The translations under genes were made by a program, and so were the position numbers. A DNA stretch of 64,000 nucleotides. It comes from Rugalucina vietnamica (Eukaryota; Mollusca; Bivalvia; Lucinida; Lucinidae). The DNA lies in NCBI GenBank assembly GCA_964017185.1, contig OZ024880.1, positions 46,637,071 through 46,701,070 of the forward strand. Direction: 5' to 3'. Below the pieces are notes generated by a model. The model was given only the letters and a program-made list of their open reading frames with translations. It was not told the DNA's origin and did no database searches. Positions 1-64,000 of this stretch are shown here, piece after piece. Each line of letters begins with the position of its first letter. Within the stretch, counting starts at the first letter, position 1.

Positions 1-438
1 TCTCTTCTCTCTCTCAAAAAAAAAGATAACTTAAATGATTGGAATACAGTAAATATGTTAAGGTGATGGTTGGTGGCGGGCAGTGTAGTTCTATCATTGG
101 AGTCTGGTGATGGTAATACCCTTACTCGGGGTTAAAACGAGGTGCGCCGATAAGTCAACGGCGGAACACTACGAACATACAATGGCGTCACGCTTTTGCT
201 GTAAAGTCGTAACGATCATGGAGTTTGACCTAATTTCATGACTGAATGCATCAATCAATGCTTATAAAAAAATAGATGCAAATGAAGAAAAAACATTCCG
301 CTACAAAACTAATGTTTTCTTTAAATTTTATCTGTTTTTATCAGCTTTGTAATGAGCGAGTTTTCTGAGCGAACTTTGCATGTTGACAGATAGGCCGGCC
401 ATTATTGATCGATACTGTTGTCATTACTAACAAATGAA
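1..438. other. unclassified non-coding sequence
   Basis: The segment opens with a short CT tract and an A-run (1-26). I recognise no gene, RNA or transposon end here. It leads into the minisatellite that starts near 439. Confidence 0.4.
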
Positions 439-1255
439 TGGATTTTGACCAAACTTGCACAAGAGCATTGTTGGGAGGAGGCTCAGAGTTGATTAGATTT
501 TGGTGACCTTGACCTAGTCTTCAAGATCACGAGTCATTAAAAACTGTTGAAATGCAATATCTTGTAAACCAATTGATGGATTTTGACCAAACTTGCACAG
601 AAGCATTGTTGCGAGAAGGCTTAGAGTTGATTAGATTTTGGTGACCTTGACCTAATTTTCAAGGTCACGAGTCCATAAAAAACTGTTGAAATTAGTATTT
701 CCAACGCAATATCTTGTAAACCAATTGATGAATTTTGACCAAACTTGCATAGAAGCATTGTTGCGAGAAGGCTTAGAGTTGGTTAGATTTTGGTGACCTT
801 GACCTAATTTTCAAGGTCACCAGTCCATAAAAACTGTTGAAATTAGTTTTTCCGATACAATATCTTGTAAACTAATTGATGGATTTTGACCAAACTTGCA
901 CAGAAGCATTCAGAGTTGATAAGATTTTGGTGATCTTGATCTTATTTCTAAGGTCACTAGTCAAAAACTGTTGAAATTAGTCTTCCTGATGCGATATCTT
1001 GTAAACTAATTGATGGATTTTGACCAAACTTGCAAAGAAGCATTGTTGGGAGGAGGCTCAGAGTTGATATGATTTTGGTGACATTGACCTAATTTCCAAG
1101 GTCACTAGTTCATAACTGTTGAAATTAGTCTTTTGGACGCGATAACTTGTAAACCAATTGATGGATTTTAACCAAACTTGCACAGAAGCATTGTTGTGAG
1201 GAGGTTCAGTGTTTATAAGAATTTGGTGATCGTGACCTAATTTTAGACAGGGTCC
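439..1255. repeat. tandem repeat, six units of about 135-152 bp
   Basis: The phrase GATTTTGACCAAACTTGCA recurs, with small changes, at about 441, 579, 731, 882, 1016 and 1164, giving spacings of 138, 152, 151, 134 and 148 bp. Most units also contain GGTGACCTTGACCTA followed by an inverted AAGGTCAC, that is, several nuclear-receptor half-sites. Units have diverged, so the array is not recent. The phrase about the first T-rich motif resembles the tandem cores of the hairpin-ended elements elsewhere in the window, so this may be a core that has lost its ends. Confidence 0.85.
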
Positions 1256-1260
1256 AAAAC

Positions 1261-1651
1261 AAGTTTACAACCAGGCAAATAGTAGCTTAGCAATCCAGGT
1301 GTTTCAAGCATCTCTTAACTAGTTGTCAAAAAGATGAAATTGACATTTCCTGTCCAATATTTGTAACAACCTTGAAATGTACATCATCACCTGATTGGTC
1401 ACAGTAAGACTGAATTGGCAGATGTTGATTTCTCTTTTCAATAATTTCATTGGTTGTTTGAAAATAATGAAGCAGACCAAGGTATTTGTTTGACACCTTT
1501 TGGCTATTTTAAAGAAATGGACAACTTTTTCCATATTTAAATACACCTGGATGACTGTTGTGAACTGTCAATTTCTAGTCTTTGACTACTGATTTTGAGA
1601 TGTCTGAAACTTGTGAATTGCTAAGCTGGTCTTTGCGCGGTTGTAAACTAC
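1261..1651. mobile_element. MITE with long terminal inverted repeats
   Basis: The left end beginning AGTTTACAACCAGGCAAA is repeated in inverted form at the right end (GCGCGGTTGTAAACT, ending near 1650). The inverted match continues inward for roughly 85 bp on each side, through AGCTTAGCAAT and a block ending AAATTGACA, at about three-quarters identity. There is no coding sequence inside. Family not recognised; a foldback-type or hAT-type non-autonomous element is possible. Confidence 0.6.
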
Positions 1652-1849
1652 CACACCATACAGAACTAGATGGGCAAGGTGTCTTCCATAGAAAAACTTC
1701 ATATCACAAGGTAACTACACTTCAATTACTAAACGGTTGGGGGGACATAGTTTTCCTGAGAAAACACTGTTTTAATTTCTAATTATTCTTAGGAGGTATA
1801 CCTTGTACACTCCAGTTTGTTTACAGGATGAGCCTACATGCATGAGGAT

Positions 1850-2082
1850 AAAACCTGTGTAGGGATCTTTAACTTGCACATGGGATTGTCTATCCCAGCA
1901 CAGGGGGCCTCCAGTTAACGTCCCGATCTGAAGGACTGCGCACTGTGTTCATGTCATCCCTGCAAATGACACAAAGGGAAGCGTGTACTGATCACCAAAT
2001 TTTCCTTGCTGCTGGCTGTGATTGAACCCGGGACCTCTAGCACCAGAGGCCAGTAGGCTAACCACTGAGCTACCTCGCTTCT
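1850..2082 (-). mobile_element. tRNA-derived SINE
   Basis: Read on the minus strand from about 2077, the sequence begins GAGGTAGCTCAGTGGTTAG, a good pol III A box, and about 45 bases later has CCGGGTTCAATC, a good B box. The rest, including a stretch with AACGTCCCGATC, is a SINE-like body. A real tRNA is unlikely because no acceptor stem closes and the unit continues into the body. Confidence 0.65.
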
Positions 2083-2452
2083 ACATTCTTGGCGTCATGA
2101 ATCGGTCATCAAATGTATCACCATTTTTAACCTACAACAGTGTTCAATTTCAGAAATGATAAATTTTTCTAGCCTGAAAAAGAATGAAGATCTCAATATA
2201 TGGCCTTCACATGGATTTCAAAGAATCTACAGTTCTACTATCCTTCACTGACTTAATTAGTCTCGTTATGGGAAGCTTTCACTATGATGGTATTTTCCTT
2301 AAATTATCATTATTTGTTTACTGAAGTCTTCATTGTAACAAACATTTTTCTGACCCATGGATGATCCTGAAATATATATTTCTGAGATTGTTTGTTGATT
2401 CTAAAAAAAAAAAAAAATAATAATAATAAAAACTCCATTAATATTTTTTTAG
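2083..2452. other. sequence upstream of the CCDC13 coding start
   Basis: No gene or clear promoter element is visible. An AAT/A-rich tract lies at about 2403-2430. The run ATATTTTTTTAG ending at 2452 resembles a 3' splice site, so the coding exon may be preceded by a non-coding exon further upstream. This is inference only. Confidence 0.35.
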
Positions 2453-2485
2453 AGAAACCAGACCCTTACATTGGACTGTTTAAGT

Positions 2486-2674
2486 ATGGCAACAGCAGAG
2501 GACAACTTGCGTCACCAGTTCCAACTTCTCCAAGACCAACAGCAGAAGAAATTGATGAGAAGGAAGCAGCGGTTAGAGGAGAAAGACAAAGCCCACACTG
2601 CCCGAGCCCATACCGCGTCTGTTATCTCAACTTCTTCAAGTGCCTTTGGAGTGGCAGATAATTTAGATCTAAAG
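2486..2674 (+). CDS. CCDC13: CCDC13 exon 1 (residues 1-63)
   Basis: Begins at ATG with [16 protein letters not shown], the family's start. It ends at AAG before gtatta, phase 0. A basic Q/K/R-rich helix is followed by a Ser/Ala-rich stretch. Confidence 0.9.
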
Positions 2675-5600
2675 GTATTATCATGTATCTGGTTGTTGCA
2701 AAATGATATGTGCCGTGTCATAAAAAAATATTTCTTAAGGGTTAACAACAACAAATTCTCCAAAAAAAAAAAATAGATAAATAAAATAAAAAAAAAAAAA
2801 ACAGAACAAAAACTAGAGAAGCGCTGCAATGGGACATACAGTAATAGAAAAATCACCCTAGCTGAGATGTCTGCCCAGCGGATTTTGACTAGACTACATA
2901 TTGAAATTAAAGATCACATTTTGTTTGCTTGTCTGTATTGTAGCTATCATTGTCTGTATTGTAGCTAGCAGAGCCAGTACCTAAGAAAGGCTACCTGTCA
3001 GAGGAATTGGTGGATCATCTCAATGAACAGATCAGGGTGAGTTGCTGTAGTAGAGATAGAGCCTCAGAATTTATAATAAAACTTTTTCATTCTCAGCTCA
3101 GCTGAGTTTTGTTATTTTTGAATCTGAAACTGAAAATGAAAAAAAAAAAGTATGTCCTGAGCTGATACAAATTATGTCCAAATTGCACATGATATTTCTA
3201 AAATGCACAGATAAAAATCTGTTGTGGTTATGCCTTATGTAATTCCTCTTCCAAGTAAGCCATACATGCCTAGGGTCTTATTATACCCCCGGCATTTATG
3301 CCGACGGGTATATAGTTTTCGCTTTTCCGTTCGTCCGTTCGTATGTTCGTTAGTTCGTTAGTTCGTTGGTTCGTTAGTTCAGTTAAAATGTCAAAGTTTT
3401 GGTTAAAGTTTCTCTGCTGGTGTATATCTCATGAACTAAATATCAGAAACCATTCATATTTGGACTATAGGTACCCTATAGGGTTAGCTTTGTTTCTATG
3501 AGTTTGGACCCCAGGGTCCATGCCCGGGGGTGGGGCTAGAGTTCAAAATCTAGGTACCTTTAATTTGCGTCAAAGTTTTGGTTAAAGTTTCTCTATTGGT
3601 GTATATCTCATGAACTATATATCAGAAACCATTCATATTTGGACTATAGATACCCTATAGGGTTGGCTTTGTTTCTATGAGTTTGGACCCCAGGGTCCAT
3701 GCCCGGGGGTGGGGCTAGAGTTCAAAATCTAGGTCACCTTTAATTTGCGTCAAAGTTTTGGTTAAAGTTTCTCTATTGGTGTATATCTCATGAACTAAAT
3801 ATCAGAAACCATTCATATTTGGACTATAGGTACCCTATAGGGTTGGCTTTGTTTCTATGAGTTTGGACCCCAGGGTCCATGCCTGGGGGTGGGGCTAGAG
3901 TTCAAAATCTAGGTCACCTTTAATTTGCGTCAAAGTTTTGGTTAAAGTTTCTCTATTGGTGTATATCTCATGTACTATATATCAGAAACCATTCATATTT
4001 GGACTATAGGTACCCTATAGGGTTAGCTTTGTTTCTATGATTTTGGACCCCAGGGTCCATGCCCGGGGGTGGGGCTAGAGTTCAAAATCTAGGTCACCTT
4101 TAATTTGCGTCAAAGTTTTGGTTAAGTTTCTCTAGTGGGGTATATCTCAAGAGCCAATCATCAGAAGCCATTCATATTTGGACTATAGGTACCCTATAGG
4201 GTATACGGTTGGGTCCATGTCGGGGGGGGGGGGGCTTGAGTTCAAGATCTAGGACATCAATACTTTTATTATTACTATTTTTTTTTTTTTAAATTTAGAC
4301 TGACATTCTATTTATACCCCCGGCATTTATGCCGACGGGTATATAGTTTTTGCTTTTCCGTTCGTATGTTCGTTAGTTCAGTTAAAATGTCAAAGTTTTG
4401 GTTAAAGTTTCTCTATTGGTGTATATCTCATGAACTATATATCAGAAACCATTTATATTTGGACTATAGGTACCCTTTAGGGTTGGCTTTGTTTCTATGA
4501 GTTTGGACCCCAGGGTCCATGCCCGGGGGTGGGGCTAGAGTTCAAAATCTAGGTCACATAGATGGAGTACACAAGTCAGCTCTGGGTACTGCTCTAAAGA
4601 AGATATGTCACTCTAAAAACTACACTCTCTCATGTCTGTGGTCAAAGTGCTTTAGAATGCACACTTCCATAAAGTATTTGATAAGGGTACTGTCTTTTGT
4701 TCGGGATTTGTGATTCAATGTCAGGGGTGTACATGTGCTGGGTGGTTGTGGGAGGGAGAAGGAGGACTGGGTGACCACCAGCCGGGGGTATACGTGCCTC
4801 TCAAGGCACTTTTTCTAGTTTTACGTCATTTGCTAACACTATAGCCCCAGATTTGATGCTGTGGAACGCAAGATCCAGTCTTGGGCTATTCTTTATGCAT
4901 AAAGAAATTTCATAAAAAATTAAATAAAAAAATGAAATTACTCCTGATTCCCCAAAAATGAAAGTGGACCCACTCAAAAATGATAATGATAGAGAAGACC
5001 ATTGGTCCAATTGACTTCTTATTCTTACAGGAGCTAAAGGATGAGAATGGTCGTGTATACAAGCTTCTGAGTGAGAGAGATTTTGAACTGAGACAGCTGA
5101 AAAAGAAAAGGGAGGAAGAAAAAGCAGCACTTGCTAGTAAAAACTCTCTGTTGTCTTTTTTGCTTCATTTATAGTACACTGCCTCTTCTTAATTCAGAGT
5201 TTTCAAATTTATAGCCTTCTTCTGTGACTGTGTCAGACCTGATCAGAAATCTCAAAGACAGATTTTCTTGTGACACAGCTAAAATATGATACAACAATGT
5301 ATATTTACAACATTTTACTTGTAACAGCATCCATTGCAACAATGTTATAGTTCAGTGAAATAATGCGCCACTTTAAATTAAATAAAAATCTATTTAAAAG
5401 TTCTTATGTTAAACAGGATCATACACTTATGGCCATTTCAGTAAAAATTAAACTGGCCAGTCTTGTTTCATGAATTTCATAGAAATGGCCATCTACTTAA
5501 CTCATTTATAAAAGCTCTATTTAGCACCAAGTAGGCTTAATTTAAATCTTTTCAATATGCAAATTAAATTTCTTCCCACGCAAGATTCTTATACTCTCTA

Positions 5601-8600
5601 TCTCTTTCTAATTCATATAGATTTGTATCATTATTTTACCTCTAGCTACAGGAGGTCCAGTCACCAATGAGACTGCGGGAACTAAGATTGTGGAGTTGTC
5701 CAAGAAAGTACGAGAACTGACCGCGGAGCTGGAATCAGAGAAGACTAAATCACGACAGTGGTCAAAGAAATGTCAAGACTTACAACAGCAAGTAAGTGTT
5801 GAGAAATCCTGCTAGAGGACAGTCAAAACAATGCTTCTTTCATGAGCATGGTGGCTCAGTAGTAGAGTGTCGGACTTAAATTAAAAGGCATGCAGGTTTG
5901 AACTGTACTGACACAGGGTTCGCGTTACCGATCGTCATTTTCGCAAATTGCGACAATTTTTTAAATCTGGCGATAGAAAATAAAAATTGGCGAAAAAAAA
6001 TGGCGACAACTAAAAATGACCTAAAATCGCCATCTCGGGCGTAAATACATTGTCCAGAGCCATTAATTGTCTGCACGTGCTTGTCTAATGGTCATATAAT
6101 ACCTTAATTATCGATCAAGCCGATGAAGTTTATTGAAAACAAATATTTGACACGCGCTATCTTGCACGATAGTACCGCCCACGTGGTCATTTGGTTCAGC
6201 CTTTCTATTAAATATTCATTACACGTGATCGCTAGCTACCAATGGAGACCAGTATTGAGAATCGCTTCGGTTGACGTCAGGGAACACTCATTGAAACTCG
6301 TGAACAATTATGCCGGGTCAAGGTTCAACACAAACACGGACAACATATTTGACTCGCAAACAATATGTCTTTAATCAATTAGGATTTCGCTATCAAAAGC
6401 GGTAAGTAATATTTGTTTAATTACACATTGAATACTTCATTTCAACACCTCTTTGATCTTCTTGTCAGTTTGTGTGTAATTAAAATTACTGACTTTACAA
6501 AACAAAAGCGATGGATGTAAACAAATTAATTTATTTCTGCAACTCAAATTTTTGGTATGTTTTTGAAGTGCCGATCGAAAGCATATATAATCTCTGCCAT
6601 GAAATTCGATCTTCATTCAATCATTAAGGCAACATGAGTAAACGGAAGGCTGATTTTGGTACTCCCGGAAAGGAGAATAAGCGTCCGAAAACGTTTGACA
6701 CCCCAACTGCATCCCGGTCATATCGAGACGAGTGGAAGAACGGCAACCCCTGGTTACGTTACGATGCTAAGTCTAAGGCTATGTTCTGTGACTTTTGCAT
6801 CAAGTGCCAGCGTCAGAACATCTTCACTAAGGGTTGCAGTATTCTTAAGAAAGAATCTGTGACGAAACATGCTACGTCCAAGGGTAAGATTTTTTCCTCT
6901 GAACAAAATGAATAGCCTCGAATTTCAAGTTTTTTATTCTAACTTTGGTTGAGTATGCAAAACTGGGTTAAACATGCATAAAAAAAAAAATAATATAAAT
7001 TGTTTATAAGTACTTCGTTTTTATTTAAAAAATTATAGCAGAAGATATAGAAATTAGTGACTGATTTCTTAATCTACTGCTAAAATTTTATATTCATACA
7101 TGAATGGGGGTAAATAAGTCGAAAAACTATTGGCTCAATGTTTAAGATTTTGTGGCGAAAATGGCCAAAAGTTTGGCTCAAATTTGGCTCTAAGTTGAAG
7201 AAAATGGCACAAAGAAAATCAGATTGGCGAAAATGGTGGCGAAAGAAAAAAAAATCCTAGCGCAAACCCTGTGACAGCAAATTTTCCTGATCAAGACACA
7301 TTAATACCTGTAGTACTGGTCCTGGCATGACTGAAAAATTGTTGACTGGGATGTTAAGCCACAAAACAGACAAAAAGGTAGTTACTTTTATAATTTTAAA
7401 CATCCCCTTTAGCTGTGCAGCTGGATTTGTTCTGGACCTGGTCGAAAACCTTAAAGACAAGTTTAGATTGAAGTTCACTTTTTGTGGATGTGAATAACAT
7501 TGATATATTAATATGAGGTAAATGAGGGTAAATCTATTTCAGGTGAACAAAAGCAATGCCAATGCACTCAGAGCTTCAGCCACTAGTTTACAGTCAGATA
7601 TGGAAGAAAAGGTACAGTATCACTGTTACGGAATGATTTTTGTTTTCTTCAAATGCAATACTGCCTTTTTGTCAAAATCTTTAAATTTCATGTATTTCTG
7701 TCTATTCTTGTTGTATGCTATCAGATCAAAAAGTTTCCTGTTATTTCGGTGGGATTTTCATTTCAGTTGTATCAATACCTGTGCCTACTATTCTTCTTTA
7801 AGATAATTCAGTCAAAAGTACATTATATGCAATCAAAAGTTTCAAATCAAGCAAGAGAAATATCTCTAGAAAGGCCAGTAAAATGTTACGGATAGGGCCA
7901 ATTTTGGTGAGTAAGTAGGAGCACAGTAAATCAGCAATTTTTATGGTCTGCCTGACCATGCATCATATTCTAATGCACTTGAGAATGTAATGCAATGTCT
8001 GATTGGATAACGTCAAAAATTTGTGACAGTTTATTCTGCGATATACCTTCGGAAATCCAACGTCAAAAGCAATGTTGCTTGTGATTGGTTAACGACGTGG
8101 TTATACCACGCTTGTTACATTGAGGGTTTGTTGAAAAAACAATGCATGCTCGATGCTTATACATGTAGTTAAAACATTGCATTAGAATGGTGATAACAGT
8201 TTTCAAATTTTTCATTTGGGGTGGTATATCGTCGTCTACACGGTTGGAAATCATGTTTTACGGTTCCGCAGACGCGTTGCCGTAAAACAATATTTCCGAC
8301 CGTATATCCGAGGATATGCTGCCCCAAATGAAAAATGTGAATACAGTTATCCTCTTATTAACGTTACAGCAAGATGACCCCAGTGAAATGAAACAGTTAC
8401 TTGACAAGTTAAAACAGATGGAATCCAAGATGATAGATTATAGAAACCAGAACTCTACACTCAAACAGGAACTCAGAATTGCTCAAAAGGTAAAATGTCT
8501 TTCATAATTTTCTTTAGTCATGAAAACAAAATAACATTTTCATTCTCTTCAAAGCTTGTGCTCCAATAAGCACACATCAAGGTTATTGCAGAGTAGCTTT

Positions 8601-11600
8601 TGCATAAGCTTACAGTGTTTTGGCTGACATGTTGGTATTGTACACTTGTTATATAGTGTGTAGTTTAGAAGAGCTTGTTCTAATAATGATTTAAAACGTT
8701 GAGCAAACTATGGATTTATATATGCATTTTGGAGGCACTTATATAAAACCAAAGCTTTCTATGCCATTTTCTCAAAAACTTCAGGTTGTTGCTCAAGAGT
8801 TGGGGGAGAATGTGAACATCCAGTCCTGCCTTAATAACCCCAGTAGTTGGAGGGGTAGGGCACAACAGATTATAGCGCTACAGCAGAAGGTATTGATCAC
8901 AAAATTATGGAAATTTTGAAAAGAAAAAAGAACAAAGAATGGAAGCAAAAGCTTGAGAAAGAACTAAGACTACAGGCAATGCCCAGATCTGATATCTTGA
9001 CTGTTGTCATGTTGATTTGTAATGAAGAAGACATGCAGTCAGTCGTCATGTCTGACTCCTTCCTGTTACAGATTTATGGTCTTGAAAATGAGCCGCATCG
9101 TGACAAAACCGGATTTTTGCCTATGCGAAAACAAAGGCGCAGATCAGCTTGGCGGTAACCGCGAAGCTGATCAGCGCCTTTGTTTTCGCTACTCAGATAG
9201 TACAATTCCTCTTCTACTTAAATCCGAAATTTCAAGCTTCTAGCTCTTTTCTGAGCTTGTACAGGCCGGTTTGTGTCAGACCTGGTCGGAAACCCCGAAG
9301 ACCGGTTTTCTCGCGTCGCGGCTCAAATATTTCTACAGCCATTCTTCCTGTACTGCTGATTCAAGAAGAGTATTTGTATTTCAGTACTGAAAGAAATGTC
9401 CACTTACAACTGGTAATCTGCCTTTGGGAGGCTTGCCCAGGAACACTGTTTCTAAGATAATTGACCGTCTGGACATGAGCTTAGCTGTTGACCGTTGACA
9501 CAAGGCACTGACTTAAACTACAGCCTGAAAAGTTGGGTATAAACAAAAGATCGGCGACAGAGCGATCTAGTTATATGCGTTATTATCATAAAGATGCTTT
9601 ATAGTAGTTTTCTCTATCCAGAATGAAGAGTTAAAACAAGAGTTAGAGAAGGCCCAGGGAACAAACACTACAGGCAACCTACAGGCTGAAATGTTGGGTG
9701 TGAAGAAAAGATCAGCTACGGAGAGACATAGGGAACAATTAAGAAAACTTGAAAAAGAGAAGAAAGAAGCACAAGAGGTAGGAACCTGTGGTAGACTAGG
9801 TAGACTAGATAAACTAGATAAATACTAGTAGACTAGATAAAGGGAGTGTTTGATGATATTTATTGTCCCCCGCCTTTTCGAAGAAAAGCGGAGGGACATG
9901 GTTTTTGGCTTTTCGTTATTCTGTCCGTCCTTCCGTCCTTCCATCCCCCTATAGGAGTATGTACCTTGTGCAGGCAACTCCTCCTACAGTTTTATTCCGA
10001 TTCTTTTGAAACTTTACAGATGTCTTGACCATGCTTTGAAGATGTGCATGTGGTTTGGATATAATCCTCAGGTTAATTTTTGACACTTTTTTGGCAGTTT
10101 GAACTTAGTCATTTTTTCGGACATTTTGACAATGAAAGTGAATGGATGGTGGGTACCTTGTGCAAGCAACTCCTCCTACAGTACTGTTTTATTCTGATTC
10201 TTTTGTAACTTTACAGATGTTTTAATCATGCTTTGAAGATGTGCATGTGATTTGGATATAATCCTCAGATTAATTTTTGACACTTTTTTCGCAATTTCAA
10301 CTTAGTCATTTTTTCGGACATTTTGACAATGAAAGTGAATTGACAGTGGGTACCTTGTGCACGCATCTCCTCCTATAGTTATATTCCAATTCTTTGAAAC
10401 TTTACAGATGTCTTTACCATGCTTTAAAGATACGCATGTGGTTTGGATATAATCCTCACTTTAATTTTTATCACTTTTTGGAAATTTGAACATAAGTCCT
10501 TTTTCAGGCATTTACACTAAGAAAGTGCATGTGGTTTGGATATATGTTAATATAAGATAATATTTGTGTAACTAAACTATCATGACAGGGGACATAAATT
10601 CTCTGAATTTGCTTGTTGAAAGATAATTTTTCAATGATTGAGGGATAATTTTGCTTTTTTCTTCATAAAAAGTTATGTTGTGGGTGTTCATTACAATCAC
10701 CTTCGCTTTTAATGAAAAACTAGCGAAAGTTACCTTTCAATCATTTTCAAACACTTACCTACTATAGTCCTCTGGCAGATAACATTAAGTGAACTTTTTG
10801 TATTCATAAAGCATTTACAACCTAGTGGTTGAGAGGTAAGAGGTGTTGAACTCCACTGGTGCCAGGTTGTTTCCTTAAGCAAGACACATTAATTGAGCCT
10901 GTGCCTGAGAAAACCAACAATTTGGGTTCCGACCTGGTCCAACACAAACTAGGCTGTACAGTCACAGAAGACGGCTAGAGGCTGGAAATTTTGGATTTAG
11001 AAAGTAGAGGAAGTGTACTATCTGTCTAGCAAAAACAAAGGCGCTGATCAGCTTCGCAGTTACTGCAAAGCTGATCTGTGCCTTTGATTTCGCCTATGCA
11101 GATTGTTGGTTTTCCCATGCGGCGGCTCAATTCCCTCAGTCTCCCTGTAGTACTGGGTAATGCCCAGAAAGGGGTGTTTCAGTCCCAACATGACTGAAAA
11201 TTATTGATTGGAACGCTTGAAACAAAATGATTTTGAAAGAAAAGCTAAATATTTTTTTCTTGTACAGTTTTGACTGTCCGCACTTTATCTTCTTGTTATT
11301 TTTCTATAATTCTAGAAACAAGCAGCTGAGAAGGAAAGTTTGGAGGAGGAGAACTTTGCATTGAAACATAAACTAGATGCTTCTAAAACTAGGTATGTCT
11401 TGAAATATAGTCTAAATTGCTCAAATTTAGGTATTCTTGAATTATAAATCATATGCCTATAAAATCAGGTAGGGTGACTAGGGTCACTTTAAATTGAGCA
11501 GCTGCATGGGAAAACCAACAATCTGCATCAGCTTTGCGGTGTTGTTTTCGCTACACAGATAATACACTTCCTCTTCTTCTTAAATCTGAAATTTCAAGCT

Positions 11601-14600
11601 TCTAGCCTGCTTCTGTGACTGTACAGGCCGGTTTGTGTCAGACCTGGTTGGAACCCAAATTGTTGATTTTCTCACGCACAGGCTCAATTATGAAAATGGG
11701 AATGTGATGGCCTATATTGGTAGAGTACATAACTTTGGAGCAAGAGGTCCTGGGTTCCATACTTCCCTTCGCCGACTGATAAATTAATGACTTAGAACTT
11801 AAGCAATAGCCAAACCAAATTTATGAATACTATGCAACAGAACATATAGGAACGTAGGGATGTATTAAATCATTGGAGGTCCTTAGCTTTGTTAAATAAA
11901 ACTTTTTTCATCCTTATAGGTTTATCATAATATGAGCCACTTCATGAGAAAAACAGCTTTTTGCATATGCGAAACCGAAGACGTAGATCAGCTGTGCAGT
12001 TACTGCCTTTGATTTCACATGGATGGTCCAATCTCTTTTTAAATCCGAAAGTTCAAGCTTCTTACTTTCTTCTGTAACTACAAGCCAGTTTTTTTTCAGA
12101 CCTTGTCAAAAACCCCAAAGACAAGTTTTTGATGCATCACATATAAATTATGACTGTATTTCATCATATAAATTATGACTGTATTTCATTATATAAATTA
12201 TGACTGTATTTCATCATATAAATTATGACTGTATTTCATCATATACAAATACAGAATATTTATTTTCCATCGTTTTTTTGAAACATGACATATAACATAA
12301 GCCCTGTAGGGCTTTTACTACGACTACGACATTATGACTGTACTTCATCATATAAATTATGATTGTATTTCATCATACACATTATGACTGTATTTCATCA
12401 TATAAATTATGACTGTATTTCATCATACAAATTATGACTGTATTTCATCATACAAATTATGACTGTATTTCATAATACAAATTATGACTGTATTTCGTCA
12501 TATAAATTATGACTGTATTTCATCATATAAATTATGAGTGTATTTCGTCATATAAATTATGACTGTATTTCATCATATAAATTATGACTGTATTTCGTCA
12601 TATAAATCATGATTGTATTTCATCATATAAATTATGATTGTATTTCATCATATAAATTATGACTGTATTTCATCATGTTAATTATGACTGTATTTCATCA
12701 TATAAATTATGACTGTATTTCATCATATAAATTATGACTGTATTTCCTCATATAAATTATGAGTGTATTTCATTATATAAATTATGACTGTATTTCGTCA
12801 TAAATTATGAGTGTATTTCGTCATACAAATTATGACTGTATTTCATCATACAAATTATGACTGTGTTTCAGGAACCAGGTGTTGAGTAATGAATTGAAAG
12901 GTTTGAAGAAACAGCTGTCACAGCTACTACAGAAGAATGAACATGATAATGAACTTATAGAGGCACTCATGGTAGGTTTATACAGCTCATTTATGTGTTT
13001 ACTACTGAATATTTGTAAATAATGCTTTATCTACCAAGTTTAAGCAAGTTTTCTTGCAAACCAGGGGCATTACTTCTGTTCTGGGTTTAGGCATTTGGAT
13101 GAGACTTTAAACACCCTTTATATTTTTGATGTAACCATATGTTTTACTGTGATAATTGATTCAAAATTGTATGACAAGCTCAAATGTGATAATCGTAAGC
13201 TGGATTGATTCAGCAATATCTGACTGGGAAGTAATGACCTGGCCCTGAGGTTATAAAACTTTTTTCCAGCTCATCTCAGCTGAGCATGAAATTTCAACTG
13301 CTCATAAATGTTGAAATAATCAAAATGAGTGGAAAATTCAGTTTCAAAACTCAAAAACCAGTAATTTATCCTGCTTATAAATGTTAAAATGCCAACAATT
13401 GTTGGCATTTTAACATTTATGAGCAGGATAAATTTTAGACTCAGTTGAGCTGAGCATGAAAAAAGTTTGCTGTTGGTTGTTGCCCAATGGATTCAGCTTC
13501 TCACTCAATTTCCTTGTGTGAAATGTGATGTTGCATCAATATGCACAGTAGGAAATTTTGTTGCATCACAGGTATATACGGTGTTAAACCCAGGTCCCGT
13601 CTCAATATAACCTAGGCTGTTTGTTTGAGCTTTAAACCCCAAATCAACAACAACAACTTCATTCTGAACAGTTTAATTTGAACAGAGTTTTAAGCATTCA
13701 TGCTTTAGAATAAGGCAAATGCAACAACAAGCACTGGCTGCTAAAATGTAATAAGATACAGTCTCAGCCTCTGATCTTTGTTGGTCATATGTATAAGCAT
13801 AGTTTTTCGCATCACAAAGTTCATTTGTTATAGAAAAACCAGACAGATCTACAACTAAAGCTACAGGAGGCCTCCAAACAACAACACAACAATCAGATTG
13901 AAGCCCAGAATAAACTGACAGAACTCACGGCAAAACAACAGCATGATACCAACATTGTAGAACAGCTGAAGACTATAGTGTCAGACAAAGAGTTAAAGGT
14001 CAAGGTCTTAGAGAATGAGATACAACAGTTAAAGTTGGCTGTAAGTATAGGGTATTATTTTCATTTTTGCAGGTAACAAGGACAACCATAAAGTCTTGGA
14101 TGCTTTCGGTTGTTCCACTGAGCTAGCTGCCCTTTAGTGTTTGAAAAATCAATATTTATTGTTGTGGCAACGCCCGCAGCTTCATTTTTGATACAATCTC
14201 CATCATTCTATGTAGTAACAAGGTCAACCATAATATCTCAGATGAGTTCAAATTTCGGCCAGATTTGATCACAGACTGTGGAGTTAGCTGCCCTTGGGTA
14301 TTTGAAGACATCATCTTAGATCTAGAGTTAGAATCGTCATGGGAAAATTTTTCAACTACAAATTATTTGTTTAACTTGTTGGTTCTCAGGTGAGCAATAC
14401 AAGCCTCTGTGTGTCCGTGGTTGAGACACTTGCCTTGTAAACCAGGGGTAGCAGGATCGATCCAGGGCTTCTCCAATCTGTCAGATAAGACTTTAACTGA
14501 GGTCCTATCTTTTTATGACCTGATTTGTTGGTGGGACATTAAACCCCAAATCATGATTTGCCTGTACAATATAATTCTAAGAAGTAATGCATCTGTTATT

Positions 14601-17600
14601 CATCAACAAGGTCAATGCAATGCAAGACACCAGTATTGGCTCTCAAGTTCACTTAGCTGAGGACATTGTTTGCCACAAGGCTATACAGTATAATACAGAG
14701 ACAGTAGAATAAAAATAGAACAAAATTTATTTTCAATCATGCATCTTCGCAAAGCAGCATATGTATCACTTGTAAAGTAAAGTTTAGCAATTGCTGAACC
14801 CCGTATAGCTGAAGTATAACCTGTAATAGTATGTTTTTAAGTCAGTGTAATCAGTTTCTTTGTTTCACTTAGAAAACCCTGAAAATAGTTACTTCACAGC
14901 TGATCAGTGCCTGTGTTTTCACTTCATAGAAACTGCAATCCCTTTGATTGATTATAATATCCAAAATTTCTCACTTCTATCTTCCTTCTGTGACTGTACA
15001 GTCTGGTTTGTGTCACACCTTGTCGGAAACACTAGAAGACACTATTAATTTTTCATATGTCATTTTAGAGATGACGATTACGTTAAGTGGATCTGTAAAT
15101 TTGAGTATTTTGGTATTCAGTCATTGAGCATGTAGACTTTCATTGTTGGATCAGCTGAGTTAGTAATATCCTCACTTGCTTTTGAAGTGGTAGAACCACG
15201 CTCTTCCCTCGTCAGTTTCCTTGGCTTAGACGGCCCCTCGGACTCTTTCTTTGATACAATAAACACATAGTCATCGGCGGTCTTGCACGGTCGTTGTTCG
15301 TTGTGAACTACATGGTGTCGTCTCTGCCAGAAACAGTAGATAACACCTGCAATGAGCAGCATTCCAAACACTACGCCCAAACCAGTGGCCACAGCAATTC
15401 CGACAGTTTTTGCTGTAGCCTTTCCATGATTGGTATTCATTTGACTGGCGTCTATCTTATCAAAACTGCTGTCAATTTCTTGATCAGAGTTCAGTGATTT
15501 TTCATCACTGAAATTAGTATTATCTCCCTTAGGTGTGGAAGTGGTGGTGGAGAACAGAGTTGTCCCATTGTGATTGTCATAGTCATAGTTATAGTCATAG
15601 TCCTCTGTATCATAAGTGCTAAAATCTGGGTCATAATAATTGTAGTTATAGTCATAGAATGGTGTCGTTCTTTTCTCAGTTGTTGTGTTACTTGGAGTTA
15701 CACTGGTAGACGATGATGGCTCGTAGTATGGTATTTCAGGATCTTTAAAGTCTGAAATTGAAACATCCAAGATTGGGGTGCCATGAAGACTCTGAGGGTA
15801 TAAACACAGAACATTGTGTGATTCCTGGAATTTCTCCGGTTCAAGCGCCATCCATTTTCGTAGCCACACTAAGTTGACATCACAGGAAAACTCATTGCCG
15901 GCAAGTTTGATTTCTTTGAGATTGGGTAAGAGCTGCTGAAATGATGATGTCAGTGTTCTTAGATTGTTATCCTTGAGGTTTATAGATGTTAGGTTTCCGA
16001 TACTTTTCAGAATCTGGTCATTTGTTAGCACATACTGCGCTAAAGTATGGCTTTCTTGTAGTGTCAATGTTTTAAGACTTGGTGTTGACAGAAACGGGTT
16101 GCCAGATATTTTCCCCACAGGAATTGTTACAAATGACAGCTCCAACTTTTCAAGATTTTCGAGGCCAAGAAAACAGTCTTGATAAATCATGGTCAGGTGA
16201 AGATAGTTCAGACTCATATATTCCAGGCCTCGGACAAACAAAAATGTGTTGTCATGAAATTTCTCGATGGGATTGCGCTCCAAATGTAGTTCCTGGATTG
16301 ACTGAAGGTTTGCAAAAGAAGCTGGCGTTATTTCTTGAATTTGATTGGAGCGTAGTGATAGAACACTTAGACTGGTACCATGCTGGAATGAGCTCATTGG
16401 AATGGTTCTTATTTTATTTTTATCTAGATATAAACTCCTGAGACTTTGTGGAAAGGGTCCAGGGATCATGTCAAGATCATTTTTAATCAGGAAAACATCT
16501 GTTAGAAATCCCATATGTGAAAATGTTCCTTTCTCAATGTAAGATAGATTGTTCTCTTCCAGAATTATAACACTAATGAATGCATACTCCTGCGTTTCTG
16601 ACTTGGTTATCCGTGTAATGTTGTTCTTACTTAGCTTTAAATACTTCACAGTCCATGGCATTCCCTTGGGAAACTCCCTCAGTCCACAGTTTTCAAGATC
16701 AAGGTAATGCACCTGTAAATTCACCTTGAAAAGGCTATCCACATTTTGTATAGGATTTGAACTCAGATCCACCATTGTTAGCTTCAGGTTTGTCTGAAAT
16801 GCTCCCGGTTCTATCTTGGTGACGTTGTTTCCAGCCAGTTTGAGATGTTGTAGTTTGTCCAGATCTCTGAAGGTTTTGTTGGTGATCTCTCTAAGATTGT
16901 TTTTCTCCAGAGCCAGCTTTTCCAAGTTGTTTAGATTTGAAAACAGTCCCTCAACATTTTGTAACTAATAAAGAGACAAGAAAAACAACAAAATTAAATG
17001 CAGGTATTTGATATGTAAAACCTTGTCCTTAGCTCATTTTTGTGAGTGTAGGACAAAACACCCCACGGACAAAACACCCCACATCCATTTTGGTATATGT
17101 GGACAAAAACCACCACATGTTTTTTTGAAGGCTGACAAAACACCCCATGCCCAATAGTATAACGTGGACAAAACACCCCATGCAGATTTTAAAATTAGGA
17201 CAAAACCCCCCTCATGTTTTTGCAGTGTAGATAAGCAGATAGAAGCAGACAGAAGCATCCTAATGCAAACAACGTGCATTTTCTGGTATTCTGGTATTAT
17301 CACTTCTTTTTCCTTCTTTCAATTCTATGTAGATGAATGGACATTTTCTTTGATTTCATTCCAATTATCACTTACTAAATCAAATGCATGTATTTTAATT
17401 TTGACAGTTTAAGAAATTATAATGTGCTAATTGAGTGCTATTAAGGTGATGATGATGATGATGATGATGATAACTTTATTTCCTCCAAAATTTGAAGATT
17501 ATCACACATATATAGACAATAAACATCAAAACAAGTTAAGCAAGGAACAAAACATGGTACATATATACAAAAAGGCAAACAATGAGCTCAAGTTCGTGAC

Positions 17601-20600
17601 AAAATTTTCACTTGAGTCGGACAGGTTCCCAACCATGCAAATGGCTGTTTCTATGACAGTTTATGAATGTTCAAGTAGATATCATCCAAATAATGCCCGC
17701 AAAAGTTTGCTACTTAGTAGGATGAGATCATAGTATACGTCCTCGGTTAGCGCGACAGTTACTATTGGTAGTCGTCCACCAAGGATTAATGTGATGAAGT
17801 CTTCGATTTCCAAGTTAGATAATAACAAATAGACATAAAATTTGGCCATGGTTTCATGTCCAAGTCATCAATTTTGTTATGTTATATGGGGAGCTAAAAC
17901 ATAAGACATTCTTATTGAAATCAAATTTGGTTATGGTTTCTTGTCCAAGTCATCAATTTTCAGTCATGTTATATGGTGAGCTATAAGACATTCATATTAT
18001 CTTTGATAAAGAAAAAGATAAGTTTTGGTTACTTTGGTTATTCCATCCATCAATTTTCATTCATGTCATATGGAGAACTAAGAAAAACATGAGGGGGGGT
18101 TTGTCCTAATTTTGAAATCCGCATGGGGTGTTTTGTCCACGTTATACTATTGGGTGTGGGGTGTTTTGTCAGCTTTCAAAAAAACGTGTGGTGGTTTTTG
18201 TCCATGTATAACAAAATGGACGTGGGGGGTTATGTCCGTGGGGTGTTTTGTCCGTATACCCATTTTTGTTTATCATTCTCAACTGAATTCAACTGAGCTT
18301 GAAATTTATCTTTCTATAAATCAGAAAACTAACAATTTGCTTATAGAAAACAAAGCTGCAGATCAGATGTGCAGTCACTGCACAGCTGTTCAGTGTCTTT
18401 GTTTAAGCTGCACAAAAAGTGCAATTCCTCTACGTCTTAAATCCAAAACTAAAAGCTTCTAGTCTGCTTCTGTGACTGTACAGGCCAGTTTGTGTCAGAC
18501 CTGGTCTGAAACCCAAAATTGTTGTGTTTTTATGCAATAGCTCAAATGTCATTTAGCAAGATGGTGACTTAAATCTGAAAAACCGTTGGTGTTAGTGTCT
18601 AGCTATTTAAAGTTTTATGATCACTTAGATTTTAATCCGAGTTGCAGTGAGCATGAAAAACATTAGACACCTGAAACAACCAGGCCTCGGGATTTCCTAC
18701 AAGGTCTGACACAAACCAGTCTGGGTTGTTACAGAGAAGCTTGAAGTTTTGGACTTAAGAAGATATACTGTGTGTAGTGAAAACAAAGGCGTTGATCAAC
18801 TGTGCAGTTCCTGCACATTTGTTTTCGCATATGCAAAAGTCCAGTTTTCTCATTATGGGGCTCAACTAATGAATAACAACTAAGGAGAGTTGAGATGGTT
18901 TACAGTTAAATTACTAGCTCAGTCCCATTTTATATTCTCAGCTTGTCCTTATTGACTAGGCAGACTGGTTTGTGCTGTTCCTGGCCTTGAGGTTATTAAA
19001 CTTTTTTTAAGCTCAGGTCAGCTGAGACATAAATTTATCCTGCTCATAAATGTTAAAAATGCCAACAATTGTTGGCATTTTAACATTTATAGCAGGATAA
19101 ATAACAGGCTTTGGAGTTCTAGACCTTCAATTTCAATATACAGTCCAACCTGTCTTAAGCAAGCGGCCAAGGGAAACACTAAAATTGCTTGCTTAAGACA
19201 GGTACTTGCTTAATAGAGGTTATGTTCTTTAAATACTAGGGTGGGCGTCTTAATAAAAGTATGTTAGCTAGAAATTAAAAATCTTGCAGAGTTTAAATAT
19301 CAATGTCAAAATATTTCTTTTTTGTGAAATTGATGAAATGAGTGGCTGCTTAAGGCCGAAATTGGGACAGAAACTAGTGGCCTCTGGCCACATAAGAGGT
19401 GCTTGCTTAATAGAGGTTCATTTACATGTAAAATCAATTGGGGGGAAATTAAAGTGCTTGCATAAGACAGGTGCTTGCTTAATACAGGGCTTGCTTAAGA
19501 CAGGTTGGACTGTATTTGGGCTATTTCGGTATTTATGAGTAGTTAAAATTTTATGTTTAGTTGAGCATGAAAAAAGTTTTATAACCTTGGGACCTAGTCC
19601 TGAGGCTATTTCTTCATGCTCGACTCAGCTGAGCATAAAATTTAAACTGCTTACAAATGCTGAAATAACCCAGGTAAATTGTAATTTCAGGTTTAGATCA
19701 TCAAAGCCTGTAGTTTATTCTGCTAACAAATCTGAGCAGGATAAATTTAGTCTCAGCTGAGCATGAAAATAGTTTAATTATCTCGGGGCCAGGTTGTAAA
19801 CCCCCCACCCCCAAAGCCTCCACAGACACTCACCTTATTATCATAGAGATACAGAAGTTGTAGAGACGTCAGTTGACTGAATATACCCAGCGGCAAATCT
19901 TGGATTTCATTCTTTGCCAAGTCTAGTTTCATTAAACTTCCCAGATCATTAAAAGCACCTTCTTCAATATCGGTTATTCTGTTGTTAGCTAGTCTGAGAA
20001 CCTTCAGTGCTCCTAAATGGCTGAACGTTGTTTTGCGTATCTGGGAAATATGATTATTTTCCAAGTTTAGTAGCACAGTATCGGATGGAATATCCATGGG
20101 CATTGAGTATAATTTACCGCCAGCGCAGTGAACTTCTTTGTTGATGCAAGTACATAGTTCAGGACAGCCGTAGGATAGCTTTACAGTCACTGCTACATAG
20201 AATATTAGGCACAACATTATAAAGTTTTCATCCATTATGAGAATTGAAGGTCAGTAATCCTTGTTGATTTATTGTTTTGTAAACTTTAAAACTTGGAAAT
20301 ATTGAAGCGTACCTCTTATCAAACTTCTGTTAAATGGGCCTGGCAATATGAAAATTTACCATGTTCCATTTGAGCCATGTCACAATTAAACCTTTTTGTA
20401 TATTCAGAAATTATCATAGCGTATACCAGCTGAGCATTATAATGCAGATTGTTAAGGTCTTTGGGACATAGATGGTACAGCTTTGGGACATAGATGGTAC
20501 AGTATCTCATCTTCTTAAATCAAAACTTTCATGCCTCAAGCCATTGTGGTTGTACTATCAGGTTTGTGTCGGCCATGTGAGACTAGCCCTATTTGGAAAC

Positions 20601-23600
20601 CCTTGAAGACAAGTTTTATTAAGATACAAGTTAAAGTTGAACCACAACATGCTTAACATTTCTGTGGACATCTATTTATTCTTGAAAATGTTAACTATAC
20701 AAAGTTTTGGTGTATTGCTTACTTGATATTGAACAGCATAGATACTGACAAGGCTATCTAGTTGGCTGGTGGAAAGGTGGATCATAACCATTTCATACAT
20801 ATTCTCAGGTTTTCCCATAATGTGACATAACCAGTTTGACACACAAGCCTTGACGCAAGAAAAGTGGTGTTCATGGTTTTCAACCAGGTCCGACTTAAAC
20901 CAGCCTGTACAGTCACTGAAGCAGGTTAGAAGCTTGAAATTTTGGTAATAAGTAGAAGAGGGATTGTACTATCTGTGTAGTGAAAAACACAGGCGCTTAT
21001 CAGCTTTGCAGTTACTGCACAGCTGATCTGGGCCTTTGTTTTCGTGTAGGCAAAAATCTGTTTTTCTCATGATGTGGCTTATACTACCACAGCACAGAAG
21101 CTTATTTCAAGAGTCCTTACAAACTGATTGATCATTTCTTGTAGCCTTTCCGGCAGTTAAAGACTCAATGAGCCCATACAAAACAAAAGAGTGGTTTAAG
21201 AATATGATCAAAAGGAGGAGTTTAGATGAGCGGTATAATAAGAAATTTTTATGCATCCATTTTCCTAACCAGTTTTATTTATTTTTAGCTCACCTGAGCC
21301 GAAGGTTCACAAGGTGAGCTTATAGTATAGTAGTCGAGCCGGCGTCCATGCGTCGTCCGTCGTCGTCGTCAACATTTTCAAACGACTTCTCCTCTGAAGC
21401 TGCCAGGCCGAATCTTTTCATATTTCACATATAGCATGTACAGGAAAGGGGAACGAATATTTGTGTTTTTTATTTCAATCGGATAAGAACTCCGGTTGCT
21501 ATGGCAACTTGAAGTTTCCATTGACTTGTATGGAGAAAAAAGTGGAAATTGGCATTTTCCATTGTCAGGCTGGGGATATTTGAAATTTGTTTTTATAAAA
21601 ATGTTTATTGAGTAGTCCTTCACGTTTAAGGCAACTTTTGTAAAAATCACTTTATTCGTTTGGTTGCTATAGCAACATAAAGGGTAAATTTTTCGAAAAA
21701 AATATTCAAAAATCTTCTTCTCAGAAGCCGTATGGGGTATGAAGCTGAAATTTAGCATACATGCTTATGACATTAGCCTGTACAAAGTTTGTGTTTTTAT
21801 TGTCTTTGTCCATTTACTTTGGTTGCTATGGTAACTTGAAGTTTCCATTGACTTATAAGGCAAAAAGTGGAAATTTGCAATTTCTGCCGTTTCATTGAGG
21901 ATATTGAAATTTTGTTTTTACATAAATGTTTACTGAGTAGTCCTCCCCGTTTTAGGCAACTATTGTCAAAATCGCTTTATTCGTTTGGTTGCTAAAGCAA
22001 TGTAAAGGGTAAATTTTAGAAAAAATATTCAAAAATTTTCTTCTCAGAAGCTGTAAGGTGGATGAAGCTGAAACTTTGCATACATGCTTATGATATTAGC
22101 CTCTACAAAGTTTGTGTTTTTAGCTCACCTGAGCCGTCAGGCTCACAAGGTGAGCTTATAGTATACCCATGCTCCGTCGTCCGTCCGTCCGTCCGTCCGT
22201 CGTCCGTCCGTCGTCCACCATTTTCAAAGATCTTCTTCTCTGAAACAGCTTGGCCAATCAAAGCCAAATTTTACATGAAGCATCTATGGGAAGGGGGAAC
22301 CAATGTGTATATAAATAATCCAGGTCACATGACCAAGATGGCCGCCATGCCCATATATGGTAAAAACCCTTCAAAAATCTTCTTCTCCGGAACCACTGGA
22401 CCGATTTCAACCAAACTTGGCATGAAGCATCGATGACTCAAGTACTACAATGTATATATAAATCATGACCTTGCGGTGACCTTGACCTATTTTACGGCAA
22501 GGTCAACATAGGTCGCCTTTGCATTTGAATGGGAAAAATTGTTAAATTGTCATTTAAAGGAAAAATCTTGCAGAAAATGAGCAGTAGGACTGAATATTAA
22601 TGATTCTGAAAAAAATTGGGCACCAGGGGCTCATCCGCCCCCACCCCGGGGCAATATACATGTATATTATCATAATATTCAAACATCTTCTTCTCTGAAA
22701 CCGCTTGGCCAATCAAAGCCAAATTTTACATGAAGCATCTATGGGAAGGGGGAACCAATGTGTATATAAATAATCCAGGTCACATGACCAAGATGGCCGC
22801 CATGCCCATATATGGTAAAAACCCTTCAAAAATCTTCTTCTCCGGAACCACTGGACCGATTTCAACCAAACTTGGCATGAAGCATCGATGACTCAAGTAC
22901 TACAATGTGTATATAAATCATGACCTTGCGGTGACCTTGACCTATTTTACGGCAAGGTCAACATAGGTCGCCTTTGCATTTGAATGGGAAAAATTGTTAA
23001 ATTGTCATTTAAAGGAAAAATCTTGCAGAAAATGAGCAGTAGGACTGAATATTAATGATTCTGAAAAAAATTGGGCACCAGGGGCTCATCCGCCCCCACC
23101 CCGGGGCAATATACATGTATATTATCATAATATTCAAACATCTTCTTCTCTGAAACCGCTTGGCCAATCAAAGCCAAATTTTACATGAAGCATCTATGGG
23201 AAGGGGGAACCAATGTGTATATAAATAATCCAGGTCACATGACCAAGATGGCCGCCATGCCCATATATGGTAAAAACCCTTCAAAAACTCTCTTCTCCGG
23301 AACCACTGGACCGATTTCAATGAAACTTGGCATGAAGCATCGATGACTTAAGTACTACAACGTATATGTAAATCATGACCCTGTGATGACCTTGACCTGT
23401 TTTACGACAAGGTCAACATAGGTTGCCTATGCCTTTGAATGGGGATAACTCTTATTTGTCGGTTGAAGGGAAAGACTTGCAGGAAATTGGCAAATGGACA
23501 GGATATTGATTATTATGAAGAAAGATAATGGACACCAGGGAATCATCTGCCCCTTTACTGGGGCTTTTTTCCATAATATGCAAAAATGTTTATTTGTATA

Positions 23601-26600
23601 TACAACAGATCTCAGGTGAGCGTTTACAGGACCATTGGTCCTCTGGTTTACTGTCCTTGTCCCACTACTTTGGTTGCTATGGCAACTTAGTTTCCATTGA
23701 CTTATAAGACGAAAAGCGGAAAATTGCAATTTTTTGAAAACTATTGCAGCCTGAGACCTGAAAAGTGGTAGATGCAAACATGATAATGGAGTAGATGAAG
23801 GTATGTGATTAATTTAGGCCAAGGTCATCTCTTGACCTTGAAGGGTCTGTCATCCATACACACTTTTCAAAGATCTTCTTCTCGAAACCGCTTGGCCAAT
23901 TTAAGTGAAATTTTATGTGGAGCATCCCTTGGTAGTGGGGACGAAAATTTAATAGTGAAATCTGGGTCACATGACCAAGATGGCCGCCACGCCCATATAT
24001 GGTAAAAACCACTCAAAAATCTTCTCCAGAACGGGCAGGCCGATTTTCACGAAACTTGGTATGTAGCATTTGGGACTCCAGCCCATCGTAGTTTGATCAA
24101 ATAATGACCCCAGGATGACCTTGACCTATTTTACGTCAAGGTCAATTTTGGAAACATAGGCTTTTACATGGGAAAAAGTGAAAAATATGGATTTTTTGAA
24201 AACTTTTGCAGCCTGAGACCTGAAAAGTGGTAGATGCAAAACAACTAATGAAAGTATGTCACATAATGTGATTAATTTAGGTCAAGGTCATCTCTTGACC
24301 TTGGCTGATCTGTCGTCTATACACACTTTTCAAAGATCTTCTTCTCTGTAACCACATGGCCAATCAAATTGAAATTTTATGTGGAGCATCCCTGGGTAGG
24401 GGTAACGAAAGTTTGATCCCGAAATCTAGGTCACATGACCGAGATGGCCGCCGCGCCCATATATGGTAAAAACCACTTATAAATCTTCTTCTCCAGAACC
24501 GACAGGCCGATTGGTATGTAGCATTTGGGACTCCAGCCCATCATAGTTTGATAAAATGATGACCCTAGGATGACCTTGACCTATTTTATGGCAAGGACAA
24601 TTTTGGAAACATAGGCTTTTACATGGGAAAAAGTGAAAACAATGGATATTTTGTAAACTAAATGCAGCCTGAGACCTGAAAAGTGGTAGATGCAAACAAC
24701 TAATGGAGTAGATGAAGGTATGTGATTAATTTAGGTGAAGGTCAATTTTGGAAACATAGGCAAACATAGAAACATGGGGAAAAGTGACAACTAGGTCTCA
24801 GGTAAGCGTTTACAGGACCAATGATCCTATGGTAACTATTGCAGCCATAGACCTGAAATATTACCAAGATGGCCGTCATACCCATTTAGGGTAAAAAAAA
24901 AAGAAAAAAAAATCACTTTGTCCAGTGACTGTACTTGTTGACTCTCAGGTGAGCGATCGTTGCCCTTGGGCTACTTGTTTTATTCAGTTTTACGTCCCTT
25001 TCAAGATTATTTCAACTCAAATGAGTCGGGCACAACCAGTAGGTGGAGCGAAAACGGGAGCATCCCGAGAAAAAACACCTGACACACCCGCAAGCAGAAC
25101 TTGGCTTGTCTCATATGTGCCCCATGTGGGGCTCAAACCCACACCAGACACAGGGGTGAGATGATTAAGCATGGTAATGAAATATCAGAGCTCTTAACCG
25201 CTTGGCCACGGGGCCCGCCCTGACAAGTTTTATCTCCTGTCCCTTAAAGGTAAAAGTTGTATTTAAATACACATAATATTTTTATGGCCAATTGTTTTCA
25301 GATTAAAAAAGGGCTGCTGTCATTTGAGCCGCGCCATGAGAAAACCGGATTTTTGCCTATGCGAAAACAAAGGCGCAGATCAGCTTCGCAGTAACTGCGA
25401 AGCTGATCAGCGCCTTTGTTTTCGCTACACGGATAGTACAATTTCTCTTCTTCTTAAATCCGAAATTTCAAGCTTCTAGCCTGCTTCTGTGACTCTATAG
25501 GCCGATTTGTGTCAGACCTAGTCGGAAACCCCGAAGACCGGCTTTCTCGCGTCGCGGCTCATTTAATAATGAAAGAAATACATTAAGTACTGGTGACCTT
25601 GGAATTGTGTGGCTAGGATTACTGATCGTCCCAGCATGACCTTAGCAGTTGACAGTGTATGTAAAGCACTAACTCAACTCAAAACAACCTCTACATCTGG
25701 CATAGATTCACATTATACATGATCCAGATGTCATTTTATTTGTCCAGCCACTATTTCCTTTCCCAGAGGAAGTTGTTCTTGAGACATTAAAAAACAAGGC
25801 TAAGAGTTTGTTTGGCTTCCTATCACTAATTGACTCTTGAATCTAAGATCTTTTAATAGAGCCATTTTGGAAGAAAGTATGCATTAGGGATATGGACAAT
25901 GTTTAACTGAGCCGCATCATGAGAAAAACCAGATTTTTGCATATGAGAAAACAGAGGCACAGATCAGCTGTGCAGTAACTTCCTTTCACTAACTGCCTCT
26001 TGAATCAGAGATCTTTTGGAAGAAAACATGTATTAGGAATATTGATAATGTTTAACTTTAACCAGCCTCTGCCGCACCATCAACAAAATGACAGTTGGAT
26101 TTAAGAAGACTGGGTCTATAAATATCAAAAAAAGTTCATTCGTTACGATATTTTATATTAATTCCATACAGCCTGCCCAGGTGCAAGGTGTTTTAAAATA
26201 AACTGTTCCATCAAAAGCATGGTACTATATTACAATATCCTCAGCATCTACACTAATTGACAGTCAGCCATCTATAGGAGCTGTAAATAATAACACAGTT
26301 CAAATTCATTAAAGTTTTATGATATTTCTATCACCAGCATTTACAGCGTGCCCAAGTACAAGGTGTTAATCAGCTGTTCCAGCAGAAAGATGGTACAATT
26401 TCCTCAGCTTCAACATTAATTGACAGTCGACCGTCTACTGGTATTGTAAATAATGACACAGTTCAAGTTCACTTCGATGTCGGCTCAGTAACACCACCAG
26501 GTTCCAGGTGAGTTGTAAAAACTGTATATCATATGTAAGCTAGAAGGGAACTCTGTGACCTAGTGATAGCGTGTCAAACTCCAGATCATAGGGCCTGGGT

Positions 26601-29600
26601 TTTCATTCTACCAGTATCTATGGCAGGTTTTATACTTAAGCATGATACAAGTTCCAACCTGATATGACTAAAAAACTTTTGACTGAGATGATATCTAACA
26701 ACAGCAAATTGCTCTGCAGATCATTTCTCTTTTTTCCATGTGTTTGTTTAAAATAAAACTAAAAAAAAATATAAAAAGAACATGTCATTATCTGATACCT
26801 ACCACAAAACAAACAAAAACTCTTATCTATACAGGATGACAGACAGACCTCATTCTGGTGTTGAGATATTAGACGTATCCCAGCCTATCATAAAGCCACC
26901 CTCAGCCCCACCATCACGGGGTGGGGACGTTTCTAGAGCATCATCACGGGGACAGTCCAGAGGGGTTAGACCTTTTTCAGGAGGGTGAGTCGAGTTGAGT
27001 CTCCTTATGAGGAAATCAGTCCTCAGGATTCCGGACAAGGATCCACAAAAACTTGCCTGTAGGGCCACAGAATCAGGCTAGAAGCGTTAAATTTTAGATT
27101 TAACAAGAAGAAGGATTTTACTGGGTCATACTATAGTGTATTAAGGGGGGCATTGTTTGTGTTCTTGACCATTGGCTTAACATACTAAAAGCTGATCTAA
27201 AAACAAATATTATGCTAACAATGCAGGACTTATATTTGATGATTCCAATACTTGTAACTTAATATTATTCATTTCAGCAGTGTAGATAAGCGAGGTTTAA
27301 CAGAACTTCACAATCAGTGTCAGGAGTACAAGACTGTGGCTCAAGTTGCGGAAGTGGAGAGAGATAAACTAATGGATCTTATGAAGGTTCTACAACACAG
27401 GTAATGATGTTTAACAATTTTTCAGTCGTATCCGGACAGAACCTCTGCTTGAGTCATACGCTTCCTGACAGGTTATGGGACTTTGAATAAGACTTCTCCT
27501 TGAGGATGGAGTGACTCAGTTGTGACATGACTAAAAGTTGTTGTTGGGGACTTAAAGTATCAATTCAAGCAGCAAACCAGTTTTTAGCTCACCTGAGCCA
27601 AAGGCTCACAGGTGAGCTTATAGTATACCCGTTCTCCGGCGTCCGTCCGTCGTCCGTCCGTCCGTCCGTTCGTCGTCCGTCCGTCGTTCACAATTTCAAA
27701 GATCTTCTCCTCTGAAACCTCTTGGCCAATCAAAGCCAAACTTCATGTGGAGCATCCTTAGGAAGGGGGAACGAAAGTTTATATAAATGGTCCAGGTCAC
27801 ATGACCAGGATGGCCGCCATGGCTATAAATAGCAAAAACCTTTAAAAATCTTCTTCTCCAGAACCAGTGGGCCGATTTCCACGAAACTTGGTATGTAGCA
27901 TCGGGGACATGGGCCCATCATAGTTTATATAAATCATGACCCTAGAATGACCTTGACCTATTTTACGGCAAGGTCAACTTACGTCGCCAATGCATTTGAA
28001 TGGGAAAAAAATGGTAAAATGCTATTTAATGGGTAAAACTTACTGGGAATAGGCAAATGGACAGAAGATTAATGTTAATGGAAAATGTTAGCCCCTGGGG
28101 GGTTGTCTGCCCCTGCCCCGGGGCTATATACATGTATATTTCCATAATAATGAAACATCTTCTCCTCTGAAACTGCTAGTCCAATCAAAGCCAAACTTCA
28201 TATGGAGCATCCTTGGGAAGCGGGAATGATAGTTTATATAAATGGTCCAGGTCACATGACCAAGATGGCCGCCATGGCTATAAATAGCAAAAACCTTTAA
28301 AAATCTTCTTTTTACAGAACCAGTTGGCCGATTTCCACAAAACTTGGTATGTAGCATTGGGGACATGGGCCCATCATAGTTTATATAAATCATGACCCTA
28401 GGATGACCTTGACCTATTTTACGGCAAGGTCAACTTAGGTCGCCAATGCATTTGAATGGGAAAAAATGGTAAAATGCTATTTAATAGGTAAAACTTACTG
28501 AGAATAGGCAAATGGACAGAAGATTAATGTTAATGGAAAATTTTAGCCCCTGGGGAGTTGTCTGCCCCTGCCCCGGGGCTATATACATGTATATTTCCAT
28601 AATAATGAAACATCTCCCCTGAAACCGCATGGCCAATCAAAGCCAAACTTCATATGGAGCATCCTTGGGAAGGGGAAAAGAAAGTTTGTATAAATGGTCA
28701 TGGTCACATGACCAAGATGGCTGCCATGGCTATAAATAGAAAAAAAACCTTTAAAAATCTTCTTCTCCAAAACCAGAAGGCCAATGATTTTGAAACTTGT
28801 TGTGAGGCATTAGTGACTGGAGCTCTACAAAATTTATATAAATCATGACCCTGGGATGACCTTGACCTATTTTATGGCAAGGTCAACATAAGTTGCTCAT
28901 GCATTTGAATGGGGACAAGTGTTCAAATGTCATTTGTAGGAAAAAAAACTTGCAGGAAATGGGCAAATGGACTTAAGATTGATGATTCTGAAAAAATTTG
29001 GACCCCAGGGGTCTGTCTGCCCCCACCCCGGGGCAATATACATGTATATTACAGTGATATTCAAAGATCTTCTTCTCTGAAACTGCTTTGCCAATCAAAG
29101 CCAAACTTTTTGAGGAGCATTGTTAGGAAGTGGGAATGAAAATGTATATAAATGGTCAAGGTCACTTGACCAAGATGGCTGCCATGGCTATAAATAGCAA
29201 AAACCTTTAAAAATATTTTTCTCCAGAACCAGAAAGCCTATGATTTTGAAACTTGGCATGAAACATCAGGCAATGGAGCTCTACAAATTTATATAAATCG
29301 TGACCCTTGGATGACCTTGACCTATTTTACGGCAAGGTCAACTTAGGTCGCCCATGCATTTGAATGGGGAAAATTGTTAAAATGTCATTTGAAGGGCAAA
29401 ACTTGCAGTAAATTGGCAAATGGACTGAAATTTTATGTTTTCAAAAAGAAATTGACTCCAGGGGTTGCTCTGACCCGGCCATGGGGTTATATACATGTAT
29501 ATTACCATTCTAGTCAAACAAGTTTATTGGTATATATCTCGGGTGTCAGGTGAGCGTTTACAGGACCATTGGTCCTCTGGTTCTTGTCCACTGATACCAT

Positions 29601-31790
29601 TTGTATCATGCTTTAATCACTTAAGACTCTGATATTCAGGCACAAAATAATGAACAACCTCGACTATTCAATAGTATGGGTGAGATCAGAATTTTATAAC
29701 CCAACAGTTGATTTCCTTGTATATCCAGCTTGCAAGAAGAACATACCTTCTTCTCAGATATAGAATTCTATCAATTCCAGACTAGATGATTCCAACAGCA
29801 AACTACAGGATACACAGAATGAGTTAGTTCAGCAAAGAAGAAAGAATGCAATGCTCGAGAAGCAAATAGGCAAAGCTAATCTAACCTCAGCTAGACAAGG
29901 TATGGGGAAAATAACATTGGATCTGGGCTTGTGTGAGAAAAATACATTAGTCCGAGGCTCAAGAATACAAAACACAGTAAAGGGTATTATTAATAGTCAT
30001 TGGCTGAGTGTGGCTTTTGATTGGTCCACAGCAGGTCATACGGAAGGTGCTATTCTGTTATGTTGCATGATCATATTACCCTCTGACGTCATATCTGTCT
30101 AAAAACATGCAGCTGCACTTGTCGTCACATGCATTTGTTGACAGTGCACGTAGAGGGTGCTGTTCTGTCATGTCACATGATCATTTTACCCTCTGACATC
30201 ATATTCGCCTAAATGTGCAGTTGCACTTGTTGTTACTTGTGTATGTCACTAATTTGTTTCAAAAAGGGTTCGGTATAATAAAATTGTTGCCCTTGAGTGA
30301 GGGTGACATGACAATTTGTTCACTCTGGACAGGTTATATTGCCTTCAGGCTTTGCCCTCGGGCAATATCACCTGCCTCTGGTGAAAAAATCGTCATTTCA
30401 CCCTCACTCAAGGGCAACAATTGTATAATATCATCATGCTCTTAAGACATAAAGTGTTATAATGTCAACAATTTAATTTGATTATCAGGGTGAGCAACTG
30501 GGGATTTGATAAAAGATAGAATAATCTTCTCTGAAGTGTTGAAATGCCAACAGTTTTAAAACCTTTATTGAAGATGAGCAACTGGTGATTTATTAAATTA
30601 TATAATTTACCTATAAAATGTTAAAAGATGAGAAACATTAACTCTCCTAATAGTATTGGTTAATACCCAGAAAATGATGGCTTTGTCGTAAATGACTAAT
30701 AAATTGTTCACTGGAACATTTAAAAACCATGTAAAATAAACAAATTTTTCCCTACTTCAGGTAATGTGTCAGCTAGAAGAAAACCCACTGGGAAGTCCTC
30801 TGTCAGTGCCAGTATAACCAGTATGAAGGCTACAATAGAGGAGGAAGAACTAACTAATATGAGCACAGAGGAACTCATTACAAAGTAGGTTGATAGTTGA
30901 GCTTATGATTTGACTCAAGATAAATGAGCCGTCTTGTGGGAAAACCAATAATGTGGTTTCCGAACAGGTCTGACACAAATCGGCCTGTACAGACTCAGAA
31001 GCAGGCTAGAAGCTCGAAATTTCGGATTTAACTAGGAGAGGAATTGTACTATCCGAGTAGCGAAAACAAAGGTGTGATCAGCTTCGCGGTTAGTGCGAAG
31101 CTAATCTGCGTCTTTGTTTTCGCATATGCAGATTGTTGGTTTTCCCATGTGGCGGCTCAAATATTTGTTGAATGTATTTTAACCAGCATAGTTAAATTAT
31201 CATATTAATTGGAAAATAAAATATGATTTGAACTTCATTTTCAAACTCCGGCTCAGCTCTACGGTAACTTGAATGTGTTTTTGGTTTCATTCCACAGTGT
31301 ACAATACAAATGAGCCGCCTCATGAAAAAACCAACAATCTGCATAGGCGAAAACAAAGGCGCAGATCAGCTTCGCGGTAACGGCGAAGCTGATCAGCGCC
31401 TTTGTTTTCGCTACTCGGATAGTACAATTCCTCTTCTACTTAAATCCGAAATTTCAAGCTTCTAGCTCTTTTCTGTGCTTGTACAGGCCGGTTTGTGTTG
31501 GACCTGTTCGGAAATCACATTGTTGGTTTTCCCACAAGGCGGCTCAAATATGTTTATCAAATCTCAAAGCTCATGTTTCCTTGAGGCATGTACTCAGCTT
31601 AGTTTCTTTTCTCCTCTATTACAGTTTGGAGATTCAGCGAGACGAGAATGAAGCTTTAAAAGCAGCATTACAGAGCACACTGAAGGCTAAGGAGGAGGAT
31701 TTGAAAGTTTACAGTGATACTATAGACGAGACTAAGAGAGTTTTCTTACAGGCTTTAAGACAGTATAAACAATCAGTGCCGGGGACGTAG
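2486..31790 (+). CDS. CCDC13: coiled-coil domain-containing protein 13, 17 coding exons
   Basis: Seventeen exons with GT-AG borders join in consistent phase into a 732-residue protein with no internal stop. The human homologue is about 715 residues. Exons: 2486-2674, 2965-3036, 5031-5136, 5646-5791, 7543-7611, 8370-8489, 8785-8889, 9622-9777, 11316-11392, 12872-12971, 13834-14040, 26338-26507, 26835-26984, 27278-27400, 29781-29899, 30761-30884, 31625-31790. The product is almost wholly charged heptad-rich coiled coil. Diagnostic family blocks are [53 protein letters not shown] and the C-terminal VFLQALRQ. In vertebrates CCDC13 is a centriolar-satellite protein needed for cilium assembly; that role here is inferred from homology. 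The region encoded by exons 12-13 is Ser/Pro/Gly-rich and probably disordered. The ATG at 2486 is the first in the exon and gives the family's N-terminus. Confidence 0.93.
2965..3036 (+). CDS. CCDC13: CCDC13 exon 2 (residues 64-87)
   Basis: Acceptor attgtag, donor gtgagt, phase 0 at both ends. A second AG four bases downstream would break the frame. Encodes the segment ending [12 protein letters not shown], which continues directly into the conserved exon 3 block. Confidence 0.85.
3084..3140. mobile_element. fragment of the CTCAGCTGAG palindromic MITE
   Basis: AAACTTTTTCATTCTCAGCTCAGCTGAG matches, in pieces, the ends of the MITE seen complete at 13239-13475. Only one end is present. Confidence 0.4.
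3282..4809 (+). mobile_element. pearl/HINE-like element, CCCCGGC family, 180-bp core
   Basis: The 5' end has a hairpin (TACCCCCGGCATTTATGCCG) followed by a TTCGTCCGTTCG-type microsatellite. Next come tandem units starting at 3391, 3571, 3751, 3931 and 4111, exactly 180 bp apart, then a second start and unit from 4313 (core at 4391), suggesting a nested or duplicated copy. The 3' end has GCCGGGGGTATA, the inverted counterpart of the 5' motif, then a terminal hairpin GTGCCTCTCAAGGCAC and a T-run. Sub-terminal inverted repeats plus a 3' hairpin plus a tandem core is the architecture described for Helentron-associated (HINE/pearl) elements of bivalves. Assignment is by architecture, not by search. 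Confidence 0.7.
5031..5136 (+). CDS. CCDC13: CCDC13 exon 3 (residues 88-122)
   Basis: Acceptor ttcttacag. Encodes the most conserved family block, [16 protein letters not shown] followed by a KKKREEE helix. Donor gtaaaa after CTTGCTA, phase 1. Confidence 0.9.
5172..5285 (+). mobile_element. fragment of the TGAGCC MITE
   Basis: Carries the right half of the 237-bp MITE (ctcttctta, ttctgtgactgt, gtcagacctg, ttttcttgtg) but not its palindrome or left end. Old and degraded. Confidence 0.5.
5646..5791 (+). CDS. CCDC13: CCDC13 exon 4 (through residue 171)
   Basis: Acceptor acctctag. Phase 1 joins exon 3 into a Thr codon. Encodes [18 protein letters not shown] and ends LQQQ before gtaagt, phase 0. 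Confidence 0.9.
5843..5913 (+). mobile_element. SINE head, interrupted by the hAT-like element
   Basis: ATGGTGGCTCAGTAGTAGAG is A-box-like and CAGGTTTGAACTG is B-box-like. The body resumes at 7272 with CATGACTGAAAAATTGTTGA and TGGGATGTTAAGCC, phrases shared with other SINE copies here. The hAT-like element 5914-7271 sits between the halves. Confidence 0.55.
6272..6279. promoter_or_regulatory. consensus CRE palindrome TGACGTCA
   Basis: A perfect 8-bp cAMP-response element about 355 bp upstream of the ATG at 6634, inside the hAT-like element. It may be part of that element's own promoter; no function can be shown from sequence. Confidence 0.4.
6634..6883 (+). CDS. first exon of a TTF-type zinc-finger (hAT-associated) protein
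   Basis: ATG at 6634 opens a basic start ([19 protein letters not shown], a likely nuclear signal), followed by a zinc-finger-like block: [18 protein letters not shown] (Cys52, Cys55), then a Gly-Cys pair near 67-68 and a VTKHATSK motif (His79). This matches the TTF-type N-terminal finger of hAT transposases and of domesticated relatives of the ZNF862/KIAA1586 type. The exon appears to end at 6883 with donor GTAAGA, phase 1; reading on gives a stop at 6915. No following exon with an RNase H-like catalytic domain is present before the element ends at 7271, so this copy is truncated. Confidence 0.65.
7277..7480 (+). mobile_element. SINE body with MITE-like tail remnant
   Basis: Continues the SINE cut at 5913. 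Further on, TTCTGGACCTGGTCGAAAACC and AAGACAAGTTT resemble the right end of the TGAGCC MITE. Degenerate. Confidence 0.35.
7543..7611 (+). CDS. CCDC13: CCDC13 exon 5 (residues 172-194)
   Basis: Acceptor ctatttcag, donor gtacag, phase 0 at both ends. Encodes a short linker helix ending SDMEEK. Confidence 0.85.
7951..8189. other. intronic sequence left of the palindrome
   Basis: Non-coding. Phrases such as gattggataacgtcaaaa and gattggttaacgacg are repeated within it, so it may be the outer part of the same element as the palindrome 8190-8355. Confidence 0.3.
8190..8355. repeat. long imperfect palindrome abutting exon 6
   Basis: Two arms of about 74 bp face each other round a loop of about 18 bp centred near 8272. 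The left arm contains TTTTTCATTTGGGG then ATATC and CATGTTTTACGG. The right arm holds their inverted counterparts CCGTAAAACA, GATAT and CCCCAAATGAAAAA. The right arm ends about 15-20 bp before the exon 6 acceptor. Probably a MITE or foldback insertion. Confidence 0.8.
8370..8489 (+). CDS. CCDC13: CCDC13 exon 6 (residues 195-234)
   Basis: Acceptor acgttacag, donor gtaaaa, phase 0 at both ends. Encodes [20 protein letters not shown] and ends ELRIAQK, the family's RNQ..LKQELR block. Confidence 0.9.
8785..8889 (+). CDS. CCDC13: CCDC13 exon 7 (residues 235-269)
   Basis: Acceptor aacttcag, donor gtattg, phase 0. Encodes ELGENVNIQ then [16 protein letters not shown], the strongest CCDC13 signature. 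Confidence 0.92.
9089..9325 (+). mobile_element. TGAGCC MITE, complete (237 bp)
   Basis: Ends are TGAGCCGC and GCGGCTCA, with the inverted match extending into AAAACCGG / CCGGTTTT. A central palindrome (AAAGGCGCAGATCAGCTT and its inverse round GGTAACC) spans about 65 bp. The right half has a conserved non-palindromic block ending GTCAGACCTGGTCGG. Copies occur throughout the window in both orientations. No coding capacity. Confidence 0.85.
9515..9568 (+). pseudogene. decayed partial copy of CCDC13 exon 8
   Basis: CTACAGCCTGAAAAGTTGGG at about 9517 and the following 30 bases align without gaps to the middle of the real exon 8 (about 9675-9728) at roughly three-quarters identity, ending in the same TCTAG/ACATAG region. 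It carries an in-frame stop and no splice sites. It lies about 100 bp upstream of the true exon, consistent with an old tandem exon duplication. Confidence 0.6.
9622..9777 (+). CDS. CCDC13: CCDC13 exon 8 (residues 270-321)
   Basis: Acceptor ctctatccag, donor gtagga, phase 0. Encodes a long charged coiled coil including [16 protein letters not shown]. Confidence 0.9.
9861..10610 (+). mobile_element. pearl/HINE-like element, GTCCCCCGCC family
   Basis: A 5' hairpin (CCGCCTTTTCGAAGAAAAGCGG) is followed by a TCCGTCCTTCCGTCCTTCC microsatellite. Three tandem units of about 192-197 bp follow (GTACCTTGTGCA at 9961, 10153 and 10350). The 3' end has GACAGGGGACATA, the inverse of the 5' TGTCCCC, and then a terminal hairpin AAATTCTCTGAATTT. 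Same design as the CCCCGGC and AGCTCACC elements, but unrelated in sequence. Confidence 0.65.
10611..10893. other. intron 8 sequence with weak SINE-like remnant
   Basis: Mostly unrecognised. At 10822-10885 CTAGTGGTTGAGAGGTAAG and GCCAGGTTGTTTCC faintly recall tRNA A and B boxes. Confidence 0.3.
10894..11129 (-). mobile_element. TGAGCC MITE, complete, reverse orientation
   Basis: Starts TGAGCCTGTGCCTGAGAAAA and ends TTTCCCATGCGGCGGCTCA. The palindromic centre (GGCGCTGATCAGCTTCGCAG) is near the right end, so this copy is inverted relative to 9089-9325. Confidence 0.8.
11316..11392 (+). CDS. CCDC13: CCDC13 exon 9 (residues 322-346)
   Basis: Acceptor ataattctag, donor gtatgt after AG, phase 2. 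Encodes [16 protein letters not shown]. Confidence 0.9.
11495..11686 (+). mobile_element. TGAGCC MITE with deleted centre
   Basis: Both ends are present (ttgagcagctgcatggga and cgcacaggctca) but the central palindrome is reduced to a remnant (atcagctttgcggtg). Confidence 0.65.
11711..11815 (+). mobile_element. tRNA-like SINE fragment
   Basis: TTGGTAGAGTACATAACTTTG then GGTCCTGGGTTCCAT resemble A and B boxes at tRNA-like spacing. No acceptor stem. Confidence 0.4.
11932..12140 (+). mobile_element. TGAGCC MITE, degenerate
   Basis: Left end ATGAGCCACTTCATGAGAAA and body landmarks are present, with an internal deletion across the palindrome. The right end fades into the minisatellite. Confidence 0.55.
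12141..12871 (+). repeat. 25-bp minisatellite running into the exon 10 splice acceptor
   Basis: The unit ATTATGACTGTATTTCATC plus ATATAA recurs about every 25 bp, with one unrelated interruption at about 12245-12335. Variants include CGTCA, ACAA and GAGTG forms. The last unit reads ATTATGACTGTGTTTCAG and its CAG is the acceptor of exon 10. The array therefore seems to have grown from the intron's own branch-point/polypyrimidine region. Confidence 0.9.
12872..12971 (+). CDS. CCDC13: CCDC13 exon 10 (through residue 380)
   Basis: Acceptor tgtgtttcag, donor gtaggt, phase 2 in and 0 out. Encodes [18 protein letters not shown] and then DNELIEALM, a conserved family block. Confidence 0.9.
13239..13475. 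mobile_element. CTCAGCTGAG palindromic MITE
   Basis: Left end TGAGGTTATAAAACTTTTTT then CAGCTGAGCATG. Right end GCTGAGCATGAAAAAAGTTT, the inverse. The centre is a near-perfect palindrome of about 68 bp (13365-13433) around GCCAACAATTGTTGGC. Related copies occur at 18975-19590, 19593-19795, 3084 and 42531. Confidence 0.75.
13834..14040 (+). CDS. CCDC13: CCDC13 exon 11 (residues 381-449)
   Basis: Acceptor tttgttatag, donor gtaagt, phase 0. Q/N-rich coiled coil with [16 protein letters not shown] and [11 protein letters not shown], corresponding to the conserved L.AMV.ER..KV..LE.EI stretch of the family. Confidence 0.9.
14041..14400. other. start of the 12.3-kb intron 11
   Basis: Contains two related, diverged segments (TAACAAGGACAACCATAA at 14072 and TAACAAGGTCAACCATAA at 14215, each followed by AGCTAGCTGCCCTT-like or AGTTAGCTGCCCTT text), so an old duplication or repeat. 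No gene seen. Confidence 0.4.
14401..14560 (+). mobile_element. tRNA-derived SINE
   Basis: TCCGTGGTTGAGACACTTGC and GCAGGATCGATCC are spaced like A and B boxes. The body ends TGTTGGTGGGACATTAAACC, the common SINE tail in this window. Confidence 0.55.
14875..15045 (+). mobile_element. TGAGCC MITE fragment
   Basis: Half palindrome (CACAGCTGATCAGTGCC) and right-half body (TTCTGTGACTGTACAG, CACACCTTGTCGGAAACAC) without the terminal TGAGCC ends. Confidence 0.55.
15117..16964 (-). CDS. LRR protein exon 2 (residues 135-749)
   Basis: The acceptor tttattag precedes TTACAAAATGTTGAGGG, which continues the repeat started in exon 1. Holds most of the LRRs, the C-terminal cap, the Tyr/Asp-rich linker, the transmembrane helix and the tail; stop TGA at 15119-15117. 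Confidence 0.9.
   Translation of the reverse strand, partial: LQNVEGLFSNLNNLEKLALEKNNLREITNKTFRDLDKLQHLKLAGNNVTKIEPGAFQTNLKLTMVDLSSNPIQNVDSLFKVNLQVHYLDLENCGLREFPKGMPWTVKYLKLSKNNITRITKSETQEYAFISVIILEENNLSYIEKGTFSHMGFLTDVFLIKNDLDMIPGPFPQSLRSLYLDKNKIRTIPMSSFQHGTSLSVLSLRSNQIQEITPASFANLQSIQELHLERNPIEKFHDNTFLFVRGLEYMSLNYLHLTMIYQDCFLGLENLEKLELSFVTIPVGKISGNPFLSTPSLKTLTLQESHTLAQYVLTNDQILKSIGNLTSINLKDNNLRTLTSSFQQLLPNLKEIKLAGNEFSCDVNLVWLRKWMALEPEKFQESHNVLCLYPQSLHGTPILDVSISDFKDPEIPYYEPSSSTSVTPSNTTTEKRTTPFYDYNYNYYDPDFSTYDTEDYDYNYDYDNHNGTTLFSTTTSTPKGDNTNFSDEKSLNSDQEIDSSFDKIDASQMNTNHGKATAKTVGIAVATGLGVVFGMLLIAGVIYCFWQRRHHVVHNEQRPCKTADDYVFIVSKKESEGPSKPRKLTREERGSTTSKASEDITNSADPTMKVYMLND
15117..20235 (-). CDS. 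single-pass leucine-rich-repeat membrane protein, two exons, nested in CCDC13 intron 11
   Basis: Exon 1 (20235-19834, 134 codons) and exon 2 (16964-15117) join in phase 0 across a 2.87-kb intron (donor gtgagt, acceptor tttattag) to give 749 residues. In order: signal peptide (about 1-23), LRRNT cysteine cap (Cys24, 28, 30, 37), many roughly 24-residue LRRs of the typical extracellular type (for example [19 protein letters not shown]), a C-terminal cap near 491-529 with only two cysteines instead of the usual four, a Thr/Ser-rich linker, an Asp/Tyr-rich stretch (about 571-598), a membrane helix (about 654-680), and a 69-residue tail containing [10 protein letters not shown]. No TIR, Ig or kinase domain, so it is not a Toll receptor. 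Function unknown; adhesion or recognition at the cell surface is inferred. The gene lies wholly inside CCDC13 on the opposite strand. Confidence 0.9.
17034..18275. repeat. inverted repeat with arms made of GGACAAAACACCCCA units
   Basis: The left arm (about 17034-17225) is a run of GGACAAAACACCCCA-like units separated by short unique phrases. The right arm (about 18085-18270) is its inverted copy with the same spacer phrases (CAATAGTATAACGTGG and its inverse) at roughly 90% identity. The 0.86-kb centre holds a GAT microsatellite (17447-17471) and no gene. Lies in the LRR gene's intron. May be a transposon with long inverted ends; its target duplication is not clear. Confidence 0.75.
18316..18545 (+). 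mobile_element. TGAGCC MITE, degenerate
   Basis: Body landmarks (AAACAAAGCTGCAGATCAG, TTCTGTGACTGTACAGGCC, GTCAGACCTGGTCTG) in correct order. Ends are mutated (AGAAAACTAACAATTTGC, tagctcaaa). Confidence 0.6.
18680..18868 (-). mobile_element. TGAGCC MITE, degenerate, reverse orientation
   Basis: AAGGTCTGACACAAACCAG, then AAACAAAGGCGTTGATCAAC, then TTTTCTCATTATGGGGCTCA in the reverse order. The left terminal bases are lost. Confidence 0.6.
18980..19590. mobile_element. CTCAGCTGAG MITE carrying a nested mariner-type MITE
   Basis: Outer ends CCTTGAGGTTATTAAACTTT and AAAGTTTTATAACCTTGGG are inverted copies. It includes a near-perfect palindrome at about 19033-19102. It is split by the element at 19141-19512. 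Confidence 0.7.
19141..19512. mobile_element. Tc1/mariner-type MITE with TA target duplication
   Basis: Begins CAGTCCAACCTGTCTTAAGC and ends with the exact inverse, flanked on both sides by TA (19139-19140 and 19513-19514). Internal phrases GCTTGCTTAAGACAGG and CTTGCTTAATAGAGGT recur. 372 bp, non-coding. Confidence 0.85.
19593..19795. mobile_element. CTCAGCTGAG MITE, diverged copy
   Basis: CCTGAGGCTATTTCTTCATG ... GACTCAGCTGAGCATAAA ... CTCAGCTGAGCATGAAAATAG ... CTCGGGGCCAGG. Shares the ends of 13239-13475, with a weakened palindrome. It reaches to within about 40 bp of the exon 1 donor of the LRR gene. Confidence 0.55.
19834..20235 (-). CDS. LRR protein exon 1 (residues 1-134)
   Basis: ATG at 20235-20233, hydrophobic signal peptide ([17 protein letters not shown]), LRRNT ([14 protein letters not shown]) and the first LRRs. 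It ends YLYDNK at a gtgagt donor. This ATG is chosen because the signal peptide begins immediately after it. Confidence 0.9.
20236..20820. other. upstream region of the LRR gene
   Basis: No TATA box or other promoter element identified with confidence. Contains a duplicated TTTGGGACATAGATGGTACA (about 20460-20502) and a weak TGAGCC-MITE remnant (about 20505-20620: TCTTCTTAAATCAAAAC, GTTTGTGTCGG). Confidence 0.35.
20820..21075 (-). mobile_element. TGAGCC MITE, reverse orientation
   Basis: CAACCAGGTCCGACTTAAAC, then GTAGTGAAAAACACAGGCGC, TTATCAGCTTTGCAGTTACTG, and the end TTTTTCTCATGATGTGGCTTA. The left end is degraded. Confidence 0.65.
21287..24832 (+). mobile_element. pearl/HINE-like element, AGCTCACCTGAG family, outer copy
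   Basis: Starts AGCTCACCTGAGCCGAAGG with the hairpin closing at AGGTGAGCT and a CGTCGTC microsatellite. Its tandem core includes GGTTGCTATGGCAACTTGAA units. At 22122-23646 it is split by a second member of the family: the interrupted phrase (TTTGTGTTTTT / ACTGTCCTTGTCC) is intact in the neighbouring unit at 21788. The 3' end carries CTCAGGTAAGCG and a mutated hairpin ACCAATGATCCTATGG. An extra end-like CTCAGGTGAGCG lies at 24946. Confidence 0.75.
22122..23646 (+). mobile_element. pearl/HINE-like element, AGCTCACCTGAG family, nested copy
   Basis: 5' AGCTCACCTGAG with hairpin to AGGTGAGCT, (CCGT)n microsatellite at about 22174-22212, and three core units starting 22224, 22679 and 23134, exactly 455 bp apart and almost identical. 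3' end CTCAGGTGAGCG, hairpin GGACCATTGGTCC and CTCTGG. The inverted pair GCTCACCTGAG / CTCAGGTGAGC forms the sub-terminal repeats. Near-identity of units suggests recent unit amplification. Confidence 0.85.
24978..25225 (-). mobile_element. tRNA-derived SINE (Leu/Ser-like head)
   Basis: On the minus strand from about 25221: CCCCGTGGCCAAGCGGTTAA (A box), then GGTGTGGGTTTGAGCCCC (B box) after a long variable region, typical of class II tRNA-derived heads. It ends AACGTAAAACTGAATAAAA. A partial copy of the same SINE is at 46050-46200. Confidence 0.7.
25325..25561 (+). mobile_element. TGAGCC MITE, complete (237 bp)
   Basis: TGAGCCGCGCCATGAGAAAA to CGCGTCGCGGCTCA, with an excellent central palindrome (AAAGGCGCAGATCAGCTT, GCAGTAACTGC, and inverse). 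Same length as the copy at 9089, so a relatively young copy. Confidence 0.88.
25815..26065 (+). repeat. 90-bp direct repeat flanking a truncated TGAGCC MITE
   Basis: The phrase about CTAATTGACTCTTGAATC, GATCTTTT, GGAAGAAAGTATGCATTAGG and AATGTTTAACT occurs at 25825-25911 and again at 25985-26055. Between them is the left part of a TGAGCC MITE (25913-25980, GAGCCGCATCATGAGAAAAA to GCAGTAACT). Confidence 0.65.
26158..26312 (+). pseudogene. decayed tandem copy of CCDC13 exon 12
   Basis: From ATACAGCCTGCCCAGGTGCA onwards this matches exon 12 over nearly its full length (CAGCATCTACACTAATTGAC, AGTCAGCCATCTATAGGAG, AATAACACAGTTCAAATTCA). It contains an in-frame TAA (AAAATAAACTG), small indels and no donor. 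It keeps a plausible ACAG acceptor. It lies about 180 bp upstream of the true exon, so it is an old tandem exon duplicate no longer usable. Confidence 0.85.
26338..26507 (+). CDS. CCDC13: CCDC13 exon 12 (residues 450-505)
   Basis: Acceptor atcaccag at 26337; a second in-phase acceptor, catttacag, would start the exon at 26347 and is the one kept in the decayed copy. Donor gtgagt after CCAG, phase 2. Encodes a Ser/Val/Asp-rich, weakly structured segment. Confidence 0.85.
26549..26710 (+). mobile_element. tRNA-derived SINE, degraded
   Basis: GACCTAGTGATAGCGTGTCA and GGCCTGGGTTTTCATTC are A- and B-box-like. The body has GATATGACTAAAAAACTTTTG and ends ATGATATCTAACAAC. Confidence 0.45.
26835..26984 (+). 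CDS. CCDC13: CCDC13 exon 13 (through residue 555)
   Basis: Acceptor tctatacag, donor gtgagt, phase 2 at both ends. Pro/Ser/Arg/Gly-rich ([20 protein letters not shown]), probably disordered, matching the variable serine-rich linker of vertebrate CCDC13. Confidence 0.88.
27278..27400 (+). CDS. CCDC13: CCDC13 exon 14 (through residue 596)
   Basis: Acceptor catttcag; using the next CAG would create a stop. Donor gtaatg, phase 2. Encodes [17 protein letters not shown], the conserved AEVERDRL block of the family. Confidence 0.9.
27586..29580 (+). mobile_element. pearl/HINE-like element, AGCTCACCTGAG family, four 455-bp units
   Basis: 5' AGCTCACCTGAGCCAAAGG hairpin, (CCGT)n at about 27640-27685, core units starting 27696, 28151, 28606 and 29061 (exactly 455 bp apart), 3' GTCAGGTGAGCG, hairpin GGACCATTGGTCC and CTCTGG. 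Each unit carries GATGACCTTGACCTATTTT and its inverted AAGGTCAAC. Lies in CCDC13 intron 14. Confidence 0.85.
29781..29899 (+). CDS. CCDC13: CCDC13 exon 15 (through residue 636)
   Basis: Acceptor tcaattccag, donor gtatgg, phase 2 in and 1 out. Encodes [15 protein letters not shown] and [16 protein letters not shown], matching the E.SNSKL...E.Q...VVLEQ.L.K block. Confidence 0.9.
30036..30250 (+). repeat. two tandem copies of about 120 bp
   Basis: GGTGCTATTCTGTTATGTTG ... TTACCCTCTGACGTCATAT ... GCAGCTGCACTTGTCGTCAC is repeated from about 30155 as GGTGCTGTTCTGTCATGTCA ... TTACCCTCTGACATCATAT ... GCAGTTGCACTTGTTGTTAC. The first copy contains a perfect TGACGTCA (30084-30091), lost in the second. 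Confidence 0.75.
30274..30430. mobile_element. short palindromic MITE
   Basis: ATTGTTGCCCTTGAGTGAGG at 30283 is matched by its exact inverse ending at about 30422, with flanking ATAAT / ATTAT also paired and further inner pairing (ATTGCC / GGCAAT). Arms of at least 24 bp; no coding content. Confidence 0.75.
30761..30884 (+). CDS. CCDC13: CCDC13 exon 16 (through residue 677)
   Basis: Acceptor cctacttcag, donor gtaggt, phase 1 in and 2 out. Ser/Arg-rich start ([18 protein letters not shown]), then [16 protein letters not shown]. Confidence 0.9.
30925..31159 (-). mobile_element. TGAGCC MITE, complete, reverse orientation
   Basis: TGAGCCGTCTTGTGGGAAAA to TTTCCCATGTGGCGGCTCA. The central palindrome is near the right end. 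Faces the forward copy at 31311, so the last intron contains two inverted MITEs. Confidence 0.85.
31311..31546 (+). mobile_element. TGAGCC MITE, complete (236 bp)
   Basis: TGAGCCGCCTCATGAAAAAA to GGTTTTCCCACAAGGCGGCTCA in two overlapping pieces, with a near-perfect central palindrome round GGTAACGGC. About 78 bp upstream of exon 17. Confidence 0.88.
31625..31790 (+). CDS. CCDC13: CCDC13 exon 17, C-terminus (residues 678-732)
   Basis: Acceptor ctctattacag; TAG stop at 31788-31790. Encodes [20 protein letters not shown] and [12 protein letters not shown], the characteristic C-terminal helix of CCDC13. Confidence 0.93.
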
Positions 31791-31844
31791 CATTGCAATG
31801 TTGTTAGTTTGTGTGTTTCATGGTTAATCATCCCAGGCAACAAA

Positions 31845-32599
31845 TGAGCCATCTCGTGGGAAAACCAACAATGTGGTTTCCGAACAGGACCGACACAAAC
31901 CGAGCTGTACAAGCACAGAAGATGGCTAGAGACCGGAAATTTTGGATTTAGAAAGTACAGTCAAACCTCTATAAAAGCGCCACCTTTGGGAGTGAGCTAA
32001 GCTGGCTGTTATACACAGGTGACTGTCTTATCAAGGTTCAGTCAGAGCAGTTGTCATGTAGAAAATATTCTTACTGTCACAAGAAAAATCCTTTCTAAGG
32101 AAGGACTACCTGTATGTGTTTCATAAGTTGACATCATTTCATGCTTTGTTACACAAAAATATATACAAAGTCTCATGGGTATTAACTTAATTGATTTTTT
32201 CTGCTAATTAACTGTTTTAAATACAATAATGAATAATAATTGTCCAATTAACAGCTTGTAAATGGTAAATTTGACTTTAGGCAAGTATAATCTGGCTGTC
32301 TTATAGAGAGTTATAAGCATTTTGGGATTGATTTTACTGGCTGCTGGTTGTCTTGTGGAGGTGGCTGTCTTATGCAGAGATAAAATATAGAGAAAATGAT
32401 TGGGAATGTTTCAGACTGGCTCTCTTATGCAGGTGGAGCTCTTATAAAGGTGGCTGATTCAGCAGGTTCAACTGTAGAGGAATTGTACTATCCGTGAAGT
32501 GAAAACTAAGACGCTGATCAGCTTCGCAATTACTGCGAAGCTGATCTGCGCCTTTGTTTTCGCATATGCAGATTGTTGGTTTTCCCATGAGGCAGCTCA
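31845..32599 (-). mobile_element. TGAGCC MITE, reverse, split by a mariner-type MITE
   Basis: Left part TGAGCCATCTCGTGGGAAAA to GGATTTAGAAAG (31845-31955); right part GAGGAATTGTACTATCCG to CATGAGGCAGCTCA (32477-32599). Joining the two at one TA restores the consensus seen in other copies. Begins about 55 bp after the CCDC13 stop, so it is probably within its 3' UTR. Confidence 0.85.
31958..32474. mobile_element. Tc1/mariner-type MITE with TA target duplication
   Basis: Begins CAGTCAAACCTCTATAAAAG and ends inverse-like GCAGGTTCAACTG, flanked by TA at 31956-31957 and 32475-32476. Repeated internal GGTGGCTGTCTTAT phrases. Ends are related to 19141-19512 (CAGTC.AACCT). 517 bp, non-coding. Confidence 0.85.
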
Positions 32600-32619
32600 T
32601 TCTGGTTCATAATTCCACA

Positions 32620-32700
32620 TTGGTGGGGTTTAAATACCTCAGTGCCTAGATCTGGAGTCTGATCCTCAACCACTGGGCCACTGCAGTCTCCATGCAATTG
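32620..32700 (-). mobile_element. tRNA-like SINE remnant
   Basis: On the minus strand, GCAGTGGCCCAGTGGTTGAG is A-box-like; the B box is weak. Fragment only. Confidence 0.35.
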
Positions 32701-32885
32701 TTTGTGAATTCATCATTTACAAATGGATAGCATACATATTTAATTTCATTTGAAAGTGTTCATAGTCATTGTTGAAAGGTCAATTGCATTGTTATTTAAT
32801 TCCACATTCCAAGGGTGTGTTTAACATGAACTGAGACAAAGGCATGGTCCATTACGAAAACACGCCCGTGTAATATACAATTTTT

Positions 32886-35034
32886 AGCTCACCTGAGCCG
32901 AAGGCTCACAAGGTGAGCTTATAGGATGGCCATGATCCGGCGTCCGTCCGTCCGTCCGTCGTCCGTCCGTCCGTCGTCCACAATTTCAAAGATCTTCTTC
33001 TCTGAAACTGCTTGGCCGATCTAGTTGAAATTTTATGTGGAGCCTCCTTGGGTAGTGGCATTTCAAGTTTGATCGCGAAATCCAGGTCACATGACCAAGA
33101 TGGCTGCCACGCCCATATATGGTAAAAACCCTTCAAAAATCTTCTTCTCCAGAACCGGTGGGCCTATTTCCACGAAACTTGGTATGTAGCATCGGGGGCT
33201 TCAGCCCATCATAGTTTGATAAAATGATGACCCTTGGATGACCTTGACCTATTTTACGGCAAGGTCAAATTTGGAAACATAGGCTTTTACATGGGAAAAA
33301 GTGAAAACTATGGATTTTTTGAAAACTATTGCAGCCTGAGGCCTGAAAAGTGGTAGATGCAAACAACTAATGAAGTAGATGAAGGTATGTGATTAATTTA
33401 GGTCAAGGTCATCTCTTGACCTTGGCCAGTCTGTTGTCCATTCACACTTTTCAAAGATCTTCTTCTCTGAAACTGCTGGGCCAATCAAAGTGAAATTTTA
33501 TGTGGAGCATCCATGGGTAGGGGAGACAAAAGTTTGATCGCGAAATCCAGGTCACATGACCAAGATGGCCGCTGTGCCCATATATGGTAAAAACCACTCA
33601 AAAATCTTCTTCTCCAGAACCGGCAGGCCGATTTTCATGAAACTTGGTATGTATCATTTGGGACTTTAGCCCATCATAGTTTGATAAAATGATGACCCTA
33701 GGATGACCTTGACCTAATTTACGGCAAGGTCAATTTTGGAAACATAGGCTTTTACATGGGAAAAAGTGAAAACTATGGATTTTTTGAAAACTATTGCAGC
33801 CTGATGCCTGAAAAGTAGTAGATGCAAACAACTAATGGAGTAGATGAAGGTATGTGATTGATGTAGGTCAAGGTCATCTCTTGACCTTGGCCAGTCTGTC
33901 GTCCATACACACTTTTCAAAGATCTTCTTCTCTGAAACTGCTGGGCCAATCAAAGTGAAATTTTATGTGGAGCATCCATGGGTAGGGGAGACAAAAGTTT
34001 GATCGCGAAATCCAGGTCACATGACCAAGATGGCTGCCACGCCCATATATGGTAAAAACCACTCAAAAATCTTCTTCTCCAGAACCGGCAGGCCGATTTT
34101 CATGAAACTTGGTATGTAGCATTTAGGACTCGAGCCCATCATAGTTTTATAAAATGAGGACCCTAGGATGACCTTGACATATTTTACGGCAAGGTCAATT
34201 TTGGAAACATAGGCTTTTACATGGGAAAAAGTGAAAACTATGGATTTTTTGAAAACTATTGCAGCCTGATGCTTGAAAAGTGGTAGATGCAAACAACTGA
34301 TGGAGTAGATGAAGGTATGCGATTAATTTAGGTCAAGGTCATCTCTTGACCTTGGCCAGTCTGTCGTCCATACACACTTTTCAAAGATCTTCTTCTCTGA
34401 AACTGCCTGGCCAATCAAAGTGAAATTTTATGAGGAGCATCCATGGGTAGGGGAGACGAAAGTTTGATCGCGAAATCCAGGTCACATTACCAAGATGGCT
34501 GCCACGCCCATATATGGTAAAAGCACTCAAAAATTTTCTTCTCCAGAACCGGCAGGCCAATTTTCGCGAAACTTGGTATGTAGCATCTGGGACTCCAGCC
34601 CATCATAGTTTGATCAAATGATGACCATAGGATGACCTTGACCTATTTTACGGCAAGGTCAATTTTGGAAACATAGGCTTTTACATGGGAAAAGGCGAAA
34701 ATGGATATTTTGGAAACTGTTGCAGTCTGAGACCTGGAAGTTGCTAGATGCAGACAACCAATGGAGTTAATGAAGTTAAGTAATTAATGAAGGCCAAGGT
34801 CATTTCTTGACCTTGACCCAAAGTCATTTAAATATCAAAATTAAAATTATGGTTTTCTCATAAGTCACTGGGTTTGGAAACTATTGCAGCCTGAGACCTG
34901 AAACTTTGCAGATGCAGACAACTTATGAATTCAATAAAGGTGTGTGAGTATTCATGGTCAAGGTCATTTCATGATGACTTAATACTCCAAGATCAGGCTT
35001 CAGGTGAGCGTTCTCAGGACCAATGGTCCTCTGG
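32886..35034 (+). mobile_element. pearl/HINE-like element, AGCTCACCTGAG family, four 465-bp units
   Basis: 5' AGCTCACCTGAGCCGAAGG hairpin, (CCGT)n at about 32941-32978, units starting 32986, 33451, 33916 and 34381 (exactly 465 bp apart), 3' TTCAGGTGAGCG, hairpin GGACCAATGGTCC, CTCTGG. A sister subfamily of the 455-bp type. Each unit contains GGTCAAGGTCATCTCTTGAC. Confidence 0.85.
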
Positions 35035-35086
35035 TTTCTCAAGTTGTAAAAATTGAAAATTTTCAGTAGATTTTTTTCTTCGATGT

Positions 35087-35198
35087 TTTTCTTATTTTTG
35101 CTCAAAACATAGATTGTAGGTACACGTTAGAACCGCCTCGCCGAGGCGGTTCTAACGAGTACCCTTAATCTATGTTTTGGAGCAAAAATAAGAAAAAT
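35087..35198. repeat. 112-bp palindrome with GC-rich tip
   Basis: Arms of about 55 bp run from TTTTTCTTATTTTTGCTC to its inverse GAGCAAAAATAAGAAAAA, with only a few mismatches and one indel. The apex is GTTAGAACCGCCTCG / CGAGGCGGTTCTAAC around 35141. The same tip, degraded, is the 3' hairpin of the element at 51712-52621, and the following text (GGACATGTTTTCCTG) is shared with that locus. Confidence 0.85.
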
Positions 35199-35594
35199 AG
35201 ATATACCCCTGCATACCCCAGTTTAACTATATAAAAGTGGGGTTCAATGGGGTATACATTACACGGACATGTTTTCCTGTTGCAGTAGTGTGTCTGTTTC
35301 ACATTGAAGCAGACCCAATGCTTATCCTGAAGTTCAGCACATTTTCTTTCACAAAGATTTGGTCATGAAAGTATTTCTAGAGTGAAAGGTTAAAATTCAC
35401 ATTTATTGCCATGTTTCTATAGATGTTTTGATGGGTGTTTGATTCTGGAGTAGGATACAGAAGTGTTTTCCACCCGTTATATTAGTATGGGCTAAATAGC
35501 CTGTTAATTTCCTGACAGTGAGAATGCTTAATCGTTTATTAACGTTTAAGTTATTGCGATGTCCTGCAGTCTGGAGAGCATTTTGTGGTCAGTG
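35199..35594. other. unclassified, partly shared with 52625-52700
   Basis: Contains GGGGTATACATTACACGGAC and CATGTTTTCCTGTTGCAG, close to text downstream of the element at 51712-52621. No gene seen. Confidence 0.35.
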
Positions 35595-35725
35595 GTCTAC
35601 AGGTTATGTTTGAACTGCATCATGATCAGGAGAAAACCTGTGTACGAGGACTTTGATCAGGTCTAACCCAAACAGGACTGTATTGTCAAAGATTCCTAGA
35701 GGCTTTAAAATTCTATTTGAAAAAT
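35595..35725 (-). mobile_element. TGAGCC MITE fragment, reverse
   Basis: GAACTGCATCATGATCAGGAG and CAGGTCTAACCCAAACAGG with CTAGAGGCTTTAAAATTCTA match the left side of reverse copies, without the palindrome. Confidence 0.4.
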
Positions 35726-35740
35726 GAAGGATTTGCTATT

Positions 35741-35976
35741 TGAGCTGCCTCGTGGGAAAACCAACAATCTGCATAGGCGAAAACAAAGGTGCAGATCAGC
35801 TTCGCGGTAACCGTGAAGCTGATCAGCGCCTTTGTTTTCGCTATTCGGATAGTACAATTCCTCCTCTACTTAACTCCAAACTTTCAAGTTTCTAGCTATT
35901 TTCTGTATTTGTACAGGCCGATTTGTGTCGGACCTGTTTGGAAACCACATTGTTGGTTTTCCCAAGAGGTGGCTCA
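35741..35976 (+). mobile_element. TGAGCC MITE, complete (236 bp)
   Basis: TGAGCTGCCTCGTGGGAAAA to TTTCCCAAGAGGTGGCTCA; central palindrome around CGCGGTAACCGTG. Confidence 0.85.
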
Positions 35977-36227
35977 TTTGTGTACTGAAAACAAACACAT
36001 TTTCATCAGAGAAAACTTATTTTGTGCCGCATGTTTTTAGTCATATTGTAATGTTTACTGTACAATTATTTATTATTTATTTATGTCTCGTCAGTTTATT
36101 GATGGAATATTTGTCCATGTTTTTAGATTTTTATTCAACTGTCAGAAAAAAAAGATCTCATGCTTATTAGAGTTTAAACTGTTAAGTTCTTGGCTTGCGA
36201 ATTCAAGAATTTGAGAAAAAGAGAAAC

Positions 36228-36233
36228 AATAAA
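36228..36233 (+). promoter_or_regulatory. candidate polyadenylation signal AATAAA
   Basis: A canonical AATAAA in non-repeat sequence. It is 4.4 kb downstream of the CCDC13 stop, so association with that gene is speculative. Confidence 0.2.
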
Positions 36234-36309
36234 TTAAAAGTTATGCTTTAACACAAATTTTTTTCAACTTACAGTATTAAGTTGTAACCATGGACATCAA
36301 TAGTCTTCT

Positions 36310-39300
36310 AGCTACCTATACCCCCCCTCCCCCCCAGGGGGAATTTTCTACACTATGATTTTCTAAAAGTACATTGAAAAAGCTATCAAACCCTGTTTTC
36401 TGCCATCTGGAAGTGGAAGCGTTTGCGTTTTATGCCATGTTTCATTATATTACCCTAAATATTCATTTTTTTTGCGTTTTAATAATGGGGGTACACATAG
36501 AAAACTGAAGATATCTCAGTTGTTTCTTATCCTAGACCATTGAACTTGGTCTCATTTTAATCCTTATACATAGCCCTTTGATTCAATAATAAGTAATGGA
36601 AAATATCTAGTTTGCTTATTCATGAATTTTCATTATTAAAAACATTAAAATGAAAAACGAAACATTTAAAAATTAATTATCCCCGTAAAAACTAATTTCA
36701 GGCCTAAACTATCATTGTGGCTCATTGTTATTGTACCAATAATACTATTTGACAAATGTGTTGATGCCATGGACCTTAATGAAAATTCTCTCATTTGCAT
36801 TTTCATGAATATTAATGAAAATTACGAAAATCAAAATTTACTCTATTGCCATTTAAGGGTTTGAGTGGGTTGTAGGATGTACCTTGCAACCTTAGACCAA
36901 ATGTTCATGGGTGCCAATTTGGTCAGAGGATCACTTTAATGTCCATTTGAGTGATCACCCCCACCCCTGATAAGCAAAGGAATTAATGTGGTACACCTCT
37001 ATTACCACATGTATCTTGGCTACTGATAGACATAGAGAGCTGAAATAGGTATCAAATGATTGCTTTGGCAATGTTTTATAATCATGTAATAGGATATATA
37101 AACAACTGGCTATCTTAATGCTCAAATATTAAAAAGAAGTTCAGATATTGGAAAAGAAACAGATAAAGGAAGGGGGTATACCATACAAAATTGCTAATAT
37201 CTCAGTGACCAAAAACTCTAAGAGAGCTGAAATGTGTATCAAATGATTGTTGTGATAATGTTCTATAATCATGTGATAAGATACAGAAAGAATCTGACTT
37301 TCTTGATGTTCAAATATTGATAAGAACTTTCAAAAGAAGAGAAAAATCACAGAACAATGGAGGGGGTATACCTACAGATATGTTTATATCTCGGCTACCA
37401 AAAGCCATAAAGAGCTGAAACTTATCACAAATGATTGCTATGATAACATTTTAAAACCCTGAAATAAGATAAATTTACAGCCAGACTTTTCTGCTGTTTT
37501 TCTGTTGATGAAATCAATAAATAAAGTAGAAAAATCACAGAAATTGGTGGGGGTATACCTATGGAAATGTTTATATCTCAGCAACCAAAAGCCATAGAGA
37601 GCAGAAATTGGTGTCAAATGATTGTGTTGACAATATTCTATAAACTTGTAATAAGATATATAAACAAGCTGACTTTTTTGTTGCTCAAACATTTAAGAAA
37701 ACTTAAGATATAAGAGAAAAATCACTGTCAAAGGAAGGGGGTATACCAATAAAATTGCTAATATCTCAGTGACCAATTGCTCTAGAGAGTTGAAATTGGT
37801 ATCAAATGATTGGTATGATAATGTTCTATAATTGTGTAATTAGATAAATAAATAATCTAACTTTCTTGTTGTTCGAATATTGATAAGAACTTTATATTAA
37901 ATATTAGATAAAAATCAAAGAAAAATGGAGGGGGTATACCAATATAAACGTTTATATCTCAGCAACCAAATGTCCTAGAGTGCTGAAATGGGTATCAAAT
38001 GATTTCTTTGACAATATCCTATAACCATGTAATAAGATATATAAACAAGCTTACTTTCTTGATGCTCAAATATTTAAGAAAACATAAGATATAGCAGAAA
38101 AATCACTGCCAAAGGAAGGAGGTATACCAGTAAAATTGCTAATATCTTGGTGACCAATAGCTTTAGAGAGCTGAAATTTGTATCAAATGATTGGTATGAT
38201 GATGTTCTATAACCATGTGATAAGACATATAAATAATCAAACTTTTTTGTTGTTCAAATATTGATGAGAACTTTTAATATTAGATAAAACTCAAAGAAAA
38301 ACGGAGGGGGTATACCAATATAAATGTTTATATCTCGGCAACCAAATGTCCTAGAGTGCTGAAATGGGTATCAAATGATTGCTATGACAATATTTTATAA
38401 TCATGTAATAAGATATCTAAACAAGCTTACTTTCTTGTTGCTCAAATATTTAAGAAAACATAAGTTATAGCAGAAAAATTACTGCCAAGGGAAGGAGGTA
38501 TGCCAATAAAATTGCTAATATCTCAGTGACCAGTAGCTTTAGAGAGCTGAAATTGGTATCAAATGATTGGTATAATAATGTTCTATAATCATGTGATAAG
38601 AAGTATAAATAATCGAACTTTTTTAGCTCACCTGAGCCGAAGGCTCATAGGTGAGCTTATAGTATACCCATGCTCCGGCGTCCGTCCGTCGTCCGTCCGT
38701 CCGGCGTCCGTCGTCCACAATTTCAAAGATCTTCTTCTCTGAAACCGCTGGGCCGATTGTTCTCATATTACACATATACCATCTACAGGTAGGGGGAAAG
38801 AATAATTGTGTTTTTTGTTTTGATCAGATAAGGACTCTGGTTGCTATGGCAACTTATGCTTCCCATAGACTTATAATGGAAAAAAGTGAAAATTGCCAGT
38901 TTTTGCTGTCTTGTTGGAGATATTTGAATTTTGTTTTTGCAGAAATAATTATTGAGTAGTCCTCTACGTTTCATGTGACTTTTGTCCTAATCCTTCATTT
39001 TGATTGGTTGCAGGGGCCCCATATAGGGCAAAATTTCGAAAAACATTCAAAAATCTTCTTCTCAGAAACTGTCAAGGGGATGTAGCCTATACTTTGTATA
39101 CATGTTCCTGACAGTGGCCTTTACATAATTTGTGTTTTTTATTCCAGGCGGATAAGAACTCTGGTTGCTATGGCAACTTAAAGTTTCCATAGACTTATAA
39201 TGGGAAAAGTGGAAATCGGCTATTTTTTCGCTAAAATTGCAGACATTTGAATTTTGTTTTTGCAGAAATGTTTATTGAGTAGTGTTTGACGTTTCTTGCG

Positions 39301-42210
39301 AGTTTTGTCCTAATCCTTTATTTTGATTGGTTGCTGGGGCCCCATAAAGCGCAAATTTTTGAAAAAAAAAAAAAAAAAAACATTCAAAAATCTTCTCCTC
39401 AGAAACTGTCAAGTGGATGAATCCTGTACTTTGTATACATGTTCCTGACAGTAGCCTCTACATAATTTGTGTTTTTTATTCCAGTCGGATAAGAACTCTG
39501 GTTGCTATGGTAACTTTAAGTTTCCATAGACTTATAATGGGAAAAGTGGAAATTAGCTATTTTTTGAAAACTATTGCAGCCTGAGATCTGAAAAGTGGTA
39601 GATGCAAACAACTAATGGATAAGATGAAGGTATATGATTAATTTAGGTCAAGGTCATCTTTTGACCTTGTCCGGTCTGTCGTCCATACACACTTTTCAAA
39701 GATTTTTTTCTCTGAAACCACTTGGCCAATCAAAGCCAAATTTTATATGAAGCATCTATAGGAAGTGGGAACCAATGTGTATATAAATAATCCAGGTCAC
39801 ATGACCAAGCTGGCCGCCATGCCCCTATATGGTAAAAACCCTTAAAATATCTTCTTCTCCAGAACTGGTGAACCGATTTCAACGAAACTTTGCATGAAGT
39901 ATGGATGACTCAAGTACTACAATGTATATATAACACATGACCCTGTGGTGACCTTGACCTATTTTATGGCAAGGTCAACATACGTCGTCAATGCATTTGA
40001 ATGGGGAAAACTTTTAAAATGTCATTTTAAGTGAAAGTCTTGCAGGAAATGGGCAGTAGGACTGAAATATTATGACTCTGAAAAAAATGGACCCCAGGGG
40101 CTCATCTGCTTTTAAAATGTTATTTGAAGGGGAAAATCAGCAGGAAATTGGCAAATGGACAGAATATTGATTATTCTGAAAAAAGAAAATGGCCCAAGGG
40201 CTTCATCTGCCCCTGCACTGGGGTTAAATACCATAACATTCAAATATGTTTATTGGTATATGAAGCAGATCTCAGGTGAGCGTATACAGGACCATTGGTC
40301 CTCTGGTTGTTGTTTAAATATTGATGAGAACTTTTAATATTAGATAAAACTCAAAGAAAAACGGAGGGGGTATACCAATATAAATGTTCATATCTCGGCA
40401 ACCCAATGTCTTAGAGAGCTGAAATTGGTATCAAATGATTGCTATGACAATATTCTACAATCATATAATAAAAAATATAAACAAGCTTACTTTCTTGTTG
40501 CTCAAATATTTAAGAAAACATAAGTTATAGCAGAAAAATCACTGCCAAAGGAAGGAGGTATGCCAATAAAATTGCTAATATCTCAGTGACCAGTAGCTTT
40601 AGAGAGCTGAAATTGGTATCAAATCATTGCTAGGATTATGTTCTGTAACCATGTGGTAAGAAACACAAACATTCTGACTTTCTTGTTTTTTCGAATATTG
40701 ATAAAACTTTAAATTTAAGGAAAAAATCACAGAAAAATGGAGGGGGTATACCAATGAAAAGGTTAATAACTCAGCAACCAAAAGCTCTAGAGAGCTGAAA
40801 TTGGTATCAAATGATTGCTATGATAATGTTTTATAATCATATAATATGATTAATGAATACTTAAACTTTCTTATTGTTCGAATATTGACAAGAACTTTAA
40901 AAATTAGATAAAAACACAGAAAAATAGAGGGGGTATACCAACGGAAACGTTTATATCTCAACAACAAAAAAAAAAACCTGGCGAGCTGAAATTGGTATCA
41001 AATGATAGATATGACAATTATTTATAATTATATAATAAGATATAGGAAAAAGTTGACTATCTTGTGGCCAAAATTTAAAAAAACTTTAGATGTAAGAGAA
41101 AAACATAGACAGATGAAGGGAATATACCAATAGAATTGACAGTATCTCAGCATCCAAAAGCTTCAGAGAACTGAAATTGGTATCAATTAAATAGAACAAG
41201 AATTTTATTGAGTAAACAAAGGCCACCGGCCCACAATACAAAACATACATATTACATGTACACTGCAACTATATGGAGTTGTGTTTAAACAAAATCCCAT
41301 TCACGTTATTGGAGCTAATATATTGTACTTTTTATCTTTAATTTTTAGAATTTCATTAATATAGATACATAGTTTTAGGATAATAATAATTGATTGATAG
41401 GATCATATTCTATACACAAAAAAATATGAAAATAACAGAAATAATCAGATAAAAGTCATTCTGTAGGTATACCAGTTCATTTTTTCATTATTTCTCTGCG
41501 ATTTCTACTTTTCATTAATATTCATGAAAAAATAGATGAGCTTTATATCCTTAAACACATATATGTATAAGGGTGATAGAACATGGCCATAGCATTCATT
41601 TGATACCACATTAGTGTTCCATGTTTATCAACAGCCCAGGTACAAATGATACTATGTAGTTGTATACACCCTATTTTCCCAGGATTTTTTACTTTTTAAT
41701 TAATATTCATGAATATACAAATGAGATAATTTTCACATAGGCTCATGACAACAATAAATTTATGAAATATGTCTAAATGGTGCAATATAAATGTGTCATA
41801 ACTATAGTTTAGGCCTGAAATGAGTTAATTTATGGGTTTTTAATGATTTTCTACAATTTTCATGTTTTCATTAATATTCATGAATATGCAAAGTAGATAT
41901 TTTGCCTTACTTATCATAGAATGAAAGGGCTATGTCTAAGCTTTAAAAAAAGACCATGTTCAATGGTCTAGGATTAGTAACAGCAGAGGTATGATCAATT
42001 TTCCACGCCTACCCCCATTATTTCTGTACAAAAGATGGTATCAGGTCATATAATAAAACGTAGCGTAAAACGCAAACGCTTCCACTTCCAGATGGCAGAA
42101 AACAGGATTTGATAGCTTTTTCACTACACTTTCAGAAAATCATGGTGCAGAAAATTCCCCCTGGGGGGGGGGAGGGTTTGCCCTACTGGCCATTAGCCTA
42201 CAAATCTTAG
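36310..42210. mobile_element. large foldback-type element with about 190-bp tandem core
   Basis: Inverted arms: about 36310-37000 (CCCCCAGGGGGAATTTTCT, AGATGGC-inverse CTGCCATCTGGAAGTGGAAG, AATTTCAGGCCTAAACTAT) and about 41450-42210 (CTTCCACTTCCAGATGGCAG, ATAGTTTAGGCCTGAAAT, AGAAAATTCCCCCTGGGG). Between them are some 14 units in one orientation, each with GGGGGTATACC, ATATCTCAGCAACCAAA, GAGAGCTGAAATTGGTATCA and ATGATTGCTATGA, spaced about 187-193 bp. One unit is split by a pearl/HINE-like insertion at 38625-40306. No open frame of note. Family unrecognised. Confidence 0.75.
38625..40306 (+). mobile_element. pearl/HINE-like element, AGCTCACCTGAG family, in a T-run
   Basis: 5' AGCTCACCTGAGCCGAAGG hairpin and CCGTCGTCCGTCC microsatellite. 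The core mixes GGTTGCTATGGCAACTT units with ACATGACCAAG units. 3' CTCAGGTGAGCG, hairpin GGACCATTGGTCC, CTCTGG. The empty site can be read from the neighbouring foldback unit (CAAACTTTTTTGTTGTTC near 38240): insertion was in the T-run with no visible target duplication, as expected for Helentron-type elements. Confidence 0.85.
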
Positions 42211-44139
42211 TATGTATGCATCTGTTATGTCACTTGAAACTTTGTCCTGTGAGTTGTTTTTTTGAGGTTGGAGAGACTATATAACCGTATATAAAAGCAC
42301 CATGTTGATAAAAGCCCTATGGCTGTACTGGTTTCACCCTGTCCTGTGGTTTTGTTGTTCAGGTTTAATTTCCTCTCAATATCTTTCAAATTAGTTGAAA
42401 TAAAGTAAATCTTTCCATGTTTTCATGACCTTTATTTGAGGAATTGTCTACTTCTGAAATATTTGTACGCAAGTTCTTGAATTCGTGAATGAACTGGTCA
42501 TGGGATACTTTTTTGTGATGTGCTATTGTCCCTAAGGTTATAAAAAAATTTTAGGCTTAGCTAGGCATGAAATTTAGCAAGATAAATGACTCGCTTATGC
42601 TAAGTATGAATTTCAACCAATTTTGGTTATTTCAGCATTTATAAGCAATTTAAATATTACGCTATTTTTGTTGAGAACAAAAAGATTATAATCTCACGTC
42701 ATGGTGATCATTGTACTTAATGTTGTTTTTGTGTTGAATAATGTCTTGATTATGTTATATTGTTTTAAACAAATATGACAATATGTTAAAAAAGATGAAA
42801 GAAACGAAAAGTTATCTTCAGCTATTTCTATTTTATCTTCCAGTTTTGGGGGATCCTCAATTTGGTCGCTTCTTTTCTTTATGGGAACACCTCCATACCG
42901 ATTTGTAGCTTGTATACATAAACTGTGCAAAATAAAATTAGCAATTTTTGATGTTACATATATTTTTGATCACCTTAGAGCAATTTTGGACATTTCGTTA
43001 ATTTAAATGAAAAGAACAGTGTCTCAGGCACATGCTACGATGAATTTAAAAACGCCATACTTTAAAGAGGCTTCTGGAACAACCAGGAAATAAGGAAGGG
43101 TGTGAATGCAAAATTCTCTACCATAGAACACAATGCAAACAGCTGATTTTTTTTTAACTCTATTAGGCCCATCCTTTTCACCCCTTCTTTAGAAACGTTG
43201 TTGATTATGTGGCAAGTGAGATTGGGCTTTTTCGGTACAAACTTTACCTGCCAAAAAAACAATGTCAATGCAACGTCAAGTGGTCAAAATTGCCTTAATT
43301 TCAGGTTACTTGGTTTCCACTGATTTTCATAGAAACAAAACGAGACAAACAAAGCACATTGTAGCCAATACCGTGGTCATTAACACTTGAGAGTTTCACA
43401 GCTATAACGCATCATGCTAGTGAGATAACGCTGACGTTAAACTCATTATTTAACCTCACGTTAATTATGAAGCCAAGATAGGGAATTTTGCAAACTCTAT
43501 TTTAACATATCGGTATGCATCAGACATTTAAACTCATTGCCGATTTTTGGGAAATTCCAATTAGAAACTTAACTGTAATGCGATAATGTAGGAGCAAAAG
43601 AAAAAAAATTGTTGAATTAAAAAACTTACGATCTTTATTTCTCGGCGATAAAATTGTGTTTCCAAACATTTCAAATATTTTTCTTTGTTTTCATGACTAA
43701 ACAGTTGCTTAAGCATGATTTTGGTTTCCCACTTTAAGGAGACCTGCAAGTTTTGATCATGTGTCTTAAATCATAACGTCACATCAGTATCACGGTAAGG
43801 TTTGATTTTTTTTTAAATGTTTCGCTTGTAAGTTCTTGTCGAAAGGTTACCACTTACGCCCATATTCCAAAATATGAATTTTATTCATTATGTGCAGAGA
43901 CATGCAAATGTTACGAAAATTGCTAAATTTAATTTGCATAGTATATAAATGGCATTGTGAGAAACAGTTGGTATATGCAAAAACAGTCAAAGATAAGCTG
44001 CCCATAATCTGTACATCTGGTCAGCCCTAGATTTTTGTACAAAAAAAAAGAGTACAATTTCATGATAGTTCAAAGGTAGTACATTACCTACACCATCTAA
44101 ATTTTAAGTATTGAATACTTTCTTTTCTTTTATGTTCTC
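42211..44139. other. AT-rich region, no gene recognised
   Basis: A CTCAGCTGAG-MITE remnant is at about 42531-42690 (AAGGTTATAAAAAAATTTTA, TTAGCTAGGCATGAAATTTA). AATAAAG at about 42411 is a possible polyadenylation signal. Open frames are short and AT-biased; none looks coding. Confidence 0.4.
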
Positions 44140-47015
44140 TTAAGGCTACATAATGAACATGTTGACAGGTCTAATACCATACATGTTCTCTTGCTACATG
44201 ACAAACATATGTTCACAGATTTAATTACATACATGTCCTCAATCATGCTACATAATAAACATGTTCAAAGATCTAATTACATACATGTCCTCATGCTACA
44301 TGATGAACATGTTCACAGATCTAATTACATACATGTCCTCGTGCTACATAATGAACATGTTCACAGATCTAATTACATACATGTCCTCATGCTACATGAT
44401 GAACATGTTCACAGATCTAATTACATACATGTCCTCGTGCTACATAATAAACATGTTCAAAGATCTAATTACATACATGTCCTTATGCTACATAACAAAC
44501 ATGTTCACAGATCTTATTATGTACATGCTCTTTAGGCAACATAATAAACATGTTCACAGATCCAATCATATACATGTCATCATGCTACATAATAAACATG
44601 TTCACAGATATAATTACATACATGTCCTCAGATTACATAACAAACATGTTCAAACAATCTTATTACATGCATGTTCTTAGGCTAAATAACAGACATGTTC
44701 AAAAGACCTAATTACATACATGTTCATAAGCTATATAACAAAGATGTTCACAGATATGGTTACATACATGTTCTTAGGCTACATAATAAACACATTCAAA
44801 GATCTAATTTTCAGAAATGTCCTCGGGCGACATAAACATCTTCACAGCTCTATTTACATACATGTCCTCAGGCTACATGATTAACATGTTCAGAGATCTA
44901 ATTCTCAACAATGTCCTCCATAATATAATAAACATAATAAACATGTTCACAGATATAATAACATACATTGTTTTAAGGCTACATAACAGTAATACAGTTA
45001 CATGTCTACTTAAATTTATGCTCTCAGACTACATAACAAGATTACGGATCCAATTACATACATATTCTTAGGCTACGTAACAAGAATGTTTACAGATCTA
45101 ATAACATACATGGCATCAGACTACGTAAACACTTGTTCACTTGTCTAATACATTCATGTTCTCAAGTTACCTAACAAGTATGTTCATATATTGACTGCAT
45201 TCATGTTCTCATGTTACATTACAAACCCGTTCACAGATCTACTACATACATGTCCACAGGTTACATAACAAACATGTTCACAGCTCCAATACATACATAT
45301 TCTCAAGTTTCATAACAAACATGCTCACAGATCTAATACATACATAGTCTCAAGTTGCATAATAAACATGTTCACATATCTAATACATACATTTTATGAG
45401 GCTACATGACAAACGTGTGCACAGATTTAATACACATTCTCAAGTTACATAAAAACATGTTCACATATCTAATACATATTCTCAAGTTTCATAACAAACA
45501 TGTTCACAGATCTAATACATACATATTCTCAGGCTACATAACAAACATGTTCACAGATCTAATTTTCAAAAATGTCCTCAGGCTACATAACAAACGTGTT
45601 CACAGATATAATAACATACATTGTTATATACATTATAAACATGTTCACAGATCAAATTCTCAGGTTACATAGCATACATACATGTTGTCAGGCTACATTA
45701 CAAACATATTCTAAGATTTTAATATATGCATATTCTCAGACTACATAACAAACATGTTCACATATCTAATACATACATGTAACAGACATGCTCTAAGATT
45801 TTAATGCATATATGTTCTGAGGCTACATAACAAACATGTTCGCATATCTAATACATACATGTTACAAACATGTTCTAAAATATTAATACATGTTGTCAGG
45901 TAAGATTTAAATGCATACATACAAATTTCTGGCTACATAACAAACATGTTCGTATATCAAATACATACACGTTACAAAAATGTTCTAAGATTTAAATACA
46001 TATACATTGTATGTTCTCGGGCTACACAACAAATATGTCATATATCTATTACGTGAGACAAGCCATGTTCTGCTTGCGGATGTGTCAGGTGGTTTTTCCC
46101 CCGGTACTCCGGTTTTCGCCCCACCTACCGATTGATTTATCTCGATATGAGTAAAAAAGCTTGAAAGGAACGTAAAACTGAATCAAAAAGGAAAAAAAAA
46201 ATATATATATATCTATTACATACGTGTAACAAACATGTTCTAACGTTTTAATGCATACAAGTTCTCTGGCTTTATGACAAACGTAACTAACATGTTCACA
46301 TACCAAATACATATCAAATACAAACCTGTCCAAAGATTTTAATGCATAAATATTATCAGGCTATATAACAAACGATATATATATCTATTACATACGTGTA
46401 ACAAACATGTTCTAACGTTTTAATGCATACAAGTTCTCTGGCTTTATGACAAACGTAACTAACATGTTCACATACCAAATACATATCAAATACAAACCTG
46501 TCCAAAGATTTTAATGCATAAATATTATCAGGCTATATAACAAACGACTTCACATATCTATTACGTACATGTAACAAACATGTTCTAAGATTTTGATGCA
46601 TACATGTTCTCCAGCTTTATAACAAACATAACTAACATATTCACAAACCAAATACATACATGTAACGAACATGTTCTGTGTTTAAATACATACATATTCT
46701 CAGGCTAAATAACAAACCTGTCATAAGATTTTTATGCATAAATATTCACAGGCTACACAACAAGCATGTTCACATATCCAATACATACAAGAAACAAACA
46801 TGTTCTAAGATTATAATACATATTCTCAGGCTACATAACAAACATATTCGCATATCTATTACACACATGTAACAAACATGTTCTAAGATTTTAATACATA
46901 CATGTTCTCAGACCACATAACAAACATGTTCAAAGATTTTAATAAATACATATTCTCAGGCTACATAGCAAACATGTTCACATATCTCATACATGCATGT
47001 GACAAACCTGTTCTA
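44140..47015. repeat. 48-bp minisatellite array, about 2.9 kb
   Basis: Unit: TACATACATGTCCTCATGCT, ACATAATGAACATGTTCACA, GATCTAAT, mostly 48 bp. The first 10-12 units are well conserved, later ones diverge and vary in length. Because 48 is a multiple of 3, all frames repeat a 16-residue peptide and stay open in places, which mimics a gene. Interrupted at 46050-46200 by a SINE fragment. A 173-bp block at 46201-46373 is repeated directly at 46374-46546 with no difference that I could see. Confidence 0.9.
46050..46200 (+). mobile_element. SINE 3' fragment
   Basis: Matches, in inverse orientation, the tail half of the SINE at 24978-25225 (GAGACAAGCCATGTTCTGC, TGTCAGGTGGTTTTT, GGAACGTAAAACTGAATCAA) and ends in an A-rich tail. 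Lacks the tRNA-like head. Confidence 0.65.
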
Positions 47016-47019
47016 AGTA

Positions 47020-47050
<31 letters not shown>

Positions 47051-47090
47051 CATACATACATACATACATACATACATACATACATACATA
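47016..47090. repeat. (CATA)n microsatellite
   Basis: About 18 uninterrupted ACAT units. It continues in short form after the mariner-type insertion (48106-48124) and again after the LTR (48947-49006), so it was one tract hit twice. Confidence 0.92.
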
Positions 47091-48105
47091 CGAGGGTTGT
47101 CCCAAAAGTTCCATTACACTCACTGTTTTGCCACAATAAAAGCACGCCAGAGCTTATAATACGTATGATCACTAAGTACTATATCTAAGGGCTTTGGGTG
47201 CAAATTTTCGTACTGCTACGTGCATTTGTTAAAATGCAGCGGAGGTTTGAACCTTTGTTCCCCTCCTGCACCGGAGCAGGTCTAATGACGTTGCCGTTAA
47301 TTCTGATTTTTTCTTAATATTTTGCCGTTTGGATGAATACACTACAAACAAAAAATCTACTTCAAAATTAGATTTATATTTAGCTTAACGATACTGTTGC
47401 GTATATTTGGAAATCTGAGTAAAATATTTATAAGCAATTCGTCAAAATAATGCTGTAAAGATCAGCCATGCAAAATAAGAATAATTAATCAAATGCTATC
47501 CATGTTAACAACTGCCCATGTTTCATTTGGTCAAGTATTATTACTGTTAGCTGATATATCGTTTTAAAAGTAGGTGTTGTGTTATAGTATTGAAGTTACC
47601 AACTTATATCAACCTAAACATTTGCTTGGTTTCCATTAAAGAACATATTTTAGATGTTTAAATATAACGACCCTGTATTTTTGCTCCGCACGTTTTTGAC
47701 GACGTCGTAATTTTGTCGTTGAATTTTTATAGGTTAGCTATCTTATTTGTCACCCAAAGTATCAAATCGTTCTCAAATTTCATAACATTATCACTAAATG
47801 ATGCCCATAGAATAGTAGTTAGGCTGGTATATTTTTCTAAATGATCACATTATACCTATGTTGATTTAGCAGGTTGCGAAAAATAGAAATTACGAAAACA
47901 TTTTGCATAATTTGACTTGCTCCGGTCATGCCTACTTATGGTAACCAAGGTAACTGTAGCAGTGAGGTCATTGAAGTGAGTATCATTTTGTACAGTAAAA
48001 TAAGTTCCACTATGGCCAATAATTCTGCATGAGTAACTGTTGTTGGTTCCAGCTATGCGTTCAGAATAAAATGTATGTGTAACGGGACTTTTGGGACAAG
48101 CCACG
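47091..48105. mobile_element. mariner-type non-autonomous element in CATA microsatellite
   Basis: Left end CGAGGGTTGTCCCAAAAGTT; right end, inverted, CGTGGCTTGTCCCAAAAGTC, both continuing to a shared GTTACAC-like block. TA on both sides. 1015 bp with no transposase frame. The GGGTTGTCCCAAAAGT end type is typical of mariner-like elements. Confidence 0.8.
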
Positions 48106-48532
48106 TACATACATACATACATACATTGTTACGTGCCAGGCGTAACTAGAAGATTAAGGAAACCAACAAGTTGGTTAGCCAGCAACAAGCTTTGTTTAAA
48201 ATTTAACAAATCTATTTAGAAGTGATTTCACCAGTAATTACATGTGAAACAATCAAAAGCATATATACAATCAAACAAAAATGAATGTACAATACCTTTC
48301 AAGATGTTAATTCCCTTAAAGAATGTCTGAATGTCCCTCAGAATTTTTTAACACAAGTCTGTATCAGTTTCTGATCCCGAGAATTAAAGTTTGTTTCAAA
48401 ATAGCACTATGTCCCAATCCAGAATCGAATATCACAAAGTAATCCAAGAATAAGTTTAAATTCCAGTAAGATAGATTTTGACTTCTTAATAGTAACAGTA
48501 CCCAAAGATTGTCCTTATGAAAATTTGTAGCC

Positions 48533-48540
48533 CTTATATA
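48533..48540 (-). promoter_or_regulatory. TATA box of the putative LTR
   Basis: Minus-strand GTGCTATATAAGGGCTAC contains TATATAAG. It lies about 85 bp downstream (in minus direction) of the nearest heat-shock element. Predicted start about 30 bp further, near 48505. Confidence 0.4.
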
Positions 48541-48624
48541 GCACTGAGGAACATTCAGGATTCTTCCAGCAAATTCTATGATATCATATACTAAAAATAA
48601 CAAGTTGTTTACCAAAATTTAATC

Positions 48625-48774
48625 TTCTGGAATATTCTAGAGAGGCCATTATCCTTCCACAATATTCTTTTGACATAAAAAAGATTTTTCTAGAAGATTC
48701 TACATCTTTCCAGGTTCTTCCAGATTTTTCCGGACTTTTCTGTCAAAGAACAATTTGAAATTTCTAGAAAATTC
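48625..48774. promoter_or_regulatory. three heat-shock-element consensus arrays
   Basis: TTCTGGAATATTCTAGAG (48625-48642), TTCTAGAAGATTC (48688-48700) and TTCTAGAAAATTC (48762-48774) each have at least three alternating nGAAn/nTTCn blocks in correct 5-bp register, the HSF binding consensus. All lie within the putative LTR. Confidence 0.6.
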
Positions 48775-48946
48775 TGAAGTAAACAACCTGTTTATGTCCA
48801 ATATCTGGGACACTAAAAGTAAATAATTGCTAAGGACAACAAGTAAACATCATATGTATAACATCATACTTTCCTGGGCATACTCCCTTGGGAAGTTTAC
48901 CAGTACTGAATGCACATCTTTCAACAAGTAACTGTCATACATAACA

Positions 48947-49012
48947 ACATACATACATACATACATACATACATACATACATACATACATACATACATAC
49001 ATACATTGCGAA
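48947..49012. repeat. (CATA)n microsatellite
   Basis: About 15 ACAT units directly after the LTR-like segment. Confidence 0.9.
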
Positions 49013-49123
49013 GAAAATGTATGAAATGCATCTGATCATACACACGATAGACGAATTAAGTCGATGGGTTAAAGGATATAGCTTTATTCAGTCATACGTT
49101 CGTTCGTGCATACGTCGGACATA

Positions 49124-49145
49124 CGTTTTTCTTCTTCTTCTTCTT

Positions 49146-49188
<43 letters not shown>
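49124..49188. repeat. TTC microsatellite and poly(A) tract
   Basis: CTTCTTCTTCTTCTTC followed by a run of about 42 A. Could be a retroposon tail, but no recognisable retroposon body lies to its left. Confidence 0.75.
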
Positions 49189-49189
<1 letters not shown>

Positions 49190-49239
49190 GCCCACAACTA
49201 AAAGACCCCGGGAGCTAATTTGATGCACCCCCAGGACAT

Positions 49240-51710
49240 TTTTTCATGGGTGCCAAATCATTTCCTGGGACCCAAGAAATACAAAGAATTATTGTCCTCA
49301 AAGATAAACTCAGTTGCACTATGAAAAAATGCATGGTTTTCTTTGCAACCGTTAACGAGATTCTTGAGCATGGGGTGTACATACAAAATTGACCATATCT
49401 CCATTGTTACTTATCCTAGACTACTGTATTTGGTCTCATTTTAAAGCGTAGACACAGTCCTTTGTTTTTATGGTACGTAATGCAAATTATCTAATTTGCA
49501 TATTCATAAATTTAAATGAAAATATGAAAAATGGCAAAAAGTCGTTAAAAATCCATAAATGAACTAATTTCAGGCCCAAACTGCCATTGTGACAGTTTGT
49601 TTTTGAACCAGTAATTTCATATGACAAATTTATTGATGAACTGGCCCTATATGAAGATTACCTCATTTGCATATTCATGAAAATTAATAAAATGGTAAAA
49701 AAAGTGAGGAAAAACGAGGGAAAACTATAACATTGCAAAGTATTGCAAATGTTATATGGCCTAACTTGCATCTCTGTGACAAATTCTCAAGGCCGTTAGT
49801 GTTGTCAGAGGGAGCACCTTAATGCCATCAAATATTGTCCTCAGCAATAAAATCATTTGCATGATGTAAAATTACTTAGTTTTCACACCACCTCTCATGC
49901 GATTCTAAAGAATAGGGTGTACTTACAAAGCATACTCATATTCCACCAATAGAATGTTCTAGAATACTATAGTTAGTCTGATAGTGATGCATGAACTGAA
50001 CTATAACCTTTATACCTCATATTTAAATCACTGAATTCACTTATTCATGAAAATTAACAAAAAGAAAAATAAACAAATAAATAAAAAATAAAAACATTAA
50101 AAATGGAGAAGAATTGTTGAACAGTAGGGGATATATGTAACAAAATCGCTTGTACCAGAGCTGGTCATCAACCCAGGATGCTAAAAGAGGTATTCAGTGA
50201 ACGCTATCATGGCAATGTACCATGGCCCTGAAGTATTATATAAGAATAATCTGATTTCCAATATCATGAATTTTAATGAAAACTAAAGAAATTTTAGAGA
50301 AAAGACAGTGAAAAAAAATGGGTTAACCTACAAAATGACTTATATTACGGTATTCGAAAGTCATATACTGCTAAAAATGGCATTAAATGGTGTCTATGGC
50401 AATATTATAACATCCTGAACAACAATTTACGAGTCATTTGGTGTTAGTTAAGAATATCAACAGAACCTTTTGAATTTAGTGGGTGAGGAATACGGAACAA
50501 TTAAGGGGGTATTCGTAGAAGAGCTATAATTGGCATCAAATGATTGCTAGGACAATGTTCTGTAACGATATAATCAGATACTTTTGTTGTATGGATATTA
50601 CTGAGATCTTCATAAATAAGAGAAAAACGGGTACACCAAAGAAAATCGCTTATATCTTAGCTGACAATATCATTCGACATGTTGAAAATGGTTCCATTAG
50701 AATGATGGGAGAATGCACTAATGCCATGTAGTACGATAGCTTAACAACATGTTATTAGATTTTCTGAAAGTTACATAAAGTTTCGAAAAATATGAAAATT
50801 GAAGGCTGTGCCTCGCCAAAATTTATTAAATCTTGTTTGCCAGAAAGCATGGTTTATACATCTGAGCACATGACAATAAACCATTGTCCTAGCAATAAAT
50901 TTGGGCCATTTTGAGTCCTTCACGGCTATTGGCAGCTGGGATATAAGCAACGTTGTTGGTGTACCCCTTCATTTTTCATTGATTTTGCTTTTATGTATTA
51001 AGATCTCATTAATATCAATAGATCTACAAGAAAAATAGCTGGAAACCGCGGTATGACCAATATTTCTCATTTATATGTTAACTGCTCTTCAAGGATCTCA
51101 GTTCTACTCTTTTTCATACTTTATATATCGGATTATATGGTTACAGAACATTTCCTAGCAATCATTTATTACCAATTATAGCTCCCTATGTTTTTCAGTA
51201 ACCCGGATAAGTGCGTTTTTCTACGCATACCCCTTAATTGTTCCGTATATTTTCTCTAAATTCAAAACGTTTTGTTAATATTCTTAAAATTAAAACACAA
51301 ATGACCCATACCGATACTTTATAGTACATGATGGTATAATAATGCCCTAGACACCATTTGATGTCATTTTTCAGCACCATATGACTTTTGATTGCCGTTA
51401 TACAAGTTATTTTGTAAGCTAAATTGTTTGGTTCATGTATCACTATCAGACCAATTATAGTACTCTAGAGCATTCTATTGGTGGGATATAAGTATTTTAG
51501 GAAGAACATCCTATTCTTTAGAATCGCATGAGGAGCGGTGTGGAAACTATGTAATTTTACATCATGCAAATATTTTTTCATTGCTGATGGCAATATTTGA
51601 TGGCATTAAGGTTGTCCCTTTGAAAACACTGACAGTTTTGAGAATTTGTCCCAGGGATGCAAGATAGAATGGATCCTATCCAATACCAATACCTTGCAAT
51701 GGATATATTT
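49240..51710. mobile_element. second large foldback structure
   Basis: The left part (AATGCCATCAAATATTGTCC near 49830, GCGATTCTAAAGAATAGG near 49900, TGGCATCAAATGATTGCTAG near 50530, GGGTACACCAAAGAAAATCG near 50628) is matched in inverse order at 51560-51620, 51510, 51160 and 50960. Arms of roughly 0.9-1.4 kb meet near 50800. The outer left-arm text (AACTAATTTCAGGCCCAAAC) also matches the arms of 36310-42210, so both belong to one family. The right arm stops at 51711 where another element begins. Confidence 0.7.
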
Positions 51711-51711
51711 T

Positions 51712-52621
51712 TATGTCTCCCCCCGACAGGGTCGGGAGACATATTGTTTTTCCCCGTCCGTCTGTCCGTCCGTCTGTCCGTACGTCTGTCCGTCTGTCCG
51801 TCACAAACTCTATAACTCTATAACTTGAAAACCGTTAAAGATTTTTCAATGAAACTTGGTACACTTGTAAACCACGACAAGACGATGTGTCATGCACAAG
51901 AACCATAACTCTAGCTTGAGTATTTTTGGAGTTATTTATCTTTGATTATTTTCTATACAATTTCGTGTCCGCTGTATAACTTGAAAACCGTTAAAGATTT
52001 TTCGATGAAACTTGGTACACTTGTAGACCACGACGAGGCGATGTGTCATGCACAAGAACCATAACTCTGGCTTGAGTATTTTTGGAGTTATTTCCCTTTG
52101 ATTATTTTCGATACAATTTCGTGTCCGCTGTATAACTTGAAAACCGTTAGAGATTTTTCAATGAAACTTGGTACACTTGTAGACCACGACGAGGCGATGT
52201 GTCATGCACAAGAACCATAACTCTGGCTTGAGTATTTTTGGAGTTATTTCCCTTTGATTATTTTCGATACAATTTCTTGTCCGCTGTATAACTTGAAAAC
52301 CGTTTAAGATTTTTCAATAAAACTTGGTACACTTATTATTGAGCATGATCAAACGATGTGTCATGCACAAGAACCATAACTCTGGCTTGAGTATTTTATG
52401 AGTTATTTCAAAACATTTACGGCAGAAAAACAATTTGATATCTTTATCATTTTTGGTCAAAATACGTGTATGATGCAATATACAGAGATTTTTAAGTTGT
52501 AAAAAATGAAAATTTACGACAGAAAAACAATTTGATATCTTTATCATTTTTGCTAAAAATACGTGTACGTGTATGATTGTTGGGAGACGTTAGAATCGCC
52601 TTGGCGAGACGGTTCCAACGA
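51712..52621 (+). mobile_element. pearl/HINE-like element, GTCTCCCCCCGAC family, 156-bp core
   Basis: 5' hairpin TCTCCCCCCGACAGGGTCGGGAGA, CCGTCCGTCTGTCCG microsatellite, four units at 51821, 51977, 52133 and 52289 (exactly 156 bp apart; TAACTTGAAAACCGTTAAAG). 3' GGGAGAC, the inverse of the 5' motif, then a hairpin CGTTAGAATCGCC / GGCGAGACGGTTCCAACG. Sits in the right arm of the foldback. Confidence 0.75.
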
Positions 52622-53087
52622 GTGCCAACAATCTGTGTTTACATAAATGGGAGTTAAGGGGGTTTACATTTCATGGACATGTTTTCCTGATGGAAATCAC
52701 CATTTATTGTCTGAACCTCTAGGAAGATCGAAATAGTGCGGACAAAAGTACAGTTTCACTTGCTTACTAAACCATTTCTTTGTTAATTTTGTTAATATCA
52801 AAAAGATTTATTCTTTTTCTCAACTTTTGGATAGAAATAAACATTTTTATTTTCAATATTACTTTTAATATCACATGAATATTGGACAGCAAACCAGCTT
52901 AGAAAACACCCGAAATAAAAGTACAACATCATTTATAACGTTGTACAAACAATATGTAAATACATATAAATACATATTTTCTGTTATTTATCAGTAAAGT
53001 GGTTAGGATTTTCGTAAAAATATTTATCAATATAAGTGTTAATGCCTAATAAATAATATATGGAAGAGATGTAAAAAAACTACATGT
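52622..53087. other. AT-rich non-coding region
   Basis: No gene or repeat recognised, apart from text shared with 35199-35300. Confidence 0.35.
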
Positions 53088-53620
53088 ACAATTTTAATTT
53101 CATAATTTCCGGCACATATTAACAAAGGTGTCATTAGGAGCACTGAGTATTACAGAGCATGTGCCAGTTAACACCTTCCGTGATCATTCACACCTCATTA
53201 ATCACGTGGGCATATAACCTAGGTGCTTATCTATTGCTGTCTGGAATAATGTGACTACAATAGCAAATGTAACATTGTTTATTGTGTCGTATATATAGTA
53301 ACAAGTAAATATGAATGTACACTCATCTTTAATAACAGGTATAAATGCATACTTTGTCATTTTACCATTTATATAATATTCTTAAGAAACCTGCTAAATA
53401 AATCATGAAACTGCACCATCTAATTTTTAATTTCATAATCTCCGGCTCATATTAACAAAGGTGTCATTAGGAGCACTGAGTATTACAGGACACGTGCCAG
53501 TTAACACCTTCCGTGATCATTCACACCTTAATTAATGACGTGTGTCGGTCAACAGTAGCAAATGATACATTGTTTATTGTGTCGTATAAATACCCGCATG
53601 CTACTGTATGAATGTGCTTG
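53088..53620 (+). repeat. two direct copies of about 210 bp, 330 bp apart
   Basis: TTTAATTTCATAATTTCCGG ... CATTAGGAGCACTGAGTATT ... CCAGTTAACACCTTCCGTGA ... TTGTTTATTGTGTCGTATA occurs at 53092-53297 and again at 53424-53594 (with a deletion). Located just upstream of the composite transposon protein; both copies end in a GTCGTATATATA / GTCGTATAAATA TATA-like motif. They might be promoter or end repeats of that element; inference only. Confidence 0.7.
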
Positions 53621-53779
53621 TATCTTTGATAACAGATATAAACTCATTTTATCATTATTTAAATTATGCAGATTATGAGAACCAATTTGCTGCTTTGAAT
53701 ATAAAGAAAAAAAAATGCTATCCCTTGTACATGTTGTATAAATTATGAATATTTCATGCGATAATGAAATGCACCTTCG

Positions 53780-53822
53780 ACCTGGTCAAAAACACATTAT
53801 TGGTTTTCCCACGAGGCGGCTA
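53780..53822 (+). mobile_element. right end of a TGAGCC MITE
   Basis: GACCTGGTCAAAAACACATT then TTGGTTTTCCCACGAGGCGGCT. Only the last 40 bases survive. Confidence 0.6.
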
Positions 53823-53952
53823 TTCTGTTGATTTAAGATAATTTATCGAGCTCCAACGGGTCATTGAATTACAGACAGTACATCTCAAATATAAAGCTTT
53901 GATCTTTATGATTCAATGCTCTAAGTTAATGTTCTCCCGTTCTGAATTTTAG

Positions 53953-54889
53953 GGCCAACGTGATCTTTTCGTCGATATTACCTCGGGCTTCAAGCGAGTT
54001 CGAGAAGAAGCTGAAAGATGAGACTCTGAATGATATCAATTCGACGTCAAGAGTGGTAAACTACGCGTTGTTTAGGGTTTCCAAATTAGAGTGTTATCCG
54101 GACATTCGGTTTCTCGATCATGACCAAGATTTTTGGACTGAAGGGAGAATACAACGTCGTATGTTGAGCAGAGATGGTCTTCATCTGAGTTTTAAGGGCA
54201 CAGAAACTTTGGTAAGACGAATCGAGTTGGAAATTCAGAGACTGATGCCGACGACAATGCCGACGACTGTCCGCCCTGCGCCAGTAGTGAAGGTGATTCC
54301 GACGACTGTCCGCCCTGCGCCAGTAGTGAAGGTGATTCCGACGACTGTCCGTCCTGCGCCAGTAGTGAAGGTGATTCCGACGACTGTCCGTCCTGCGCCA
54401 GTAGTGAAGGTGATTCCGACGACTGTCCGCCCTGCGCAAGTAGTGAAGGTGATCCCGACGACTGTCCCGACGACTAAGACGACGACTGTCCGCCCTGCGC
54501 CGGTGCTGAGAGTGAAGACGTTCAGACGCAAATCAATCCCAGTAGAAGCGTTGACTCCATGGTGGGAATCGGCAACTTCAAACAACAGGTTTCAGATGCT
54601 ATCGATCAACGACGATGAAGATGAAGATGTTGACGACGATGACTACGAATACGAGTCCATGGAACCCGTTAGTGTACAATCGAGAACTCTGCTGACAGGA
54701 GGTGGTGGTAGCAACACCAGTGATAGTGAGGATGGCCTAGAAGACTTTACAGACGTTATATATACAACATGTGATGTGAAACTTAAACATTCTGAAGCTG
54801 CGGAAATGTTGGACAATCCTGATTCAAATAAACTTTCAACGTTCCCGCCGTATCAACCAAAGGGAGGCAGTGTGTTGTCTATTCAGTGA
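53953..54889 (+). CDS. SGNH-hydrolase-like tail plus proline repeats (first part of composite transposon protein)
   Basis: An open frame entered through a splice-acceptor-like gaattttag at 53952; it has no suitable ATG, so it is probably an internal exon. It reads ANVIFSSILPR, then RFLDHDQDFW and MLSRDGLHLSFKGTETL. DGLHLS..G is block V of SGNH/GDSL hydrolases, with Asp and His of the catalytic site; the N-terminal half with the Ser block is missing from the region I can read. Then follow five 13-residue repeats PTTVRPAPVVKVI and a strongly acidic stretch (DDEDEDVDDDDYEYE). It ends YQPKGGSVLSIQ and stops at TGA 54887-54889, inside the start of the next frame. Not an ordinary host gene; most likely part of the transposon coding region. 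Confidence 0.65.
54250..54467 (+). repeat. 39-bp coding minisatellite, five units
   Basis: CCGACGACTGTCCGCCCTGC plus GCCAGTAGTGAAGGTGATT repeats five times in frame and encodes PTTVRPAPVVKVI. The opposite strand is also open here, an artefact of the repeat. Confidence 0.92.
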
Positions 54890-57800
54890 TAGACAACAAA
54901 GTCAAAATAAGGACGACTGGCGCGCAGATGGGTATACCTGGAGAAACTATGGGAAAAGCAAAGTGACTAACGGTGACAAAATTATTGAAAAGTCTTATTT
55001 TAGAATTAAAAACGGAAAAGATGAAAGTGACAAATTCCAGAGAGTTATGTTAAGATACCACGGTACGGATTATAATCATGTTACAATCATTCAGTACTTA
55101 GGTGATGAAAGTGAATATAAAGGTGCATCTCATGGAAACAGAAAAAATGGATTCAGACCACATAAGAGGACATTACCCTCCGTAATTAACAAAATAAAAA
55201 TCAGTGGGGGTGAAAATCCAAAATTAGTTAAGGATAAACTTGATTCAGAAAGTACAGTTCCCTTAAAAATGACAGGGATTTCTAGTGTTAGGAATGTTAA
55301 ACAGGTGGCAAACGCCCAATATAATGTACGAAAAGACAAGAGATTTGGTCATGATTCTTTATATAATTTGCATGAACTTGTATATCACATTGATTCGTAT
55401 ATTCATGAAATAAAAACCGTTCCAGATCTTCAAGTTATTATAGGCTATACTGATATGTTTCAAGAATTTGACAGACTCTTACAACTTAAAACAAGCGATC
55501 CCATTCCTTTGTTTTATGATACAACATTTTGTTTAGGTGATTTTTATGTATCTACTTTAGCCTTTCAACATATAATGTTCGAGGAAAATCCGGTAATTCC
55601 TTTGGCTTTTATGGTCCATGAGCGCAAATTTCAAAAATGTCACGAGCAGTTTTTCGAAGTAGTTAAAGATAAAATCCCGAGATTAAGTCGTAAATCTTTT
55701 CCAATTGTAACAGACAGAGAATCAGGTATTGTCAATGCTATAGAAAAAGTTTTTCCGAACGCGCAATTATTGATTTGTTGGAATCATATATTAAGAGATT
55801 TAAAATTTTGGCTTTCTAAACATGGGGCAACTCCGACAGATATGCAATTTTATGATAGTCAAGTGAAAACCCTGCTGCAGTGCGAATCACGTGAAAAATT
55901 TGATTCTCTAGTCGAAGAACTTATGTTACCATGGAGCGAACCAATGATAGATTATTTCAACGCAAATCTTCGCGATACTATAACCAAATACGCAGGACGC
56001 TGGATCCTTGAAGAAATTGATTTATACAATCCGTATTCTGGAATTACTAATAATTGCTCAGAAAGCATAAACGCGAAATTAAAAAGATTGACGGAATGGA
56101 AAGAGAAAGAAGTTGATAACATTGTTCTGTATCTATATTATATGCAAAGTAATGATCTTGCTGAATTAATGAAAAGCTTCTGTGGTGTGGGAGAGATGAC
56201 ACTCCTGAAAAAATTTAGGTATGCATTGAAAGATCCGGAAACTGCCATTTTACCGAAACGCGTTTGTCATCCTGATAAAATGATTGAAATGATTAAGGGT
56301 GAACTTGAGGTACTCGATAATGAACGCAGAAACCAAGATTTGAATACGGATACCGATAAGGAGATAGATCATGGTCAGTTTAGATCGACAAGTAGCCTCG
56401 AAGAACCCGCGCTTACAAAAAAATCTTCCGTTAGTAAGCAAAAATTAAGCCAAAAATCTCTCGCCCAAGAAACGTTAAGAGACAATGGAATAAGCTTAGT
56501 TCCCGCAATGAAATGTTTTGTTGTGAAAGGTAGCCGCGATAATAAATATGCTGTGACTCTGTTCCCAAAAGAAACGTGTAATTGCCCGTCTACTAGTCGA
56601 TGTCGTCATATTCTGTCGGCCATGATGGCAATAGGTATGGAACCAGGTGAAGACAAGAAGGCAATAAATCTAACACAGCTGCGTAACAATAGCCGAACTA
56701 GAAAAGATAAAAAAGCTGGGACAAAAAGAGGTCGTAAAGGGGATGTAGATGAAACTAGTGTTATCGCGGCACCAGATTCAATTTTGATTAATAGTACATT
56801 TCATGATGATGACTTAACATCCGAAACCGATAATAAAGAACCATTCATTTTATCCCACTCGACTCCGAAAACAGTAAAACCAGAACTTAATTCGAATTTA
56901 TGTGATACTCCTATTCAGCCGACAAAAACTCCTAGAACACCAAAGGTAGTCATCGTGTCTCCGCGGCGCACCCCAAAATCTATTTTGAAAAAATCTAAGA
57001 AAAATTTGTTTGATACCTCCGAGGCTGATGTCCCTGAACCCAAAAGACCGAAACTTGAAATGCCTGTGCCTGAATGTTCCGATTCAACAGATGACCTGGT
57101 AACTATGAACAATAATTCTAGAAGCGATGTAGGCGTTGACGAACTTCCTGATGTAACAGAACAAATAGAAACACAACCAAATTCTTTATGGCTTCCCAAT
57201 TTAGGCTTAACAATTTCAGACAAAGAAGCAATTTTAAATAATGAAAAATTAAATTCACAAATAATCGAAGCAGTTAATATAATAGCAAGAAATCAATTTC
57301 CATCAATATCTGGCTTACAACTTCCGGAAAAAGTTCCAAAATACATTACAAAAGAAAGTCGCTGGCATGTACAGCAACAGTCAGTAATGAACCCGCTTTC
57401 AAATGATAAATCACGTGCATGTCAAATTCACCATACTGGTAAGGATCACTGGGTCGTCACGTTCAGGGATGAAACCGACAGCATATTCATGCTCGATAGT
57501 TTAGGGTTCGACAGGCCATCGCGCTCCATAATGACGCCGAGTTTATCAATACAGTTAGGCATAATGTACGGGAAAAATACCGATCAGGACCTCGAAGTCA
57601 TTATTAATGATACTCAAAAACAAACAAATGGTGTTGATTGTGGAGTTTTTGCAATAGCGCATCTTACAGAGTTTTGTATTAAGGGTACACTGAACCCCAC
57701 AGTTACATTCGATACCAAATCTATGCGCAAGCATTTACAGTCTTGCTTGGAATCTGGTATTCTCTCCAGCTTCCCAACTTTACCAAGGAGGCCAAACAGA

Positions 57801-57989
57801 AATCGTTACACGGCAAAGCATAAATCCGTTTCAATAAAATTGCATTGTAAATGCCGTCTTCCAGAATGCTTAGGAGATATGATTAAGTGTAATGCATGCA
57901 AAATAAGTTTTCATAAACACTGTGTAGATAAACATATAGATATTGCTTGCCCCAAGAACAAATTTCTATGCGAAATATGTTTAAAATAG
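54870..57989 (+). CDS. MULE-type transposase with SWIM, Ulp1-like protease and PHD finger
   Basis: An open frame of 1039 codons without an ATG start, overlapping the previous frame by 20 bases in +1 register. In order (numbering from 54870): WRKY-like segment 16-83 (DGYTWRNYGK) lacking zinc ligands; MULE transposase with Asp217 (LFYDTTF), Asp282 (IVTDRESG), the Mutator C-x2-H signature Cys303-His306 (ICWNHILRD) and Glu398 (TNNCSESINAKLK), spaced 65 and 116 as in Mutator; SWIM finger Cys570-x-Cys572-x5-Cys578-x-His580; basic SP/TP-rich linker; Ulp1/C48 protease with His860 (KDHW), Asp876 (MLDSLG), Gln918 and Cys924 (NGVDCGVF); PHD finger 993-1037. All catalytic residues are present, so this copy may be active apart from its start. 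The role is DNA cut-and-paste transposition, with the protease and PHD parts of unknown purpose. Confidence 0.88.
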   Translation: MCCLFSDRQQSQNKDDWRADGYTWRNYGKSKVTNGDKIIEKSYFRIKNGKDESDKFQRVMLRYHGTDYNHVTIIQYLGDESEYKGASHGNRKNGFRPHKRTLPSVINKIKISGGENPKLVKDKLDSESTVPLKMTGISSVRNVKQVANAQYNVRKDKRFGHDSLYNLHELVYHIDSYIHEIKTVPDLQVIIGYTDMFQEFDRLLQLKTSDPIPLFYDTTFCLGDFYVSTLAFQHIMFEENPVIPLAFMVHERKFQKCHEQFFEVVKDKIPRLSRKSFPIVTDRESGIVNAIEKVFPNAQLLICWNHILRDLKFWLSKHGATPTDMQFYDSQVKTLLQCESREKFDSLVEELMLPWSEPMIDYFNANLRDTITKYAGRWILEEIDLYNPYSGITNNCSESINAKLKRLTEWKEKEVDNIVLYLYYMQSNDLAELMKSFCGVGEMTLLKKFRYALKDPETAILPKRVCHPDKMIEMIKGELEVLDNERRNQDLNTDTDKEIDHGQFRSTSSLEEPALTKKSSVSKQKLSQKSLAQETLRDNGISLVPAMKCFVVKGSRDNKYAVTLFPKETCNCPSTSRCRHILSAMMAIGMEPGEDKKAINLTQLRNNSRTRKDKKAGTKRGRKGDVDETSVIAAPDSILINSTFHDDDLTSETDNKEPFILSHSTPKTVKPELNSNLCDTPIQPTKTPRTPKVVIVSPRRTPKSILKKSKKNLFDTSEADVPEPKRPKLEMPVPECSDSTDDLVTMNNNSRSDVGVDELPDVTEQIETQPNSLWLPNLGLTISDKEAILNNEKLNSQIIEAVNIIARNQFPSISGLQLPEKVPKYITKESRWHVQQQSVMNPLSNDKSRACQIHHTGKDHWVVTFRDETDSIFMLDSLGFDRPSRSIMTPSLSIQLGIMYGKNTDQDLEVIINDTQKQTNGVDCGVFAIAHLTEFCIKGTLNPTVTFDTKSMRKHLQSCLESGILSSFPTLPRRPNRNRYTAKHKSVSIKLHCKCRLPECLGDMIKCNACKISFHKHCVDKHIDIACPKNKFLCEICLK

Positions 57990-58991
57990 AGATGTTATAT
58001 TCAAACAAGATTATTGCCACAAATGATTATTAAGTGCATTGAATACCTGTGATAAATAATGTGTTAAACTCAATTAAAGAATTGTTCTTTGAGATAGCGG
58101 ATTAATTAATTATGTTTGTTTGTTTGTTAATTAAAGAATATACACTGACAGTTTGCCTGATATTTAACGTGTATAATTGATTTAATTATTTGTTCTGCCT
58201 TTTTGTTAATGTATACCTGATTTATTATGTTTATGTTTGTTGTTTTGCCTTTCTGTTAATGTATAAGTTGTTGAATCGTTTGTTGTTTTGTTTTGATGTG
58301 TTTGTTAATGAAGTTATAAACTATGAAAAATGTGTTTCTCCTTTATAAGACACCAGCATACTTCCATAACGATATTAATTTCGAAGTTGTAAGCGTGACC
58401 AGTCCGGTGTAAAAACTATGCACAGATGTGCAACCTAGTTTATGAAAATGCACTGATGCAATCCGAACCAAAAGTCTCAATAAGAACCAGCCTTCACTTA
58501 GTGGATATCCTTCATTTTAAGACTTGTCCAAGTAAGTCACAAACCAGTATGCATAAATACACGTACAAACATGGGTATGGGTTTAATGCTTGTCCAAGTA
58601 AGTCACAAACCAGTATATATAAATACACGTACAAACATGGGTATGTGTTTAATGCTCATCAGGACCCTTACTTAAAAGTTGTAAAACAAGAACTAGATTA
58701 CCCTAAGTGATGGTGTATTAACCTTCTTTACTACGCTTACATGTAATTTATACATGAAAATCGCTTCAGTACATTGGTAAATAACCACCATACATGGCTA
58801 CAAGAAATCAGCATTTTAATTCATGAGAATTAGAACCCTTACATGTATGTTCTCATGCGGTTCAGATGCACTAAATAAATGTTATCATAAACATAAAATT
58901 TTGATCCAGGTTGACAAAACAAAGTTCAAAATTGACTAAGAAAAAAAAATCAGCATTTCAGTTTTTCAGCGTTTTAGTATGTTTTCGCTGA
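57990..58991. other. 3' flank of the composite element
   Basis: AT-rich, with TTTGTTAAT-type phrases. Two copies of a roughly 62-bp unit (CAAGTAAGTCACAAACCAGT ... ACAAACATGGGTATG) lie at 58527-58652. AATAAA at 58874. I could not find a terminal inverted repeat matching the 5' flank. Confidence 0.45.
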
Positions 58992-61900
58992 TCAGCAGGT
59001 TGCTGAATTCAGCAGAAAATTCAGCGTTTTAGTCAGTCCCATGAGACCTCGCCACTTTGATCGCTCCTGTGCAGTCTGTCCCCAGAACCCCATTGGTATT
59101 TCGAAATCCTTCAGAGAGGCTTTGAGGGTGTCTTTGTAGCGTTTCTTCTGGCCACCTTGAGAGCGCTTTCCCTCCTGTAGTTCTCCATAGAAAACTTTCT
59201 TTGGAAGTCGCGCATCAGGCATTCTTATAACATGGCCAGTCCATCTTAGCTGTGCTAGCTTTAAGACTGTATGCATGCTTTGCATCCCTGCTTTCGTCAG
59301 GACCTCTGTGTCTGGAATCTTGTCCTGCCACTTGATTTTTAACAACTTTTTGGTATACTGTCCAGGTCTCACATGCATACAAGAGGGTTGGCAGTACCAC
59401 AGCCTTGTAGACTTTCAGCTTGGTGTCAAGCTTGATTCCATTTCGCTCCCAGACATTTGCACGGAGTCGTCCGAATGCCACACTAGCCTTTGCAATTCTG
59501 GCAGTGATCTCATCATCAATATGCAGTGCTCTGGAGAGAGTGCTTCCCAGGTAGGTGAACTTGTCAACAACTTTCAGTTTTTGCCCATTCACAGTGATGG
59601 TTGGTTCATTATATGGCTTTCCGGGCGCTGGTTGGTGTACAACCTCTGTCTTTTTGTGCTGATTGTGAGATCATAGTTATCACATGACTGTGAGACTTGA
59701 TCCATGGCTCTTTGCATTTTTGCCTCTGTGCTGGCATTCTTATCCATATCATCTGCATAGAGGAGCTCATCTAGCACATCAGTCTGGACCTTAGTTTTGG
59801 CTTGCAACCTTCTGAGGTTGAATATGTTGCCATCAAAACGGTACCTGATTGGAAAACCAGTGTCACTGTCCTGAAAAGCATCCATAAGCATGGCAGAAAA
59901 CATCATGCTGAACAGTGTTGGTGCCAGAACACAGCCTTGTTTGACCCCATTTGTTACTTCAAATGGTTCAGAGAACTCTCCATCATTTTGCACACGTGCC
60001 TGCATGCCATCATGAAACTGCCGCACCATTGCTATGAATCTGGGTGGACAGCCAAACTTGGCCATGATTTTCCAGAGTCCATCACGACTAACAGTGTCAA
60101 AAGCTTTGGTGAGGTCAACAAACGTCATGTATAGATCTACATTCTGTTCTTGGCATTTCTCCTGAAGCTGTCTTGCTGTGAAGATCATGTCTATTGTCCC
60201 TCTGTCTTTTCTATATCCACATTGACTTTCTGGGATAAGTCCCGTCTGATCAAGATGAACATTCAGACGATTCAACAGAATTTTTGCAAGTATCTTCCCA
60301 GCAATTGATAGGAGGGAGATGCCTCTGTGATTGTCACAGACTTGAGGATTTCCTTTCCGCTTGTATAGGTGGATTATGGATGCATCCTTAAATTCTTGTG
60401 GGATAGCCTCCTTTCTCCACATACAGTGAAACAACTCTGTCAGTTTCTCTGCCATGGGTAGCCCCCCAGCCTTGTAAACTTCGGCAGGAATTGCATCTGC
60501 ACCTGGGGCTTTGCCAGATGATAGTTGTTGAACTGCTTTTCTTGTTTCCGTAACGGTAGGAAATTCATCTAACAGAACATTGCACTCTATCTGTGGAAGT
60601 CTGTCGATTGCATCCTCATTGATGCTTGATGGTCGATTAAGCACACTATTGAAGTGTTCTGCCCACCTTTCCAAGATAGCTTTTTTATCTGTGAGAAGAG
60701 TGTTACCATCTGCACTGAGCAATGTGGTGGCTCCAGAACTCTTTGGACCATAAATGGTTTTCAGTGCATCATGAAATTTCTTCATGTCCTTTCTATCCGC
60801 AAAAGACTGAATTTCTTCTGTTTTCTTCCTCAGCCAGGAATCTTGCATGTCCCTAAGCTTGGTCTGGACTGTCTTACAAAAGTTGCTGTAGGCTGCTTTC
60901 TTTGATACTGAGCTAGTATCATCTTGATGTGCCTTGTGCAATCGGTGCTTTTCTTCAAGAAGCCTCTGAATTTCGTCATCATTCTCATCAAACCAGTCTT
61001 GATGTTTGCGAGATGGATGGCCTAGAGTGCTTGCAGCTGAAGATAGAACTGTTTTATGGAAAACTGTCCAGTTTTCTTTGGGGTCCTCTGAACTGAGATT
61101 CATTGCATCCAGTTGGTTGCAAATGTCTGTTAAGAAATCTTGTCTCATGCTGTCTTTATTCAGCTTTGAGACATCCAGTCTCTTAGGAGCTTTCTTGCCT
61201 TGAGGTCGCCTCGCAGGCTGTATTCTTAGGTTGAGTTTGCTGACAACCAGTCTATGATCTGTCCAGCAGTCTGCACCACACATAGTCTTTGTCACTTTAA
61301 CATCCTGCCTGTCTGTTCTCCGCACTATGACATAGTCTATGAGATGCCAGTGTTTGGAACGGGGATGCATCCAGGATGTTTTGTTCCTATTAGGTAGACG
61401 GAAGACTGTGTTGGTGATTAGAAGGTCATGTTCAGCACACTTCCTGAGAAGCAAGAGACCATTGCTGTTGCACTTTCCAACCCCTTCTGGACCTATAACT
61501 CCTTCCCAGGTCTGGTGGTCTGTACCCACTCTGGCATTAAAGTCGCCAAGAAGGATAAGCTTGTCTGTGCGGGGTGTTGCAGAAATAACATTGTCTAGGT
61601 CATCATAGAACTTGTCCTTGACCTCATCTGGATTGGTCATTGTGGGTGCATAAGCACTGACAATAGTTGCATGTTTATTGCCTGACAGAGGAAGTCTCAG
61701 TGTCATTAGACGGTCATTAATGCCTTTTGGCAATCCTGACAGCTTACCAACAAGTTCTGTTTTGATGGCAAAGCCAACTCCTGCTTCACGCCTCTCTTCA
61801 CTTTTGCGTCCACTCCAGAAGAAGGTGTATCCAGCACCAACTTCTTTGATCTCCCCAACATCTGCGAACCGAGTCTCACTCAATGCAGCTATCTGTATAT

Positions 61901-62043
61901 CATACCTCCCAAGTTCTCTGCCCACAAGGGCCGTTCTACGCTGTGGTCTATCTGACCCAGCATTGTCCATTAAAGTACGCACATTCCATGCGCCAATCCG
62001 TAAGGGGATTACTCTAGCTTTTTTTCTTTGTATTTCGACCGCT
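58992..62043 (-). mobile_element. RTE-like LINE with two frame disruptions
   Basis: One long minus-strand coding region. The N-terminal part is an APE-type endonuclease (ALSETRF, IVSAYAPT, LLGDFNARVG, WHLIDYVIV, TDHRLVVSKL). A long linker leads to the reverse transcriptase (GKAPGADAIPAEV, YKRKGNPQVCDNHRGISLLS, FVDLTKAFDTVSRDGL, GVKQGCVLAPTLFS, LLYADDM). The frame opens by 62042 without ATG, is 797 codons from 61982, and ends at 59589. The C-terminal part continues in a second frame (59592-59350 region, [24 protein letters not shown]) and then a third (ending 58992, [12 protein letters not shown]). First break: one base apparently missing in an A-run at 59651-59655. Second: near 59350, with apparent loss of about 15 codons. 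The similarity is to proteins often annotated craniofacial development protein 2-like, which are RTE-derived. Confidence 0.85.
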
Positions 62044-62309
62044 TAAGGGGATCCCCGCTGATCGCGGTTAACCAGCCAGGGGGTTTGAAGCAGGCAATTG
62101 TTTAGGGCACCTTTTCTAGCCCCTTCCCCATGCTACGGGGGTGAGCAGTGCGGTCCTAAATAGGTCTGCTCAGTCGCTCAGCCGACTGCCGAATTCTGCT
62201 TACTGCTTCTCCTCACAGAAAACGACCATTAGAACTGAGCCGCCTGTGTGCAGGTCTGCAACTACAGCTCCCAGTGTGTCCTACACCTGCTGCTTCGCCA
62301 CTCGCCCAT
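62044..62309 (-). mobile_element. LINE 5' untranslated region
   Basis: GC-richer than its surroundings, upstream of the LINE frame, ending near the MITE remnant at 62310. The exact 5' end cannot be fixed. Confidence 0.45.
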
Positions 62310-62469
62310 CGCCGCATCATAAGTAAACTGGATTTTTGCTACAGAGATAGTACAATTCATCTGCTACTTATATACAAAATTTCAAGCTTTTAGCTTTCTT
62401 CTGTGACTGTAAAGGTCAGTTTGTGCCAGGTGGGAACCCCTGAAGACGGCTTTCTCATGTGGCGGCTCA
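62310..62469 (+). mobile_element. TGAGCC MITE, left-truncated
   Basis: GCCGCATCATAAGTAAACTG, then AGATAGTACAATTCATCTGC, TTCTGTGACTGTAAAGG and TTTCTCATGTGGCGGCTCA. The palindrome is deleted. The LINE may have inserted at its left edge. Confidence 0.65.
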
Positions 62470-63159
62470 CTGTTTCATTATTCAGACATGGGGGCCCCAG
62501 CAAGGGTAGGTTTTAGCACCTTCAGATTGAAATTCTGTACTTTAGTAGTGTTATAAAATTTGGTTTTGATATTTGTTTCAAAGTTATTCTCTCCCTACTG
62601 CTGGGCAGGGGGAACTCATTAGTCTTGGTTGACAGTCCTCCTAGGAGTTTACAGGTCTCTAAACAAAACCTAAGAAAGGGTAGATGGAGCTCTTCAGCTG
62701 TGGCCAGCAATTCATCTAGGAGAAGGAAACTCCAAAATCAAACCTGTGTGTCTGGATATGCCTAGTCCAGATATGCAAAGACTGTTTCGGTAGATGGAGC
62801 GGAAGAAATCACCTGATTCAACGGTTCAGAAAGCGATACAGCAACATGTTGTGGAACATGCAGAGCGTGACAAGGCACTAAAGATGTTACGGTCATCCAC
62901 TGCATCCAAACCCAACTCCAGACTTCTTGACCTGTGTCTTGCCTCTGGGCGCAGCTGGGCGAGGACTAGAGAGTGGGGTTGACGTTGCGCACCTCTTCCT
63001 CACTATAATCCAATTTCATAGCGCATGTCATCTTATTTCTCAACACACAAGCACTTGCATACACAACAATTTCATCACACTTGCACCCACATACCTACAA
63101 AGTCAGCCTAATTGCAGTATTATGCAATTAAAGCTGTCGACAAACCAATCAAGACGAAG
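62470..63159. other. unclassified, no supported gene
   Basis: A 62-codon frame at 62794-62982 starts with ATG (MERKKSPDSTVQKAIQQH, ending SGRSWARTREWG) but I recognise no family and see no splice context that supports it. It may be a remnant of a retroelement. Confidence 0.3.
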
Positions 63160-63480
63160 TGAATGAAACGTGAAATACGGGTCAACATCACGCACGGTGG
63201 TCGTATCCCGTGTTATCTCGCGGTCATGCGCACTAATATAGGGCCGAGCGACTTGGATAGACATAAGCTTGACATTGGCGATACACCGTAATAAGCCTGG
63301 CTGCACACCCTCTGACGGTCGCTGCGGGGTGCGATTTCGCCGACAATTTACGCAAGCGATTCAAACAAACCAAGGCTGAACGCACGACAGCGAGATATAT
63401 AAACGATGGCACGGCATTCTTGCGATAAAAGGCATGGCGATTTTTACGACACGTTCTAGGCGTTTAAAAGACACAAAGTG
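63160..63480. promoter_or_regulatory. CpG-rich segment with TATA-like motif
   Basis: Visibly richer in CG dinucleotides (GGTCGTATCCCG, TCTCGCGGTCATGCGC, ACGGTCGCTGCGGGGTGCG) than the rest of the window. GATATATAAACG at 63390-63401 resembles a TATA box. Could be a promoter for a gene beyond the window or the edge of another element. Confidence 0.3.
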
Positions 63481-63499
63481 CTAATATTCGTAATTTTTT

Positions 63500-63720
63500 T
63501 GTTTGTTTGTTTGAATTGATGCTTAACGTCCCAGTCAACAGCTAATGGCCATGTCGGGACGCTGCCTCCATTTTATGGGACTTTTACCCAAAAAGGACGT
63601 CATGACATCCAAAAAGTGCTTCGAATATAACCACTATGCTTATATTTATGGATAGTTTGACATGAACCACTTTTCCTGGGCAGGCTCAGACCTGAGCGGT
63701 TTATAACCAGTAATCAGATG
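63500..63720 (-). mobile_element. SINE, minus orientation
   Basis: On the plus strand it starts TTTGTTTGTTTGAATTGATG and CTTAACGTCCCAGTCAAC, the inverse of the tail TTGACTGGGACGTTAAG found in other SINEs here. The head would be near 63720 but its A and B boxes are unclear. Confidence 0.45.
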
Positions 63721-63831
63721 GTCAGTCAGTAGCAAAGAAGCTTTGCCTGGAGGCACAAGCAGCCCATCTATTTCTTTAGACTCCAATGGGAGGGGGCCCA
63801 TTCGTAATTTTAAGCGTGAGAATACCTTGTC

Positions 63832-63868
63832 GTGCGATCTTCTAGATTACTTGACCGGAAGATCGCAC
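63832..63868. repeat. 11-bp-stem hairpin
   Basis: GTGCGATCTTC (63832-63842) and GAAGATCGCAC (63858-63868) pair perfectly round a 15-base loop. No function known. ATTCAAGATTCAAG near 63955-63975 is a short direct repeat. Confidence 0.6.
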
Positions 63869-64000
63869 ATGCAAGAACTTAAAAATAGCTTTTGTCGTTT
63901 CGTTCGGCAGTCATTCGAAGATACGGCAAAAATAGGTGTGGCGAGGACAAAGATTCAAGATTCAAGATTCAAAGTTTAATCTGCATTCAATCCAAAACAT

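Follow-up and report, generated by a model that had tools for sequence, protein, structure and literature searches.

A probable Mutator-like transposon of bivalve type in Rugalucina vietnamica, frame-shifted and carrying SWIM, Ulp1-like and PHD domains behind an SGNH-like tail

Ulp1 is encoded by Mutator transposons of Hydra and lancelet, described in Repbase reports, and the transposases of Ginger1 and Mutator are named together for their Ulp1 and PHD domains in the legend of Fig. 1e of the paper that cites those reports (PMC2836005, Bao et al. 2010). Table 1 of that paper lists Ginger1-9_HM with a transposase bearing C-terminal Ulp1 and PHD. Among molluscan MULEs, MULE-Mollusca and MULE-Cg have been described (PMC6446971). 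SGNH domains are coded together with a mobility enzyme in CR1, L2 and RTEX elements and in bdelloid retroelements, and the SGNH ORFs of non-LTR elements take a gag-like position (PMC3905857, PMC5408684). Outside transposons, adenain, the adenovirus protease, is structurally related to Ulp1 and cuts precursors at (M/I/L)XGG-X (PMC7464072).

We analyzed a window of 64,000 nucleotides (the whole stretch of DNA under study) from contig OZ024880.1 and found, at positions 53953-57989, a protein coded by two overlapping frames in the order SGNH-like tail, proline linker, MULE, SWIM, Ulp1 and PHD; all features given here lie on the + strand. The reading of the locus as one transposon-type protein, with MULE, SWIM, Ulp1 and PHD behind an SGNH end and a linker, was supported for the predicted product. 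The element shares a MULE core and Ulp1 with the Mutators of Hydra and lancelet, whereas the accessible description of those elements, on which alone the comparison was made, mentions no CG-1, SGNH part or GGG site (PMC2836005). The core of Ginger1, in contrast, is a Gypsy-integrase-like DDE domain and not a MULE (PMC2836005). The accessible listing of MULE-Mollusca and MULE-Cg, again compared by description only, gives no zinc finger or other motifs (PMC6446971). Unlike the SGNH-bearing retroelements, the locus combines a DNA transposase core with the tail of an SGNH domain only (PMC3905857, PMC5408684), and unlike adenain, a viral maturation protease with proven precursor cutting, the element is one for which we infer such cutting. 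The first-pass annotation had not recognised the addition of a PHD finger and an upstream hydrolase to such an animal element. As far as the accessible text of PMC2836005 goes, MULE with Ulp1 in animals was already published, and the trio of MULE, Ulp1 and PHD is probably known as well. The literature searched (mostly papers open without subscription, outside Repbase Reports) yielded no SGNH ahead of a MULE, no CG-1 in a transposase and no conserved L-x-G-G-G between SGNH and MULE.

The MULE/Transposase_mut DDE core was delimited by Pfam and family profiles at 55398-56216. Its triad consists of D210 (55518), D275 (55713) and E391 (56061), with spacings of 65 and 116, a C-x2-H lies at 55776-55787, and the DDE residues are near-invariant across the family. 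The SWIM zinc finger region follows, as in many MULEs, at 56451-56690, and each of its ligands (C563, C565, C571, H573) is present in 50 of 50 family sequences by the family profile; the Pfam SWIM model matched at E<=0.01 in only 9 of 55 members. Profiles and alignment bore out the triad, the C-x2-H and the SWIM finger read by the first-pass annotation, and the identity as a MULE element is highly probable. After a disordered linker with a TPKSILKK motif (56718-57176; pLDDT <50 over residues 620-762), whose TPKSILK recurs in relatives, comes a Ulp1/SENP-like cysteine protease (57189-57776), which has the His-Asp-Gln-Cys set of Peptidase C48/Ulp1 (H853, D869, Q911, C917) and, in the predicted model, the fold.

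Twenty-one of the 51 SWIM-bearing sequences extend at least 330 residues beyond SWIM, and family profiles found Ulp1 in 20 and PHD in 18 of these; in P0053, the sole long sequence missed by the Ulp1 family profile, Pfam found Ulp1. Ulp1 or PHD parts separated from the rest, the counter-case raised at first pass, were not seen among the long ORFs, with 29 of the 51 SWIM-bearing ORFs ending too early for the presence of Ulp1 or PHD to be judged. Because the domains follow one another in one chain in several homologues, their arrangement is not a chance junction. Named homologues occur in Ruditapes, Mytilus and Pinctada, and also in Hydra, which points to an animal and probably a bivalve source. 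Scans with the family alignment matched 17 viral-contig and 10 genome-contig stretches, none of which was confirmed as a relative. The window had no Rfam match at the gathering score, and NCBIfam gave weak IS256-, ISH6- and IS1249-type matches far under cut-off, plus two others without evident meaning.

The PHD finger and stop codon lie at 57834-57989 (Pfam, family profile), and the C4-H-C3 zinc ligands are complete; profiles, predicted fold and zinc ligands together upheld the earlier assignment of an intact Ulp1 protease followed by a C-terminal PHD finger. The solved chains nearest to the PHD include H3K4me3 readers such as PHF2. The H3K4me3 cage includes a Trp located two positions ahead of the His ligand; this Trp is found in 13 of 19 family PHDs and is absent from the window copy, which has Ser there. 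The chances that the family PHD reads H3K4me3 are evenly balanced, and those for the window copy are lower. The PHD and the SUMO protease may steer insertion to particular chromatin or relieve silencing there, as first proposed. In this lineage, chromatin modules (PHD, macro domain and SUMO-type protease) accumulate on an animal transposase.

Ahead of MULE lies a domain that the first-pass annotation had overlooked, identified as CG-1 from the relatives that align across it. The first part of this CG-1 domain lies in frame 1 (54779-54886), aligned to P0001, whose Pfam CG-1 match spans it, and the remaining CG-1/WRKY-like part occupies residues 1-85 of frame 2 (54891-55145; Pfam, family profile and fold matches). 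The family CG-1 profile matched 43 of 59 sequences. Pfam CG-1 scored above cut-off in P0006, P0014, P0018, P0047 and P0058 and below the 23.5-bit cut-off in P0001 (18.6 bits) and P0012 (17.7). The N-terminal domain was predicted to have an SSR4/NAC/WRKY-like fold; the fold searches used predicted models only, and the absence of a family from their match lists was given no weight. We took 4m8b ('Fungal Protein') to be a WOPR domain. WRKY was considered as a label and dropped, as CG-1 matches in relatives span positions 4-114 of the 116-position profile and exceed the cut-off in five of them, and the WRKY match is partial. Against the CG-1 label, WRKY outscored CG-1 on the window piece 54891-55145 (E 6.8e-4 versus E 0.98), values that refer to the second part of a domain split by the frame offset; in P0001 the two Pfam matches are nearly equal. 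On balance, the DNA-binding domain is very likely CG-1.

CAMTA transcription factors share this CG-1 DNA-binding domain, and in them CG-1 is followed by TIG, ankyrin and IQ, of which Pfam scans found no part in the element. The match connects a widespread transcription-factor domain with a mobile element and also, through the fold predicted for it, with the WRKY/NAC group. Common origin with the MULE DNA-binding domain is held for FHY3/FAR1 and FLYWCH, and Babu et al. 2006 reportedly placed WRKY, GCM1 and FLYWCH in one superfamily linked to MULEs.

The C-terminal part of an SGNH-hydrolase-like domain was located at 53953-54259, with block V RDGLHLSFKGT. In SGNH hydrolases block I carries the nucleophile Ser and block V the catalytic His; the window copy has the D-x2-H of block V (RDGLHLSF, frame-1 residues 74-81). 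This motif is invariant in seven aligned tails, with P0001 outside the alignment, and the His motif is lost in 2 of 11 tails (DGQGL for DGLHL in P0001 and P0056). PF19040 matched the window piece under cut-off (E 0.023), and the pieces of relatives matched PF13472, PF19040 and PF04311 (DUF459, presumably of SGNH type), all under cut-off and at the profile C-terminus. A putative 3' splice site, TTTTAG, was read at 53947-53952, so that an exon would start at 53953, where the residues F-R-A are shared with P0014. A regex search of the + strand frames up to 54000 for an exon with the nucleophile Ser gave 11 scattered matches, none SGNH-like by eye, and no tblastn match of the N-termini of P0047, P0014, P0008 and P0001 ahead of the exon fell below E 1.6. 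A proline/threonine-rich linker follows at 54260-54491, containing a 39-nt tandem repeat (54260-54467, 5.3 copies, 97%). The SGNH end and proline repeats noted ahead of the transposase were borne out, and the SGNH domain is likely to be real and part of the product.

The linker from SGNH to CG-1 ranges from 28 to 228 residues among relatives and shares little except LxGGG. In the window this is LTGGGG (54692-54709), where the Ulp1-like protease of the element may cut. GGG lies between SGNH and transposase in 11 of 11 SGNH-tailed sequences and LxGGG in 10 of 11, counts that come from the same sequence set that suggested the motif; two new proteins from a further search for relatives both had no SGNH tail. 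LxGGG fits the adenovirus-protease consensus, as does ISGGE at frame 2 residue 104, the motif being loose. In the tree, 7 of 8 GGG sequences fall in one clade and are thus related; a naive count of the GGG label showed no clustering (7 changes in the tree, and no more than that in 173 of 500 shuffles), because truncated ORFs were scored as lacking GGG. Some ORFs carry Ulp1 but neither an SGNH tail nor GGG, among them P0012 and P0018, which extend beyond the CG-1 profile start by 42 and 68 residues on the upstream side, making polyprotein cutting unlikely as the ancestral job of Ulp1. Cleavage of LxGGG by the element's own protease is possible but less likely than not.

We consider it fairly probable that the locus is a frame-shifted, bivalve-type Mutator-like transposon. 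The transposase would bind DNA through its N-terminal CG-1 domain of WRKY/NAC-like fold, probably also through the SWIM finger, and would cut and paste through the MULE DDE core, while the PHD finger would tether it to chromatin, with the Ulp1/SENP-type protease acting beside it. In the SGNH-bearing lineage, an SGNH-type esterase may precede the transposase in a single precursor, which the element's Ulp1-type protease would cut at the conserved LxGG|G, freeing SGNH from the CG-1-MULE transposase. An alternative, at slightly under even chances, is an ordinary MULE in which Ulp1 only strips host proteins of chromatin or repair of their SUMO or ubiquitin, GGG is a flexible hinge and SGNH a captured passenger; against this, a passive hinge would have no need of the Leu that precedes the triple Gly by two residues at the same spot of otherwise dissimilar linkers. 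The full combination of a self-processed DNA transposon polyprotein with a CG-1 of the WRKY/GCM1 superfamily sharing its origin with the MULE DNA-binding domain is unlikely. A role of Ulp1 in Mutator transposons is only suggested in the literature searched, and LxGGG beside the captured domain offers one precise test; self-processing, if true, would provide a concrete substrate for the Ulp1 domain of a Mutator element.

The window copy is a damaged, frame-shifted copy of the element: its two ORFs are offset within CG-1 at 54860-54893 (near 54,870), where the alignment shows an open frame in relatives such as P0001. The near-copies P0056 and P0014 have large internal deletions, and in P0004, with 98.9% identity over 637 residues, the ORF begins late in the MULE core. 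Near-identical relatives with internal deletions speak against a single-copy syntenic host gene, a further counter-case raised at first pass. Such internal deletions, the different lesions of P0004 and the window copy, and the almost invariant DDE residues argue against a domesticated host gene retained for chromatin or transcription control, which we judge improbable, although the long conserved ORFs, the lack of convincing inverted repeats and the reported domestication of MULE-derived FHY3-type proteins in animals including molluscs (accessible text of PMC10027918) favour it. One 16-bp inverted pair with one mismatch (51110/58330) was seen, with no target-site duplication, which in MULEs measures 8-11 bp; in a wider blastn of the limited flanks no match was longer than 16 bp (best E 0.67), and no convincing terminal inverted repeats emerged. 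For comparison, the accessible listing gives 48 and 296 bp for the inverted repeats of MULE-Cg and 'None and amino acid sequences' for MULE-Mollusca (PMC6446971).

That the SGNH piece is another mobile element inserted upstream and unrelated to MULE is very improbable, since tail, linker and CG-1 share a single open frame in eight relatives (P0001, P0006, P0007, P0008, P0009, P0011, P0014 and P0016; 38-72% mutual identity), although no complete SGNH was recognised at the locus by regex on the + strand and SGNH esterases are known in several retroelements (PMC3905857; PMC5408684). Upstream of 53953, a repeat search revealed a duplicated block at 53092-53592 (53092-53195/53425-53528, 95%; 53257-53297/53552-53592, 90%), which has TATA-like boxes at its 3' end and is possibly the promoter region.

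We searched for homologues with the window protein and obtained 54 proteins at E<=0.001, with named homologues from Ruditapes, Mytilus, Pinctada and Hydra and one more from a Candidatus Thiodiazotropha MAG. This last entry, P0005, is a full-length relative filed as an Ulp1 family isopeptidase and is probably contamination from the clam host. Iterated profiles over 59 sequences, window included, found CG-1 in 43, MULE in 56, SWIM in 51, the Ulp1-like C48 domain in 22 and PHD in 19, and C48 was present in all 19 PHD-bearing sequences. Among the 21 ORFs extending at least 330 residues beyond SWIM, the profiles detected C48 in 20 and PHD in 18, which supports the first-pass annotation in placing MULE, SWIM, Ulp1 and PHD in a single chain. 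P0053, the sole C48 profile miss, has C48 by Pfam; PHD is either missing or escaped recognition in P0044, P0052 and P0053. Among the remaining 30 SWIM-bearing ORFs, P0018 alone carries both C48 and PHD, and 29 end too early to judge, where an intron, a contig end, a lesion or a real absence of C48/PHD may be responsible. A macro domain follows SWIM in P0033 (residues 535-652, Pfam 1.4e-33; there preceding Ulp1 and PHD) and P0037 (609-726, 9.3e-31), which represent clusters with 29 and 9 members, so the lineage can extend this single chain with an ADP-ribose-binding module. P0058 has two tandem CG-1 stretches without a MULE match and could be a domesticated relative.

Ulp1 in animal Mutator elements is already described in PMC2836005, where one figure legend names the Ulp1 and PHD domains that occur in Ginger1 and in Mutator transposases. 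SGNH esterases have likewise been described in retroelements (PMC3905857 and PMC5408684). A MULE survey (PMC6446971) lists, in the passages covered, OTU, SET, FAR1, FLYWCH, SWIM and CCHC, plus PHD for Rehavkus; the main text contains neither Ulp1 nor WRKY, and those passages mention neither CG-1 nor SGNH. Neither CG-1 in a transposase nor an SGNH-MULE fusion was found in the partial set of titles and abstracts covered.

The window copy has two overlapping open frames on the plus strand, 53930-54889 and 54780-57989. Frame 1 carries the SGNH-like tail from 53953 (motif and weak profile matches), a 39-nt tandem repeat reading as proline/threonine repeats (54260-54467) and LTGGGG (54692-54709), and frame 2 carries the remaining domains to the stop codon at 57987-57989. 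We infer an intron before 53953, because a putative 3' splice acceptor-like TTTTAG immediately precedes this point and the relative P0014 has the same F-R-A residues there, with similarity continuing onward. The frame offset falls within the N-terminal DNA-binding domain, and relatives such as P0001 read through uninterrupted, indicating that the window copy is damaged or mis-assembled there. An otherwise disordered linker (56718-57176) contains TPKSILK, also found in P0001, P0005, P0008, P0011 and P0014.

P0056 equals P0001 minus its middle (the flanking parts are 97.5% and 99.6% identical), P0057 is a further copy (94.5% over 274 residues), and P0004 matches the window at 98.9% identity across 637 residues, yet its ORF begins late in the MULE core. 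These look like dead transposon copies and copies with internal deletions, though they may be alleles. No convincing terminal inverted repeats were found in the limited flanks searched around the window gene.

The SGNH tail motif occurs in 11 sequences (window frame 1, P0001, P0006, P0007, P0008, P0009, P0011, P0014, P0016, P0055 and P0056), as DGLHLS in nine and as DGQGLS, with the His lost, in P0001 and P0056. Pfam matches were all below cut-off (E 0.02-0.2); the best match of each of four tail pieces was an SGNH-type family (PF19040, PF13472, or PF04311 (DUF459), which we take to be of this type), at the profile's C-terminal end. No SGNH nucleophile block was recognised upstream of the tail exon in the window. 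P0047 has 427 residues ahead of the CG-1 profile start, SGNH-like by eye and without a Pfam SGNH match.

A GGG run, never more than one per sequence, is found in 13 of the 60 sequences (47,212 residues): the 11 with an SGNH tail, P0047, and P0010, whose sequence is too short for a tail to be visible. In 12 of the 13 the run precedes CG-1 sequence, P0055 ending before CG-1; it reads LxGGG in 12 and QSGGG in P0009; composition alone predicts 0.5 occurrences of [MIL]xGGG. Among the 43 CG-1-matching sequences, 13 have at least 80 residues ahead of CG-1, and GGG is present in 11; the other two, P0052 and P0058, lack an SGNH tail. In the linker alignment (10 rows, 178 columns, 77 filled in at least 8 rows), at least 7 identical residues occurred only at L227, G229, G230, G231 and two columns near CG-1; P0011 is misaligned at the GGG columns, its own LCGGG lying at residue 40. 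The tail-to-GGG distance ranges from 28 to 228 residues.

Adenain, a structural relative of Ulp1, is described in PMC7464072 as cleaving (M/I/L)XGX-G and (M/I/L)XGG-X, and LxGGG fits both published consensus forms by sequence; the looser motif also matches elsewhere, such as ISGGE in window frame 2 and IKGGL in P0003. The LxGGG prediction was fixed before a third homologue search, which yielded two new proteins, neither SGNH-tailed, and so carries no weight on it. The GGG rows are related, seven of the eight in the tree falling within one 13-row clade (100/100) whose other six rows are ORFs starting downstream of the site. When such ORFs are naively scored as lacking GGG, the label requires 7 changes, and a count at least as low arose in 173 of 500 shuffles.

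For the family, sequence comparison establishes the domains, residues, order, conservation and deleted near-copies. In the proposed working, CG-1 and SWIM would bind the element ends, the DDE core would cut and join, PHD would mediate recruitment to chromatin, and the protease would remove SUMO/ubiquitin-like tags and, in SGNH-bearing elements, additionally release the SGNH part at LxGG|G. The PHD of P0006 has sequence neighbours among solved chains including Spp1, PHF2, EBS, CXXC1, DIDO1 and BPTF, and the fold search named H3K4me3 complexes of PHF2, PPS and DIDO. At the H3K4me3-cage position, however, 13 of 19 family PHDs have Trp, and the window copy, P0001, P0002 and P0004 have Ser.

Elsewhere in the window, a non-LTR retrotransposon (endonuclease and reverse transcriptase, RVT_1 3.1e-28) lies just downstream of the element on the minus strand (59215-62042). 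Leucine-rich-repeat exons on the minus strand (15117-16964 and 19774-20250) probably belong to a host membrane receptor gene. Long degenerate tandem arrays occupy 44143-47033, with strong GC skew (-0.30 in 44001-46000).
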